DNA of 47,228 nucleotides from Betaproteobacteria bacterium RIFCSPLOWO2_12_FULL_68_20 (lineage in GTDB: Bacteria; Pseudomonadota; Gammaproteobacteria; Burkholderiales; SG8-39): assembly GCA_001770655.1 (NCBI GenBank), contig MERQ01000077.1:1-47228 (forward strand), in the 5' to 3' direction. Below, one piece after another: positions 1 through 47,228 of the stretch (position 1 is its first letter; the number at the start of each line of letters is the position of its first letter). Both the position numbers and the translations under genes were made by a program. The notes below the pieces were generated by a model. It was not told the origin of the DNA. It was given only the letters and a program-made list of their open reading frames with translations, and made no database searches.

Positions 1-1269
1 GACCTCAGCCTTCAGGTCGGCAAGTACGACATCCAGAAACTGCTCGGCAAGGGCGCGACCGGGACGGTGTATCTCGCGAAGGACACCTTCACCGGAAAGG
101 AGGTCGCGCTGAAGACCATAGAGCCCGAGGTGTTCCGCGACCCCGAGTTCGGCACCGTTTACCGCTCGCAGTTCCTCAACGAGGCCTCGCTTGCCGGGAA
201 GCTCCGCCACCCTCACATCGTGGCGATCCTGGACGCGGTGGTGCAGGAAGACTCGGGGCACATCGCGATGGAGCTCGTGACGGGCGGCGAGCTGTCGCGG
301 CATGTCGAACCCGACAAGCTCCTCCCGGTCGCCGACGTGCTGCAGATCGGCTTCAAGTGCTGCGGCGCGCTCGACTACGCGTTCAAGGAGGGCATCGTCC
401 ACCGCGACATCAAGCCGGCGAACATCATGATCGCGAGCGGCACCGACGTGAAGATCGCCGACTTCGGCGCGGCGTTCCTGCGCAAGAGCCAGGCGGTGCA
501 GACCGCGGCGATGGGCTCGCCCTATTACATGTCGCCCGAGCAGATCGAGGGCAAGGACCTCACCTTCGCGAGCGACATGTACTCGCTCGGCGTGGTGCTC
601 TACGAGCTGCTCGCCGGCCGGCGTCCCTTCACGGCGGACAGCCTCGAGGCGCTGGTGCAGAAGATCCTGACCGAGGACGCCGCGCCGCCTTCCAGCGTGC
701 GCGCCGGCTTGCCGAAGGAAGTGGACGCGGTGGTGCTGCGGGCGATGAAGAAGAAGCCCGAGCACCGCTACGCGAGCTGGGGCGAGCTCGCGCTTGAGCT
801 CTCCAAGGTCGGGCAGGCGGCCCTGCCGGCCGGGGCGATCCCCGACAGCGAGAAATACGTGTCGCTGAAGAAGGTCGAGATGCTCTCGGCGCTCGCCGAC
901 TCCGAGCTCTGGGAGCTGGCGCGCGCCGGGAAGTGGACGCGCGTGCCGAAGGGCAAGCCGATCGTGAAGGAGAACGACCCTGGGCGGAGCTTCTTCTTCC
1001 TCGCGCAGGGCGAGGCCAAGGTGACCAGGGGCGGACGCCTGCTCAACATGGTCAGCCAGGGGGAGTGCTTCGGCGAGATGGCCTACATCTGGGGCGGCTC
1101 GCTGCCGCGCCACGCGACCGTGGAGTCGGCGACCGATCTGCTGCTCGCCGAGTTCGAGCCGCAGGCGCTGGCGCAGATGAGCGGCGGCGCGCAGCTCACG
1201 CTCACGCGCGCGCTCGCCCGCAACCTCGTCGACCGGCTGGCGCTCGCCAACACGCGCATCGGCCGCTGA
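1..1269 (+). CDS. Serine/threonine protein kinase with C-terminal cyclic-nucleotide-binding domain (5' partial)
   Basis: A Hanks-type kinase whose start lies before the window: the frame is open from base 1 and reads through the glycine-rich loop GKGATGTVYLAK near the left edge. Visible kinase motifs in order are the VALK lysine, HRDIKPAN catalytic loop, DFG metal site and the SPEQ (APE-like) end of the activation segment. The last ~120 residues form a cNMP-binding/Crp-like beta-roll (FFFLAQGEAKV, GECFGEMAYI, then PRHAT in the phosphate-binding cassette position). No membrane segment is seen, so it is probably cytoplasmic. The domain order suggests kinase output tuned by a nucleotide or by an intramolecular contact; that is inference. 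A gene for a multi-pass membrane protein follows. Confidence 0.93.
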   Translation, partial: DLSLQVGKYDIQKLLGKGATGTVYLAKDTFTGKEVALKTIEPEVFRDPEFGTVYRSQFLNEASLAGKLRHPHIVAILDAVVQEDSGHIAMELVTGGELSRHVEPDKLLPVADVLQIGFKCCGALDYAFKEGIVHRDIKPANIMIASGTDVKIADFGAAFLRKSQAVQTAAMGSPYYMSPEQIEGKDLTFASDMYSLGVVLYELLAGRRPFTADSLEALVQKILTEDAAPPSSVRAGLPKEVDAVVLRAMKKKPEHRYASWGELALELSKVGQAALPAGAIPDSEKYVSLKKVEMLSALADSELWELARAGKWTRVPKGKPIVKENDPGRSFFFLAQGEAKVTRGGRLLNMVSQGECFGEMAYIWGGSLPRHATVESATDLLLAEFEPQALAQMSGGAQLTLTRALARNLVDRLALANTRIGR

Positions 1270-1355
1270 GCCCCCGCGACACGAGGATCACCCGGGCGCC
1301 ACCGTGGCTGGCGCGGCTGCTAACGCCGCTCATCGCGCGCCTGGTCGCGCGCGAG

Positions 1356-2135
1356 ATGGTCAGGAAGTATCCGGATCTGGGTCCGGAGGAGATCGCCGAA
1401 AGGATGCGCGCCGAGGTCCCATCCGGGGGCGACGACGAGGAAACCCGGCGCATCATCGACCAGGTCGTCGCGCGGCTGCCGCGGCGCGGCGCCGGCGCGG
1501 ATCTCATCCGCGATGCCTCGCGCTCGCCCTCGGCGTGGGTGCTCGTCGCGGCGAACCTGCTGCCGCTGTACGGCGTACTCGCCTGGCAATGGCCCGTGTT
1601 CCCGCTGCTGGTTCTGTTCTGGCTGGAGAACGTGCTCATCGGCGCGCTCAACGCCCTGCGCATGCTGTGCGCGGACCCGTCGGACCTCGCGCTGTGGGGC
1701 GGCAAGCTTTTCATGGTGCCGTTCTTCGTCGTCCACTACGGCATGTTCACGGCGATCCACGGCGTGTTCGTGTTCGGGCTTTTCGGAACCCGGGAGTACG
1801 ACAAGCTCGTGCGCGGGCTCTGGACGCTCGATGCGCTCTGGCAGGCGGCGCTGGAATTCGATCTGGCGCTTCCGATCGCCGCGCTCGCGGCGAGCCACCT
1901 GTTCTCGTTCATCTGGAATTATCTGTATCGCGGCGAATTCCGCCGCGCGGCGCTCACCGAGTTGATGCAGCAGCCCTACGGACGGGTGGTGGTGCTGCAC
2001 CTCACGATCCTGCTCGGAGGCTTCGCCGCGATGCTGCTGGGCTCGCCGCTCTGGGCGCTCCTTCTGCTCATCGGGCTCAAGATCGCGCTCGATCTCAAGG
2101 CGCATCTGAAGGAGCACCGGCCGCTTCCGGCCTAG
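1356..2135 (+). CDS. DUF6498-like integral membrane protein
   Basis: Multi-pass inner-membrane protein of unknown function. A short charged N-terminal helical part (EEIAERMR, DDEETRRIIDQVVARL) precedes about six hydrophobic segments, including NLLPLYGVLAWQW, FPLLVLFWLENVLIG, LFMVPFFVVHYGMF, ALPIAALAASHLFSF and a C-terminal pair around LTILLGGFAAMLLG. The FWLENVLIG and FFVVHYGMF signatures recall DUF6498 proteins. The start is uncertain: ATG 1356 is the first in-frame ATG after the kinase stop, ATG 1404 has a GGAGGAG upstream at long spacing, and the open frame extends upstream with plausible protein-like sequence. It follows the kinase by under 90 bp and may share its transcript. Confidence 0.72.
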   Translation: MVRKYPDLGPEEIAERMRAEVPSGGDDEETRRIIDQVVARLPRRGAGADLIRDASRSPSAWVLVAANLLPLYGVLAWQWPVFPLLVLFWLENVLIGALNALRMLCADPSDLALWGGKLFMVPFFVVHYGMFTAIHGVFVFGLFGTREYDKLVRGLWTLDALWQAALEFDLALPIAALAASHLFSFIWNYLYRGEFRRAALTELMQQPYGRVVVLHLTILLGGFAAMLLGSPLWALLLLIGLKIALDLKAHLKEHRPLPA

Positions 2136-2140
2136 GCGCT

Positions 2141-2182
2141 GTCATCGCGCCACTACAGCGCGTCATCGCGCTCCGACAGCAG
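2141..2182 (+). repeat. Two imperfect 21-bp tandem repeats upstream of the small-ORF/glycine-zipper pair
   Basis: Two adjacent 21-bp units both begin GTCATCGCGC and both end near ACAGC; 16 of 21 positions match. The period equals two helical turns, so two copies of a regulator could bind on one DNA face. They lie in the 119-bp gap between the DUF6498-like gene and the 28-codon ORF. A regulatory role is inference. Confidence 0.4.
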
Positions 2183-2254
2183 GATCAAGGCGGCGCGGCT
2201 GCGCGCGGCGCGGCACTTGCCTATCGTTGCGCCGGTCTTCTGCCGGGAGTGGAC

Positions 2255-2341
2255 ATGACGATACGCCTGCGAGTTCTCATCGCCGTTCTCACCGCCTGTT
2301 GGTTCGCGATCATCCTGTACCCGAACGTGGGGCTCCTGTGA
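2255..2341 (+). CDS. 28-residue single-span membrane peptide, coupled to next gene
   Basis: ATG at 2255 opens a 28-codon frame reading MTIRLRVLIAVLTACWFAII, then LYPNVGLL and TGA. It has a basic N-terminus followed by one continuous hydrophobic helix, the form of a small single-pass membrane protein. Its stop overlaps the GTG of the following glycine-zipper gene in a GTGA tetranucleotide (2338-2341), the usual geometry for translational coupling. It could be a genuine small protein, a leader peptide whose translation controls the next gene, or a misread N-terminal part of that gene. No family is recognised. Confidence 0.5.
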   Translation: MTIRLRVLIAVLTACWFAIILYPNVGLL

Positions 2342-2904
2342 ATCCGCAAGCCGGTAGGCCCGTTCACCCCTTGCTGCTGATCGCCGCCGCGGCGGTCATT
2401 CTCCTCTCCGGCGCGGGCATCGCCGCCATGATGGGCTGGATACCGACGACCAGCGGCGATCCCGGCCAGGGCGCCGTGCCGCCGGCTTCCCAGAAGCCTG
2501 CGCCCGCGGCCGCCCTGCCGCGCGCGGCGCCCGCGCAGGTCGCGAGCCGCGTGCCGGCGCGAACCGTCTGCTCCGTGTGCGGCGTCGTGGAATCGGTGCG
2601 CGAGGTCGAGCGCCCGGGCGAATCCTCGGGCGCGGGCGTAGTCGCGGGCGGCGTGGCCGGCGCGGTGGTCGGCCGCCAGTTCGGCGAAGGCCGCACGCGG
2701 GACGCGGCCACCGTCCTAGGCGCGGTCGGCGGCGCGGTGGCGGGCGACATGATCGAGAAGCGCGTCAAGACCAGCAAGTCCTACGAGATCACCATCCGCT
2801 TCGAGGACGGGTCGACCCGCGTGCTCACGGAAGCGAATCCGCCGGCGTGGCGGCCGGGCGACCGGGTCAGGGTCGTCGACGGCCAGGTCCGGCCCAACGC
2901 CTGA
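2338..2904 (+). CDS. Glycine-zipper (2TM) domain envelope protein
   Basis: The GTG start at 2338 overlaps the preceding stop. The 188-residue product has an N-terminal hydrophobic anchor (LLLIAAAAVILLSGAGIAAMMGW), an alanine/proline-rich linker, a CSVCG pair of cysteines, then a glycine zipper (GVVAGGVAGAVVGRQFG and LGAVGGAVAGDMIEKR) and a C-terminal beta-rich part (YEITIRFEDGSTR, GDRVRVVDGQVRPNA). This layout matches the SlyB/PcpY-like glycine-zipper 2TM family, which sits in the envelope. A role in envelope integrity is family knowledge only. The start is chosen from the coupled overlap; in-frame sequence upstream of it looks non-coding. Confidence 0.78.
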   Translation: MNPQAGRPVHPLLLIAAAAVILLSGAGIAAMMGWIPTTSGDPGQGAVPPASQKPAPAAALPRAAPAQVASRVPARTVCSVCGVVESVREVERPGESSGAGVVAGGVAGAVVGRQFGEGRTRDAATVLGAVGGAVAGDMIEKRVKTSKSYEITIRFEDGSTRVLTEANPPAWRPGDRVRVVDGQVRPNA

Positions 2905-2996
2905 AAGCGCACTCGCAGCCTGCGCGCAGGACGCAGGGATAACGCTATCGGCAAGCGATAACATCCGCGGCGCAGTCGCTCTTCGGGGGAGGGGAT

Positions 2997-4571
2997 ATGC
3001 GCTTGCGGAATGCGCTCGTAATCGCGTTGGCGTGCCTGTCCGGTTCCGGCGGCGCGCTCGGCGCCGAAGGCGAATACGCGGACGACGCTTGGTGCCGCGA
3101 TCGGCTGTGGGCGCCGGTCGAGAAGCCGGACCCGGCGCGAAATTTCGCCTTGAGCCTCTCGGGCGGCGGCTACCGCGCGATGCTCTATCACATCGGCGCG
3201 CTGCGCCGGCTGAACGAGGCCGGGCTGCTCGCCGAGCTGGCGGTCGTCTCGAGCGTCTCCGGAGGCAGCATCACCGCCGGCATGCTCGCGAAGGCCTGGG
3301 GCGAACTCGAGTTCGAGACCCGGACGCTCGACGCGGCCGGCCCCTCGGGCGCGCTCCCGCTCGAGGTGAGGATCGCGACGAATTTCGAGTCCAGGGTCTC
3401 CGAACCGCTGATGAAGCGCCTGGCGGACACGACGATCGACGTTCCCGCGGTCGTCTCGGGATTCTTTCCCGGAGGATCTTCGGCGGACGTGGTGGCGAAC
3501 CGCTACGATGAGATCCTGTTCGGCGGGGCGAAGCTCGCCGACCTCGGCAAGACCGGCGGGCCGCTGTTCATCTTCAACGCGACCAGCCTCCAGACCGGGG
3601 AGCTCTGGCAGTTCAGATCGAACGCGATGGGCGGGCCATCGGCGGGATGGACGACCCCGGGCGAGACGCGCCTTGCGCAGGCGGTGGCCGCCTCGAGCGC
3701 CTTTCCGCCGTTCCTGTCGCCGCTTTATCTCCGGCCGCCGAGCGCGCGCGCCGACGACTGGAAGGATTGCCGGCCGGTCCAGTTCGTGCACGCGAACGAT
3801 CCGCGCGCGCACACTCGAAGAACCATCCGCGACGAGGACCGCGCGCGCTATCGCGAGGAGGTCTACCTGACCGACGGCGGCGTGCGCGACAACCTGGGCA
3901 TGGTGGCCGTGGACCAGGCCAACCGCAGGCGCATCAACCAGTCGCGCTACGCGCTCGACGAGCTGATCTCGGACGGCGGGCGGACGTTCGGATTCGACCC
4001 GGATCCGGCGACGAACTGGCTCTCGCAGGGCTTTCGCGTGATGGGCATCACCTCGACCGAGCCGGACCTGCTGCGCATCGACGCGATGCTGGATCGCGCG
4101 ATCAGCTACACCGAGGACAACGCGGCGCACTGCGCGCTGTACCGCAGCGAGGACCGCCGGCTCGAAAAGGAGAGAAAAGGCGAGCCGAGCTACCGGCTCA
4201 AGGCGCTGTGCTTCGGCGGCGACGGAGCGTACTGGGGGGTGCAGCGCCTGCCGCCCGCGCACCAGTATTTCGAGCCGCGCCCCGAGCCGTGGATCGAGAT
4301 CGACGACCTCGCCGACCTGGGCAACATCCCCACGCGCCTCAGCGCGCTCGACCAGGTGACGCGCGAGCGGCTCGTCAACTGGGGATATCTCTCGGCGCAC
4401 TACGGCCTGGGCTTCATCAACCGGCTGTGGCAGTGCTCGCAGGCGCAGAGGCTCTCGGTGTGCGCGATGCCGTACGAGAGCTCGGGCGTCGGGCCGCGCA
4501 CGACGACGCGCGAGTACTGCCTGCGCCCGGTCAAGTGCGACGCGATCAAGCCGGAGGTGCCGGCGCGCTAG
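2997..4571 (+). CDS. Secreted patatin-like phospholipase
   Basis: A 524-residue patatin-family lipid acyl hydrolase with a signal peptide ending near ALGAEGEYADDAW. The oxyanion-hole loop is SLSGGGYRAM (about residues 53-62), the nucleophile elbow is SSVSGGS (Ser88), and the catalytic Asp is in LTDGGVRDNLG (Asp293), giving the Ser-Asp dyad. The elbow reads S-V-S-G-G where GxSxG would have Gly first, a deviation seen directly. A long C-terminal region follows. A purine-rich GGGGGAGGGG precedes the ATG. The gene converges with an S1/P1 nuclease gene, their stop codons sharing the four bases CTAG (4568-4571). Confidence 0.9.
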   Translation: MRLRNALVIALACLSGSGGALGAEGEYADDAWCRDRLWAPVEKPDPARNFALSLSGGGYRAMLYHIGALRRLNEAGLLAELAVVSSVSGGSITAGMLAKAWGELEFETRTLDAAGPSGALPLEVRIATNFESRVSEPLMKRLADTTIDVPAVVSGFFPGGSSADVVANRYDEILFGGAKLADLGKTGGPLFIFNATSLQTGELWQFRSNAMGGPSAGWTTPGETRLAQAVAASSAFPPFLSPLYLRPPSARADDWKDCRPVQFVHANDPRAHTRRTIRDEDRARYREEVYLTDGGVRDNLGMVAVDQANRRRINQSRYALDELISDGGRTFGFDPDPATNWLSQGFRVMGITSTEPDLLRIDAMLDRAISYTEDNAAHCALYRSEDRRLEKERKGEPSYRLKALCFGGDGAYWGVQRLPPAHQYFEPRPEPWIEIDDLADLGNIPTRLSALDQVTRERLVNWGYLSAHYGLGFINRLWQCSQAQRLSVCAMPYESSGVGPRTTTREYCLRPVKCDAIKPEVPAR

Positions 4572-5455
4572 CGAGGGTCGAGCGCTTCGTTCAGCAGCTT
4601 CGCGAGGCGCACGCCCGCCTTCCTGATCTGCCGCTCGACCTGCGGCGCCGCGGCCGAGTAATACGCGTCGTCGATCGGGAACGGCTGGGCGACAGCGGCA
4701 CCGCAGCGGAACCCCGGGATGCCTCCGTACGCGACGCTGCGCGCGAGCGCGTTCGACTCGGCCATCCAGGCTCCGATCGAGCCCCGCTGCCAGGCGGCCT
4801 GGTCGCTTGCCGCGATCGGCTTCGCGGTGATCGCCGCCTCGCCGCCGCGTTCGGCCACCAGGCGCTCGACCAGCTGCTCGTCCCAGACGGCGTGCAGGTT
4901 CAGAGCTCCCCAACGGCCGCGGTCCGCGCCGAAAAACGTGACCGAGATGCCGTTGCCGCCCCGGTCCCCGTTGTTGGCGGCGTGCAGCGGCTGATGAATA
5001 TCGCCCGCGAGGTGCACCACCCATTTCAGCGCCTCGTTGCGATCGCGCCAGCGCTTTCCCCGGTCCTTGAGAATCTCGAGCTGCTGCGCAAGGCGCGCGG
5101 AAGCGCAGTTGCCGCGCGGGCAGATCTTCGATTGCGGCGCGCTCGCGCACAGCGGTATGTCGTCGTAATGCCACCGCGAGTACTTCTTCGACCACGCCTC
5201 GCTGCGGATCTCGTCCGCCCAGTTGGCGATCTCGCCGAGAGTGCTGCGACGCGAGGGCGTGCGATCGGCCAGGCGGTCGTACTTGAGCAGCCCGGCGACC
5301 TGGCGCGATGCGCGCTCGGTGAGAAGCCGCTGCGCGATGTCGCCGATCATGCGATGGCCCTCGGGACCCCAGGCGCTTGCGCTCCTCGGGCCGGCCGCAA
5401 CGGCGCAGACGACCGCGAGCGCGGCCGCGATGGCGAGGCGCGGGGGGATCGGCAC
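4568..5455 (-). CDS. S1/P1-family nuclease, secreted
   Basis: A 295-residue member of the S1/P1 zinc-dependent single-strand nuclease/phospholipase C fold. The signal peptide ends at SASA, so the mature protein starts with the Trp (WGPEGHRMIG) that ligates zinc through its free N-terminus in this family. Further ligands are visible in order: His of GHRM, Asp of NWADEIR, His of WHYDDIP, the VVHLAGDIHQPLH signature, His/Asp in NLHAVWDEQLV. Proteins of this type degrade single-stranded DNA or RNA, and 3'-nucleotides, outside the cell. It is encoded tail-to-tail with the secreted patatin, so both may serve scavenging of lipid and nucleic acid (inference). Confidence 0.93.
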   Translation of the reverse strand: MPIPPRLAIAAALAVVCAVAAGPRSASAWGPEGHRMIGDIAQRLLTERASRQVAGLLKYDRLADRTPSRRSTLGEIANWADEIRSEAWSKKYSRWHYDDIPLCASAPQSKICPRGNCASARLAQQLEILKDRGKRWRDRNEALKWVVHLAGDIHQPLHAANNGDRGGNGISVTFFGADRGRWGALNLHAVWDEQLVERLVAERGGEAAITAKPIAASDQAAWQRGSIGAWMAESNALARSVAYGGIPGFRCGAAVAQPFPIDDAYYSAAAPQVERQIRKAGVRLAKLLNEALDPR

Positions 5456-5508
5456 CGGCGGATTATAGGAGCGGGATTTTCTGTCGCGGTCCCGCTGTCG
5501 AAGCGGTC

Positions 5509-5823
5509 ATGAATCGTCCGTCAATCCGGGCCGCGCTCGGTGCCGCGGCGCTCGCCGTCGCGCTAGGCGCGTGCGCCGGCTCGCCGACCCAGGAAAGCGC
5601 CGGCCAGTACCTCGACAGCAGCGTGATCACGGCCAGGATCCAGGCCGAGCTGATGCGCGACCGCTCGGTGGGCTCGCAGAACATCCGCGTGCACACCGTC
5701 AAGGGCCACGTCGAGCTGAGCGGCTTCGTCGAGACCGAGGACGAGAAGGAGCGCGCTCAGTTCCTTGCCGAAGGCATCGGCGGCATCAGGTCGGTCGCCA
5801 ATCGTATCCGGGTCGTGAGGTAG
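5509..5823 (+). CDS. BON-domain lipoprotein
   Basis: ATG 5509 opens a 104-residue protein with a lipoprotein signal (LAVALGACAGS, lipidated Cys at the lipobox). The mature part is one BON domain: SSVITARIQAELMRD, NIRVHTVKGHVELSGFV, AEGIGGIRSVANRIRVVR. BON modules bind phospholipid and occur in OsmY/DolP-type envelope proteins, so a periplasmic-face outer-membrane location is likely. It diverges from the nuclease gene with only ~50 bp between starts. Longer frames upstream lack protein character and overlap the nuclease gene, so this start is preferred. Confidence 0.85.
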   Translation: MNRPSIRAALGAAALAVALGACAGSPTQESAGQYLDSSVITARIQAELMRDRSVGSQNIRVHTVKGHVELSGFVETEDEKERAQFLAEGIGGIRSVANRIRVVR

Positions 5824-5835
5824 GCGGGGCGGCGC

Positions 5836-6186
5836 TCAGAGCGTGCGGCCGAGCACGTCGTCCATGTCGCCGCCGTTTTCCAGGCAAGTGGCGAGCAGCC
5901 TCTCCGCGAACACCTGCCCCGAGTCGAGCTTGGCGCCGTAGGCCGCCCCGACGACGCTGTTCATCAGGTCCTGGCCGCGCGATGTGCTGACCGCGTAGAT
6001 GCGGCGCATGATCGCATCGGCCTTGGGACGCTGCACCTCCTCCTCGGCGAGCGAGCGCGCCACGACCGCCATGTCGGCGGCGACGCCGCATTCGAGCTCG
6101 CTCTGCGCGCGCGGCGCGCCGATGGCCATCGGCGCGCCGCCGAGCGCGAGGAAAATCGCGAGCGAAGTCGTGTGCATGTGGTTCAT
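5836..6186 (-). CDS. Small secreted protein of unknown function
   Basis: A 116-residue protein with a probable signal peptide (TTSLAIFLALGGAPMAIGAPRAQS). The mature part is acidic/helical (ADMAVVARSLAEEEVQRPKADAIMRRIYAV) and has two cysteines (LECG, ATCLENGG) that could pair in the periplasm. ATG 6186 is chosen because GGAGG lies five bases upstream; the GTG two codons before would overlap that ribosome site. It lies downstream of, and on the same strand as, another small secreted protein, with a perfect palindrome in between. No family is recognised. Confidence 0.68.
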   Translation of the reverse strand: MNHMHTTSLAIFLALGGAPMAIGAPRAQSELECGVAADMAVVARSLAEEEVQRPKADAIMRRIYAVSTSRGQDLMNSVVGAAYGAKLDSGQVFAERLLATCLENGGDMDDVLGRTL

Positions 6187-6215
6187 GGACACCTCCAGGG
6201 GAGAGGCGCGCGGGA

Positions 6216-6243
6216 GCGCTCGCCCCCGCGCGGGGGCGAGCGC
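6216..6243 (-). other. Perfect 28-bp GC-rich palindrome between two small secreted-protein genes
   Basis: Left arm GCGCTCGCCCCCGC is followed directly by its exact reverse complement. The RNA could fold a stem of about 12 bp with a four-base loop. On the minus strand it starts two bases after the TAA of the upstream gene and ends about 18 bases before the ribosome site of the downstream gene. No U-tract follows, so it is not a classical intrinsic terminator; mRNA stabilisation, attenuation or protein binding are possible. Confidence 0.6.
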
Positions 6244-6245
6244 GC

Positions 6246-6530
6246 TTACTGCGCGGGAACGGGCGGTACGGTGCGGTCGCTCCGGGTCTCGCCGGCGCCG
6301 ATCGCGGCGCCGTCAATGCCTTGCGGGCCGGTGGGAAAGGTCGCGAAGGTGGCTGTCGGCGCGGGCGCCGAGCCCAGGATGCGGCTCATGAAAGTGCCCT
6401 GCCGCTGGGTGGATTCTGCGCCGCCCATGCCCGGCGAGCTGTCGCCGTAGCGCGACGGATCCTGCGCGGAGACGGCGAAAGGAACCGTCGCGCACGCCAC
6501 TGCAACTGCCAGTACTGCCTTGAATTTCAT
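6246..6530 (-). CDS. Small secreted low-complexity protein
   Basis: A 94-residue protein starting at ATG 6530, with AGGAGT five bases upstream. A signal peptide (MKFKAVLAVAVACATVPFAVSAQ) is followed by a Gly/Ser/Thr/Pro-rich, probably disordered mature part (RYGDSSPGMGGAESTQRQG, TATFATFPTGPQGIDGAAIG, VPPVPAQ). It resembles the many short exported proteins of unknown function in Betaproteobacteria. The strong ribosome site and clear signal peptide support it being real. It is likely co-transcribed with the following gene across the palindrome at 6216-6243. Confidence 0.65.
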   Translation of the reverse strand: MKFKAVLAVAVACATVPFAVSAQDPSRYGDSSPGMGGAESTQRQGTFMSRILGSAPAPTATFATFPTGPQGIDGAAIGAGETRSDRTVPPVPAQ

Positions 6531-6633
6531 GCAAACTCCTTTGACGATGCGGTTGAAGGAAATCACCTGGCTGCGGGGCCAGTGACCGTTCCCCCGCAAG
6601 CGCCGTGCCGCCCGCGTTCCGGAGTTCGAATCG

Positions 6634-7497
6634 CTAGAAGGTGCCGCGAAACGCGTCGTGGCCGGCCAAGTACCCGATGTTGCTCTGCGCGGGATTGCGG
6701 TTGACGAGCGGACGCGCATAGAGGGGGTGCTTCATGCTGCGCACCTCGTGCTCGAGCCTGTAGAGCAGCCGGTCGCTGGCCGGGTCGACGATGTTGGTGA
6801 AGCGCCACTCGTGCTGGTTCGCTTCCATGCTGATCAGCCCGCGCTCGAGCAGCTTGCGGTGCGGGCCGGAGAAATCGGCGATGTAAATCTGGATGTGATG
6901 ACCGTCCCAATCGGGCACCGTCGCTTCCGCCTCGGTGAAGTAAAGGTGCTGGTTGCGGCCGACGCGCACATCGGCCGCCGGCGCGCCGTAGCGCTTCGCG
7001 ACCGAGGCGGGCGCCGCCATGATCCCGGAGTAGAAGCGCGCGATTCCGTCGGTGGTCCCGGCCGGCACGTCGAATTCGACATACGCCATGGCGAGCTCGG
7101 TGGGTCCGAACTCCGGCGCGGGCGCGTGGCAGCGAAATCGGTTGCCCCACGGGCAGCTCGCCTCCACGCAGGCGCCGCGGTCCTGCCAGGAGAATTGCGT
7201 GCCCTCGAGCTGCGGCGCCACTTTCGCGAAGCGAGCCTTGAGCGCGCCGAGATCGGGGAGCACCAGGCCGATGGTGCCGCGCACGCGCTGCGGCTCGCGG
7301 CTCGGCAGGTGCATCTGGTTGCGGCCGATGTTGATCCACATGTTGTCCAGGCCGACCATCAGGTACGGGTCGCGCGTGAGGCCCAGGCCCGAGACGTAGA
7401 ACAGCGTCGCGAGCCGCTGGTCGGGCTGCGTCACGTTGACGTGCTCGAGAAGAACGATGTTGCCGACGTCCTCGGCCGAGCGGTCGAGCGCTGCCAT
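6634..7497 (-). CDS. VOC-superfamily (glyoxalase/dioxygenase-fold) protein
   Basis: A 287-residue protein with two vicinal-oxygen-chelate modules. The first begins LLEHVNVTQPDQRLATLFYVSGLGL; the second begins AMAYVEFDVPAGTTDGIARFYSGIM and ends HHIQIYIADFSG. Candidate metal ligands are the His of LEHVN and the Glu/His positions in LYFTEAE and HHIQIY. The repeated beta-alpha-beta-beta-beta pattern and the FY..GLGL signature are typical of the superfamily. Substrate cannot be assigned; the family includes glyoxalases, extradiol dioxygenases and epimerases. No strong ribosome site precedes the ATG. It is divergent from the MAPEG gene. Confidence 0.75.
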   Translation of the reverse strand: MAALDRSAEDVGNIVLLEHVNVTQPDQRLATLFYVSGLGLTRDPYLMVGLDNMWINIGRNQMHLPSREPQRVRGTIGLVLPDLGALKARFAKVAPQLEGTQFSWQDRGACVEASCPWGNRFRCHAPAPEFGPTELAMAYVEFDVPAGTTDGIARFYSGIMAAPASVAKRYGAPAADVRVGRNQHLYFTEAEATVPDWDGHHIQIYIADFSGPHRKLLERGLISMEANQHEWRFTNIVDPASDRLLYRLEHEVRSMKHPLYARPLVNRNPAQSNIGYLAGHDAFRGTF

Positions 7498-7534
7498 GGG
7501 GCCGAAACTCTAGCACGCGCAAGCTGCCCGATCG

Positions 7535-7564
7535 TTGACTGGCGAGGCGCGGGCGGCGTAGGGT
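7535..7564 (+). promoter_or_regulatory. Candidate sigma-70 promoter for the MAPEG-SDR pair
   Basis: TTGACT (7535-7540, five of six consensus bases) is followed after 18 bp by TAGGGT (7559-7564, three of six). It sits about 30 bp before the MAPEG start, in the divergent gap with the VOC gene. The weak -10 keeps confidence low. Confidence 0.35.
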
Positions 7565-7594
7565 GCAGCCTCCATTCCGAGGGAGGAGGTCGAA

Positions 7595-7981
7595 ATGAAA
7601 CCCGAACTGTCCTTGCTGGTGTCGTCGGTCGCGCTCGCCTTCATCCAGATCGTCGTCGCGGTGCAGGGCGCGTTCAACCAGGTGGGGCTGCTGCCGCTGG
7701 TCGGAAACCGCGAGGGATTCCCCGAGCTGAAGGGCTGGGCCGGGCGCGCGCATCGCGCGCAGCTCAACATGGCCCACGACCTGGTGCTGTTCGCCGCGCT
7801 GGTGCTTGCCGCGGTCGCCGCGGGAAAGACCAACGACATGACCCTGCTCGGCGCGCAGATCTTCTTCTGGGCGCGCGTCGCCTACGCCGTCGTGTATCTG
7901 GTCGGGGTGCCGTGGCTGCGCACGGGAGTGTGGGCGGTCTCGGTCGCGGGGATGATCGTGATCTTCGCGCAGCTCGTGTAG
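7595..7981 (+). CDS. MAPEG-family membrane protein
   Basis: A 128-residue four-helix membrane protein of the MAPEG family (membrane-associated eicosanoid/glutathione metabolism). Hydrophobic spans are visible at LLVSSVALAFIQIVVAVQGAF, DLVLFAALVLAAVAA, AQIFFWARVAYAVVYLVGV and TGVWAVSVAGMIVIFAQLV. The loop between the first two spans contains GRAHRAQLNMAHD, matching the RA.RA..N..E-type family motif. Bacterial members are mostly uncharacterised; some bind glutathione. A strong GGAGGAGG ribosome site lies upstream. The stop is immediately followed by the ATG of the next gene, so the two are one transcript. Confidence 0.88.
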   Translation: MKPELSLLVSSVALAFIQIVVAVQGAFNQVGLLPLVGNREGFPELKGWAGRAHRAQLNMAHDLVLFAALVLAAVAAGKTNDMTLLGAQIFFWARVAYAVVYLVGVPWLRTGVWAVSVAGMIVIFAQLV

Positions 7982-8722
7982 ATGGAGCTCGGAATCGCGG
8001 GGCGCACCGCGCTCGTCACCGGAGCGAGCGCGGGGATCGGGCGGGGCATCGCGGCGGCATTGGCGCGCGAGGGAGTCCGACTCGCGATCGTCGCGCGCCG
8101 CCGCGACCGGCTTGAAGCCCTGGAGCGGGAGACAGGGGGGAAACAGGTGGTCATCGAATGCGACTTCCTGCGCGAAGACGCTCCCGAGATCATCGCGAGA
8201 AAGGCGCTAGAGGGACTCGGCTCGGTGGAGATCCTCGTCAACAACGCCGGCGGCAGCCGCAGGTTCACGCTCGAGGCGAGCGAGGCGCAGTGGGAGGAGG
8301 CGATGACGCTCAACTTCACGCGCCAGCGCCAGCTCACGCACCGGCTGCTGCCGCAGATGATCGAGCGCCGCTGGGGACGCATCATCAACATCACCGGCAA
8401 GTCCGAGCCCGAGGGTCTGAACGGCGCTTTCGCCGCGAAGGCGGCGATGCACGCCTGGGCGAAGGGCCTGTCGCGCGAGCTGGGGCGCCACGGCATCACG
8501 GTGAACTCGATCCCGCCGGGGCGCATCGAGAGCGAACAGATCCTGCGCAACTACCCCCCCGAGCGCCGCAAGCGGGAGGAAGAGCACGAGATCCCGCTCG
8601 GCGAGTACGGCAAGCCCGAGGACATTGCGCACCTGGTGTGCTTTCTCGCCTCGCCTCTTGCGCGCTACATCACCGGCGCGGTGATTCCCGTGGACGGCGG
8701 GATGCGCCGCTACCAGTTCTGA
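7982..8722 (+). CDS. SDR-family protein with missing catalytic tyrosine
   Basis: A 246-residue short-chain dehydrogenase/reductase fold. The nucleotide-binding TGASAGIGRGIA (13-24), NNAG (87-90) and C-terminal GAVIPVDGGM are intact. At the active site the family's YxxxK reads A149-F-A-A-K153, so the lysine is present but the tyrosine is not, and the usual Ser position lies in NITGKSEPEG. It may be a non-catalytic SDR or one with altered chemistry. It begins at the base after the MAPEG stop. Confidence 0.85.
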   Translation: MELGIAGRTALVTGASAGIGRGIAAALAREGVRLAIVARRRDRLEALERETGGKQVVIECDFLREDAPEIIARKALEGLGSVEILVNNAGGSRRFTLEASEAQWEEAMTLNFTRQRQLTHRLLPQMIERRWGRIINITGKSEPEGLNGAFAAKAAMHAWAKGLSRELGRHGITVNSIPPGRIESEQILRNYPPERRKREEEHEIPLGEYGKPEDIAHLVCFLASPLARYITGAVIPVDGGMRRYQF

Positions 8723-8741
8723 GGCGGACATCCCGGGTCGC

Positions 8742-8770
8742 TTGCGCGTCGTCGGCACGCCACTTATACT
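8742..8770 (+). promoter_or_regulatory. Sigma-70 promoter of the vapBC-like operon
   Basis: TTGCGC (8742-8747) and TATACT (8765-8770, five of six) are separated by exactly 17 bp. Predicted transcription starts ~20 bp before the antitoxin ATG (8799). Confidence 0.6.
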
Positions 8771-8780
8771 TGCACATATA
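8765..8780. promoter_or_regulatory. Candidate autoregulatory operator overlapping the -10 box
   Basis: The 16 bases are TATA-CT-TGCA-CA-TATA: outer TATA arms and central TGCA are self-complementary. An AT-rich palindrome over the -10 of a toxin-antitoxin operon is where a ribbon-helix-helix antitoxin complex commonly binds. Binding is inference. Confidence 0.45.
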
Positions 8781-8798
8781 CGGAGCGAGGGCGCGTTC

Positions 8799-9029
8799 AT
8801 GGGCCAGGTGACCATCTATCTCGACGATGAAACGGAAAACAAGGCCCGTGCGGCGGCGCGCGCCGAGGGTGTGCCCCTCAGCAAATGGGTGGCCGAGCGC
8901 ATCAGGCGGCGCGCCGGAAGCGAGTGGCCGGAGGCGGTGCGCGCGCTTGCCGGCGCGTGGCCCGATTTTCCGTCCGTCGAGCAGATACGGAAATCGAAGG
9001 CGAAGGACGTCCGCAGACGGCGCGTGTAG
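8799..9029 (+). CDS. Ribbon-helix-helix antitoxin (VapB/CopG-like)
   Basis: A 76-residue protein with an N-terminal ribbon-helix-helix (GQVTIYLDDETENKARAAARAEGVPLSKWVAERIRR): a short beta strand, then two helices. The C-terminal tail (EAVRALAGAWPDFPSVEQIRKSK) would wrap the toxin. ATG 8799 is chosen because the promoter and operator lie just upstream and the upstream in-frame sequence overlaps them. The PIN toxin begins three bases after the stop. The expected role is neutralising VapC and repressing the operon together with it. Type II module assignment is from family knowledge and gene order. Confidence 0.85.
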   Translation: MGQVTIYLDDETENKARAAARAEGVPLSKWVAERIRRRAGSEWPEAVRALAGAWPDFPSVEQIRKSKAKDVRRRRV

Positions 9030-9031
9030 CG

Positions 9032-9427
9032 ATGTACTGTCTGGACGCGAACACGATCGTCGACTACTTCAGGGGGAAGGGCTCGGTTGCCGAGAAGTTG
9101 CTCGCCGTGCCGGCGGGGGAAGTGGCGTTGCCCGCCATAGTCGCGTACGAATTGTGGGTCGGTGTGCTCGGCTCTCGTGATTCGGCGCGCCGTCAGGCCC
9201 AGTTCGAGCAGTTGCTTGCGACGGTCGAAGTCCTCGCTTTCGATTCCTCGATTGCGCGCCGGGCAGCGGAGGTGCGTCGTGATCTGGAGCAGCGCGGCGA
9301 AGGCATCGGCCCGATGGACACGCTGATCGCCGCCACCGCGCTCGCGCACAATGCCACTCTCGTTACCCGCAACACGCGCGAGTTCGGCCGGGTGCGGGAA
9401 TTGAAGGTCGCCGACTGGCACGGCTGA
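9032..9427 (+). CDS. vapC: PIN-domain toxin (VapC-like ribonuclease)
   Basis: A 131-residue PIN-domain protein. The acidic magnesium-binding residues are visible: Asp in YCLDANTIVDYF, Glu in AYELWVG, Asp in GPMDTLIAATAL, plus the conserved TLVTRNTREFGRV ending. VapC enzymes are endoribonucleases, often cutting initiator tRNA or rRNA. Translation is tightly linked to the antitoxin (stop TAG, two bases, ATG). Module size, order and spacing are typical. The target cannot be told from sequence. Confidence 0.92.
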   Translation: MYCLDANTIVDYFRGKGSVAEKLLAVPAGEVALPAIVAYELWVGVLGSRDSARRQAQFEQLLATVEVLAFDSSIARRAAEVRRDLEQRGEGIGPMDTLIAATALAHNATLVTRNTREFGRVRELKVADWHG

Positions 9428-9444
9428 CCGGGCCGCAGGGGCGC

Positions 9445-10914
9445 ATGTCGGACTGGGACGTCATCGTCGTCGGAGGAGGCAACGCCGCACTGTGCGCGGC
9501 ACTCGCGGCGCGCGAGCGGCGCGAGCGCGTCTTGGTGCTCGAACGCGCGCCCGAGGACGAATCGGGCGGCAACTCGCGCTTCACCGCCGGCGGCATGCGC
9601 ATCGCCTACCGCGGCGTCGAGGATCTGCGGCGCCTGATGCCCGACCTCTCCGACGCCGAAGTCGCGCAGACCGATTTCGGCGCCTACACCGAAGAGCAGT
9701 TCCTCGACGACATGGCGCGCATCACGCAGTACCGCTGCGATCCCGACCTCACCGAGGTGCTGGTGAAGCGAAGCTTCGACACGGTGCTGTGGATGCGCTC
9801 CAAGGGCGTGCGCTTCGCGCCCATCTGGGGCCGCCAGGCGTTCAAGGTGGGCGGCAAGTTCAAGTTCTGGGGCGGCATGACGGTGGAGACGGTGGGCGGC
9901 GGCCCAGGGCTCGTTGATTCACTCACCGCGGCGGCGAAGAAAAACGGCGTCGAGATCTGGTACTCGGCGCGCGCCGGCTCGCTCCTCGCGGACGACGACG
10001 GGGTGCGGGGAGTGCGGGTCAGGCATCTCGGAAAAACGCTCGATCTGCAGTCGCAGTCCGTGGTGCTGGCGTGCGGGGGCTTCCAGGCGAACCCCGAATG
10101 GCGCACGCGCAATCTCGGGCCGGGCTGGGAGCTCGCCAAGGTGCGCGGCACGCGCTTCAACACCGGCGACGGCATCCGCATGGCGCTCGACATCGGAGCG
10201 GCGGCCGCCGGCAACTGGTCGGGCTGCCACGCGGTCGGCTGGGAGAGGAACGCGCCGGAGTTCGGCGACCTGGCGGTGGGCGACCAGTTCCAGAAGCACT
10301 CCTACCCGTTCGGCATCATGATCAATGCCGAGGGCAGGCGCTTCGTCGACGAGGGCGCGGATTTTCGCAACTACACCTACGCGAAATACGGCCGCGTCAT
10401 CCTCGCGCAGCCGGGGCAGTTCGCCTGGCAGCTGTTCGACGCCAAGGTGAAGCACCTGCTGCGCGACGAGTACAAGATCCGGCAGGTGACGAAGCGGGTG
10501 GCGGACTCGCTGGAGGAGCTGGTGCGCAAGCTGGACGATGTCGATCATGAAGCGGCGCTGGCCGAGATCCAGGCGTTCAACCGCGCGGTGCGCGCCGACA
10601 TTCCGTTCGACCCGAACGTGAAGGACGGCAGGAGGACCGAGGGACTTGCGATCCCGAAATCGAACTGGGCGAACGCGATCGACATGCCGCCGCTCGAAGC
10701 CTACGCGGTGACCTGCGGCATCACGTTCACGTTCGGCGGCTTGCGCATCAACACCGAAGCGCAGGTGATGTCTTCCGACGGCGAGCCCATCCCGGGCCTG
10801 TACGCGGCCGGGGAACTCGTCGGCGGGATCTTCTGGTTCAACTATCCGGGCGGCACGGGCCTCACCAACGGATCGGTGTTCGGGCGCATCGCCGGTGCGA
10901 GCGCTGCGCGATGA
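9445..10914 (+). CDS. tcuA: FAD-dependent tricarballylate dehydrogenase-like flavoprotein (TcuA family)
   Basis: A 489-residue flavoprotein of the fumarate reductase/succinate dehydrogenase type. The FAD dinucleotide motif VIVVGGGNAALCAALAA is at the N-terminus, with the ribose-binding Glu in VLVLERAP. GGNSRFTAGGMR and the C-terminal YAAGELVGGIFWFNYPGGTG with LTNGSVFGRIAG are typical of TcuA and related enzymes that oxidise tricarballylate to cis-aconitate. No TcuB or TcuC gene lies beside it, so the true substrate is uncertain; related 3-ketosteroid dehydrogenases share the fold. The stop overlaps the next start (ATGA), so it is coupled to a HemD-like gene. Confidence 0.82.
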   Translation: MSDWDVIVVGGGNAALCAALAARERRERVLVLERAPEDESGGNSRFTAGGMRIAYRGVEDLRRLMPDLSDAEVAQTDFGAYTEEQFLDDMARITQYRCDPDLTEVLVKRSFDTVLWMRSKGVRFAPIWGRQAFKVGGKFKFWGGMTVETVGGGPGLVDSLTAAAKKNGVEIWYSARAGSLLADDDGVRGVRVRHLGKTLDLQSQSVVLACGGFQANPEWRTRNLGPGWELAKVRGTRFNTGDGIRMALDIGAAAAGNWSGCHAVGWERNAPEFGDLAVGDQFQKHSYPFGIMINAEGRRFVDEGADFRNYTYAKYGRVILAQPGQFAWQLFDAKVKHLLRDEYKIRQVTKRVADSLEELVRKLDDVDHEAALAEIQAFNRAVRADIPFDPNVKDGRRTEGLAIPKSNWANAIDMPPLEAYAVTCGITFTFGGLRINTEAQVMSSDGEPIPGLYAAGELVGGIFWFNYPGGTGLTNGSVFGRIAGASAAR

Positions 10915-11717
10915 AAGGGAAGCGGGTCGCCATCCTCGAGAGCCGGCTCGGCGAGCAGCTGGCCGATCTCATCGCCAAGCGGGGCGGGGTCCCGATCCGG
11001 GCACCCGCGCTCGCGGAGATTCCCGATGTCGATCCGGCGCAGATTCGCGCCCTGGTCGATGAGCTCGGGGCGCGCCCGGCGAAGCTGGCGATTTTCCAGA
11101 CAGGCGTCGGTACGCGCGCGCTGTTCAAGGCGACCGACGCCCTGGGACTGACCGAATCGCTGCTGGGCCTGCTCGGGCGCATGAAGGTGCTCGCGCGCGG
11201 CCCCAAACCGACCGGCGCGCTGCGCGGGCGCAGCGTGCGCATCGACCTCTCGGCTGTCGATCCCTACACGACGCGCGAAGTGCTGCAGGCGATCGGCGGG
11301 ATGCCGCTGACCGACGAGAGGGTGCTGGTGCAGCGCTTCGGCGCGGCCAATGCGGAGCTCGAGCGAGCACTGGGCGCGCGCGGCGCGGAGGTGATCGAGG
11401 TACCGCTCTACCGCTGGTCGCTGCCCGAGGACACGGCGCCGCTCGCCGGGCTGGTCGAAGCGCTGGAACGCGGCAAGGTGGACGCCGTGGTGTTCACCAA
11501 TTCCGAGCAGCTGCGCAATCTGTTCGCGGTCGCGGAGCGCCTGGGCCGCGCCGATACGCTGCGCGCGGCGCTCAACCGCACGCTGGTCGCCTCGATCGGG
11601 CCGGTCGCTTCCGCGGCGCTGCGCGATGCGAAAGTCGAAGTGGGGCTCGAAGCGAGCCCGCCGAAGCTCGGCCCGCTGGTCGAAGCTCTCGACGCGGCAC
11701 TTTCCCCTCCTCGTTGA
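10911..11717 (+). CDS. Uroporphyrinogen-III synthase-like protein (HemD family)
   Basis: A 268-residue protein with the two-lobed HemD pattern: KGKRVAILESRLGEQLADLIAKRGG at the start, IFQTGVGTRALF mid first lobe, VVFTNSEQLRNLF in the second lobe, and VASIGPVASAALRDAKVEVGLEASPPKLGPL near the end. HemD closes hydroxymethylbilane to uroporphyrinogen III, but this divergent family is often encoded away from heme genes, as here, behind a flavoprotein with a 4-bp overlap. It may be a paralogue with another role. The stop codon lies in the loop of a strong hairpin. Confidence 0.75.
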   Translation: MKGKRVAILESRLGEQLADLIAKRGGVPIRAPALAEIPDVDPAQIRALVDELGARPAKLAIFQTGVGTRALFKATDALGLTESLLGLLGRMKVLARGPKPTGALRGRSVRIDLSAVDPYTTREVLQAIGGMPLTDERVLVQRFGAANAELERALGARGAEVIEVPLYRWSLPEDTAPLAGLVEALERGKVDAVVFTNSEQLRNLFAVAERLGRADTLRAALNRTLVASIGPVASAALRDAKVEVGLEASPPKLGPLVEALDAALSPPR

Positions 11718-11743
11718 GGAGGGGTGCCGCGTAGCGGCGGGGT
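11704..11743 (+). repeat. REP-like double hairpin at the end of the hemD-like gene
   Basis: Perfect 9-bp arms CCCCTCCTC/GAGGAGGGG flank GTT (11704-11724). A second hairpin GCCGC-GTA-GCGGC follows at once, then GGGGTGG. This organisation recalls dispersed REP-like repeats found in many bacterial genomes. It could also act as a terminator for the tcuA-like operon, though no U-tract follows. The TGA of the HemD-like gene is in the first loop. Only one copy was noticed in the window. Confidence 0.55.
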
Positions 11744-11747
11744 GGTG

Positions 11748-12341
11748 CTACTGCGGCGACCTGAAGCCGTCCTTGCTGACGGTAACTCCGCGCACCGTGA
11801 CGACGCCGCTCGCGTCGGCCGGGCCGACGGCGAAGACGTACTCGCCGACCTCGAGCGCCGAGCGGTCGGCGGGCACCGAGGTGTGGATGACCGCGTTGTC
11901 CGGGACGAGGATCTTGTACGACTGGCCCTTCGCCTCGAGGGTGATCTCGTTGCCGCCGGCGGACTTGGCCATGCCGGTGAGGTTGGCGTTGGTCATGGTC
12001 GCGCCAGGCCCGGAGTCCCAGGGCGTGTGGCCGGCCGGCGCCTGGGGCGGAATGGTGCTCACTTGCACGGCGGTCAGCTTGCCGTCCGCCGCCTTCATGG
12101 CGGTGACGCCGATGTAGGTGCCGGCTTTCAGGTCGGCGAGCGCGATCCGCTTGGAGGTGCCGATCCGGGCGTCCGGGGCGAGCTTCACCTTCAGGTCCTT
12201 GCCGTCGCGCAACTTGACCGAGAGCATGTCGCCGTCGACGGCGGCGATGGTGCCCCGCACGCGCGTCGGGGCCTGGGCGAAGGCGGTGGCGGTGGCGAAG
12301 GCAAGCAGCAACGAAAACAGGGCGACAGCGTACGATTTCAT
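11748..12341 (-). CDS. Secreted DUF5666-like beta-rich protein
   Basis: A 197-residue exported protein with signal peptide MKSYAVALFSLLLAFATATAF, cleaved near AQA. The mature part has two similar OB-like beta segments: RVRGTIAAVDGDMLSVKLRDGKDLKVKL with GTYIGVTAMKAADGKLTAVQV, and NEITLEAKGQSYKILVPDNAVIHT with GEYVFAVGP. This matches DUF5666-type proteins. Function is unknown; some database entries carry misleading transporter names. A GGAGGAGCC ribosome site precedes the ATG. It is convergent with the HemD-like gene. Confidence 0.75.
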   Translation of the reverse strand: MKSYAVALFSLLLAFATATAFAQAPTRVRGTIAAVDGDMLSVKLRDGKDLKVKLAPDARIGTSKRIALADLKAGTYIGVTAMKAADGKLTAVQVSTIPPQAPAGHTPWDSGPGATMTNANLTGMAKSAGGNEITLEAKGQSYKILVPDNAVIHTSVPADRSALEVGEYVFAVGPADASGVVTVRGVTVSKDGFRSPQ

Positions 12342-12436
12342 GATCGGCTCCTCCTTGTAAGAAGGGTAAACACCGCGCGAACGGGTTCGATTCCCCGGCC
12401 GTGCGCGCCGCTATACTCCCGCCGCCGGGCCCTGGC

Positions 12437-13630
12437 ATGCCGAAGATCTCCGCTTCCGCCGCGCTTTCACGGTTCCGCGTCCTCGATCTCTCTCGCGTGC
12501 GCGCGGGCCCGAGCTGCGTGCGGCAGCTCGCCGACTTCGGCGCCGACGTGATCAAGATCGAGTCGCCGCCGGGCGTCGACCCGAACGAGAGCATGGGCGG
12601 GCCGCGCGACGGGCCGGACATGCAGAACCTGCACCGCAACAAGCGCTCGATGACGCTCAACCTCAAGCTTGCCGAGGCGCGCGAGGTGCTCGCGCGGCTG
12701 GTGAAGACCGCCGACGTGGTGGTCGAGAACTACCGCCCGGACGTGAAATTCCGGCTCGGCGTGGACTACGAATCGCTCGCCGGGATCAATCCGCGCATCA
12801 TCCTCGCCAGCGTGTCGGGATTCGGCCAGGACGGCCCCTACCGCGACCGCCCGGGCTTCGACCAGATCGCCCAGGGCATGAGCGGGATCATGTCGGTCAC
12901 GGGGATCCCGGGGCAGGGGCCGGTGCGGGTCGGGTGCGCGGTCGCCGACGTGGCGGCGGGCCTTTTCGCAGCGCTCGGCGTGCTCACCGCGCTGCTCGAG
13001 CGCGAGACCTCGGGGAGGGGCCAGTGGGTGCAATCCTCGCTCCTGCAATCGGGCATCGCGCTGCTCGACTTCCAGGCGGCCCGCTATCTCATGGCGGGCG
13101 AAGTGCCGCCGCAGGTCGGCAACGACCATCCGACCAGCATGCCGACCTCGGCCTACACGACCGCCGACGGCTACATCAACGTCGCGGCCTCGGGCGACGG
13201 CATGTGGCGGCGATTGTGCAAGGCGATCGCGCGCGAGGACCTGCTCGCGCGCGAGGAATTCTCGGATCAGCCGCGCCGCGCGGAAAACCGCGCGCACCTG
13301 AACGCCGAGCTCAATGCGGCGCTCGGGAAGCGCCCGAGCGCGCAATGGATCGACACCCTCAACCGCGCCGGCGTGCCGTGCGGCCCGATCTACAGGATGG
13401 ACGAGGTGTTCGCCGATGCGCAGGTCGGGCATGTCCGGGCGGCGGCCCCGGTCGAGCATCCGCGGCTGGGCAGCCTGCGCCTGGTCAACCAGGCGGTGAA
13501 GCTCTCGCGCACCCCGGCCGAGCTGGTCGCGCCGACGCCCGAGCTGGGGCAGCATACCGACGAAGTGCTCGCCGAGCTGGGCTATGCAGCGGCCGAGATC
13601 GGGCGATTCAGGAAGATCGGAGTGGTGTGA
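12437..13630 (+). CDS. CaiB/BaiF-type (class III) CoA transferase
   Basis: A 397-residue family III CoA transferase that moves CoA between acyl-CoA and a free acid through an aspartyl-CoA thioester. N-terminal RVLDLSRVRAGPSCVRQLADFGADVIKIE and NLHRNKRSMTLNLK are family hallmarks; the catalytic Asp is in RPGFDQIAQG (Asp142). A TATACT lies 20 bp before the ATG, but no good -35 partner was found. The stop overlaps the next start by one base (TGATG), and a crotonase and a Bug receptor follow, so the three form an operon for uptake and activation of an organic acid (inference). Confidence 0.93.
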   Translation: MPKISASAALSRFRVLDLSRVRAGPSCVRQLADFGADVIKIESPPGVDPNESMGGPRDGPDMQNLHRNKRSMTLNLKLAEAREVLARLVKTADVVVENYRPDVKFRLGVDYESLAGINPRIILASVSGFGQDGPYRDRPGFDQIAQGMSGIMSVTGIPGQGPVRVGCAVADVAAGLFAALGVLTALLERETSGRGQWVQSSLLQSGIALLDFQAARYLMAGEVPPQVGNDHPTSMPTSAYTTADGYINVAASGDGMWRRLCKAIAREDLLAREEFSDQPRRAENRAHLNAELNAALGKRPSAQWIDTLNRAGVPCGPIYRMDEVFADAQVGHVRAAAPVEHPRLGSLRLVNQAVKLSRTPAELVAPTPELGQHTDEVLAELGYAAAEIGRFRKIGVV

Positions 13631-14412
13631 TGGCAGAGCTGAAGACAAGGGTCGAGGGCGCGGTGGCGACGGTGCTCTTCTCCAACCCGCCCAGGCTGAA
13701 CGCGATGACCTACGACATGTGGCGCGCGCTGCCGCAGACGATCGCCGCGCTCGAGGCCGACCCGGCGCTGCGCGTGATCGTGCTCGCCGGCGACGGCGAC
13801 AGGGCCTTCGTCTCCGGCGCCGACATCTCGCAGTTCGAGAAGCTGCGCGGCACCGCCGAGGCGCAGCTCGAGTACAACGACGCAATCGAGGCCGCCTACA
13901 CGGCGCCGATGCGCTGCTCGAAGCCCGTGATCGCGCGCATCCGCGGCATCTGCATGGGCGGCGGCCTCGGGCTCGCCGCGGCCTGCGACCTGCGCATCTG
14001 CTCCGGGGACTCGGTGTTCCGCATGCCCGCGGCGCGGCTCGGGCTCGGCTACAGTGCGGCGGGGATCCGGCGCTTCATGAACGTGATCGGCGCGGCGAAC
14101 GCGATGGACATCTTCATGTCGGCGCGCAAGTTCGACGCCGCAGAAGCCCTGCGCATGGGGTTCGTCAGCCGCGTGGTGCAGGCGGATGCGCTCGAGCGCA
14201 CGGTCGCCGAATACTGTGCCATGGTGGCCGAGAACGCGCCGCTCACGGTGGCGGCGGCCAAGTTCGCCGTCCAGCAGTGGCTGAAGGATGCGCCCGAGCG
14301 CGAGCTGGAAAAGGCGAACGAGATGGTCGAAGCCTGCTTCGCGAGCGCCGACCTCAGGGAAGGCCGCGTCGCATTCATGGAGAAGCGCAAGCCCGTCTTC
14401 CAGGGGAGGTAA
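13630..14412 (+). CDS. Enoyl-CoA hydratase/isomerase (crotonase) family protein, atypical active site
   Basis: A 260-residue crotonase-fold protein. The oxyanion-hole segments SGADISQF (62-69) and GICMGGGLGLAAACDLRI (107-124) are present, so CoA thioesters should bind. The two glutamates used by true hydratases are absent: GGGCE-like is GGGLG (Gly114) and the FxxPE-like segment is FRMPA (Ala134). Hydration is therefore unlikely by the standard mechanism; decarboxylation, C-C bond cleavage, thioester hydrolysis or dehalogenation are chemistries known elsewhere in the superfamily. It is coupled to the upstream CoA transferase and followed three bases later by a Bug receptor. Confidence 0.9.
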   Translation: MAELKTRVEGAVATVLFSNPPRLNAMTYDMWRALPQTIAALEADPALRVIVLAGDGDRAFVSGADISQFEKLRGTAEAQLEYNDAIEAAYTAPMRCSKPVIARIRGICMGGGLGLAAACDLRICSGDSVFRMPAARLGLGYSAAGIRRFMNVIGAANAMDIFMSARKFDAAEALRMGFVSRVVQADALERTVAEYCAMVAENAPLTVAAAKFAVQQWLKDAPERELEKANEMVEACFASADLREGRVAFMEKRKPVFQGR

Positions 14413-14414
14413 GA

Positions 14415-15377
14415 ATGCTTCGTTTCCTCGTTGCCGCGATCGCAATTGCCTTTGCCGCAGTCGCTCACGCGCAAGGGACCTATCCCGGCAGGCCGATCAC
14501 GATGGTGGTCGGCTTCGCCCCGGGCGGCGGGACCGACACCGTCGCGCGCATCCTCGGCAAGAGCGTCGGCGAGAGCGTAGGCCAGCAGGTGGTGGTCGAG
14601 AACCGGGCGGGCGCGGGCGGCAACATCGCGGTCGACTACGTGGCCAAATCGGCGCCCGACGGCTACACCGTGGTGCTGGCGAACGTCGGCTCGCTCGCGG
14701 TCGCGCCGCACATCGTCGCCAAGCTTCCCTACGATCCACTGAAGGACCTGGCGCCGATCACGATGGCGGTGGTGTTCTCCAACGTGCTGGTGGTGGACGC
14801 GAAGCTCGGCATCAGGACGCTCGACGAGTTCGTCAAGCTCGCGAAGGACAAGCCCGGCGCCGTCACCTACGGCTCCTCGGGCATCGGCGGCGCCGGCCAT
14901 CTCGCCGGCGAGCTGCTGAAGTCCATGGCGGGAATCGACATCGTGCACGTCCCCTACAAGGGCGGCGGGCCGGCGATGCAGGGGCTGCTCGGCGGGCAGG
15001 TCGCGGCCATTTTCGCCACCCCGGTGTCCTCGATGGGGCAAAGGAAGGCCGGCAGGGTGACGACGGTCGCCACCACCGGCACGGCGCGCGACCCGATGCT
15101 GCCCGACGTGCCGACGATCGCGGAGTCGGGCTATCCGGGCTACGAGGCGCTCAACTGGTACGCGTACCTGGCGCCGGCGAAGACGCCGAAGGAGATCGTC
15201 GAGAGGCTGAACGCCGAGCTGGTGAAGGCGCTCGGCGCTTCGGAAGTGCGCGATCTGCTCGCGAAACAGGGCCTCGAGCCGAAGCCGAGCACGAGCGCCG
15301 CCCTGGCGAGCTACATCGAGCGCGAGTACGCGACCTGGGGTCGCGTGGTGAAAGAGGCGGGAATCAAGGCGCAGTAG
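14415..15377 (+). CDS. Bug-family (tripartite tricarboxylate) periplasmic solute receptor
   Basis: A 320-residue TctC/Bug protein. The signal peptide ends HAQG; then come YPGRPITMVVGFAPGGGTDTVAR, VVENRAGAGGNIAVDYVAKSAPDGYT, the YDPLKDLAPI segment, HVPYKGGGPAMQGLLGGQV and LPDVPTIAESG. These residues shape the carboxylate-binding cleft in the family. GGGGAGG overlapping the crotonase stop is the ribosome site. No TctA/TctB membrane genes are nearby, so it must use distant permeases or act as a sensor. Context suggests it binds the acid handled by the upstream CoA transferase and crotonase. One of three Bug genes in the window. Confidence 0.95.
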   Translation: MLRFLVAAIAIAFAAVAHAQGTYPGRPITMVVGFAPGGGTDTVARILGKSVGESVGQQVVVENRAGAGGNIAVDYVAKSAPDGYTVVLANVGSLAVAPHIVAKLPYDPLKDLAPITMAVVFSNVLVVDAKLGIRTLDEFVKLAKDKPGAVTYGSSGIGGAGHLAGELLKSMAGIDIVHVPYKGGGPAMQGLLGGQVAAIFATPVSSMGQRKAGRVTTVATTGTARDPMLPDVPTIAESGYPGYEALNWYAYLAPAKTPKEIVERLNAELVKALGASEVRDLLAKQGLEPKPSTSAALASYIEREYATWGRVVKEAGIKAQ

Positions 15378-15386
15378 AACGGAAAA

Positions 15387-15402
15387 GGGGCCTTGCGGCC
15401 CC
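15387..15402. terminator. Bidirectional intrinsic-terminator-like hairpin
   Basis: GGGGCC-TTGC-GGCCCC, flanked by AAAA on the left and CTTCT on the right, lies in the 48-bp gap between convergent genes (Bug receptor and heme-binding-like protein). The short T-run makes it moderate in strength. Confidence 0.55.
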
Positions 15403-15425
15403 CTTCTGCGAATCGCCGAGCTTGA

Positions 15426-15917
15426 TTACTTCAGCGCGGCGAGCCCTGCCTCGGCGGCTTGCGTGTCCTGCGGGCCGGTTCCGCCCGAGGTGCCGATCGC
15501 GCCGACGATCCTGCCGTTCATCACGATCGGGATACCCCCCTGCACGGCCATCGCACCCTCGAGCGTGAGAAGGTAGGTGAAGTCGCTGCCCTTGGCGAGC
15601 AGATCCTGCAGGACCTTGGTCGGCCGCTTGAACCTCGCGGCCGTCTGCGCCTTGCGGTTCGCGATGTGAATGCTGCCGAACTGCGTGTTGTCCATCTTGT
15701 GGACCAGCACGAGATCGCCGTTGGGATCGACGATGCTGATCGCCATTGGTATGTTGATCTTGCGCGCCTCGGCCGCGGCGCCGGCGGCCGCCTTCTGGGC
15801 TTGCTCGAGCGTGACCGAGGGCCCGTAGGGAAGCGGGCCCTGTTGCGCGGCGGCCGCGGCGGCGAACACCGCGAACAGCGCGGCGAGCATGGAAACTGCT
15901 ACTGATTTCAACGACAT
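15426..15917 (-). CDS. Secreted GlcG/HbpS-family (DUF336) heme-binding-like protein
   Basis: A 163-residue exported protein. Signal peptide MSLKSVAVSMLAALFAVFAAAAA is followed by the GlcG/HbpS domain: SVTLEQAQKAAAGAAAEARKINIPMAISIVDPNGDLVLVHKMD, SIHIANRKAQTAARF, GGIPIVMNGRIVGAIGTSGGTGPQDTQAAEAGLAAL. HbpS binds heme in Streptomyces; GlcG sits in glycolate operons; most relatives are uncharacterised. Its position facing a CoA-transferase/Bug operon fits a role in small-acid metabolism. GGAGGAGAC upstream of ATG 15917 is the ribosome site. Confidence 0.88.
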   Translation of the reverse strand: MSLKSVAVSMLAALFAVFAAAAAAQQGPLPYGPSVTLEQAQKAAAGAAAEARKINIPMAISIVDPNGDLVLVHKMDNTQFGSIHIANRKAQTAARFKRPTKVLQDLLAKGSDFTYLLTLEGAMAVQGGIPIVMNGRIVGAIGTSGGTGPQDTQAAEAGLAALK

Positions 15918-15983
15918 GGTCTCCTCCCGGTTTGACTGCTGTTTGTGAAGCCGACGCGAGGGTAAACAGCCGCGACGCAGAAA

Positions 15984-16931
15984 TCAATCCGCCAGGCGCA
16001 CCACGATTTTCCCGGCCTGCGCGTCCGACTCCATGTACGCCTTCGCCGCCGGCAGCTCGTCGAAGGGAAACACCCGGTCGATCAGGGGCTTGATCCTCCC
16101 CCCGGCGATCGCCGGCAGCAGATCGGAGACGAACGCGCGCAACCCTGCCGCGCGCTGCTCGGCGCTGCGCAGCTTGTTCGATACGCCGAACAGCGTGAGG
16201 CGCTTCGCGTGCAGGGCCTCGATATCCATCTCGGCCTTCAGCACGCCGTCCACGTAGCCGACCGTCGCGAGGCGCCCTTCGAAGGCGAGCGCGCGCACGC
16301 ACTCGGCGAACAGCGAGCCGCCGACAGCGTTGACCGCGAGATCGGCGCCGCGTCCGCCTGTCGCCTGCATCACCGCCTCCGAGAAATCCGCCCCGCGCGT
16401 GCACAGAGCGACGTCCAGTCCGAGACTCGTCAGCTTTTCGAGCTTCTCCCGCGATCCGGATGTGCCGATCACCTTCGCTCCAAGCGCCTTCGCGGCTTGC
16501 AGCGCCGCGACGCCGATGCCGGACGAAATTCCGGTCACGAGCAGCCACTCGCCCGGCTCGAGATGCCCCTGCGCGATGAGCATGTCGTGCACCGTCGTGA
16601 ACGCGATCGGCACGGCTGCGGCTTCTTCCCACGAGAGATGCGGCGGAACCGGCACGACCTCGCGCGCGTCCATCAGCGCGTAATCCGAAAACGCCCCCGC
16701 CATGCGGCCCATCACGCGCGTGCCGTCCGGCGCCTCGCCGGCGCCTTCGATTCCCGCCGGCTTCGCCGCCCCCGGCTTGAGCAGCCCGTGTCCGGCGATG
16801 AGCTCGCCGCGGTTGAGGCCCGCGGCGCGCATGCGCACGAGCACCTGGCCCGGCGCCGGAGCGGGAACGGGCACCTCGCGCCGTTCGAGCGTGGTCTTGC
16901 CGGGTGCAGCGAGAATGAAGTAGGAATGCAT
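15984..16931 (-). CDS. Zinc-independent MDR quinone oxidoreductase / alcohol dehydrogenase-like
   Basis: A 315-residue NADPH:quinone reductase-type MDR enzyme starting at ATG 16931 (MHSYFILAAPGKTTLERREV). The N-terminal catalytic domain lacks the structural zinc cysteine cluster (AAGLNRGELIAGHG), and the Rossmann part shows TGISSGIGVAALQAAKALGAKVIGTSGS followed by VNAVGGSLF. The C-terminal FDELPAAKAYMESDAQAGKIVVRL is typical. Its substrate is probably a quinone or an alpha,beta-unsaturated carbonyl compound. Long in-frame sequence upstream of the ATG is the shadow of the divergent neighbour. Starts of the two divergent genes are only ~33 bp apart. Confidence 0.9.
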   Translation of the reverse strand: MHSYFILAAPGKTTLERREVPVPAPAPGQVLVRMRAAGLNRGELIAGHGLLKPGAAKPAGIEGAGEAPDGTRVMGRMAGAFSDYALMDAREVVPVPPHLSWEEAAAVPIAFTTVHDMLIAQGHLEPGEWLLVTGISSGIGVAALQAAKALGAKVIGTSGSREKLEKLTSLGLDVALCTRGADFSEAVMQATGGRGADLAVNAVGGSLFAECVRALAFEGRLATVGYVDGVLKAEMDIEALHAKRLTLFGVSNKLRSAEQRAAGLRAFVSDLLPAIAGGRIKPLIDRVFPFDELPAAKAYMESDAQAGKIVVRLAD

Positions 16932-16964
16932 GGCGTCGGAATCGGAGATCCCAGGAGGTCGCAG

Positions 16965-17810
16965 GTGGCGAATGATACGGTAGCGGTTCTGCATCCGGGC
17001 GAGATGGGCGCGGCGGTGGGCGCGCGCCTGCGCGACAAGGGCCTGCGCGTGCTCTGGGCGGGCGACGACAGGAGCGCCGCGACGCGCGCGCGCGCGCAGG
17101 AAGCCGGGCTCGAGGACGCGGGCACGCTCGCGAATGCGCTCGCTCAGAGCACGGTGGCGCTCGCGATCTGCCCGCCGCACGCGGCGCTCGATCTGGCGCG
17201 CGAGGTCGCGCGGGCGGGATATCGCGGCGCCTACATCGATGCGAACGCGGTCGCGCCGGACACTTCGCGCCAGGCCGCGCGCATCGTCGAGTCGGCGGGC
17301 GCGACGTTCACCGACGGCGGGATCATCGGCCCGCCGCCGGGCGGCGGCGTGCGTACGCGGCTTTACCTCTCGGGCGGCGACGCCCGCCGGCTCGCGACCC
17401 TGCTGTCCTCCGGACCTCTCGCGGCGATCGCGCTCGACGGCCCGGTCGGCGCGGCTTCGGCGCTCAAGGTCTGCTACGCGGCATGGAACAAGAATTCCAG
17501 CCTGCTCGTCGCCTGCATCCGCGCGCTCGCCGCGCACGAGGGGGTCGAGGCGGCGCTGCTCGAGGAGTGGCGCGGCTCGCAGCCGGACGCCATCGAGCGC
17601 GTCGAGCGTTTTCGCCGCAACGCGCGCAAGGCGTGGCGCTGGGTGGGCGAGATGGAGGAAAGCGCCGCGACCTTCGCGGCCGCCGGCCTGCCCGACGGGT
17701 TCTCGCAGGCGGGCGCCGAGACCTGCCGCCGGCTGGAATCGTTCAAGGACGCGAGCCCCGCGCCGCCGCTCGAGGAGCTGCTCGGGGCCCTGGAGGGCGG
17801 GGCGCGGTAG
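16965..17810 (+). CDS. 6-phosphogluconate/3-hydroxyisobutyrate dehydrogenase-like NAD(P) enzyme (DUF1932)
   Basis: GTG 16965, preceded by AGGAGG at six bases, opens a 281-residue protein. It starts with a Rossmann fold (TVAVLHPGEMGAAVGARLRDKG, with GEMG as in 6PGDH relatives) and continues FTDGGIIGPPPGGGVRTRLYLSGGDA. The catalytic Lys is likely in SALKVCYAAWNKNSS, and the C-terminal helical domain (SQPDAIERVERFRRNARKAWRW) is DUF1932-like. It would oxidise or reduce a beta-hydroxyacid type substrate. It is divergent from the MDR gene with little room for a promoter. Confidence 0.88.
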   Translation: MANDTVAVLHPGEMGAAVGARLRDKGLRVLWAGDDRSAATRARAQEAGLEDAGTLANALAQSTVALAICPPHAALDLAREVARAGYRGAYIDANAVAPDTSRQAARIVESAGATFTDGGIIGPPPGGGVRTRLYLSGGDARRLATLLSSGPLAAIALDGPVGAASALKVCYAAWNKNSSLLVACIRALAAHEGVEAALLEEWRGSQPDAIERVERFRRNARKAWRWVGEMEESAATFAAAGLPDGFSQAGAETCRRLESFKDASPAPPLEELLGALEGGAR

Positions 17811-17915
17811 GCTGAGCCGCTCGTCGCCGCGAGCTCCGCCCGGCCGGACCCTGGCGGGAGAACCGTCCGACGATCCGGATGTCGAACCGCTTGACGAGGG
17901 CGCAGGGGGAGCCCG

Positions 17916-17936
17916 CGTGCCTGTTTTTCAGGCACG
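17916..17936 (+). promoter_or_regulatory. Perfect 8-bp hairpin just before the ribosome site of the next gene
   Basis: CGTGCCTG-TTTTT-CAGGCACG (21 bases, symmetric arms) is followed at once by AAAAAGGAG, the ribosome site of the gene at 17956. It may be an operator palindrome or an RNA hairpin controlling translation. The rest of the 145-bp gap (17811-17955) shows nothing recognisable. Confidence 0.5.
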
Positions 17937-17955
17937 AAAAAGGAGCCGCAGACCG

Positions 17956-18363
17956 ATGATGAAAGAGATCTTCGGCGTCGCGGACGACCCCCCGGCCCGC
18001 CGGCGCTGGTTCCACGACGATTACTTCGACCTGTTCGTGTGGCAAGCCGAGGGCGAGATTACGCTGTTCCAGCTCTGCTACGGGCTGCACACGAGCGAGC
18101 GGGCGCTGGTGTGGGACCGCAGGCGCGGCTTCTTCCACGACGGCCTTGCCTCCGGCGCTCCGCACGAGGTGCTCGCCGACAGGCTCGCGGCCGACGCCCC
18201 GCCGAGCGCCGATCCGGTCATCGCGCGCTTCCAGGACGCTGCGCGCGGCCTTCCCGACGACATCCGGCTCATGGTGAGCACGCGCGTGTTCGAGTACGCG
18301 AAGAAAGGGCCCGCGACCACGGCCCGGCGCAGGACCTTCCGGCGCGCCGCTTGGCAGCTCTGA
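17956..18363 (+). CDS. Conserved protein of unknown function
   Basis: A 135-residue soluble protein starting at ATG 17956 (a second ATG follows directly), with AAGGAG about ten bases upstream. The sequence is rich in aromatic and charged residues (WFHDDYFDLFVWQ, EITLFQLCYGLHTSERALVWDRRRGFFHDG) and ends in a basic, probably disordered tail (TTARRRTFRRAAWQL). No signal peptide, membrane span or known catalytic motif was seen. It reads as a genuine conserved beta-rich protein, and the hairpin directly before its ribosome site suggests specific control. An MipA/OmpV-like outer-membrane gene follows after ten bases. Confidence 0.7.
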   Translation: MMKEIFGVADDPPARRRWFHDDYFDLFVWQAEGEITLFQLCYGLHTSERALVWDRRRGFFHDGLASGAPHEVLADRLAADAPPSADPVIARFQDAARGLPDDIRLMVSTRVFEYAKKGPATTARRRTFRRAAWQL

Positions 18364-18373
18364 GGCCGCGCGG

Positions 18374-19747
18374 ATGAGGCGCCGCTGCGGCCGGGCCGCC
18401 CTCGCGCTCAGCCTGGGATTCGCCGCCCCCGGCGCGCTCGCCAACAGCGACCCGCTCACCGGCCTGATTGCCGCGCCCGGCGGCGCCGGCATCGGCATCG
18501 CCTCGCGCTTCGAGGATTCGCCCTATCGCGGCGGCGGCACGCGCCACGACCTGGTTCCGCTCTACCTCTACGAAGGCAAGTTCGCCTACCTGCATTCCTA
18601 CCGCGCGGGGCTGAAGCTCGAGCAGGCGCCGGGCTGGCGCTTCGAGGCGTTCCTCAAGCATCGCTTCGAGGGCTTTCCGTTCGACCGCCTGCCGCCGGCG
18701 CTGGCCGGCATGGGAAAGCGCGGCGCAGGCGCCGACGCCGGCGTGAGCGTCCAGGCGCAGGGCGGCTGGGGCGCCGCCTACGCGGAGCTGATGCAGGACG
18801 TGCTCGAGGTGTCGAAAGGCAGGGAGCTTCGCATCGGCTACAAGTACGAGTGGCGAATCGGCGCGCTGCGGCTGCGCCCCCACGCGATGCTCGCGTGGCG
18901 GGACTCCAGGCTGAACAACTACTACTACGGCGTGCTGCTTTCGGAAGCGGCCGCGGGGCGGCCGGCCTACCAGCCGGGAGCGGGCGTGAACCGCGAGCTG
19001 GGCCTGTACGCCGCCTACGATCTCACCGAGCGCTGGCGCCTGCTCGCGGGCGCCTCGGCGACGCGCTGGTCGAAGGGCGTGCGCGCGAGCCCGATCGTCG
19101 AGGACCGGGTGCAGAGGGCGGCGGTGATCGGCCTGATGTACGACTTCTCGCCCGAGCACGAGCCCTGGCCCGAGCGCACGCCGCTCATCGGGCGCGCGCT
19201 CTACGGCGCATCGAGCGACTGCGACGTGCTCAAGATCATGCGGTTGTCGTGCACCAGCACGCATACGCAGGACGGCACGAGCGTCGCGGCGTTCGAGATC
19301 GGGCGGCCGTTCATCCAGCGCCTGAACGGCTGGCCGCTCGACCTCGCCGGCTTCGTCGGGCTGCTGCGGCACAAGGAGCGCGGCCTGCAGCGGGATTTCT
19401 GGCAGGTGAACGCCTACGTCAAGGCGTACTACTACGGTTTTCCCTGGAGCGAGCGCGTGCGCACGCGGCTCGGAATCGGCACCGGCCTCGCCTACGCGCG
19501 GCGCGTCCCGTTCGCGGAGGAGCGCGACCAGGCGATCCGAAGCCGCAGCACCTCGAAGCTGCTCAACTACCTCGATCCGACGGTCGACGTGAGCGTGGGC
19601 GACCTGATCCGGGTCCGCTCGCTCAAGGAAACCTACCTCGGCCTCGGCGTCTCGCACCGCTCCGGGATCTTCGGCTCCTCGCACCTGCTCGGCAACGTGA
19701 ACGGCGGCTCCAACTACATCTACGGCTATCTCGAGTGGACGATGTGA
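18374..19747 (+). CDS. MipA/OmpV-family outer-membrane protein with extra C-terminal domain
   Basis: A 457-residue outer-membrane beta-barrel protein: signal peptide to ALANSDP, then many alternating-hydrophobicity strands ending in an aromatic-rich segment. The N-terminal ~260 residues (RHDLVPLYLYEGKFAYLHSYRAGLKL, GWGAAYAELMQDVLEVSKG, YGVLLSEAA) match the MipA/OmpV family of murein-scaffold/porin-like proteins. A second ~190-residue barrel-like part follows and ends with GVSHRSGIFGSSHLL and NYIYGYLEW; its His-x-Ser recalls lipid A deacylase PagL, a weak resemblance only. Length is nearly twice that of plain MipA. Confidence 0.78.
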   Translation: MRRRCGRAALALSLGFAAPGALANSDPLTGLIAAPGGAGIGIASRFEDSPYRGGGTRHDLVPLYLYEGKFAYLHSYRAGLKLEQAPGWRFEAFLKHRFEGFPFDRLPPALAGMGKRGAGADAGVSVQAQGGWGAAYAELMQDVLEVSKGRELRIGYKYEWRIGALRLRPHAMLAWRDSRLNNYYYGVLLSEAAAGRPAYQPGAGVNRELGLYAAYDLTERWRLLAGASATRWSKGVRASPIVEDRVQRAAVIGLMYDFSPEHEPWPERTPLIGRALYGASSDCDVLKIMRLSCTSTHTQDGTSVAAFEIGRPFIQRLNGWPLDLAGFVGLLRHKERGLQRDFWQVNAYVKAYYYGFPWSERVRTRLGIGTGLAYARRVPFAEERDQAIRSRSTSKLLNYLDPTVDVSVGDLIRVRSLKETYLGLGVSHRSGIFGSSHLLGNVNGGSNYIYGYLEWTM

Positions 19748-19757
19748 TACCTCGGAA

Positions 19758-20843
19758 CTAGGCCGCCGCCTGGAACTTCACCGTCCGGTTGCGGCCGTCC
19801 TGCTTGGCGCGGTAAAGCGCCCGGTCGGCGCGCGCCGCGAGGGCGTCGAGCGTGCGCCCGTCCTCGGGAAACGACGCGATGCCGATGCTGACGCTCGATA
19901 CGATGCGCTTGCCGTCGAGGTCGAGCGGCGAGCCGACCACCGAGTCGCGGATCCGGTCGGCCACCTCGTGCGCGCCCTTGGCCGGGGTCTCGGGCAGCAG
20001 CACGATGAACTCGTCGCCGCCGTAGCGCGCCGAGAGGTCGCTGCCGCGCAGCTCCGCCAGGATCAGGCGCGCCAGCTGGCGCAGCAGCCGGTTGCCTGCC
20101 TCGTGCCCGTAGCTGTCGTTCACTCCCTTCAGGTGGTCCGAGTCGATCATCAGCACGCTCGACGGCCGGTCGTAGCGCAGCGCCTGCGCGAACAGCCGGT
20201 TCGCCGCGATGGCGAAGCCGCGCGTGTTGAACAGGCCGGTCAGGTCGTCGGTTTCCGAGAGCAGCTTCGCGCGCGCCAGGCCGTAGCGGATGTCGGCCGA
20301 GAACATGGTGGTGATATACGCGACCAGCAGCACCGGCGCGAGCTGCGCCGCGAGCCCTCCCCAGAACCGGGCCGCGAGGAGCTGCGCGGTCGACGCGCCG
20401 CCGCCGAGCAGGACATAGCAGGAGGCGATCAGCCCGACCATGACGAGCGTGGCGAGCTTGCCGAGCGTGAGCGCCGAGGTGATGACGGCGAGCAGGTAGG
20501 CGTTCAGCAGCGGGCTCGAGAGCCCGCCGGTGAACCACAGCACCCAGGTGACGAGCGCGATCATGCCCCAGGTCTCGATCGCGACCTTCCAGCGCGTCTC
20601 GCGCCGGTAGAAGTTCGCGTAGCGGAAGCCCATGATGAGCGCCGCGTAGAAGAACAGGCCCGCGGAGACTGCGGCCTGCGCCTCGCCGTCGTCGCGCGTG
20701 CCGCCGAACACGAGGTACACCAGCACCAGGATCAGCAGCAGCCAGTGGATCTCGGCCACCGTGCGCGATATCCCGCGCAGCTCCTCCTGCTCCAGGCTAG
20801 GCAAGGCGGGCTGGTCGGGGCGTGCGATGGTCTGCTGCATCAT
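19758..20843 (-). CDS. Membrane-anchored diguanylate cyclase (GGDEF)
   Basis: A 361-residue c-di-GMP synthase. About six hydrophobic helices occupy residues 33-182 (WLLLILVLVYLVF; AGLFFYAALIMGF; WGMIALVTWVLWF; LLNAYLLAVITSAL; ATLVMVGLIASCYVLL; LAPVLLVAYITTMF). The GGDEF domain follows: DDLTGLFNTRGF, VLMIDSDHLKGVNDSYGHEAG and GGDEF (275-279). An RxxD inhibitory site (R266-D269) lies five residues before GGDEF, so product feedback inhibition is expected. No EAL domain is present. The sensor part resembles MASE-type membrane domains; its signal is unknown. It is convergent with the outer-membrane gene. Confidence 0.94.
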   Translation of the reverse strand: MMQQTIARPDQPALPSLEQEELRGISRTVAEIHWLLLILVLVYLVFGGTRDDGEAQAAVSAGLFFYAALIMGFRYANFYRRETRWKVAIETWGMIALVTWVLWFTGGLSSPLLNAYLLAVITSALTLGKLATLVMVGLIASCYVLLGGGASTAQLLAARFWGGLAAQLAPVLLVAYITTMFSADIRYGLARAKLLSETDDLTGLFNTRGFAIAANRLFAQALRYDRPSSVLMIDSDHLKGVNDSYGHEAGNRLLRQLARLILAELRGSDLSARYGGDEFIVLLPETPAKGAHEVADRIRDSVVGSPLDLDGKRIVSSVSIGIASFPEDGRTLDALAARADRALYRAKQDGRNRTVKFQAAA

Positions 20844-20944
20844 TCCTTCTTGTTGCTTGCCGGCGCCGAGGCACGAACATTAGCGCCTCGACCCCCCGGA
20901 GGCAAACGCGAACCGCCGTGTATGATTCCGGCCGAGGAGGAGCG

Positions 20945-21721
20945 ATGGACGTATCGGCAAGCGGACTGCGCGTGCTCGTCACCGCGGGCGGCGCCGGCAT
21001 CGGGCGCGCGATCGCAAAGACCTTTCTCGAGCACGGCGCGCGCGTGCACATCTGCGACGTGGACGAGGCGGCGCTCGCCGAGGCGAAGCGCGAGATTCCT
21101 CAGGCGACGCAGAGCAAGGCCGACGTGGCGAGGCTCGACGACGTGGAGCGGCTGTTCGCCGACGTGAAGCGCGAGCTCGGCGGCCTCGACGTGCTGGTGA
21201 ACAACGCCGGCATCGCCGGTCCCACGGCGAAGGTGGAGGACATCCGGCCCGAGGACTGGGACCGGTGCATCGCAGTGGACCTCTCCGGCATGTTCTACTG
21301 CACGCGCAAGGCGATGCCGATGATCAAGGCGGCGGGCGGCGGCTCGATCGTCAATCTCTCCTCTGCCGCCGGGCGGCTCGGCTTCGCGATGCGCACTCCG
21401 TATTCGGCCGCCAAGTGGGGCGTGGTCGGCTTCACGCAGAGCCTCGCGCTCGAGGCCGGACCCGACAGGGTGCGCGTCAACTGCATCCAGCCGGGCATCG
21501 TCGAAGGCGATCGCATCGAGCGCGTGATCGAGGCCAAGGCGAAGGGCCTCGGCATCACGAATGAAGCGATGCGCAGCCGCCTGCTCGCAGGCACCGCGCT
21601 GCGCACCACCGTGTCGGCGCAGGAAATTGCCGACATGGCGCTGTTTCTGGCCACCGGCGCGGGCAAGCACATCACCGGCCAGTCGCTCGCGGTGTGCGGC
21701 GGCGCGCGGTATCTGGAGTGA
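20945..21721 (+). CDS. SDR-family oxidoreductase (complete catalytic triad)
   Basis: A 258-residue classical short-chain dehydrogenase: VLVTAGGAGIGRAIAKTF for NAD(P), Asp after the second strand (HICDVDE) favouring NAD, NNAG, and an intact Ser-Tyr-Lys set in VNLSSAAGRLGF and TPYSAAKWG. The C-terminus ends ITGQSLAVCGGARYLE. GAGGAGGAGC precedes the ATG, and a TATGAT-like -10 lies 19 bp before the start with no clear -35. A Bug receptor follows 22 bp later, so it probably acts on the same hydroxy- or oxo-acid that receptor binds. Confidence 0.92.
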   Translation: MDVSASGLRVLVTAGGAGIGRAIAKTFLEHGARVHICDVDEAALAEAKREIPQATQSKADVARLDDVERLFADVKRELGGLDVLVNNAGIAGPTAKVEDIRPEDWDRCIAVDLSGMFYCTRKAMPMIKAAGGGSIVNLSSAAGRLGFAMRTPYSAAKWGVVGFTQSLALEAGPDRVRVNCIQPGIVEGDRIERVIEAKAKGLGITNEAMRSRLLAGTALRTTVSAQEIADMALFLATGAGKHITGQSLAVCGGARYLE

Positions 21722-21743
21722 ATTTCCGAGGAGGAGGCGATTC

Positions 21744-22706
21744 ATGATCCGTGTTGTCATCCAGGCAATACTCGTCGCGCTGTTCGCGCTCCCGGCCGCC
21801 GCGCAGCAGTGGCCGGCGAAGCCGGTGAAATTCATCGTACCTTACCCGCCGGGCGGCACGGTCGACCCGCTGGCGCGGCTGCTCGGCGCCAAATTGCAGG
21901 CATCCCTCGGCCAGCCGTTCGTGGTCGAGAACCGGCCCGGAGCGGGCGGCGCGATCGGCACCGCGGCCGGCGCGAAGTCGCCGTCCGACGGCTACACCTT
22001 CGTGTTCGTGTTCGACGCGCACGCGGTGAATGGCGCGTTGCTTCCCAACGCCGGCTACGACCCGCTGAAGGATTTCGCGTCCGTCATGGTGGTCGGCACC
22101 GCGCCATACGCCATCGCCACCCTCGCGTCGAAGCCCTACAGCAACTTCGGCGACGTGCTGAAGGCGGCGAAGGCGAATCCCGGCGCGGTGAGCGTCGGCT
22201 CGATCGGCAACGGCACGCTTGCGCACCTGATCCTGGTCCTCGCGCAGCAGTCGGGCGGGTTCAAGATCAACCACATTCCGTTCAAGGGCGGCGGGCCGAT
22301 GACACAGGCGGTGCTCGGCGGACAGGTCGAGCTCGGCATCGGCAGTGCCGCGCTGCTTTCGCCCCAGGTGAAGGCGGGCAAGATGCGGGTGGTGGCAGTC
22401 ACCGGCAACAAGCGCTCGCCGTCGCTCCCCGACGCGGGGACGCTGGCGGAGCAGGGCATTGCCGGGGTCGCGGTGAACGCGTGGTGGGGCATCGTTGCGC
22501 CGGCGGGCACGCCCAAGCCGATCATCGACAGGTTCCATGCCGAGCTGACCAAGGCGCTGAATCTGCCCGACGTGAGGAAGGTGCTCAGCGAGGGCATCGG
22601 CATGGAGCTGCTGGTGAGCACGCCCGAGCAGATGGACAAGTTCGTCGCTGCCGAGGTCGCGCGCTGGTCGAAGGTGATCAAGGAAAACGGTATCCGCCCG
22701 GATTGA
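21744..22706 (+). CDS. Bug-family periplasmic solute receptor (second copy)
   Basis: A 320-residue TctC/Bug protein: signal peptide ending PAAAQQ, WPAKPVKFIVPYPPGGTVDPLARL, VVENRPGAGGAIGTAAGAKSPSDGYT, YDPLKDFASV, HIPFKGGGPMTQAVLGGQVELG. GAGGAGG precedes the ATG. The family binds carboxylates in the periplasm. It lacks local TctA/TctB partners. Neighbours are an SDR and a D-2-hydroxyacid dehydrogenase, suggesting a hydroxyacid ligand (inference). It is clearly divergent from the Bug proteins at 14415 and 28083, so not a recent duplicate. Confidence 0.95.
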   Translation: MIRVVIQAILVALFALPAAAQQWPAKPVKFIVPYPPGGTVDPLARLLGAKLQASLGQPFVVENRPGAGGAIGTAAGAKSPSDGYTFVFVFDAHAVNGALLPNAGYDPLKDFASVMVVGTAPYAIATLASKPYSNFGDVLKAAKANPGAVSVGSIGNGTLAHLILVLAQQSGGFKINHIPFKGGGPMTQAVLGGQVELGIGSAALLSPQVKAGKMRVVAVTGNKRSPSLPDAGTLAEQGIAGVAVNAWWGIVAPAGTPKPIIDRFHAELTKALNLPDVRKVLSEGIGMELLVSTPEQMDKFVAAEVARWSKVIKENGIRPD

Positions 22707-22707
22707 C

Positions 22708-23685
22708 GTGAAGCTGGCGATCCTCGACGACTACCAGCGCCTCGCGCTCGCCTCGGCCGACTGGGAACGGCTGCGCTCGCGCGGGGTCGAAATCAGCGTG
22801 TTTCACGAGGCGTTCGCCTCGCTCGACGAGGCGGCGGCGAAGCTCGCGCCGTTCGACATCGTGTGCCTGATGCGCGAGCGCACGGCGTTTCCGCGCGCGC
22901 TGATCGAACGGCTGCCGAAGCTCAAGCTCGTCACCCTCACCGGCGCGCGCGCCGCGAGCCTCGATTCGCAGGCGCTCGCCGAGCGGCGCATCCCGGTGTG
23001 CCACACGCGCGGCGGCCGTGGCGGCGCATCCACCGCGGAGCTCGCCTGGGGTCTGATCGTCGCCGCGGCGCGCGACATGGAGAAGGGGATGCGCGCGATG
23101 CGCGCCGGCCGCTGGCACGAGGGCGTGGGCGCGGGCACCGTGCTCGAGGGAAAGCGCCTCGGCATCGTCGGCCTGGGCGGTATCGGCGCGCGCGTCGCCT
23201 CGGTCGGAAAGGCCTTCGGCATGGACGTCGCCGCATGGAGCCAGAATCTGACGCGGGAAAAGGCGGCGGCGAACGGCGTCGAGTACCTCGACAAAGGCGA
23301 GCTGCTGGCTAACTCGGATGTCGTCACCATTCATCTCGTGCTTTCGGAGCGCACGCGCGGCCTGCTCGGTCGGTCGGAGCTCGCGACGATGAAGCCGACG
23401 GCGATCCTGGTGAACACCTCGCGCGGGTCGATCGTCGACGAGGCGGCGCTCGTCGCGGCGCTGAAAGCCGGCCGCCCGGGGCACGCCGCGCTCGACGTCT
23501 ATGAGCGCGAGCCGCTGCCGGCGGACCATTCTCTGCGCGCGCTCGAGAACGTGACGCTCACGCCGCACCTCGGCTACGTCAGCGCCGAGAACTACCGCCT
23601 GTTCTACGGCAGCACCGTGGACAACGTCGCCGCCTGGCTCGACGGCAAGCCGGCGAACGTCCTCAACCCCGAGGCCCTGGCATAG
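22708..23685 (+). CDS. D-2-hydroxyacid dehydrogenase, NAD-dependent
   Basis: A 325-residue enzyme starting at GTG 22708, one base after the preceding stop. It has the D-isomer hydroxyacid dehydrogenase layout: KLVTLTGARAASLD near the substrate loop, GIVGLGGIGARVASVGKAFG for NAD, and the catalytic Arg in NTSRGSIVDE, Glu in DVYEREPLP and His in LTPHLGY. Relatives act on phosphoglycerate, glycerate or glyoxylate. It is in one transcription unit with the SDR and Bug receptor and overlaps the carrier gene downstream. Confidence 0.93.
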   Translation: MKLAILDDYQRLALASADWERLRSRGVEISVFHEAFASLDEAAAKLAPFDIVCLMRERTAFPRALIERLPKLKLVTLTGARAASLDSQALAERRIPVCHTRGGRGGASTAELAWGLIVAAARDMEKGMRAMRAGRWHEGVGAGTVLEGKRLGIVGLGGIGARVASVGKAFGMDVAAWSQNLTREKAAANGVEYLDKGELLANSDVVTIHLVLSERTRGLLGRSELATMKPTAILVNTSRGSIVDEAALVAALKAGRPGHAALDVYEREPLPADHSLRALENVTLTPHLGYVSAENYRLFYGSTVDNVAAWLDGKPANVLNPEALA

Positions 23686-23762
23686 TCCGCTTCGCGCGCT
23701 GGCTGGACCGCAACATCGTCGAGCTCGCTCGCGAGCTGAGGTGGTCGTACCTGCCGCCGCTC

Positions 23763-25247
23763 ATGGTGTACATGGCGGCCGGGATCTCGGGGCTCACCGG
23801 CATCGTCGGCACCTTCTTCATCAAGGAATATCTCGACCTCTCGGCCGAGTTCCTCGCGGTGGTCGGTTTCTGGGCCGGCATCCCTTGGGCGCTCAAGATG
23901 CCGGTCGGCCACCTGGTGGACCTGATCTGGCGCTGGAAAGCGGCGCTGGTGTGGCTCGGCGCCGGGCTCATCGCCGCGAGCCTGGCGGTCATGTACGGGC
24001 TGATCGCGCACACCGCGGCGATGCGCGCGGTGCTGCCGGCAGCGAGCTGGTTCGTGATCGCGGCGCTGCTTTCGCCCGTCGGCTACATGGTTCAGGACGC
24101 GGTGGCCGACGCGATGACGGTCGAAGCGGTGCCGCGCGCGGACGAGCGCGGCCGTCCCTACGAGCCGGCCGCGCTCAAGCTCATGCACACCACGATGCAG
24201 ACGCTCGGGCGCGTGGCGATCATCGGCGGCACGGTGCTCGTCTCCCTCGTCAACGTCTGGCTGTTTCGCAACGTCGAAGGCCTGTCCGAGCCGGAGAAGG
24301 CCGCGCTCTACGGCGATGTCTACGCCACTGCGCTGATCATTCCGGCGCTGTCGGTCGCGGGCGTCGTGCTGCACGGCTTTCTGAAGCATCCGCGGCCCGC
24401 AGTCGAGAAAACCGAGCCGAACTGGTGGATCCTCGGCGGCAGCCTCGCGTTCGTCCTGATCGTCCTCGCGGTCGGGCTGGGCGGCGTGCGCAACGCCCAG
24501 GAGCTGGTCTTTGCCGGCTCGTTCGCAGTGATCCTGTTCCTGCTCTGGCGCCTTGCGCGCGAGCTCGATGCGCGGTCGCGCGAGGTGCTGGTCGCCACCG
24601 CACTCGTGCTGTTCGTCTATCGCTCGATGCCGGGCACCGGCGCGGGCACGATCTGGTGGGAGATCGACGCGCTCGGCTTCGACCAGGCATTCATCGCCAA
24701 GCTCTCGGTGATCGCCTCGGTGCTCACGCTGTTCGGTATGTTCATCTTCCGGCGCTTCATGGCCGAGCGCTCGATCGCCTACATCATCGTGGTGCTCACG
24801 CTCGCGGGCACCCTGCTTGCGACGCCGATCATCGGCATGTACTACGGCCTGCACGAATGGACCGCGGCGCGCACCGGCGGCGTGGTGGACGCGCGCTTCA
24901 TCGCGCTCGTCGACACCGCGCTCGAGTCGCCGCTCGGCCAGATCGCGATGATCCCGATGCTCGCGTGGATCGCGAATTCCGCGCCCTCGAACCTCAAGGC
25001 GACCTACTTCGCCGTGATGGCCTCGTTCGCCAACCTGGCGCTCTCGGCCTCGCAGCTCGGCACCAAGTATCTCAACCAGATTTTCGTCGTGACGCGCGAA
25101 GTGCGCGACCCGGCTAGCGGCGTGGTGAAGCTGCCGGCCGATTACAGCGAAGTCGGCTTCCTGCTCCTCGGCGCCACTGCGATCGGGCTGGCGCTGCCGC
25201 TCGCCGCGGTGGCGGCGGTGCGGATCTTCAGGCTGCGCACCGCTTGA
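23763..25247 (+). CDS. BT1/folate-biopterin-type MFS-like membrane carrier
   Basis: From ATG 23763 the product is a 494-residue multi-span membrane protein (about 12 hydrophobic segments: MVYMAAGISGLTGIVGTFFI, FVIAALLSPVGYMVQDAVADAM, WWILGGSLAFVLIVLAVGL, AYIIVVLTLAGTLLATPIIG and others). The YFxxKEYLDLS..., GxPWxLKMPxGxLxD and QDxxADAM patterns recall BT1/MFS carriers. The same frame continues upstream to base 23682 with convincing N-terminal helix sequence (RFARWLDRNIVELARELRW) but contains no ATG, GTG or TTG; ATA at 23682 overlaps the previous stop. The true start is therefore uncertain. The substrate is unknown. Confidence 0.8.
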   Translation: MVYMAAGISGLTGIVGTFFIKEYLDLSAEFLAVVGFWAGIPWALKMPVGHLVDLIWRWKAALVWLGAGLIAASLAVMYGLIAHTAAMRAVLPAASWFVIAALLSPVGYMVQDAVADAMTVEAVPRADERGRPYEPAALKLMHTTMQTLGRVAIIGGTVLVSLVNVWLFRNVEGLSEPEKAALYGDVYATALIIPALSVAGVVLHGFLKHPRPAVEKTEPNWWILGGSLAFVLIVLAVGLGGVRNAQELVFAGSFAVILFLLWRLARELDARSREVLVATALVLFVYRSMPGTGAGTIWWEIDALGFDQAFIAKLSVIASVLTLFGMFIFRRFMAERSIAYIIVVLTLAGTLLATPIIGMYYGLHEWTAARTGGVVDARFIALVDTALESPLGQIAMIPMLAWIANSAPSNLKATYFAVMASFANLALSASQLGTKYLNQIFVVTREVRDPASGVVKLPADYSEVGFLLLGATAIGLALPLAAVAAVRIFRLRTA

Positions 25248-25291
25248 CGCAGATCAATCGCGCGGCGCAGCAGCGCTGCACGATTGCCGTC

Positions 25292-26110
25292 ATGAACGAT
25301 CGGCAGCAGCGGCTGAAAGCGCCGGATCCGGGTGCCGCCGCGAAGGCCCTGCTGGCGCGCGGCTGGTCGGTAATTCCGATCGAGCCGCGCGGCAAGCGCC
25401 CGGTCGTGCCATGGCAGATCTACCAGTCGCGGCTGCCGAGCGCCGGCGAGGTCGAGGCGTGGTTCGGCACCAGGCGCCAGCTCAATCTCGGCATCGTGAC
25501 GGGCGCGGTATCGAATCTCGTGGTGCTCGACGTCGACTCGCGCCACGGCGGTGACGAGAGTCTCACGTGGCTGGAGGTCGAGCACGGACCGCTCGCGCGC
25601 ACGATAGAGGCGAAAAGCGGCGGCGGCGGAAGGCACCTGTATTTCGCGCATCCGGGCGGGAGCGTGCCCAACCGCGCCGGGCTCGCACCGGGCATCGATC
25701 TGCGGGCTGACGGCGGCTGCGTGGTGGCGCCGCCGTCGCTGCACCCGGGCGGGGGCCGCTACGAGTGGGCGCGCGGCCGCTCGCCCGATGAAGCGTCGCT
25801 CGCGCCGGTGCCGGCCTGGCTGCTGCAGCTGGTGCTGCCGGCGGCTGCGCGCAGCGGCCGCGAGCAACGGCGCGGCCTCGTTCGCGAGGGCGTCGTCGAA
25901 GGCAAGCGCAACAGCACGCTCGCCTCGCTCGCCGGGCACCTGTTGTGGCGCGGCGTCGATCCGAAGGTCGCGCTGGACCTGCTTCTCGCGTGGAACCGCG
26001 AGCGCTGCCGGCCGCCGCTCGCAGACGTCGAAGCGGCGCGCGTCGTGGACAGCATCACGCGCCTGATGCACCGCAAGGCCGCCGAGAAAACGCGCGCCGG
26101 CCCGGGTTAA
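25292..26110 (+). CDS. Prim-Pol (bifunctional DNA primase/polymerase) domain protein
   Basis: A 272-residue protein from ATG 25292; a TTG at 25244 overlapping the upstream stop is the alternative. It has the archaeo-eukaryotic-type Prim-Pol domain: VVLDVDSRHGG (Asp80, Asp82), SGGGGRHLYF (His115) and GIDLRADGGCVVAPPS (Asp136), the three metal/nucleotide motifs. A C-terminal helical part (NSTLASLAGHLLWRGVDPKVALDLLLAWN) matches the primase C-terminal module. Such proteins usually come from plasmids or phages with a helicase; none is present here, and mlaF follows within 30 bp. It could make primers or assist lesion bypass. Confidence 0.85.
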   Translation: MNDRQQRLKAPDPGAAAKALLARGWSVIPIEPRGKRPVVPWQIYQSRLPSAGEVEAWFGTRRQLNLGIVTGAVSNLVVLDVDSRHGGDESLTWLEVEHGPLARTIEAKSGGGGRHLYFAHPGGSVPNRAGLAPGIDLRADGGCVVAPPSLHPGGGRYEWARGRSPDEASLAPVPAWLLQLVLPAAARSGREQRRGLVREGVVEGKRNSTLASLAGHLLWRGVDPKVALDLLLAWNRERCRPPLADVEAARVVDSITRLMHRKAAEKTRAGPG

Positions 26111-26135
26111 ACTCGGGGGGTTTCCACGCTGCGCC

Positions 26136-26963
26136 ATGGATCCCGAAAACCTTCCGGGGAATTTCGTCGAGATCGCCGACCTGCGCTTCTCCTACGGCGG
26201 AAACGCCGTTTTCAAGGGGCTGACGCTGGCGATCCCGCGCGGGCGGGTGGTCGCGATCCTGGGCGCGAGCGGAGGCGGGAAGTCCACGCTGCTGAAGCTG
26301 GTCGGCGGGCAGCTGCGGCCGGAGCGCGGCGCCGTGAAGGTGAACGGAAAGGCGGTGCACCAGCTCGACTCCGACGAGTTGTACGCGCTGCGCCTCGAGA
26401 TGGGCATGATGTTCCAGAGCTCGGGCCTGTTCAGCGACCTCTCGGTCTACGACAACGTCGCGTTCCCGATCCGCGAGAACTTCGATCTTCCCGAGGAAGT
26501 GGTGCGGCGCCTGGTGCTGATGAAGCTGCACGCGGTCGGGCTGCGCGGCGCGCAATCCATGATGCCCGCCGATCTCTCCGGCGGCATGACCCGGCGCGTC
26601 GCCCTTGCACGCGCCATCGCCACCGATCCCAAGCTCATGATGTACGACGAGCCCTTCGCCGGCCTCGACCCGATTTCGCTGAACCAGATCGTCGGGCTGG
26701 TGCGCGACCTGAACGACGCGCTCGGCCTCACCTCGATCGTGGTGACCTACGACGTGAAGGAGGCGCTGAAAGTCGCCGATTACGTGTACGTGATGTCGGA
26801 CGGCACGTTGGCCGGCGAAGGCACGCCGCAGGAAGTGACCGCCTCCGAGGATCCGTACCTCAAGCAGTTCCTGCACGCGCTGCCCGACGGCCCGGTGCGT
26901 TTCCACTACCCGGGACCGCCGCTCGAGGCGGACCTCAGGCTTTCCGGCCCGACTGCGGGATAA
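26136..26963 (+). CDS. mlaF: Mla-type phospholipid ABC transporter ATPase
   Basis: A 275-residue ABC ATPase of the MlaF/Ttg2A type, which powers phospholipid traffic between outer and inner membrane. Walker A GASGGGKST (43-51), Q-loop in MMFQSSGLF, signature LSGGM (147-151), Walker B LMMYDE (167-172) and D-loop GLD are intact. The H-loop reads VVTYDV, with Tyr205 where His is usual. The MlaF-type FQSSGLFSDLSVYDNVAFP is clear. No mlaE, D, C or B gene lies next to it; an msrB gene converges with a 29-bp overlap. Confidence 0.88.
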   Translation: MDPENLPGNFVEIADLRFSYGGNAVFKGLTLAIPRGRVVAILGASGGGKSTLLKLVGGQLRPERGAVKVNGKAVHQLDSDELYALRLEMGMMFQSSGLFSDLSVYDNVAFPIRENFDLPEEVVRRLVLMKLHAVGLRGAQSMMPADLSGGMTRRVALARAIATDPKLMMYDEPFAGLDPISLNQIVGLVRDLNDALGLTSIVVTYDVKEALKVADYVYVMSDGTLAGEGTPQEVTASEDPYLKQFLHALPDGPVRFHYPGPPLEADLRLSGPTAG

Positions 26964-27492
26964 AGCGCAGCGCCACGCCGTTGTTGCACCAGCGCTGGCC
27001 GGTGGGCGGCGGGCCGTCGTCGAACACGTGGCCGTGGTGCCCGCCGCAGCGCGCGCAGTGATACTCGTTGCGCGGAACGATCAGCAGGAAATCCGTCTTT
27101 TTCTCGAACACGCCGGGGATGGTGGTGAAGAAGCTCGGCCAGCCGGTGCCCGATTCGTACTTCATCGCCGAGGTGAAGACCGGCAGACCGCAGCCCGCGC
27201 ACGCGAACACGCCGGGCCGCTTCTCGTCGTTAAGCGGGCTGGTGCCGGCGCGCTCCGTGCCTTCCTCGCGCAGCACCTTGTAGGCCTCCGGGGACAGGCG
27301 CTTGCGCCACTCCTCCTTGGAGAGCTTGAGCCTCTCCGTGGCGAGGGGAACGCTGGCGTTCGCCGCGAGCAGGGTCTTCCAGTTCTTCTGCAGTTCTTCG
27401 ATGCCTTTCATGTTCGCGGGCGGCGCGGCGAACGCCGCCCGGGCGGCGAAGGGTGCCGCCGCGAGAATCTTGAGCAAGCTGCGCCGCTCCAT
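26935..27492 (-). CDS. msrB: Peptide-methionine (R)-S-oxide reductase, exported
   Basis: A 185-residue MsrB that reduces methionine-R-sulfoxide in proteins. The start at 27492 follows GGAGGAG; it gives a Tat-like leader (ERRSLLKILAAAPFAARAAFA), so it probably works in the periplasm. Structural zinc cysteines are in FACAGCG (98, 101) and YHCARCG (146, 149). GTGWPSF and GHHGHVFDDG are family signatures, and the catalytic Cys169 is in RWCNNGVALRF. Its end overlaps the end of mlaF on the other strand. Confidence 0.94.
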   Translation of the reverse strand: MERRSLLKILAAAPFAARAAFAAPPANMKGIEELQKNWKTLLAANASVPLATERLKLSKEEWRKRLSPEAYKVLREEGTERAGTSPLNDEKRPGVFACAGCGLPVFTSAMKYESGTGWPSFFTTIPGVFEKKTDFLLIVPRNEYHCARCGGHHGHVFDDGPPPTGQRWCNNGVALRFIPQSGRKA

Positions 27493-27514
27493 GGCCTCCT
27501 CCAAAAAGGAAAAA

Positions 27515-27547
27515 GGGAGAAAACAGGGTCAGACCCCATTTTCCCCC
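27515..27547. repeat. 33-bp imperfect palindrome, REP/mobile-element-like
   Basis: Two 16-base arms around a single A match at 13 of 16 positions; the core is GGGTC-A-GACCC with flanking AAAA/TTTT and GGG/CCC. A GGGTCAGACCC core is reminiscent of short palindromes linked to REP-associated transposases in Proteobacteria (recollection, not searched). It lies between the msrB start and the end of the next minus-strand gene. Confidence 0.5.
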
Positions 27548-27581
27548 ATAGTCGGACAGCCTGGCGAGACCTGACGCCGGC

Positions 27582-27911
27582 TCAGTAGCTGGTCGCGATC
27601 TCGTGGCCGATGAAGGCGCCCACCGCGGCTCCGAGGAACAGGCCGAGCGCCGCATCGCCGGACACGGAAGCGCCGTAGGCCGGCTGAGCGTAATACACGG
27701 GCGCCGGGCGATGCACGACCACCGGGCGCTCGTAGACCACGACCCTGCGGGGCGGCGGCGCGTAGTAGCGCTGCTGCACGACCACGTGCCGGGGCGCCGG
27801 GGCGTACCTGTAGGAGTGACCGCGCCCATGCCAGCCGTCCGCGAACGCCGGGCTGGTTCCGATGAAGCTCGCGGCTGCGAGACCCGCGATGATCAGTTTC
27901 TTCGACGTCAT
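27582..27911 (-). CDS. Small secreted protein with C-terminal glycine-zipper segment
   Basis: A 109-residue exported protein: signal peptide MTSKKLIIAGLAAASFIGTSPAF, an Arg/Tyr/Pro/Val-rich repetitive middle (RHVVVQQRYYAPPPRRVVVYE, RPAPVYYAQPAYG), and a C-terminal glycine-rich hydrophobic segment (GDAALGLFLGAAVGAFIGHEI). Similar low-complexity YXPPPR-type envelope proteins are common in Proteobacteria, and their function is unknown. AAAGGAGA upstream of ATG 27911 is the ribosome site. The 171-bp gap to the divergent Bug gene shows no confident promoter. Confidence 0.75.
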   Translation of the reverse strand: MTSKKLIIAGLAAASFIGTSPAFADGWHGRGHSYRYAPAPRHVVVQQRYYAPPPRRVVVYERPVVVHRPAPVYYAQPAYGASVSGDAALGLFLGAAVGAFIGHEIATSY

Positions 27912-28082
27912 GGCAATCTCCTTTCGTTCAGTGGTTGCCGGTTCGAATAACGCCGGCGACGCAGCCATTGTCGACACGGATGCCGGTAACGTGTGTAACC
28001 GAGTGTATGGCGCTGAAATACTTTTCGTCGCCGTGCGGCGACGCGTCCCGCGGTACACTAGGCGCGAGGAGGAGAACGTCAC

Positions 28083-29054
28083 ATGATGCGAATAATCCTT
28101 GCCGCGCTGCTCGCCGCCGCCGCTCCGGTGGCGTCGGCGCAGGACGCTTACCCCACGAAGCCGGTCACGATGATCGTGCCGTTCCCGCCGGGCGGCGTGG
28201 CCGACATCGTCGGCCGGCCGCTCGCCGCGGTGATGGAGAAGTCGCTCAAGCAGCCGGTAGTGGTGTTGAACCGCACCGGCGCCGGCGGCGCGGTGGGGAT
28301 GAGCGCGGTCGCGAAATCCGCGCCCGACGGCTACACCATCCTGATGGGGCTCTCGTCGATCTCGGTGTTTCCGGTGTCGGACCGCATCAACGGCAAGACG
28401 CCCTCCTACGAGATGAAGGACTTCGCGCCGATCGCGCTCGTCACCGCGGATCCCACGGTGCTGGTGGTCAGAACCGACAGCCCCTGGCGCACCCTGGCCG
28501 AGTTCGTCGCGACGGCGAAGGCTCACCCGGACAAGATCAACTATTCCTCGGCGGGCATCTACAGCACGCTGCACGTGGCGATGGAGATCTTCGCCGACGC
28601 GGCGGGGATCAAGCTCTTCCACGTGCCTTACCAGGGCGGCGGGCCGGCGGTGACGGCGCTGCTCGGCGGGCAGGTGCATGCGCTCGCTTCGGGCCCCGCC
28701 GCGGCGATCGCGCAGATCAAGGGCGGCAAGATGCGCGCGCTCGCGAGCTGGGGCACCGAGCGGCTCAAGCTCCTGCCCGAGATTCCGACCTTCAAGGAGC
28801 TCGGCTACAACGCCGAGTTCTACATCTGGTCGGGCGTCTTCGTTCCCGCGGCGACGCCCGGGCCCGTGCAGCAGCGGCTGCGCGCGGCAGTCGGCCAGGC
28901 GGCGAATTCGGCCGAGTTCAAGGGCGCGATGGACAAGGTCTCCACGCCGGTGTCTTACCTCGACGCGTCCGAGTTCCGGAAGTACTGGGACCGCGACGCC
29001 GCGCGGCTCAAGGCGATCCTGGAAAAGCTCGGCAGGATCGAGGACAAGAAGTAG
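28083..29054 (+). CDS. Bug-family periplasmic solute receptor (third copy)
   Basis: A 323-residue TctC/Bug protein: signal peptide ending VASAQD, YPTKPVTMIVPFPPGGVADIVGR, VVLNRTGAGGAVGMSAVAKSAPDGYT, HVPYQGGGPAVTALLGGQVHAL, LPEIPTFKELG. GAGGAGG precedes the ATG, and a second ATG follows immediately. It stands alone between a divergent small secreted protein and a convergent transglutaminase-like gene, with no catabolic partner, so the ligand cannot be guessed beyond a carboxylate. Confidence 0.94.
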   Translation: MMRIILAALLAAAAPVASAQDAYPTKPVTMIVPFPPGGVADIVGRPLAAVMEKSLKQPVVVLNRTGAGGAVGMSAVAKSAPDGYTILMGLSSISVFPVSDRINGKTPSYEMKDFAPIALVTADPTVLVVRTDSPWRTLAEFVATAKAHPDKINYSSAGIYSTLHVAMEIFADAAGIKLFHVPYQGGGPAVTALLGGQVHALASGPAAAIAQIKGGKMRALASWGTERLKLLPEIPTFKELGYNAEFYIWSGVFVPAATPGPVQQRLRAAVGQAANSAEFKGAMDKVSTPVSYLDASEFRKYWDRDAARLKAILEKLGRIEDKK

Positions 29055-29066
29055 CCCCGGCTACTT
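29049..29066. terminator. Palindrome spanning both stop codons of convergent genes
   Basis: AAGTAGCC-CC-GGCTACTT contains the TAG of the Bug gene and the TAG (read on the minus strand) of the next gene. The stem is 8 bp with a two-base centre and no long U-tract. A weak bidirectional terminator or a coincidence of two Lys-stop endings are both possible. Confidence 0.4.
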
Positions 29067-29741
29067 GCCCTTCCTGCGCGCGAGCTTCTCCAGAAGCGCG
29101 CGCGGCCGGCGGTACTGGAGCATGGCGCCGATGCGGCGCTCGAAGGGGTCGCGCCGCACCATCGTCTTCAGGTGCCGCCCGCCGACCAGCCGGAAGTGCC
29201 GCAGCTCCTCGAGGCGCTCGGGCACGGTCCAGCAGTTCTTCTCGCCGCTCACCCAGATCTTCGGGTCGATCGCGCGCAGATCGAAGGGAATCGAGTACTC
29301 GCGCAGCGTCTTGTGCTCGATCTTGTTGGTGTATTCGTGGAAGTACGACATCGCCAGCTCGCGCAGCGATCGGTACACCGGGTCGCGCCAGCGCAGGCCG
29401 ATGGCGTTGGTCTTGGAGATCGCGCCCCAGCAGCCGTTGCGGCGGATCAGCGTGACTACGTGGTCGAAATCGCGCACCGCGCGCATGTCCATCAAGAGCG
29501 GCGGCCTGCCGTGCACCCAAAGGGCGCACGCCGCGAGCATCGCGCCCTCGATGCAGTGCGCGCTGCGCGTGCGCAGCACCACGCGCACCGGCCGGCAGGT
29601 GTCGCCGTGCAGCTCGAAGTTCTGCTTCAGGCCGTAGAGGAAAGCCTGGATCTTCTGCGGCGTGCTCAGTCGCCTGAGCACGGCGAACTCCGCCCTGGTA
29701 AGGCCGAGATCCTCGCGGCGCGCGAAGCGTTTTCTGGGCAT
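29061..29741 (-). CDS. Uncharacterised protein with transglutaminase-like Cys/His/Asp arrangement
   Basis: A 226-residue cytoplasmic protein from ATG 29741. The central part reads RTRSAHCIEGAMLAACALW (Cys63 on a helix), then LLMDMRAVRDFDHVVTL (His94 on a strand) and later NAIGLRWRDPVYRS (Asp120). This order of Cys, His and Asp with a helix then two strands is what papain-like/transglutaminase-core enzymes show; assignment to that superfamily is my inference and no closer family is recognised. The C-terminus is basic. It converges with a Bug gene and has a DODA-type dioxygenase gene upstream on the same strand. Confidence 0.72.
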   Translation of the reverse strand: MPRKRFARREDLGLTRAEFAVLRRLSTPQKIQAFLYGLKQNFELHGDTCRPVRVVLRTRSAHCIEGAMLAACALWVHGRPPLLMDMRAVRDFDHVVTLIRRNGCWGAISKTNAIGLRWRDPVYRSLRELAMSYFHEYTNKIEHKTLREYSIPFDLRAIDPKIWVSGEKNCWTVPERLEELRHFRLVGGRHLKTMVRRDPFERRIGAMLQYRRPRALLEKLARRKGK

Positions 29742-29782
29742 GGGGCGAAAAGTATACTGGTCGTGAAGTTGACGCTCGGGGG

Positions 29783-30559
29783 CTAGGTGAAGACGTAGGC
29801 GTCCATCGCGAGCGAGCCCGTCTCGATCGCGTCGAACACGCGCTCGGCCTTCGCGTCTTCGGAAGCAGCGCCCAGGGCGAAGAACAGCGGCAGGAAATGC
29901 TCCTCGGTCGGGTGCGCGCGCGCGCCGTGCGGCGAGCGCGAGCGGTAGTCGGCCAGCTCCTCCAGATCGCGCCGCCGGATTCGCTCGTTCACCCAGGCCT
30001 GGAACTCGCGCGCGTAGGCGAGCGGGGGCGTGCCGTCCGGGCGGCGATCGCGCAGGTTGTGCGTCATGTGGCCCGAGCCGACGATCAGGACGCTCTCTTC
30101 GGACAGGGGGCGAAGCGCCCGTCCGACCTCGATGTGATGCCGCGGGCCGAGCCTGGTCTGCACCGAGATCTGCACCACCGGCACGCCCGCCCGCGGGAAT
30201 GCGTAGAGAAGCGGCGCCCACGCGCCGTGGTCGAGCCCGCGCGCGGGATCGATCTCAGATTCGAGCCCGGCGTTGTCGAGCAACGACTGGGCGCGACGGG
30301 CCAGATCGGGCGACCCTGGCGCCGGGTAGCGCAGCCGGTATAGCGGCTCGGGAAATCCGTAGAAATCGTGGATGGTTTCCGGCTCGGCGGCTCCGGTGAG
30401 CGCCGGACGGTCCGTTTCCCAGTGCGCCGACGCGATCAGGATCGCCCGCGGCGAGGGGAGCCGCCGGCCGAGCGCCGCCCAGACCTCGCCCGCAGCGCCG
30501 GCCTCGAGCGCGTGCATCGGCGAACCATGGGAAATGAACAGAACGGGAAGCTTCGGCAC
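29783..30559 (-). CDS. DODA-type extradiol ring-cleavage dioxygenase (YgiD-like)
   Basis: A 258-residue class III extradiol dioxygenase of the 4,5-DOPA dioxygenase type. Metal-binding histidines are in LFISHGSPMHAL, IASAHWE, GLDHGAWAPL and GSGHMTHNLRD. DFYGFPEPLYRLRYPAPGSP is characteristic. The enzyme opens catecholic rings at the position next to the hydroxyl pair. The upstream edge of this gene abuts the truncated pldA fragment on the other strand. Confidence 0.93.
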   Translation of the reverse strand: MPKLPVLFISHGSPMHALEAGAAGEVWAALGRRLPSPRAILIASAHWETDRPALTGAAEPETIHDFYGFPEPLYRLRYPAPGSPDLARRAQSLLDNAGLESEIDPARGLDHGAWAPLLYAFPRAGVPVVQISVQTRLGPRHHIEVGRALRPLSEESVLIVGSGHMTHNLRDRRPDGTPPLAYAREFQAWVNERIRRRDLEELADYRSRSPHGARAHPTEEHFLPLFFALGAASEDAKAERVFDAIETGSLAMDAYVFT

Positions 30560-30581
30560 GGTCCAACTTTATCGCGTTTGC

Positions 30582-30764
30582 CTGGGAACCGCGGGCAAGG
30601 GAAGCCTGCTCCTCGACCTGTCAAAGCGCACGCGCGACCTGCAATTCGGCCCGGTGAGTGGCTACCTCCACGTGCAGTACTTCAACGGCTACGGCGAGGA
30701 CATCCTCGACTACAACTTCAGGCGCAGGTCGCAGCTGCGCGTCGGATTCGCGATCGTGCCCTAG
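30582..30764 (+). pseudogene. pldA: 3' remnant of phospholipase A (OMPLA/PldA)
   Basis: The last ~60 codons of an open frame read GKGSLLLDLSKRTRDLQFG, GYLHVQYFNGYGEDILDYNF and QLRVGFAIVP. This matches the C-terminal strands of outer-membrane phospholipase A, whose ending GYGESLIDYN is highly characteristic. The barrel's N-terminal ~200 residues, including the His-Ser-Asn active site, are missing: upstream of about 30582 the same frame is only the shadow of the divergent dioxygenase gene. It therefore looks like a deletion or rearrangement scar. The exact left boundary is uncertain by ~20 bp. Confidence 0.75.
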
Positions 30765-30766
30765 GC

Positions 30767-31318
30767 TCAGGTCTTGTCTTCGGTGCGGGGCGGGTGCCAG
30801 GTGTAGGGCACCGGCCCCGGCGCGCGCAGCACGCGCAGCATGCGTAGCGCGCCTTCCTTGCGGCCCTCGGCGCCGCGGTAATAGCCGGGAACGAGCACCG
30901 TCTCGAAGAATCCCATCGCGCGGTAGAAGCGGCGGGCGCCTTCGTTCACCGCCCGCAGCTCGAGATGCACGCTGGCGATCCCGGCGGTGCGCGCCGACTC
31001 GAGCAGCCACTCCAGCAGCCGCCGGCCTATGCCCAGGCGCCGGTGCGAGGGACGCACCGCGAGCAGCACCAGGTGGGCGCGCTCGTCGCCGAATTCGATG
31101 ACCGCGAACCCGGCGATGGCGCCACGCGAGTCTCCCGCGGACTTCGCGCTTTCGCACGCCACCACCACCAGGGTCTCGCGGTCGCGGATGGCGCGCAGGA
31201 CTCGCGGCGCGTCGTACTTCCAGCCCAGGCCCGCCTCGATGAAGTCGCGCGACATCAAACCGATCGCCTGGGCGTCGCGCGGCTCGGCGAGGCGGATGGC
31301 GATGGCGCGCGGGGTCAC
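30767..31318 (-). CDS. GNAT-family N-acetyltransferase
   Basis: A 183-residue acetyltransferase from GTG 31318. The GNAT fold is clear: IAIRLAEPRDAQAIGLM at the N-terminus, AHLVLLAVRPSHRRLGIGRRLLEWLLE (motif A with the acetyl-CoA-binding R-R-x-G-I-G loop), VHLELRAVNEGARRFYRAMGFFE (motif B). It resembles RimI/ArgA-type branch enzymes acting on proteins or small amines; substrate unknown. It ends two bases after the pldA remnant stop on the opposite strand. Confidence 0.9.
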   Translation of the reverse strand: MTPRAIAIRLAEPRDAQAIGLMSRDFIEAGLGWKYDAPRVLRAIRDRETLVVVACESAKSAGDSRGAIAGFAVIEFGDERAHLVLLAVRPSHRRLGIGRRLLEWLLESARTAGIASVHLELRAVNEGARRFYRAMGFFETVLVPGYYRGAEGRKEGALRMLRVLRAPGPVPYTWHPPRTEDKT

Positions 31319-31385
31319 GCGCTCAATTGTGCCACGGTGCAGCCGGTGTAAACTAGCCGGCGGTCAATTCCAGGAGGAGGGTCCA

Positions 31386-32408
31386 ATGAAGAGGTCGTTC
31401 GTATTCGCGGCGCTCGGCGCGCTCGCGGCGGTGGCGCTGCCCGCGGCAGCGCAGGAAACGTTCAAGATTCACCATTTCGTCCCGCCCAAGGCGCCCCCGA
31501 GCTCGCGCTTCATGATGCCCTGGGCCGAGAAGGTCGAGAAGGAATCCGGCGGCAGGCTCAAGTTCCAGCTGTTCCCGACCATGCAGCTCGGCGGCACGCC
31601 GCCGCAGCTCGTCGACCAGGTGAGGGACGGCGTGGTGGACTTCACCTTCACGCTGCCCGGCTATACCGCGGACCGCTTCCCGAGATCCGAGGTGTTCGAG
31701 ACGCCGTTCCTGCACACCAACGCGCTGGCGAGCGCCCAGGCGATGCAGGACTACTACGACAAGTACCTGGTGGACGAGTACAAGGACTACCAGGTCATCC
31801 TGCTCTACACCCATGACGGCGCGGTGATCAGCGCCAACAAGCCGATTCAATCGCTCGCGGACTTCAAGGGCATGAAGATCCGCACCGCCAACCGCGGCGG
31901 CGGCGTGTTCCTGAGCGGCGTCGGCGCGAGCCCGGTCGGCACGCCGGTGACCGAGATCCAGACGATGCTCTCGAAGGGCGTCATCGACGGCGTGCTGCTG
32001 CCCTACGAGATCATGCCGGCGTTCAAGATCCAGGAGCTGGTGCAGAATCACATCACGCTCGCCGGACCGCAGCCGCGCATCGGCACCTCGGTGTTCGCGT
32101 ACCTGATGAACAAGAAGCGCTACGAGGCGCTGCCCGCCGACCTGAAGAAGGTGATCGACAACAACTCTCGCCGCAACATCGCCAAGTGGGCCGGGCAGAC
32201 CTGGATAGAAGTCGAGAAGCCGGGAATGGATGCCGCCAAGGCGCGGGGCAACAAGTTCGTGACGATCCCGGATGCCGAGGTGGCGAAGATCCGCGCGGCG
32301 GTCAAGCCCGAGATCGACAAGTTCCTCGCGCAGCTCTCGCGGCCGGGCTTCGACGCCAAGAAGGCCTACGAGGACGCGCAGCAGATGGTCGCGAAGTACA
32401 GCAAGTAA
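31386..32408 (+). CDS. TRAP transporter periplasmic solute receptor (DctP family)
   Basis: A 340-residue DctP-type receptor: signal peptide ending PAAAQ, then KIHHFVPPKAPPSSRFMMPWAEKVEKESGGRLKFQLFP, MQLGGTPPQLVDQVRDGVVDFTFTLPGYT and DFKGMKIRTANRGGG, where the family's conserved carboxylate-binding Arg lies. The family binds dicarboxylates or related acids for DctQM permeases, but no dctQ or dctM is present here. AGGAGGAGG precedes the ATG. A weak promoter (TTGTGC, 16 bp, TAAACT at 31327-31354) is visible. A terminator follows the gene. Confidence 0.95.
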   Translation: MKRSFVFAALGALAAVALPAAAQETFKIHHFVPPKAPPSSRFMMPWAEKVEKESGGRLKFQLFPTMQLGGTPPQLVDQVRDGVVDFTFTLPGYTADRFPRSEVFETPFLHTNALASAQAMQDYYDKYLVDEYKDYQVILLYTHDGAVISANKPIQSLADFKGMKIRTANRGGGVFLSGVGASPVGTPVTEIQTMLSKGVIDGVLLPYEIMPAFKIQELVQNHITLAGPQPRIGTSVFAYLMNKKRYEALPADLKKVIDNNSRRNIAKWAGQTWIEVEKPGMDAAKARGNKFVTIPDAEVAKIRAAVKPEIDKFLAQLSRPGFDAKKAYEDAQQMVAKYSK

Positions 32409-32429
32409 GTTGGCGCAGGCGACACCCGA

Positions 32430-32464
32430 GCCGCCTGGGGGCAGCTGGTCCCCGGCGGCTTTTT
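32430..32464 (+). terminator. Intrinsic terminator after the DctP gene
   Basis: GCCGCC-T-GGGG pairs with CCCC-GGCGGC (one bulged T), followed by TTTTTCTTT. It is the clearest intrinsic terminator in the window. The ribosome site of the next gene begins within ten bases, so that gene needs readthrough or an overlapping promoter. Confidence 0.85.
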
Positions 32465-32481
32465 CTTTCCCGGAGGCCACC

Positions 32482-33858
32482 ATGACGGAGCGCTTCGACG
32501 CGATCGTGATCGGGACCGGGCAGGCGGCGCCGGCGCTGTGCGCGCGCCTGGACCGCGAAGGGCTGAAGACGGCGCTCATCGAGCGCAAGCTGCTGGGCGG
32601 CACCTGCGTCAACAACGGCTGCATTCCGACCAAGACGCTGGTGGCGAGCGCGCGCGCGGCGCGGATGGCCCGCCGCGCCGCGGAGTACGGCGTCGCGCTC
32701 GGCGGCGCGGTGCGCGTGGACATGAAAGCCGTCAAGGCGCGCAAGGACGGCGTGGTCGGGCAGTCCTCCGAGGGCCTCGCGAGCTGGATCGGCGGCATGA
32801 AGAACGTGACGCTGATCCGCGGGCACGCGCGCTTCACCGCCCCGCACGCGATCGCGGTGAACGGCCGCGTGCTCGAAGCGCAGAAAATCTTCATCAACAC
32901 CGGCGCGCGCGCGTTCGCGCCCGATCTGCCCGGACTGAAGGACGTTGCGTATCGCGACAACGTGTCGATGATGGAGGTCGACTTCGTGCCCGAGCACCTG
33001 GTGATCGTCGGCGGCAGCTACATCGGCCTGGAATTCGCGCAGATGTACCGCCGCTTCGGCTCCCGGGTGACGGTGGTCGAGCGCGCGCCGCGCCTGATCT
33101 CGCGCGAGGACGACGACGTCTCGGACGAGATCCGTGCCATCCTCGAGCGCGAGGGAGTCGAGATCCGCACCGGCGCCGAATGCATGCGGCTCGAGCGCCG
33201 CGGCAGCCGCATCGCCGTCGGCCTGGAGTGCCGCGACGGCGCGCCGCTCGCCGAGGGCAGCCACCTCCTGATGGCGGTGGGGCGCAGGCCGAACACCGAC
33301 GACCTCGGCCTCGGGGCGGCGGGAATCGCGACCGACGAGCGCGGCTACATCGAGGTGAACGACGAATGCCGCACCAGCGTCGAGGGCGTCTGGGCGCTCG
33401 GCGACGTGAACGGCCGCGGCGCCTTCACCCACACCTCCTACAACGACTACGAGATCGTGGCGGCGAATCTGTTCGACGGCGACAAGCGCCGCATCTCGGA
33501 CCGCATCCAGGCCTACGCGCTGTTCATCGATCCCCCGCTCGGCCGCGCCGGCATGACCGGGAAAGAGGCGGCGCGAAGCGGCAGGCGCATTCTCGCCGGC
33601 AAGATGCCGATGACGCGGGTCGGCCGCGCGCGCGAGGCGGGCGAGACGCAGGGATTCATGAAGGTGCTGGCGGACGCCGGCTCCGGGGAGCTGCTGGGGG
33701 CCGCGATCCTCGGCATGAACGGCGACGAGATCGTGCATTCGCTCCTGGACGTGATGTACGCGAGGAAACCCTACACGACGATCCAGCGCGCCGTGCACAT
33801 CCATCCAACCGTTACCGAGCTCATCCCCACGCTGCTCGGCAGCCTGAAACCGCTCTGA
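32482..33858 (+). CDS. Mercuric-reductase-like FAD/NAD(P) disulfide oxidoreductase
   Basis: A 458-residue class I pyridine-nucleotide disulfide oxidoreductase. FAD motif IVIGTGQAAPALCARL, redox pair in GGTCVNNGCIPTKT, NAD(P) motif VIVGGSYIGLEFAQMYRRFG, second FAD motif VWALGDVNGRGAFTHTSYND and the C-terminal HIHPTVTELIPTL (catalytic His-Glu) are all seen. It lacks the N-terminal heavy-metal domain and C-terminal Cys pair of true MerA, so mercury reduction is unlikely. The electron acceptor is unknown. The N-terminal GTGQAAP variant is typical of this MerA-like subgroup. Confidence 0.92.
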   Translation: MTERFDAIVIGTGQAAPALCARLDREGLKTALIERKLLGGTCVNNGCIPTKTLVASARAARMARRAAEYGVALGGAVRVDMKAVKARKDGVVGQSSEGLASWIGGMKNVTLIRGHARFTAPHAIAVNGRVLEAQKIFINTGARAFAPDLPGLKDVAYRDNVSMMEVDFVPEHLVIVGGSYIGLEFAQMYRRFGSRVTVVERAPRLISREDDDVSDEIRAILEREGVEIRTGAECMRLERRGSRIAVGLECRDGAPLAEGSHLLMAVGRRPNTDDLGLGAAGIATDERGYIEVNDECRTSVEGVWALGDVNGRGAFTHTSYNDYEIVAANLFDGDKRRISDRIQAYALFIDPPLGRAGMTGKEAARSGRRILAGKMPMTRVGRAREAGETQGFMKVLADAGSGELLGAAILGMNGDEIVHSLLDVMYARKPYTTIQRAVHIHPTVTELIPTLLGSLKPL

Positions 33859-33880
33859 CATCAGCCGCAGGGAGGCGCAA

Positions 33881-35107
33881 TTGGACGACCTCGACCGACC
33901 CACCATCCAGAGATCCGCGGCGGACCTCGCCGACGAGGTGAAGCTGCGCTCGGCGCACGGCGCCGCCGTCAAGCTCGCGCACTTCGGCGGCGCGGAGATC
34001 GCCGCGGCGCTGCTGCGCCTGAGCCCGGCGTTCGCCCAGGACGTGCTCGCGGCGCTGCCCGCGGAGGCGCGCGAGCGCGCGCTCAACGCCGCGCCGCCCG
34101 AGAGCGCGTCGCAATGGCAGCGCAACGCGCTCTACGAGGAAGGCACGATCGGCCGCATGATGGAGCCGGTGCTCGCCGCTTACCTTCCCGAGGACACGGT
34201 AGGCGGGACGATCGAATCGCTGCGCGAAATGGTGAAGACCGCGTTCATCACCTACATCTACGTCGTCGACCCGGCCGAGCGCCTGCTCGGCATCGTGACC
34301 ATGCGAGACCTGCTGTTCCGCGACCATCACCAGACGCTCGGCGAGGTGATGCTGCACGACGTGTTCTCGCTGCACGCGTCGATGCCGCTCGAGGAGACGA
34401 TGAAGTCGGTGCTCGAGCGCCACTTCCCGGTCTACCCGGTGGTCGACGCGGAAAACCGGCTGATCGGCCTGGTGCGCGGCCAGTCGATCTTCGAGGCGCA
34501 GGCGATCGAGATCTCGCTGCAGGCGGGCACCATGGTCGGCGTGGAGAAGGAAGAGCGCCTCGCCACGCCCTGGCCGCTCAGCCTCAGGCTGCGCCACCCG
34601 TGGCTGCAGTTGAACCTGCTCACCGCGTTTCTCGCCGCCGCGGTGGTCGGGATCTTCCAGGGCACCATCGACCGCCTGGTGATCCTGGCGCTGTTCCTGC
34701 CCGTGCTCGCCGGGCAGTCGGGCAACACCGGCTGCCAGGCGCTCGCCGTGACGCTGCGCGGCATCACGCTCGGCGAGCTCAAGCCCGGCTCCGAGCGCGC
34801 GCTGGTGGCGAAGGAAGCCGGCCTGGGCGCGCTGAACGGAGCCGGGGTCGGGCTGCTGGCCGCGATCGGCATGACCATCACCGCCGCGGGCCAGAACGCC
34901 GAGCATCCCTTCATCCTGGGGTTGGTGGTGTTCCTCGCCATGGTCGGCTCGTGCGTGGCGAGCGGGATCTCGGGCGCGATGGTGCCGCTCACCCTCAAGC
35001 GCTTCGGCTTCGATCCGGCGACCGCCTCGAGCATCTTCCTCACCACCGCGACCGACGTGGTGAGCATGGGCATGCTGCTGGGACTGGCGACGATCCTGGT
35101 GCGCTGA
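33881..35107 (+). CDS. mgtE: Magnesium transporter MgtE
   Basis: A 408-residue MgtE channel starting at TTG 33881, with GGGAGG upstream. The cytosolic N domain (about residues 1-75) is followed by two CBS domains (MMEPVLAAYLPEDTVGGTIESLR; VMLHDVFSLHASMPLEETMKSVLERHFPVYPVVD), a plug helix and five transmembrane helices containing LAGQSGNTGCQALAVTLRGITLGE, the pore signature of the family. The Mg-sensing domain gates the channel when magnesium is plentiful. It is about 40 residues shorter than typical MgtE, with the difference in the N domain. Confidence 0.94.
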   Translation: MDDLDRPTIQRSAADLADEVKLRSAHGAAVKLAHFGGAEIAAALLRLSPAFAQDVLAALPAEARERALNAAPPESASQWQRNALYEEGTIGRMMEPVLAAYLPEDTVGGTIESLREMVKTAFITYIYVVDPAERLLGIVTMRDLLFRDHHQTLGEVMLHDVFSLHASMPLEETMKSVLERHFPVYPVVDAENRLIGLVRGQSIFEAQAIEISLQAGTMVGVEKEERLATPWPLSLRLRHPWLQLNLLTAFLAAAVVGIFQGTIDRLVILALFLPVLAGQSGNTGCQALAVTLRGITLGELKPGSERALVAKEAGLGALNGAGVGLLAAIGMTITAAGQNAEHPFILGLVVFLAMVGSCVASGISGAMVPLTLKRFGFDPATASSIFLTTATDVVSMGMLLGLATILVR

Positions 35108-35175
35108 AGCCGCTTGATTGCGCTGGATCAAGCACGCGGCGGCGCGGGCGCGGTCCAATTGCGGCACCGTTTCCG

Positions 35176-35487
35176 ATGCTTACGCTAGACGACTGCATCG
35201 CCCTGTGCGGCCTGAGCGAGGAGGAGGTGCTCGCCATCGCCGAGCACGAGCACATTCCCGAGATGGCCGCGGCCGAGCTCGCCAACTACCTGGCGCGCGA
35301 TGCGGAGGGCGAGCTGTGCATCAAGTCCATGATCCGCGACGACATCCTGGCCGCCGCAGCGCGCGGCGCCCGCGATCACGCGCTCGCCCTGAAGCTGCTG
35401 CTGCGCAACTTCGTGCTCCGGCACCCGTGCTGCGAGGAGCGCCATCGCAACGAACTGCGCATTCCCGAGCGCCGCCGATTGGACTAG
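35176..35487 (+). CDS. Conserved small protein of unknown function
   Basis: A 103-residue soluble protein from ATG 35176: MLTLDDCIALCGLSEEEVLA, IAEHEHIPEMAAAELANYL, and a C-terminal ALALKLLLRNFVLRHPCCEERHRNEL. It is largely helical, with cysteines at both ends (DDCIALC, HPCCEE) and several histidines that could bind metal or a cofactor. I recall similar proteins in Betaproteobacteria but no named domain. It sits between mgtE and a CBS-domain protein, all on one strand. Confidence 0.72.
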   Translation: MLTLDDCIALCGLSEEEVLAIAEHEHIPEMAAAELANYLARDAEGELCIKSMIRDDILAAAARGARDHALALKLLLRNFVLRHPCCEERHRNELRIPERRRLD

Positions 35488-35523
35488 ACTTCCCGCGGGT
35501 TCTCCTGCCAAGGAGGCGGCGCC

Positions 35524-35958
35524 ATGCAGGTCAAGGAGATACTGCGGGTCAAGGGAAGCCGGCTGCTCAGCATCGAGCTTTCCGGCCGCGCGGTCGACGC
35601 GGTCGTCACGATGGCGAAGGAGAACCTGGGATCGCTGGTGGTCATGGAGCAGGGCCGCATGGTCGGCCTGCTCACCTTCCACGAGATCCTGCGCGCGCTC
35701 GCCGGGCGCGGCGGGTCGCTCGGCGAGCTGCGCGTCGCCGAAGTCATGCTGCGCGATCCGGTCACCACGGCGCCCGAAATGGATGTCAACGACTTGCGGC
35801 GCACCATGATCGAGAGCGGCGCGCGCTACCTGCCGGTGATGCAGGAGGGAAAGCTGCTCGGCGTGATCTCGTTCCGCGACGTGGCGAAGGCCGTGCTCGA
35901 GGAGCAGGACTTCGAGAACAAGATGCTGAAGGGCTACATCAAGAATTGGCCCGCGTAG
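35524..35958 (+). CDS. CBS-domain protein
   Basis: A 144-residue protein made of a tandem CBS pair: LSIELSGRAVDAVVTMAKENLGSLVVMEQGRMVGLLTFHEIL and VAEVMLRDPVTTAPEMDVNDLRRTMIESGARYLPVMQEGKLLGVISFRDVAKAVL. Such stand-alone pairs bind adenosine nucleotides and act as energy or redox sensors for partner proteins. AAGGAGG precedes the ATG. The neighbour mgtE also carries CBS domains, but a link is not shown. Its last bases overlap the likely N-terminus of the amidohydrolase gene. Confidence 0.92.
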   Translation: MQVKEILRVKGSRLLSIELSGRAVDAVVTMAKENLGSLVVMEQGRMVGLLTFHEILRALAGRGGSLGELRVAEVMLRDPVTTAPEMDVNDLRRTMIESGARYLPVMQEGKLLGVISFRDVAKAVLEEQDFENKMLKGYIKNWPA

Positions 35959-36037
35959 AAAACTCCTTCTAGGCGGCTGCTGCGGCATCGCGGCGCTCGC
36001 CGGGATCGCCGCCTGGCGCTACTGGCCCGAGCAGGGG

Positions 36038-37186
36038 TTGTGGAACCCCTGCCGCGCGCGCTTGCCCGGGCGGCTCGCCGGGCACGAGCTGGTTGCCGCC
36101 GCGTGGGAAGGGCTCGATGCGTCCCAGGTGTGGGATTCCCATGCGCACCTCGTCGGCACGGGCGACTCGGGCGGCGGTGCGTTCGTCAATCCGCGCATGG
36201 AGAGCCTGCTCAATCCGGCGCAATACGCGCGGCGGCTGTTCTTCCTGAATGCCGGCTGCGTGCACGACGCGCGCGACGGCGTTGACCGCGCCTACGTCGG
36301 GCGCATGCGCAATCTCCTCGAGGCCATGCGCCCGGGAGCGAAGATGCTCCTGTTCGCCTTCGAGCGCGCGCACGACGAGAAGGGTCGGGTGCTGTGGGAG
36401 AGCAGCGGCTTTCACGTTCCCGATGCGTACGCGCGCGACACCGCCGGGGCCCATCGGGACGCGTTCGAATGGGCGGCCTCCATCCATCCCTACCGCGCCG
36501 ACTGCGTGGAGGCACTCGAGCAGGCCAGGCGCGATGGCGCGCTCGCGGTCAAATGGCTGCCGGCGGCGATGGGGATCGATCCCGCGTCGCCGCGCTGCGA
36601 GCGCTTCTATAGCGCGCTCGCGCGGCTGCGCATGCCGCTCATCTCGCACGCGGGCCTCGAGCGCGCGGTGATCGGCTCCGACGAGCAGGACTTCGGCAAC
36701 CCGCTCAGGCTGCGCCGTGCGCTGGAAGCCGGCGCCAGGGTGGTCGTCGCGCACTGCGCCTCGATGGGGGAGGACCGCGACCTCGACCGCGGGCCGAACG
36801 GGCCGCGCGTCGAGAGCTTCGAGCTGTTCGCGCGAATGATGGACGATCCGCGCCACACAGGGCGACTGTTCGGCGACATCTCCGCCGTCACGCAGCTCAA
36901 CCGCGCCGGGGCGGCGCTCAAGCGCATCATCGAGCGCTCGGAGTGGCACGCGCGGCTCCTCAACGGTTCCGACTACCCGCTGCCCGGGGTGATGCCGATC
37001 TTCTCGGTGGACTACCTTGTCTCGATCGGGCTCATCGAGGCCGCGGCCGCCCCGGTGCTGAAGGAAATCCGCGCGCACAACCCGCTGCTGTTCGACTTCG
37101 TGCTGAAGCGCTCCCTGCGCTCGAACGGACGATCGCTCTCGAGCGGCGTGTTCGAGACGCGGCGGTTTTTCGAGAGCGGCGTGTAG
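36038..37186 (+). CDS. Metal-dependent amidohydrolase (amidohydrolase-2 type), probably membrane-anchored or exported
   Basis: From TTG 36038 the product has 382 residues with a TIM-barrel amidohydrolase pattern: VWDSHAHLVG (HxH metal site), LAVKWLPAAMG, LISHAGLER, VVAHCAS and LNGSDYPLPG (metal/catalytic Asp). The frame continues upstream to ~35945 and encodes an ideal signal/anchor (RRKLLLGGCCGIAALAGIAAW) running straight into WPEQGLWNPC, but contains no ATG, GTG or TTG; ATT 35945, inside the CBS gene, is the candidate. The substrate is unknown. aroC follows after 12 bases. Confidence 0.82.
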   Translation: MWNPCRARLPGRLAGHELVAAAWEGLDASQVWDSHAHLVGTGDSGGGAFVNPRMESLLNPAQYARRLFFLNAGCVHDARDGVDRAYVGRMRNLLEAMRPGAKMLLFAFERAHDEKGRVLWESSGFHVPDAYARDTAGAHRDAFEWAASIHPYRADCVEALEQARRDGALAVKWLPAAMGIDPASPRCERFYSALARLRMPLISHAGLERAVIGSDEQDFGNPLRLRRALEAGARVVVAHCASMGEDRDLDRGPNGPRVESFELFARMMDDPRHTGRLFGDISAVTQLNRAGAALKRIIERSEWHARLLNGSDYPLPGVMPIFSVDYLVSIGLIEAAAAPVLKEIRAHNPLLFDFVLKRSLRSNGRSLSSGVFETRRFFESGV

Positions 37187-37198
37187 AATCGGCGGCGT

Positions 37199-38302
37199 AT
37201 GTCGGGAAACAGTTTTGGCACGCTCTATTGCGTGACCTCGTTCGGCGAGTCGCACGGACCCGCGTACGGCGGCGTGGTGGACGGTTGCCCTCCAGGGCTC
37301 GAGCTCTCGGTCGCGCACATCCAGCAGGAGCTCGACCGCCGCAAGCCCGGCAGCTCGCGCCACGTCACCCAGCGACGCGAATCCGACGCGGTCGAGATCC
37401 TGTCCGGCGTCCATGAGGGGCGCACCACCGGCACCGCAATCGGGTTCCTGGTGCGCAACGAGGACGCGCGCTCGAAGGACTATTCGGCGATCGCGCAGAA
37501 GTTTCGCCCCGGGCACGCCGACTACAGCTATTGGCAGAAGTACGGCGTGCGCGATCCCCGCGGCGGCGGCCGCGCCTCGGCGCGCGAGACGGTGGTGCGC
37601 GTCGCGGCCGGCGCGATCGCGAAGAAGTGGCTCGGCGAGCGCTACGGCGTGCGCGTGCGCGGCCACCTCGCGCAACTCGGGCCGAAGAAAATCGTCTTCA
37701 AGTCGTGGGATGACGTGGATGGAAATCCTTTTTTTTCGCCCGACGCGCGGGCAGTCCCCGAGCTCGAGGCGTTCCTGGACGAGCTGCGCGCGAGCGGCGA
37801 CTCGTGCGGCGCGCGCGTGAATGTCGTCGCCGAGGGCGTGCCGGTCGGCTGGGGCGAGCCTGTGTACGGGCGTCTCGACGCCGATATCGCGTGGGCCATG
37901 ATGTCGATCAACGCCGTGAAGGGCGTGGAGATCGGCGCGGGGTTTGCCGCCATCGAGCAGAAAGGCAGCGAGCACGGCGACGAGATGACGCCGCAGGGCT
38001 TCCTTTCCAACAATAACGGCGGCGTGCTCGGCGGCATCTCGACCGGCCAGGACATCGCCGTGTCGCTCGCGCTCAAGCCGACCTCGAGCATCCGCGTCCC
38101 CCGGCGCACCATCGACACCCGGGGCGAGGCGGTCAGTATCGAGACCGCCGGGCGCCACGATCCCTGCGTGGGGATCCGCGCCACCCCGATCGCCGAGGCG
38201 ATGCTCGCCTGCGTGCTGATGGACCACGCGCTGCGCAACCGCGCGCAGTGCGGCGACGTCACGCCCCCGCTCAAGCCCATTCCCGCGAAGGTGCGAGGGT
38301 AG
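37199..38302 (+). CDS. aroC: Chorismate synthase
   Basis: A 367-residue enzyme converting EPSP to chorismate with reduced FMN, the last common step of aromatic amino acid synthesis. Signatures [62 protein letters not shown] (in part), [19 protein letters not shown] and the C-terminal [17 protein letters not shown] with its catalytic His/Asp are all complete. Length is normal. It lies directly before the hfq cluster but ends well upstream of the heat-shock promoter. Confidence 0.98.
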
Positions 38303-38309
38303 AAAAGCC

Positions 38310-38338
38310 CTTGAAAATCAATTACAGTATCCCCACAA
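38310..38338 (+). promoter_or_regulatory. Sigma-32 (RpoH) heat-shock promoter for the hfq cluster
   Basis: CTTGAAA (38310-38316) matches the RpoH -35 exactly. After 14 bp comes CCCCACAA (38331-38338), close to the CCCCATNT -10. Predicted transcription starts ~15 bp before the hfq ATG at 38360. E. coli hfq is also transcribed from heat-shock promoters, which supports the call. Confidence 0.75.
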
Positions 38339-38359
38339 CAACCTCGTGAGAGGAACAAG

Positions 38360-38599
38360 ATGAGCAACAAAGGGCAGCTGCTACAAGACCCGTTTCTGAA
38401 CACGCTCCGCAAGGAGCATGTGCCGGTTTCGATCTATCTCGTGAACGGGATCAAGCTGCAGGGCCAGATCGAGTCGTTCGACCAGTACGTCGTGCTGCTG
38501 AAGAATTCGGTGACGCAAATGGTGTACAAGCACGCGATCTCCACCGTCGTGCCGTCGCGCTCGATCAGTCTCGGTGCCGAGAAGGACTCCGACGGCTAG
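38360..38599 (+). CDS. hfq: RNA chaperone Hfq
   Basis: A 79-residue hexameric RNA-binding protein: Sm1 motif ([41 protein letters not shown]) and Sm2 motif ([12 protein letters not shown]) are complete, with the QDPFLN and YKHA residues forming the proximal U-binding pocket. The C-terminal tail ([14 protein letters not shown]) is short, as in Betaproteobacteria. It mediates small-RNA pairing with mRNAs. It heads the hfq-hflX-hflK-hflC cluster under a heat-shock promoter. Confidence 0.99.
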
Positions 38600-38600
38600 T

Positions 38601-39752
38601 TTGCCGAACCGCCCCGCCGCAGCCGCCGACCCGCGGGCCGCGATCGTCGTTTGCCTGGATCTGGGCGACGCCGGATACGAGGACGGCGTCGAGGAGGTGG
38701 TGCGCCTGGTGCAGAGCGCGGGCGTGCTGCGCCACCGCGTGGTGCGCGGCCGGCGCGCGCGCCCCGACCCCAAGCTCTACGCCGGCCTCGGCAAGGTGGC
38801 CGAGATCGAGCGCGCCGCGGCCGAGCTGAACGCCGCGTCTGTGGTCTTCAACCATCAGCTCTCGCCTGCGCAGGAACGCAATCTCGAGAAGGCGCTCAAC
38901 CGCCCGGTGCTCGACCGCACCGAGCTGATCCTGCGGATCTTCGCGCAGCGCGCGCAAACGAGCGAAGGCAAGCTGCAGGTGGAGCTGGCGCGGCTCGAGC
39001 ACCTCTCGACGCGTCTGGTGCGCGGCTGGACGCACCTCGAGCGCCAGCGCGGGGGCCTGGGCAAGACCGGGGGGCCGGGCGAGACCCAGCTCGAGCTCGA
39101 TCGACGATACATCGCGCGCAGGGTTCGCGTCCTGCGCGAGAAGCTGGAGGCCCTGCGCAAGCAGAGGACCGTGCAGCGGCGCGCGCGTGCGCGCCGTGAC
39201 GTGCTTTCGGTCTCGCTGGTCGGCTACACCAACGCCGGAAAATCGACGCTGTTCAACGCGCTCGCGAACGCGCGGGCGTACGAGGCGGACCGCCTGTTCT
39301 CGACGCTCGACACCACGACGCGGCGCATCTGGGTGCCCGAGGCGGGCGAGGTGGTGATCTCCGACACCGTCGGCTTCATACGCGAGCTGCCGCACAGCCT
39401 GGTCGCGGCTTTCCGCGCCACGCTCGAGGAGACAGTGCGCGCCGACCTGCTGCTGCACGTGGTGGACGCGGCGTCGCCCGCGCGCGCGGAGCAGGCGGCC
39501 GAGGCGAACAAGGTGCTCGCCGAGATCGGCGCCGAGAGCGTGCCGCAGATCCTGGTATGGAACAAGATCGATGCGGCGCGCCTGGAGCCGGAGGTGCGGC
39601 GCGATCCTTATGCTAAGATTTCGCGCGTTCTGGTGAGCGCGCGCACCGGCGCCGGGCTCGAGGGGCTGCGCGGCGCGATCGCGGAATTCGCGGGGGCACG
39701 GGCCACGGGGCGCGTTCCGGCGCGGAAAGCGCTGTTCCTGCAACCTCAATAG
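38601..39752 (+). CDS. hflX: Ribosome-associated GTPase HflX
   Basis: A 383-residue GTPase that rescues and splits stalled or heat-damaged ribosomes. The HflX N-terminal domain (LYAGLGKVAEIERAAAELNA, FNHQLSPAQERNLEKAL, DRTELILRIFAQRAQTSEGKLQVELA) is followed by the GGLGKTGGPGETQLELDRR linker and G domain: G1 GYTNAGKSTLF, G2 TTTRR, G3 DTVGF, G4 NKID, G5 SARTG. TTG 38601, just after the hfq stop, is the preferred start; GTG 38574 inside hfq is the alternative. Confidence 0.97.
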   Translation: MPNRPAAAADPRAAIVVCLDLGDAGYEDGVEEVVRLVQSAGVLRHRVVRGRRARPDPKLYAGLGKVAEIERAAAELNAASVVFNHQLSPAQERNLEKALNRPVLDRTELILRIFAQRAQTSEGKLQVELARLEHLSTRLVRGWTHLERQRGGLGKTGGPGETQLELDRRYIARRVRVLREKLEALRKQRTVQRRARARRDVLSVSLVGYTNAGKSTLFNALANARAYEADRLFSTLDTTTRRIWVPEAGEVVISDTVGFIRELPHSLVAAFRATLEETVRADLLLHVVDAASPARAEQAAEANKVLAEIGAESVPQILVWNKIDAARLEPEVRRDPYAKISRVLVSARTGAGLEGLRGAIAEFAGARATGRVPARKALFLQPQ

Positions 39753-39762
39753 TCTCGACTCC

Positions 39763-40977
39763 ATGTCTCTCAACGACCCCAACTGGGGACGCGGCTCGCG
39801 CGGCCCGCAAGGCCCGGGCGGCGGCAAGGAAGGGCCGCCCGACCTCGACGAGCTGTGGCGCAATTTCAACCGGCGGCTGAACGACCTGTTCGGCGGCCGC
39901 GGCAGGCGCGGCGGCGGGGGCGAGGAGCCGCCGGCGCCGCCTTCGCGGCGGCAGCTCGGCGGCGGCGCCGGGGTGCTGGTCGCGCTCGTAGTCGCGGTGT
40001 GGCTGGCGAGCGGCTTCTACATCGTGGACGCCGCCTCGCGCGGCATCGTGCTGACCCTGGGCAAGTTCTCGGAGGAAACCGGTCCCGGGCTGCGCTGGCG
40101 GCTGCCCTGGCCGATCGAGTCGCACGAGATCGTCAACCTCTCGCAGGTGCGCACGCTCGAGGTCGGCTACCGCAACAACGTGCGCGCCAAGGTTCTCAAG
40201 GAATCGCTGATGCTCACCGACGACGAGAACATCGTCGACCTGCAATTCGCGGTGCAGTACCTCGTCACCGACGCGCAGGGCAACCTGTTCAACGTGCGGC
40301 GGCCGGATGAAACGGCGATGCAGGTTGCCGAGACTGCGATGCGCGAGGTGATCGGCAAGGGCCGCATGGACGCGATCCTCTACGAGTCGCAGGTGGAGTT
40401 CGCCAACCGCGCGCGCGACCTCATGCAGCAGATCCACGACCGCTACCAGACCGGCATCGAGGTGAGCGCCGTGACGATCCAGAACGCGCAGCCGCCCGAG
40501 CAGGTGCAGGCGGCTTTCGACGACGCGGTCAAGGCCGGGCAGGACCGCGAGCGCCAGAAGAACGAGGGACAGGCCTACGCGAACGACGTGATCCCGAGGG
40601 CGCGCGGCGCGGCCTCGCGCCTGCAGCAGGAGGCCGAGGGCTACAAGCAGCGCGTGATCGCCAACGCCGAGGGCGAGGCCTCGCGCTTCAGGCAGGTGCT
40701 CGTGGAGTACTCGAAGGCGCCGGCGGTGACGCGCGAGCGCATCTACATCGAGACCCTGCAGCAGATACTGTCCTCCACAAACAAGATCCTGATGGACTAC
40801 AAGGGCTCGGGGAACCTGCTGTACCTTCCGCTCGACAAGCTGATGCAGCAGGGCGGTGCGGCCGCCCCCTCGGAGTCGCAGGCCTCGCAGCGCCCGGCGC
40901 AGACCGAGCCGCCGGCCCCCGAGGCCGGGCCGCGCTCGCGCGAGACCCTGCGCGGGCGCGAAAGGGGGGAGCGATGA
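39763..40977 (+). CDS. hflK: FtsH protease modulator HflK
   Basis: A 404-residue SPFH/band-7 membrane protein that with HflC encloses the FtsH protease. The Gly/Pro-rich cytoplasmic N-terminus (WGRGSRGPQGPGGGKEG; GGRGRRGGGGEEPP) precedes one transmembrane helix (GVLVALVVAVWLASGFYIV), the band-7 domain (VNLSQVRTLEVGYRNN, DENIVDLQFAVQYLVTD) and a long coiled-coil helix rich in Glu/Arg/Ala. The C-terminus is Pro/Glu rich. The stop overlaps hflC by four bases (ATGA), ensuring matched synthesis. Confidence 0.98.
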   Translation: MSLNDPNWGRGSRGPQGPGGGKEGPPDLDELWRNFNRRLNDLFGGRGRRGGGGEEPPAPPSRRQLGGGAGVLVALVVAVWLASGFYIVDAASRGIVLTLGKFSEETGPGLRWRLPWPIESHEIVNLSQVRTLEVGYRNNVRAKVLKESLMLTDDENIVDLQFAVQYLVTDAQGNLFNVRRPDETAMQVAETAMREVIGKGRMDAILYESQVEFANRARDLMQQIHDRYQTGIEVSAVTIQNAQPPEQVQAAFDDAVKAGQDRERQKNEGQAYANDVIPRARGAASRLQQEAEGYKQRVIANAEGEASRFRQVLVEYSKAPAVTRERIYIETLQQILSSTNKILMDYKGSGNLLYLPLDKLMQQGGAAAPSESQASQRPAQTEPPAPEAGPRSRETLRGRERGER

Positions 40978-41864
40978 TCCGGGCGCTGGGACCGCTCGCC
41001 GCCGGGCTGCTGGTGATCCTGCTCGCGGTGTCGGGCGCGCTGTTCACGGTGGACCAGCGGCAGAACGCGATCGTGTTCCAGCTCGGCGAGGTGAAGGAGG
41101 TCATCGTCAAGCCGGGCCTGAATTTCAAGTGGCCGATGATCCAGAACGTGCGCTATTTCGACATGCGCATCCTCACCTACGACGATGCCGAGCCGCTGCG
41201 CTTCCTCACCACCGGCAACCGCCCGGTGCTGGTGGACTCGTTCGTCAAGTGGCGCATCACCGACGTGCGGCAGTACTTCATCAGCGTGCAGGGCGACGAG
41301 CTCCGCGCCGCGACGCGCATCCGCCAGACCATCGCCGGCAGCCTGCGCGAGGAATTCGGCGTGCGCACAGTGAAGGACGTGGTCTCCGGCGAGCGCAACG
41401 CGATCATGGACCAGGTGCGCCAGAAGGCCGACCAGGACCTGAGAAGGATCGGCGTCGAGATCATCGACGTGCGCCTGAAGCGCGTCGATCTTCCGCAGGA
41501 GGTGAGCGAGTCGGTCTACCGGCGCATGGAGGCCGAGCGCAAGCGCCTCGCCAACGAGCAGCGCTCGACCGGCGCGGCGGAGTCCGAGCGCATCCGGGCG
41601 GATGCCGACCGGCAGCGCGAGGTGATCCTCGCCGAAGCCTACCGCGACGCGCAGCGCAACCGCGGCGAGGGCGACGCGAAGGCTGCGAACACCTACGCCC
41701 AGGCGTTCTCGCAGAACCCCGAGTTCTACGCGTTCTACCGCAGCATGGAGGCGTACCGCTCGACCTTCCGAGGCAAGAACGACCTGCTGCTGATCGAGCC
41801 GAGCTCCGACTTCTTCCGCTACCTGAAGGATTCCCTGGGGCGGCAGGCGGGCGCCAGAAAATGA
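40974..41864 (+). CDS. hflC: FtsH protease modulator HflC
   Basis: A 296-residue partner of HflK: N-terminal transmembrane helix (LAAGLLVILLAVSGALFTVD), band-7 domain (RQNAIVFQLGEVKEVIVKPGLNFKWPM, YDDAEPLRFLTTGNRPVLVDSFVKWRI), GVEIIDVRLKRVDLPQEVSESVYRRMEAER at the start of the coiled coil, and the typical C-terminal FYAFYRSMEAYR segment. It forms the periplasm-facing dome around FtsH. Three bases separate it from the DUF2065 gene. Confidence 0.98.
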   Translation: MIRALGPLAAGLLVILLAVSGALFTVDQRQNAIVFQLGEVKEVIVKPGLNFKWPMIQNVRYFDMRILTYDDAEPLRFLTTGNRPVLVDSFVKWRITDVRQYFISVQGDELRAATRIRQTIAGSLREEFGVRTVKDVVSGERNAIMDQVRQKADQDLRRIGVEIIDVRLKRVDLPQEVSESVYRRMEAERKRLANEQRSTGAAESERIRADADRQREVILAEAYRDAQRNRGEGDAKAANTYAQAFSQNPEFYAFYRSMEAYRSTFRGKNDLLLIEPSSDFFRYLKDSLGRQAGARK

Positions 41865-41867
41865 GCG

Positions 41868-44331
<2,464 letters not shown>

Positions 44332-44334
44332 GGG

Positions 44335-45105
44335 TCAGCGCAGGCGGTGCTCGCGCGGCGCCGGGCCCGGCGCCTTGCGGCGGTACAGGCGCAGGAATTC
44401 CGGCTCCCAGGGGCGCAAGGCGAGCAGCAGCGTGACGGCGCGGCGCTCTTCCCACGGCAGCGCGGCGTCGTCGCTGCGCATCTCGGAGAACTCGGCGGCG
44501 GTCTTCCTCAGGCGCGCCAGCAGGGCCGAGATCGACGGCTTGGCGAGCGCCCCGTTCGCCACCAGCAGCAGCTCGTCATCGCGGTCGAAGCGCGAGCGGA
44601 AATAATCGTCCTGGACGTGATTCTTGAACAGCTGCTGGATCGGGCCGTCGGGGATCCAGGAGAAGGCGCGGCTCACCAGCAGGCGGATGCGGTTGTGCGG
44701 CAGCAGCTCGACGAACTTCAGCTTGTCCAGCCGCGCCAGCAGCTTCACGCATTCGGCGGCGGACAGCTCGTACACGCTCACGATCTGCTCGAAGGTCCAG
44801 CGGTTGAGGCAGCAAAGGGCCACGAGCATCAGCTTGTGGTCCGCGACGAACTCATTTTCCTGCTCTTCGGTGAGCTGCGAGATGCTCGCGTCCTGCGTCG
44901 CGACGAGGCGCGCGAGGTCCGAGAACTCGATTCCCGCCAGCGCGCAGATCCGGTCGAGGCGCGACAGCGTGAATTCCTTGCGCGAGAACATGCGCTTGAC
45001 GCTCACCTCGCTCAAGCCGAGGTGCTTCGCCACCGCGGCGTAGGTGATCCCGCGCGCGCGCAGCTCGCGCTTCAGCGTCTCGACGAGCGCTGCCGTATGG
45101 GCCAT
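44335..45105 (-). CDS. XRE-type helix-turn-helix regulator with long C-terminal domain
   Basis: A 256-residue DNA-binding protein from ATG 45105, with GGAGG upstream. The N-terminal HTH (LVETLKRELRARGITYAAVAKHLGLSEVSVKRMFSRKEFTLSRLDRICALAGIEFSDLARL) is of the lambda-repressor/XRE type. The rest (LMLVALCCLNRWTFEQIVSVYELSAAECVKLLARLDKLKFVELLPHNRIRLLVSRAFSW) looks like a winged-helix module followed by an all-alpha region. It may control the divergent LplT-PlsC gene, whose start is ~80 bp away; this is inference. Confidence 0.88.
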   Translation of the reverse strand: MAHTAALVETLKRELRARGITYAAVAKHLGLSEVSVKRMFSRKEFTLSRLDRICALAGIEFSDLARLVATQDASISQLTEEQENEFVADHKLMLVALCCLNRWTFEQIVSVYELSAAECVKLLARLDKLKFVELLPHNRIRLLVSRAFSWIPDGPIQQLFKNHVQDDYFRSRFDRDDELLLVANGALAKPSISALLARLRKTAAEFSEMRSDDAALPWEERRAVTLLLALRPWEPEFLRLYRRKAPGPAPREHRLR

Positions 45106-45186
45106 CTGGCGCCTCCCCCCGGAATGCTCCGCGTAAACGGTATCATCGCAGGATACGAACCGTAAAGGCGGCAGCGGCGGGGGAGG

Positions 45187-47022
45187 ATGAGCGAGCGCAG
45201 CCAGTTCCGGCTGCTCGCCGAGCGGCGCTTCGGGCCGTTCTTCGGCGTGCAGTTTCTCGGCGCGTTCAACGACAACGTGTTCAAGCAGGCGCTGGTGATC
45301 CTGCTCGCTTATCAAACGGCGAACTTCACCGCGATGTCGTCGAACACGCTGCAGAACGTCGCGCAGGCGCTGTTCGTGCTGCCCTTTTTCCTGTTCTCGG
45401 CGACCGCGGGGCAGATCGCCGACAAATACGAGAAATCGACGCTCATCACCGTGACCGTCGCGATCGAGCTCGGCTGCATGGCGCTCGGCGCCGTGGGGTT
45501 CCTGCTGCGCAGCCTGCCGCTCCTGCTCGCGGCGCTGTTTCTCGGCGGGGTGCAGTCGGCGCTGTTCGGGCCGGTGAAGTACGCGATTCTTCCGCAGCAG
45601 CTCAGGGAATCCGAGCTCGTCGGCGGAAACGGGCTGGTCGAAATGGGAACGTCGATCGCGATTCTCGCCGGGCTGATCTACGGCGGCTGGCTGGTGGCTC
45701 AGCCGGGCTGGGGAATCGCCGGCGTCGCGCTCTCCACCATGGCGATCTCGGCCGCAGGGATCGCGCTGTCGCGCGCCATTCCGAAGGCGCCCGCCGCCGA
45801 CCCGGGGCTGAAGATCAGCTGGAATCCGCTCGCGGAGACGTGGCGCAACCTTCGTTTCCTGCGGCACAACCGCACCGTGTTCCTCTCCATCCTAGGCATT
45901 TCCTGGTTCTGGTTCTACGGCGCCATGCTGGTGACGCAGTTTCCCAACCTGGCGAAAAACGTCTTCGCGGGCAGCGAGCACCTGGTGACGATCCTGCTCG
46001 TCTCGTTCTCGATCGGCATCGGCGCGGGGTCGCTGCTTTGCGAGCGCCTTTCCGGCCACAAGGTCGAGCTCGGGCTGGTGCCGTTCGGCTCGATCGGGCT
46101 CACGCTGTTCGGAATCGACTTGTGGCTCGCCACCTCTGGCGAACCGTCGGTCCGACGGACGCTTGGCGACCTGGTCGCGATCGGCGTGTTCGGCGGCTTC
46201 TACATCGTCCCGCTGTATGCGCTGGTGCAGATCCGCAGCGACCCTGCGCACCGCTCGCGCGTGATCGCCGGAAACAACATCGTCAACGCGCTGTTCATGG
46301 TGGCCGCGGCGACGATCGCGATTGCGCTGTTCGACGCGGGGCTGACCATCCCGCAGCTCATCCTGGTGACGGCGCTGATGAACGCCGCGGTCGCTCTCTA
46401 CATCTACGCGCTGGTCCCCGAATTCCTGATGCGCTTCATGGTGTGGATGCTCATCCACTCGGTATACAGGCTGAGAAAGGAGGGGCTGGAGCGAATTCCG
46501 GACGACGGTCCCGCGGTTCTGGTGTGCAATCACGTTTCCTACGTCGACGCGCTCGTCATCTCGGCCGCCTGCCGCAGGCCGATCCGCTGGGTGATGGACC
46601 ACCGCATCTTCAAGGTGCCGCTGCTGAGCTTCTTCTTCCGCACCGTGCGCGCGATCCCGATCGCGCCCGCCAGAGAGGATCCCGAGGCGCTCGAGCGCGC
46701 CTATGCAGCGATCGCCCGCGAGCTCGCGGCGGGCGAGCTGATCGGCATCTTTCCCGAAGGAAGGCTGACACCGGACGGCGAGATGGGCGAATTCAGGGGC
46801 GGCGTCACGAAGATCCTGGAGCGTGCGCCAGTGCCGGTAATCCCGATGGCGCTCTCGGGACTGTGGCAGAGCCTGTTCGCACGCAACCGCGACAAGCTGC
46901 GCCACGCCGCGAAGCTGTTTCCCGGGGTCCGCCTTGCGGTGGGCGAGGCAGTGGACGCCGCGCGTGCGACGCCCGAGCGCCTGCACGCAACCGTGCTCGC
47001 GCTGCGCGGCGAGTGGAAGTAA
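45187..47022 (+). CDS. LplT-type lysophospholipid transporter fused to a PlsC-type acyltransferase
   Basis: A 611-residue two-part protein. Residues 1-~420 are a 12-helix MFS carrier of the LplT type (FGPFFGVQFLGAFNDNVFKQALVILLAY is diagnostic). Residues ~430-611 are a glycerophospholipid acyltransferase: NHVSYVD (HX4D, His449-Asp454), FPEGR (522-526) and PVIPMALSGLW. It would flip lysophospholipid inward and re-acylate it. E. coli splits this between LplT and Aas; here the acyl-ACP ligase module is absent. A GGGGGAGG ribosome site precedes the ATG. Confidence 0.93.
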   Translation: MSERSQFRLLAERRFGPFFGVQFLGAFNDNVFKQALVILLAYQTANFTAMSSNTLQNVAQALFVLPFFLFSATAGQIADKYEKSTLITVTVAIELGCMALGAVGFLLRSLPLLLAALFLGGVQSALFGPVKYAILPQQLRESELVGGNGLVEMGTSIAILAGLIYGGWLVAQPGWGIAGVALSTMAISAAGIALSRAIPKAPAADPGLKISWNPLAETWRNLRFLRHNRTVFLSILGISWFWFYGAMLVTQFPNLAKNVFAGSEHLVTILLVSFSIGIGAGSLLCERLSGHKVELGLVPFGSIGLTLFGIDLWLATSGEPSVRRTLGDLVAIGVFGGFYIVPLYALVQIRSDPAHRSRVIAGNNIVNALFMVAAATIAIALFDAGLTIPQLILVTALMNAAVALYIYALVPEFLMRFMVWMLIHSVYRLRKEGLERIPDDGPAVLVCNHVSYVDALVISAACRRPIRWVMDHRIFKVPLLSFFFRTVRAIPIAPAREDPEALERAYAAIARELAAGELIGIFPEGRLTPDGEMGEFRGGVTKILERAPVPVIPMALSGLWQSLFARNRDKLRHAAKLFPGVRLAVGEAVDAARATPERLHATVLALRGEWK

Positions 47023-47052
47023 CGGCAGGGCTTAGAATCGCGCCTTGAATCC

Positions 47053-47078
47053 TGGTGCGAGGAAGGGACTCGAAGTCC
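47053..47078 (-). other. tRNA-Leu-like 3' end; candidate attachment site of an integrated element
   Basis: Read on the minus strand it gives a T-arm (GGAC-TTCGAGT-CCC), then CTTCCTCGC and ACCA, as in the 3' end of tRNA-Leu genes. The partner 5' acceptor (GCGAGGA) and the anticodon arm are not found on either side, so no whole tRNA is present. Integrases often leave such 3' copies as att sites. Confidence 0.55.
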
Positions 47079-47128
47079 GAGCCTAACCCATTGATGAGCC
47101 TTGGGCACCGGTCGTCGTTCGGCTGAAC

Positions 47129-47148
47129 ATACCCCCAAAAATACCCCC
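47129..47148 (+). repeat. Direct repeat ATACCCCC-AAAA-ATACCCCC
   Basis: Two exact 8-base copies with a 12-base period lie ~50 bp from the tRNA-like 3' end. Iterated short motifs next to an att site can be integrase arm-type or excisionase sites. The remaining 47149-47228 shows no gene I can support. Confidence 0.4.
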
Positions 47149-47228
47149 ATGGTCGCAACGCTACCCTGCGCGTATGCGTAACGGTACACGCATTCCGGCC
47201 GCGTAGGTCTATGCCCCCTGATTCTTGA

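Follow-up and report, generated by a model that had tools for sequence, protein, structure and literature searches.

The window, the 47,228-nucleotide stretch of contig MERQ01000077.1 that was analysed as a whole, carries at positions 12437-15377 three co-directional genes on the + strand, coding for a class III CoA-transferase, a crotonase and a Bug/TctC receptor (Table 1). The ATG of the crotonase gene overlaps the TGA of the transferase gene (ATGA overlap), and no promoter or terminator patterns were found at 11600-16500. The first-pass annotation of this DNA had placed all three genes in one operon; the co-directional order is borne out, with the word operon based here on spacing and strand. 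Assignment of the products is straightforward. The transferase scores 402 bits with CoA_transf_3 (PF02515) and has the catalytic Asp of class III, while the receptor scores 250 bits with TctC (PF03401) against a cut-off of 27. The crotonase belongs to the Crotonase superfamily (ECH_1, PF00378, 187 bits, cut-off 27) and, within it, to the NF004781/PRK06127 subfamily (NF004781, 354 bits, cut-off 291); its AlphaFold2 model has a mean pLDDT of 96.3 and a fold that matches PDB 4k2n at Z 35.0.

Table 1. Genes and active-site codons at the locus (positions in the window).
Feature	Positions	Strand	Basis
Class III (CaiB/BaiF type) CoA-transferase, Arg22 + GNxH subfamily, 397 aa	12437..13630	+	PF02515
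Transferase codon for Arg22, where E. coli Frc (formyl-CoA transferase) has Gln17	12500..12502	+	alignment
Transferase codon for Asp171, in the column of the class III catalytic Asp	12947..12949	+	alignments
Crotonase, NF004781/PRK06127 subfamily, 260 aa, without both hydratase glutamates	13630..14412	+	NF004781, PF00378
Gly114 codon, first hydratase glutamate column	13969..13971	+	alignment with references
Ala134 codon, second hydratase glutamate column	14029..14031	+	alignment with references
Codon for Tyr141, a residue fixed across the subfamily and in the same column as a Tyr of E. coli ScpB	14050..14052	+	alignments
Bug/TctC-type periplasmic solute receptor, 320 aa	14415..15377	+	PF03401

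Catalytic enoyl-CoA hydratases use two glutamates, at columns 114 and 134 of the window's crotonase, columns that by motif we take to be Glu144 and Glu164 of the rat enzyme and Glu112 and Glu132 of AcuH. In an alignment with six E. coli crotonases both are Glu in CaiD, PaaF and FadJ, and the window's crotonase has Gly114 and Ala134, confirming the double replacement described in the first-pass annotation. The same alignment agrees with its second claim, that of an intact oxyanion hole, as the segments FVSGADIS and CMGGGLG are kept, with GAD and GGG aligned with the references. Other acids taking the place of the glutamates had been named as grounds for refutation; at the level of sequence, the pocket segments (residues 106-122 and residues 128-146) hold a single acidic residue, Asp120, no replacement acid is present in either, and Asp120 is found in five of the six E. 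coli references as well. In the available text of a mutagenesis study of AcuH (PMC5651017), changing either Glu to Ala abolishes hydration. Judged from these residues the active site should not hydrate, despite the enoyl-CoA hydratase name. The double loss cannot be called exotic in itself, and the earlier annotation overstated it: such loss is not rare in the superfamily, both glutamates being also absent in E. coli PaaG and MenB and in three other crotonases of this genome (L005, L011 and L014).

In order to place the substitutions we turn to a survey of 200 genomes of the same order, in which 51 copies, the window's included, lie above the NF004781 cut-off of 291 bits, distributed over 37 genomes. 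All 51 have Ala134 and Tyr141 and none has Glu114. As the former two residues are fixed, the Gly114/Ala134 state is not a matter of chance, and the loss of the glutamates is a fixed trait of this uncharacterised subfamily. A Tyr at column 141 is found only in ScpB among the six E. coli crotonases, ScpB also being without Glu at 134, and in none of the 17 other crotonase matches of this genome that were read. The Tyr of ScpB is presumably its active-site Tyr140 (both number and role are our assumption), so that by alignment Tyr141 would supply the active-site Tyr of a ScpB-type enzyme. Among the listed below-cut-off copies the two residues are linked in 20 of 52, three having both and 17 neither, and in the tree the three form the sister to the subfamily (support 96/90). 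One long-branched crotonase nested in the clade, from a genome (G103) that is without the transferase, has lost Ala134 and Tyr141. The record titles of further members name Alpha-, Beta- and Gammaproteobacteria, Chloroflexi, Myxococcota and Acidimicrobiia, and binned metagenomes make up many of these records. A literature search for PRK06127 found no paper containing the word.

The closest solved chains to the CoA-transferase are those of SUGCT (9br7/9br6). Its Arg22 and Asp171 are invariant in an alignment of 26 rows, as are G228, N229 and H231 of the GNxH loop; Asp171 aligns with the catalytic Asp173 of YfdE. Arg at position 22 is found in 53 of 59 crotonase-adjacent transferases, compared with 1 of 11 among the class III transferases that this genome encodes, and the GNxH loop in 54 of the 59. 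This loop is that of the YfdE-type acetyl-CoA:oxalate CoA-transferases, for which the model NF008511 gives 223 bits, against an equivalog cut-off of 522.

Across the 200 genomes the crotonase and this transferase subfamily are found together in 35, the crotonase by itself in 2, the transferase by itself in 1 and neither in 162 (Fisher p 1.7e-35, a statistic that ignores kinship). The transferase is thus present in 35/37 crotonase genomes and the crotonase in 35/36 transferase genomes, and in 22 of the 37 the transferase gene stands directly before that of the crotonase, side by side. The conserved unit is therefore two enzymes. The order CoA-transferase/crotonase/Bug occurs in just 3 of 123 relatives (L072, L092 and L145), and we reject it as a conserved unit. 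An adjacent same-strand Bug gene is present in 11 of the 123, any Bug gene lies within the compared stretch in 53, and this genome has 41 Bug matches; the receptor is probably a local addition to the pair. Thus, of the proposal that a non-hydratase crotonase is coupled to a CoA-transferase and a Bug receptor, the coupling of the two enzymes stands, given the dependence of AcuH on each Glu and the co-occurrence, and the case for the receptor as a defining part is weak. Literature searches on such transferases in combination with a hydratase or crotonase, Bug/TTT or malonate listed no title or abstract describing the pair.

Because the hydratase residues are absent and co-occurrence with one transferase subfamily is nearly constant, the pair probably serves to activate some small acid and then to degrade it. 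Tentatively, and with rather less than even confidence, we read these sequence features as CoA activation of a di-acid followed by a step other than hydration, for which decarboxylation of a malonate-type ester is the likeliest candidate, in a closed two-enzyme CoA cycle. In favour of this reading we count the absent glutamates with the fixed Ala134 and Tyr141, the Tyr shared with ScpB, the way the two residues go together below the cut-off, the co-occurrence and gene order of the pair, the Arg at position 22 of adjacent transferases, the need of AcuH for each Glu, and the loss of both residues in the G103 copy, whose genome has no such transferase. The class III transferase would initially move CoA from an acyl-CoA to a small di-acid, with acetyl-CoA a candidate donor on account of the YfdE-type GNxH loop, and Arg22, expected close to the catalytic Asp171 from the place of Gln17 in Frc, might hold the second carboxylate. 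Bound next in the intact oxyanion hole of the crotonase, the thioester would meet no glutamate pair of the kind needed for hydration, and the emptied, uncharged pocket could tolerate the free carboxylate of the substrate beside the thioester. Loss of CO2 would give an enolate, with Tyr141 positioning the carboxylate or delivering a proton, as a Tyr does in methylmalonyl-CoA decarboxylase. Were the resulting acyl-CoA to act as CoA donor too, the catalytic cycle would close with no third enzyme, as with Frc/Oxc for oxalate; the Bug receptor of this genome may well have been added for uptake.

Some evidence runs against malonate itself as the substrate. Malonyl-CoA decarboxylase (MCD, PF05292) is encoded by 27 of the 37 genomes that have the crotonase vs 20 of the 163 others, which would make plain malonate redundant in those genomes, and the same counts do not support the module as a substitute for MCD. 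No MCD was found in this genome or in G059, home of the nearest crotonase copy. This co-presence is one of several observations that we count against the decarboxylase reading. YfdE, our model for the GNxH loop, is reported to give no product with succinate. In relative L104 columns 114 and 141 hold Tyr and Val, and in L112 column 114 holds Asp; 29 of the 51 crotonase copies do not adjoin a transferase, some of these lying at contig ends. With the methylmalonyl-CoA decarboxylase model NF008506 the window's crotonase scores 150 bits against a cut-off of 257, lower than with eight other non-cognate hydratase/crotonase family models. The differences from ScpB, described below, belong here as well.

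Other chemistries have to be weighed. The crotonase could be a C-C or C-S lyase or a thioester hydrolase (retro-Claisen, beta-elimination, hydrolysis) acting on a larger di-acid CoA ester, in which Tyr141 and further conserved residues would do the catalysis, a reading that we find unlikely but worth serious attention. Crotonases are credited with C-C cleavage, dehalogenation and thioester hydrolysis in the accessible text of PMC2787491, and a possible analogy comes from Variovorax paradoxus, where, in the portion available of PMC6370202, thiodipropionyl-CoA is the proposed product of a putative formyl-CoA transferase and this ester stabilises Ech-20, without measured activity. Arg73, Cys108 and Arg122, invariant in crotonase alignments A1 and A3, and Ser67, nearly so, would be available for such catalysis, but the common Asp120 is the only conserved acid of the two pocket segments, which have no conserved His either. 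Nor was a recurrent third enzyme seen downstream of the pair, where the next genes are mixed, many being unresolved by a crude longest-ORF caller that yields shadow ORFs in GC-rich DNA.

An isomerase or racemase acting on acyl-CoA, in the manner of PaaG and the dienoyl-CoA isomerases that are without the Glu pair, seems improbable to us: PaaG, annotated as an isomerase, does have Thr/Phe at columns 114/134, but its Asp in the column after 141 (LIPDCGG), which we assume to be its catalytic acid, is Ser in the window's crotonase, with no acid in 128-146. We would give still less weight to a protein that binds acyl-CoA without acting on it or that stabilises the transferase as a subunit. M. tuberculosis EchA6, a crotonase described as an acyl-CoA binder with no catalytic role, offers a precedent for such binding; the strict keeping of Tyr141, Ala134 and the oxyanion-hole segments over wide divergence argues for catalysis. 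EchA6 is counted among studied hydratases in the available text of PMC5651017. Least probable of all is a plain enoyl-CoA hydratase using other residues, in keeping with the NCBIfam name and with the filing of the best solved relatives as hydratases, since AcuH is inactive after Glu-to-Ala change at either site and here both are missing, with no acid in the pocket segments instead.

The di-acid decarboxylating cycle has a broader, and more doubtful, form: that this widespread bacterial module, labelled a CoA-transferase with an enoyl-CoA hydratase, is a route for malonate-type di-acids separate from malonate decarboxylase (Mdc), MCD and Frc/Oxc, and that the subfamily joins ScpB as another, second class of decarboxylases among crotonases. 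If the pair is a di-acid decarboxylating cycle, pathway reconstructions using present names misplace it, and a single test on the two genes could assign a function to each family. Genome annotation calls the subfamily enoyl-CoA hydratase, a reaction its active site should not perform; it is common and tied to one transferase subfamily.

How the pair stands beside known systems can be summarised from the family outward. The NF004781 (PRK06127) name, 'enoyl-CoA hydratase', implies a hydration that the residues of the window's member do not support. The best structural matches, 4olq/5c9g from Hyphomonas neptunium and 4k2n from Magnetospirillum magneticum (Z 34-35, 31-35% identity), are described as putative or by family only; in the alignment 4olq resembles the window's crotonase in the absence of both Glu and in Lys/Tyr at 136/141, but differs in Pro at 134, while in 4k2n the Glu of column 114 is retained and column 141 is not Tyr. 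No methylmalonyl-CoA decarboxylase is among the 50 structural matches listed, which we do not hold against the decarboxylase reading. E. coli ScpB/YgfG shares the Tyr at column 141 and the absence of Glu at 134, and its operon likewise has a CoA-transferase, scpC, presumably of another type. ScpB is nevertheless only 28% identical, keeps Glu at 114, has Pro at 134, has His where the subfamily mostly has Ala64 and a shorter loop after the oxyanion hole, and lies on a long branch in the crotonase trees. The carnitine pair CaiB/CaiD of E. coli also combines a CoA-transferase, which we take to be of class III in agreement with the structural matches, and a crotonase in one gene cluster, but in CaiD both Glu are retained and column 141 is Pro. 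The proposed cycle itself would resemble Frc/Oxc, in which the decarboxylase supplied by a class III transferase yields a product that can in turn donate CoA. Oxc, however, is thiamin-dependent and not a crotonase, and Frc differs from the window's transferase in Gln17 and a glycine-rich loop; YfdE shares the GNxH loop, and the window's enzyme is 31-32% identical to Frc and YfdE.

The three genes listed below are flanked by genes on the - strand, the upstream one weakly DUF5666-like (20 bits, not reaching the cut-off of 27) and the downstream one HbpS-like, and no promoter or terminator patterns were found in the region examined (11600-16500). The window also holds a gene resembling the FAD-dependent tricarballylate dehydrogenase TcuA (9445-10914, + strand; 588 bits, cut-off 369), after which comes a HemD-like gene (10911-11717). 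The genome is a 3.48 Mb draft in 109 contigs with a completeness of 96.45%. The closest named relatives (57-59% identity) are found in records titled Burkholderiales, Betaproteobacteria, Alcaligenaceae and Zeimonas.

Positions of the CoA-transferase, crotonase and receptor genes in the window
Feature	Position	Strand	Remark
Class III CoA-transferase	12437-13630	+	first of three head-to-tail genes
Crotonase	13630-14412	+	ATG overlapping TGA of CoA-transferase
Bug/TctC receptor	14415-15377	+	third of three head-to-tail genes

The first-pass annotation had claimed that both hydratase glutamates are replaced in the crotonase and this is correct, with Gly114 and Ala134 aligned to the columns in which CaiD, PaaF and FadJ have Glu. 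In the hydratase AcuH a change of either of two Glu to Ala abolishes activity, each being required (PMC5651017). Apart from Asp120, present also in 5/6 E. coli reference crotonases, the sequence alignment places no acidic residue in segments 106-122 and 128-146. Because of these replacements, the need of AcuH for each Glu and the lack of a replacement acid in the two segments, it is unlikely that the window crotonase is a plain hydratase, and the earlier suggestion of a non-hydratase reaction is likely right. Crotonases without either Glu are not uncommon; others are PaaG, MenB and three from the same genome (L005, L011 and L014). An AlphaFold2 model of the crotonase (71 sequences) has a mean pLDDT of 96.3, and the best solved structural matches are 4k2n and 4olq, the latter also without both Glu and with Lys and Tyr at 136 and 141 in the printed alignment.

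The crotonase is a member of NF004781 (PRK06127), scoring 354 bits against a cut-off of 291. Among 200 genomes of the order, 37 carry this subfamily above cut-off, in 51 copies. Reading the full set (the window copy, then batches of 42 and 8) shows Ala134, Tyr141 and Arg or Lys at 136 in every copy and Glu at 114 in none. When the 42 are combined with 81 members from a species collection, a set in which some records duplicate genomes of the 200 and which is biased because one of two search patterns includes the PA-R-LGLGY motif, Ala134 is found in 123/123 and Tyr141 in 122/123. In L104 (2626-3399, + strand), the sole exception for Tyr141, position 114 is occupied by Tyr and position 141 by Val, the tyrosine having seemingly moved to another place within the pocket. 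In another member, L112, residue 114 is Asp.

Among six aligned E. coli crotonases only the methylmalonyl-CoA decarboxylase ScpB has Tyr in the 141 column, a residue we take to be its catalytic Tyr140, and its residue at the 134 column is Pro, not Glu. Tyr at 141 was absent from all 17 other crotonase matches read in the window's genome. Positions 114, 134 and 141 were also read in 20 of the 52 copies below cut-off: 15 keep Glu114 with Glu134 and Tyr141 both absent, three (L188, L191 and L194) have His114, Ala134 and Tyr141, and the others have Ser/Gly/Leu and Leu/Val/Glu, respectively. In the crotonase tree, midpoint-rooted for drawing, the His-Ala-Tyr copies are sister to the NF004781 subfamily (support 96/90) and the Glu114 group lies outside; the position of ScpB, on a long branch, is not to be trusted. 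Judging from these 20 copies and their tree positions, the acquisition of Ala134 and Tyr141 seems to have been a joint event, with Glu114 apparently gone by the time of the common ancestor or shortly afterwards. One copy, L193, long-branched and nested in the clade, has lost Ala134 and Tyr141.

Asp171 is the catalytic residue of the window transferase, which also carries Arg22 and a loop of GNxH type (GNDH). In the alignment with E. coli Frc the residue at the Arg22 position is Gln17, presumably in the active site. Residue 22 is Arg in 53, Val in 3 and Leu in 2 of 59 transferases that adjoin these crotonases on the same strand and have >300 residues aligned (it is cut off in 1), and only the window's own, 1 of the 11 class III transferases of its genome, has Arg there. 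In YfdE a GNxH loop, the proposed specificity determinant, stands in place of Frc's oxalate-binding glycine-rich loop, and the substrates of YfdE are acetyl-CoA and oxalate, with succinate giving no product (PMC3720670).

A model of the Arg22 transferases run on the same 200 genomes, with a threshold set where the scores drop from 519 to 423 bits, finds this type in 36. Both genes occur in 35 genomes, the crotonase only in 2 (G012, G060), the transferase only in 1 (G158) and neither in 162 (Fisher p 1.7e-35, ignoring relatedness of genomes). The Arg22 type had no match in G141, G164 and G108, the genomes of the sister group, or in G103, the same-family genome carrying L193. The two genes adjoin, transferase first, in 22/37 genomes and 22/51 crotonase copies, and any class III transferase lies upstream in 56/123 members and downstream in 4/123. 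The pair is nearly always retained in one genome, even when the genes are apart. By eye, ORFs like the isocitrate lyase/PEP mutase family lie near the pair at L088:482-1357 (-) and L089:5233-6129 (-), the latter 53 bases downstream of the crotonase. The window's genome has a second adjoining class III transferase and crotonase pair (G000:C92:21186-23092), in which the crotonase keeps both Glu and the transferase is without Arg at 22.

Of the three-gene unit proposed in the first pass, the co-occurring transferase-crotonase pair stands and is the real unit, but the full order with Bug recurs in only 3/123 relatives (L072, L092 and L145). A same-strand Bug gene adjoins in 11/123 relatives and one lies anywhere in the fetched stretch in 53/123; no Bug match is present in the 11 kb of the nearest relative, L081 (75% identity). 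The window's genome has 41 Bug and 5 TctA permease matches, and the likeliest role of the window Bug is that of a local uptake gene. Two other Bug/TctC genes lie within the 47 kb, at about 21873-22691, before a D-2-hydroxyacid dehydrogenase (22708-23685), and at 28083-29054.

We infer that the crotonase may be a decarboxylase. In decarboxylation of a malonate-type thioester the oxyanion hole would hold the enolate, the pocket would have to avoid repelling the leaving carboxylate and no acid-base pair for water activation would be required; loss of both Glu with a fixed Tyr would fit such a reaction, and Arg22 in the transferase site would fit a second carboxylate of the substrate. Since malonyl-CoA decarboxylase (PF05292) is common in the same genomes (27/37), a substituted malonate or other di-acid is more likely as substrate than malonate itself. 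Likeness to ScpB goes only so far: ScpB retains one Glu and differs elsewhere too, and several other models outscore that of methylmalonyl-CoA decarboxylase on the window crotonase. Were the product CoA ester the next CoA donor, transferase and decarboxylase would be self-sufficient, as is likewise the oxalate system Frc/Oxc, where the CoA ester produced by the decarboxylase serves as the next donor.
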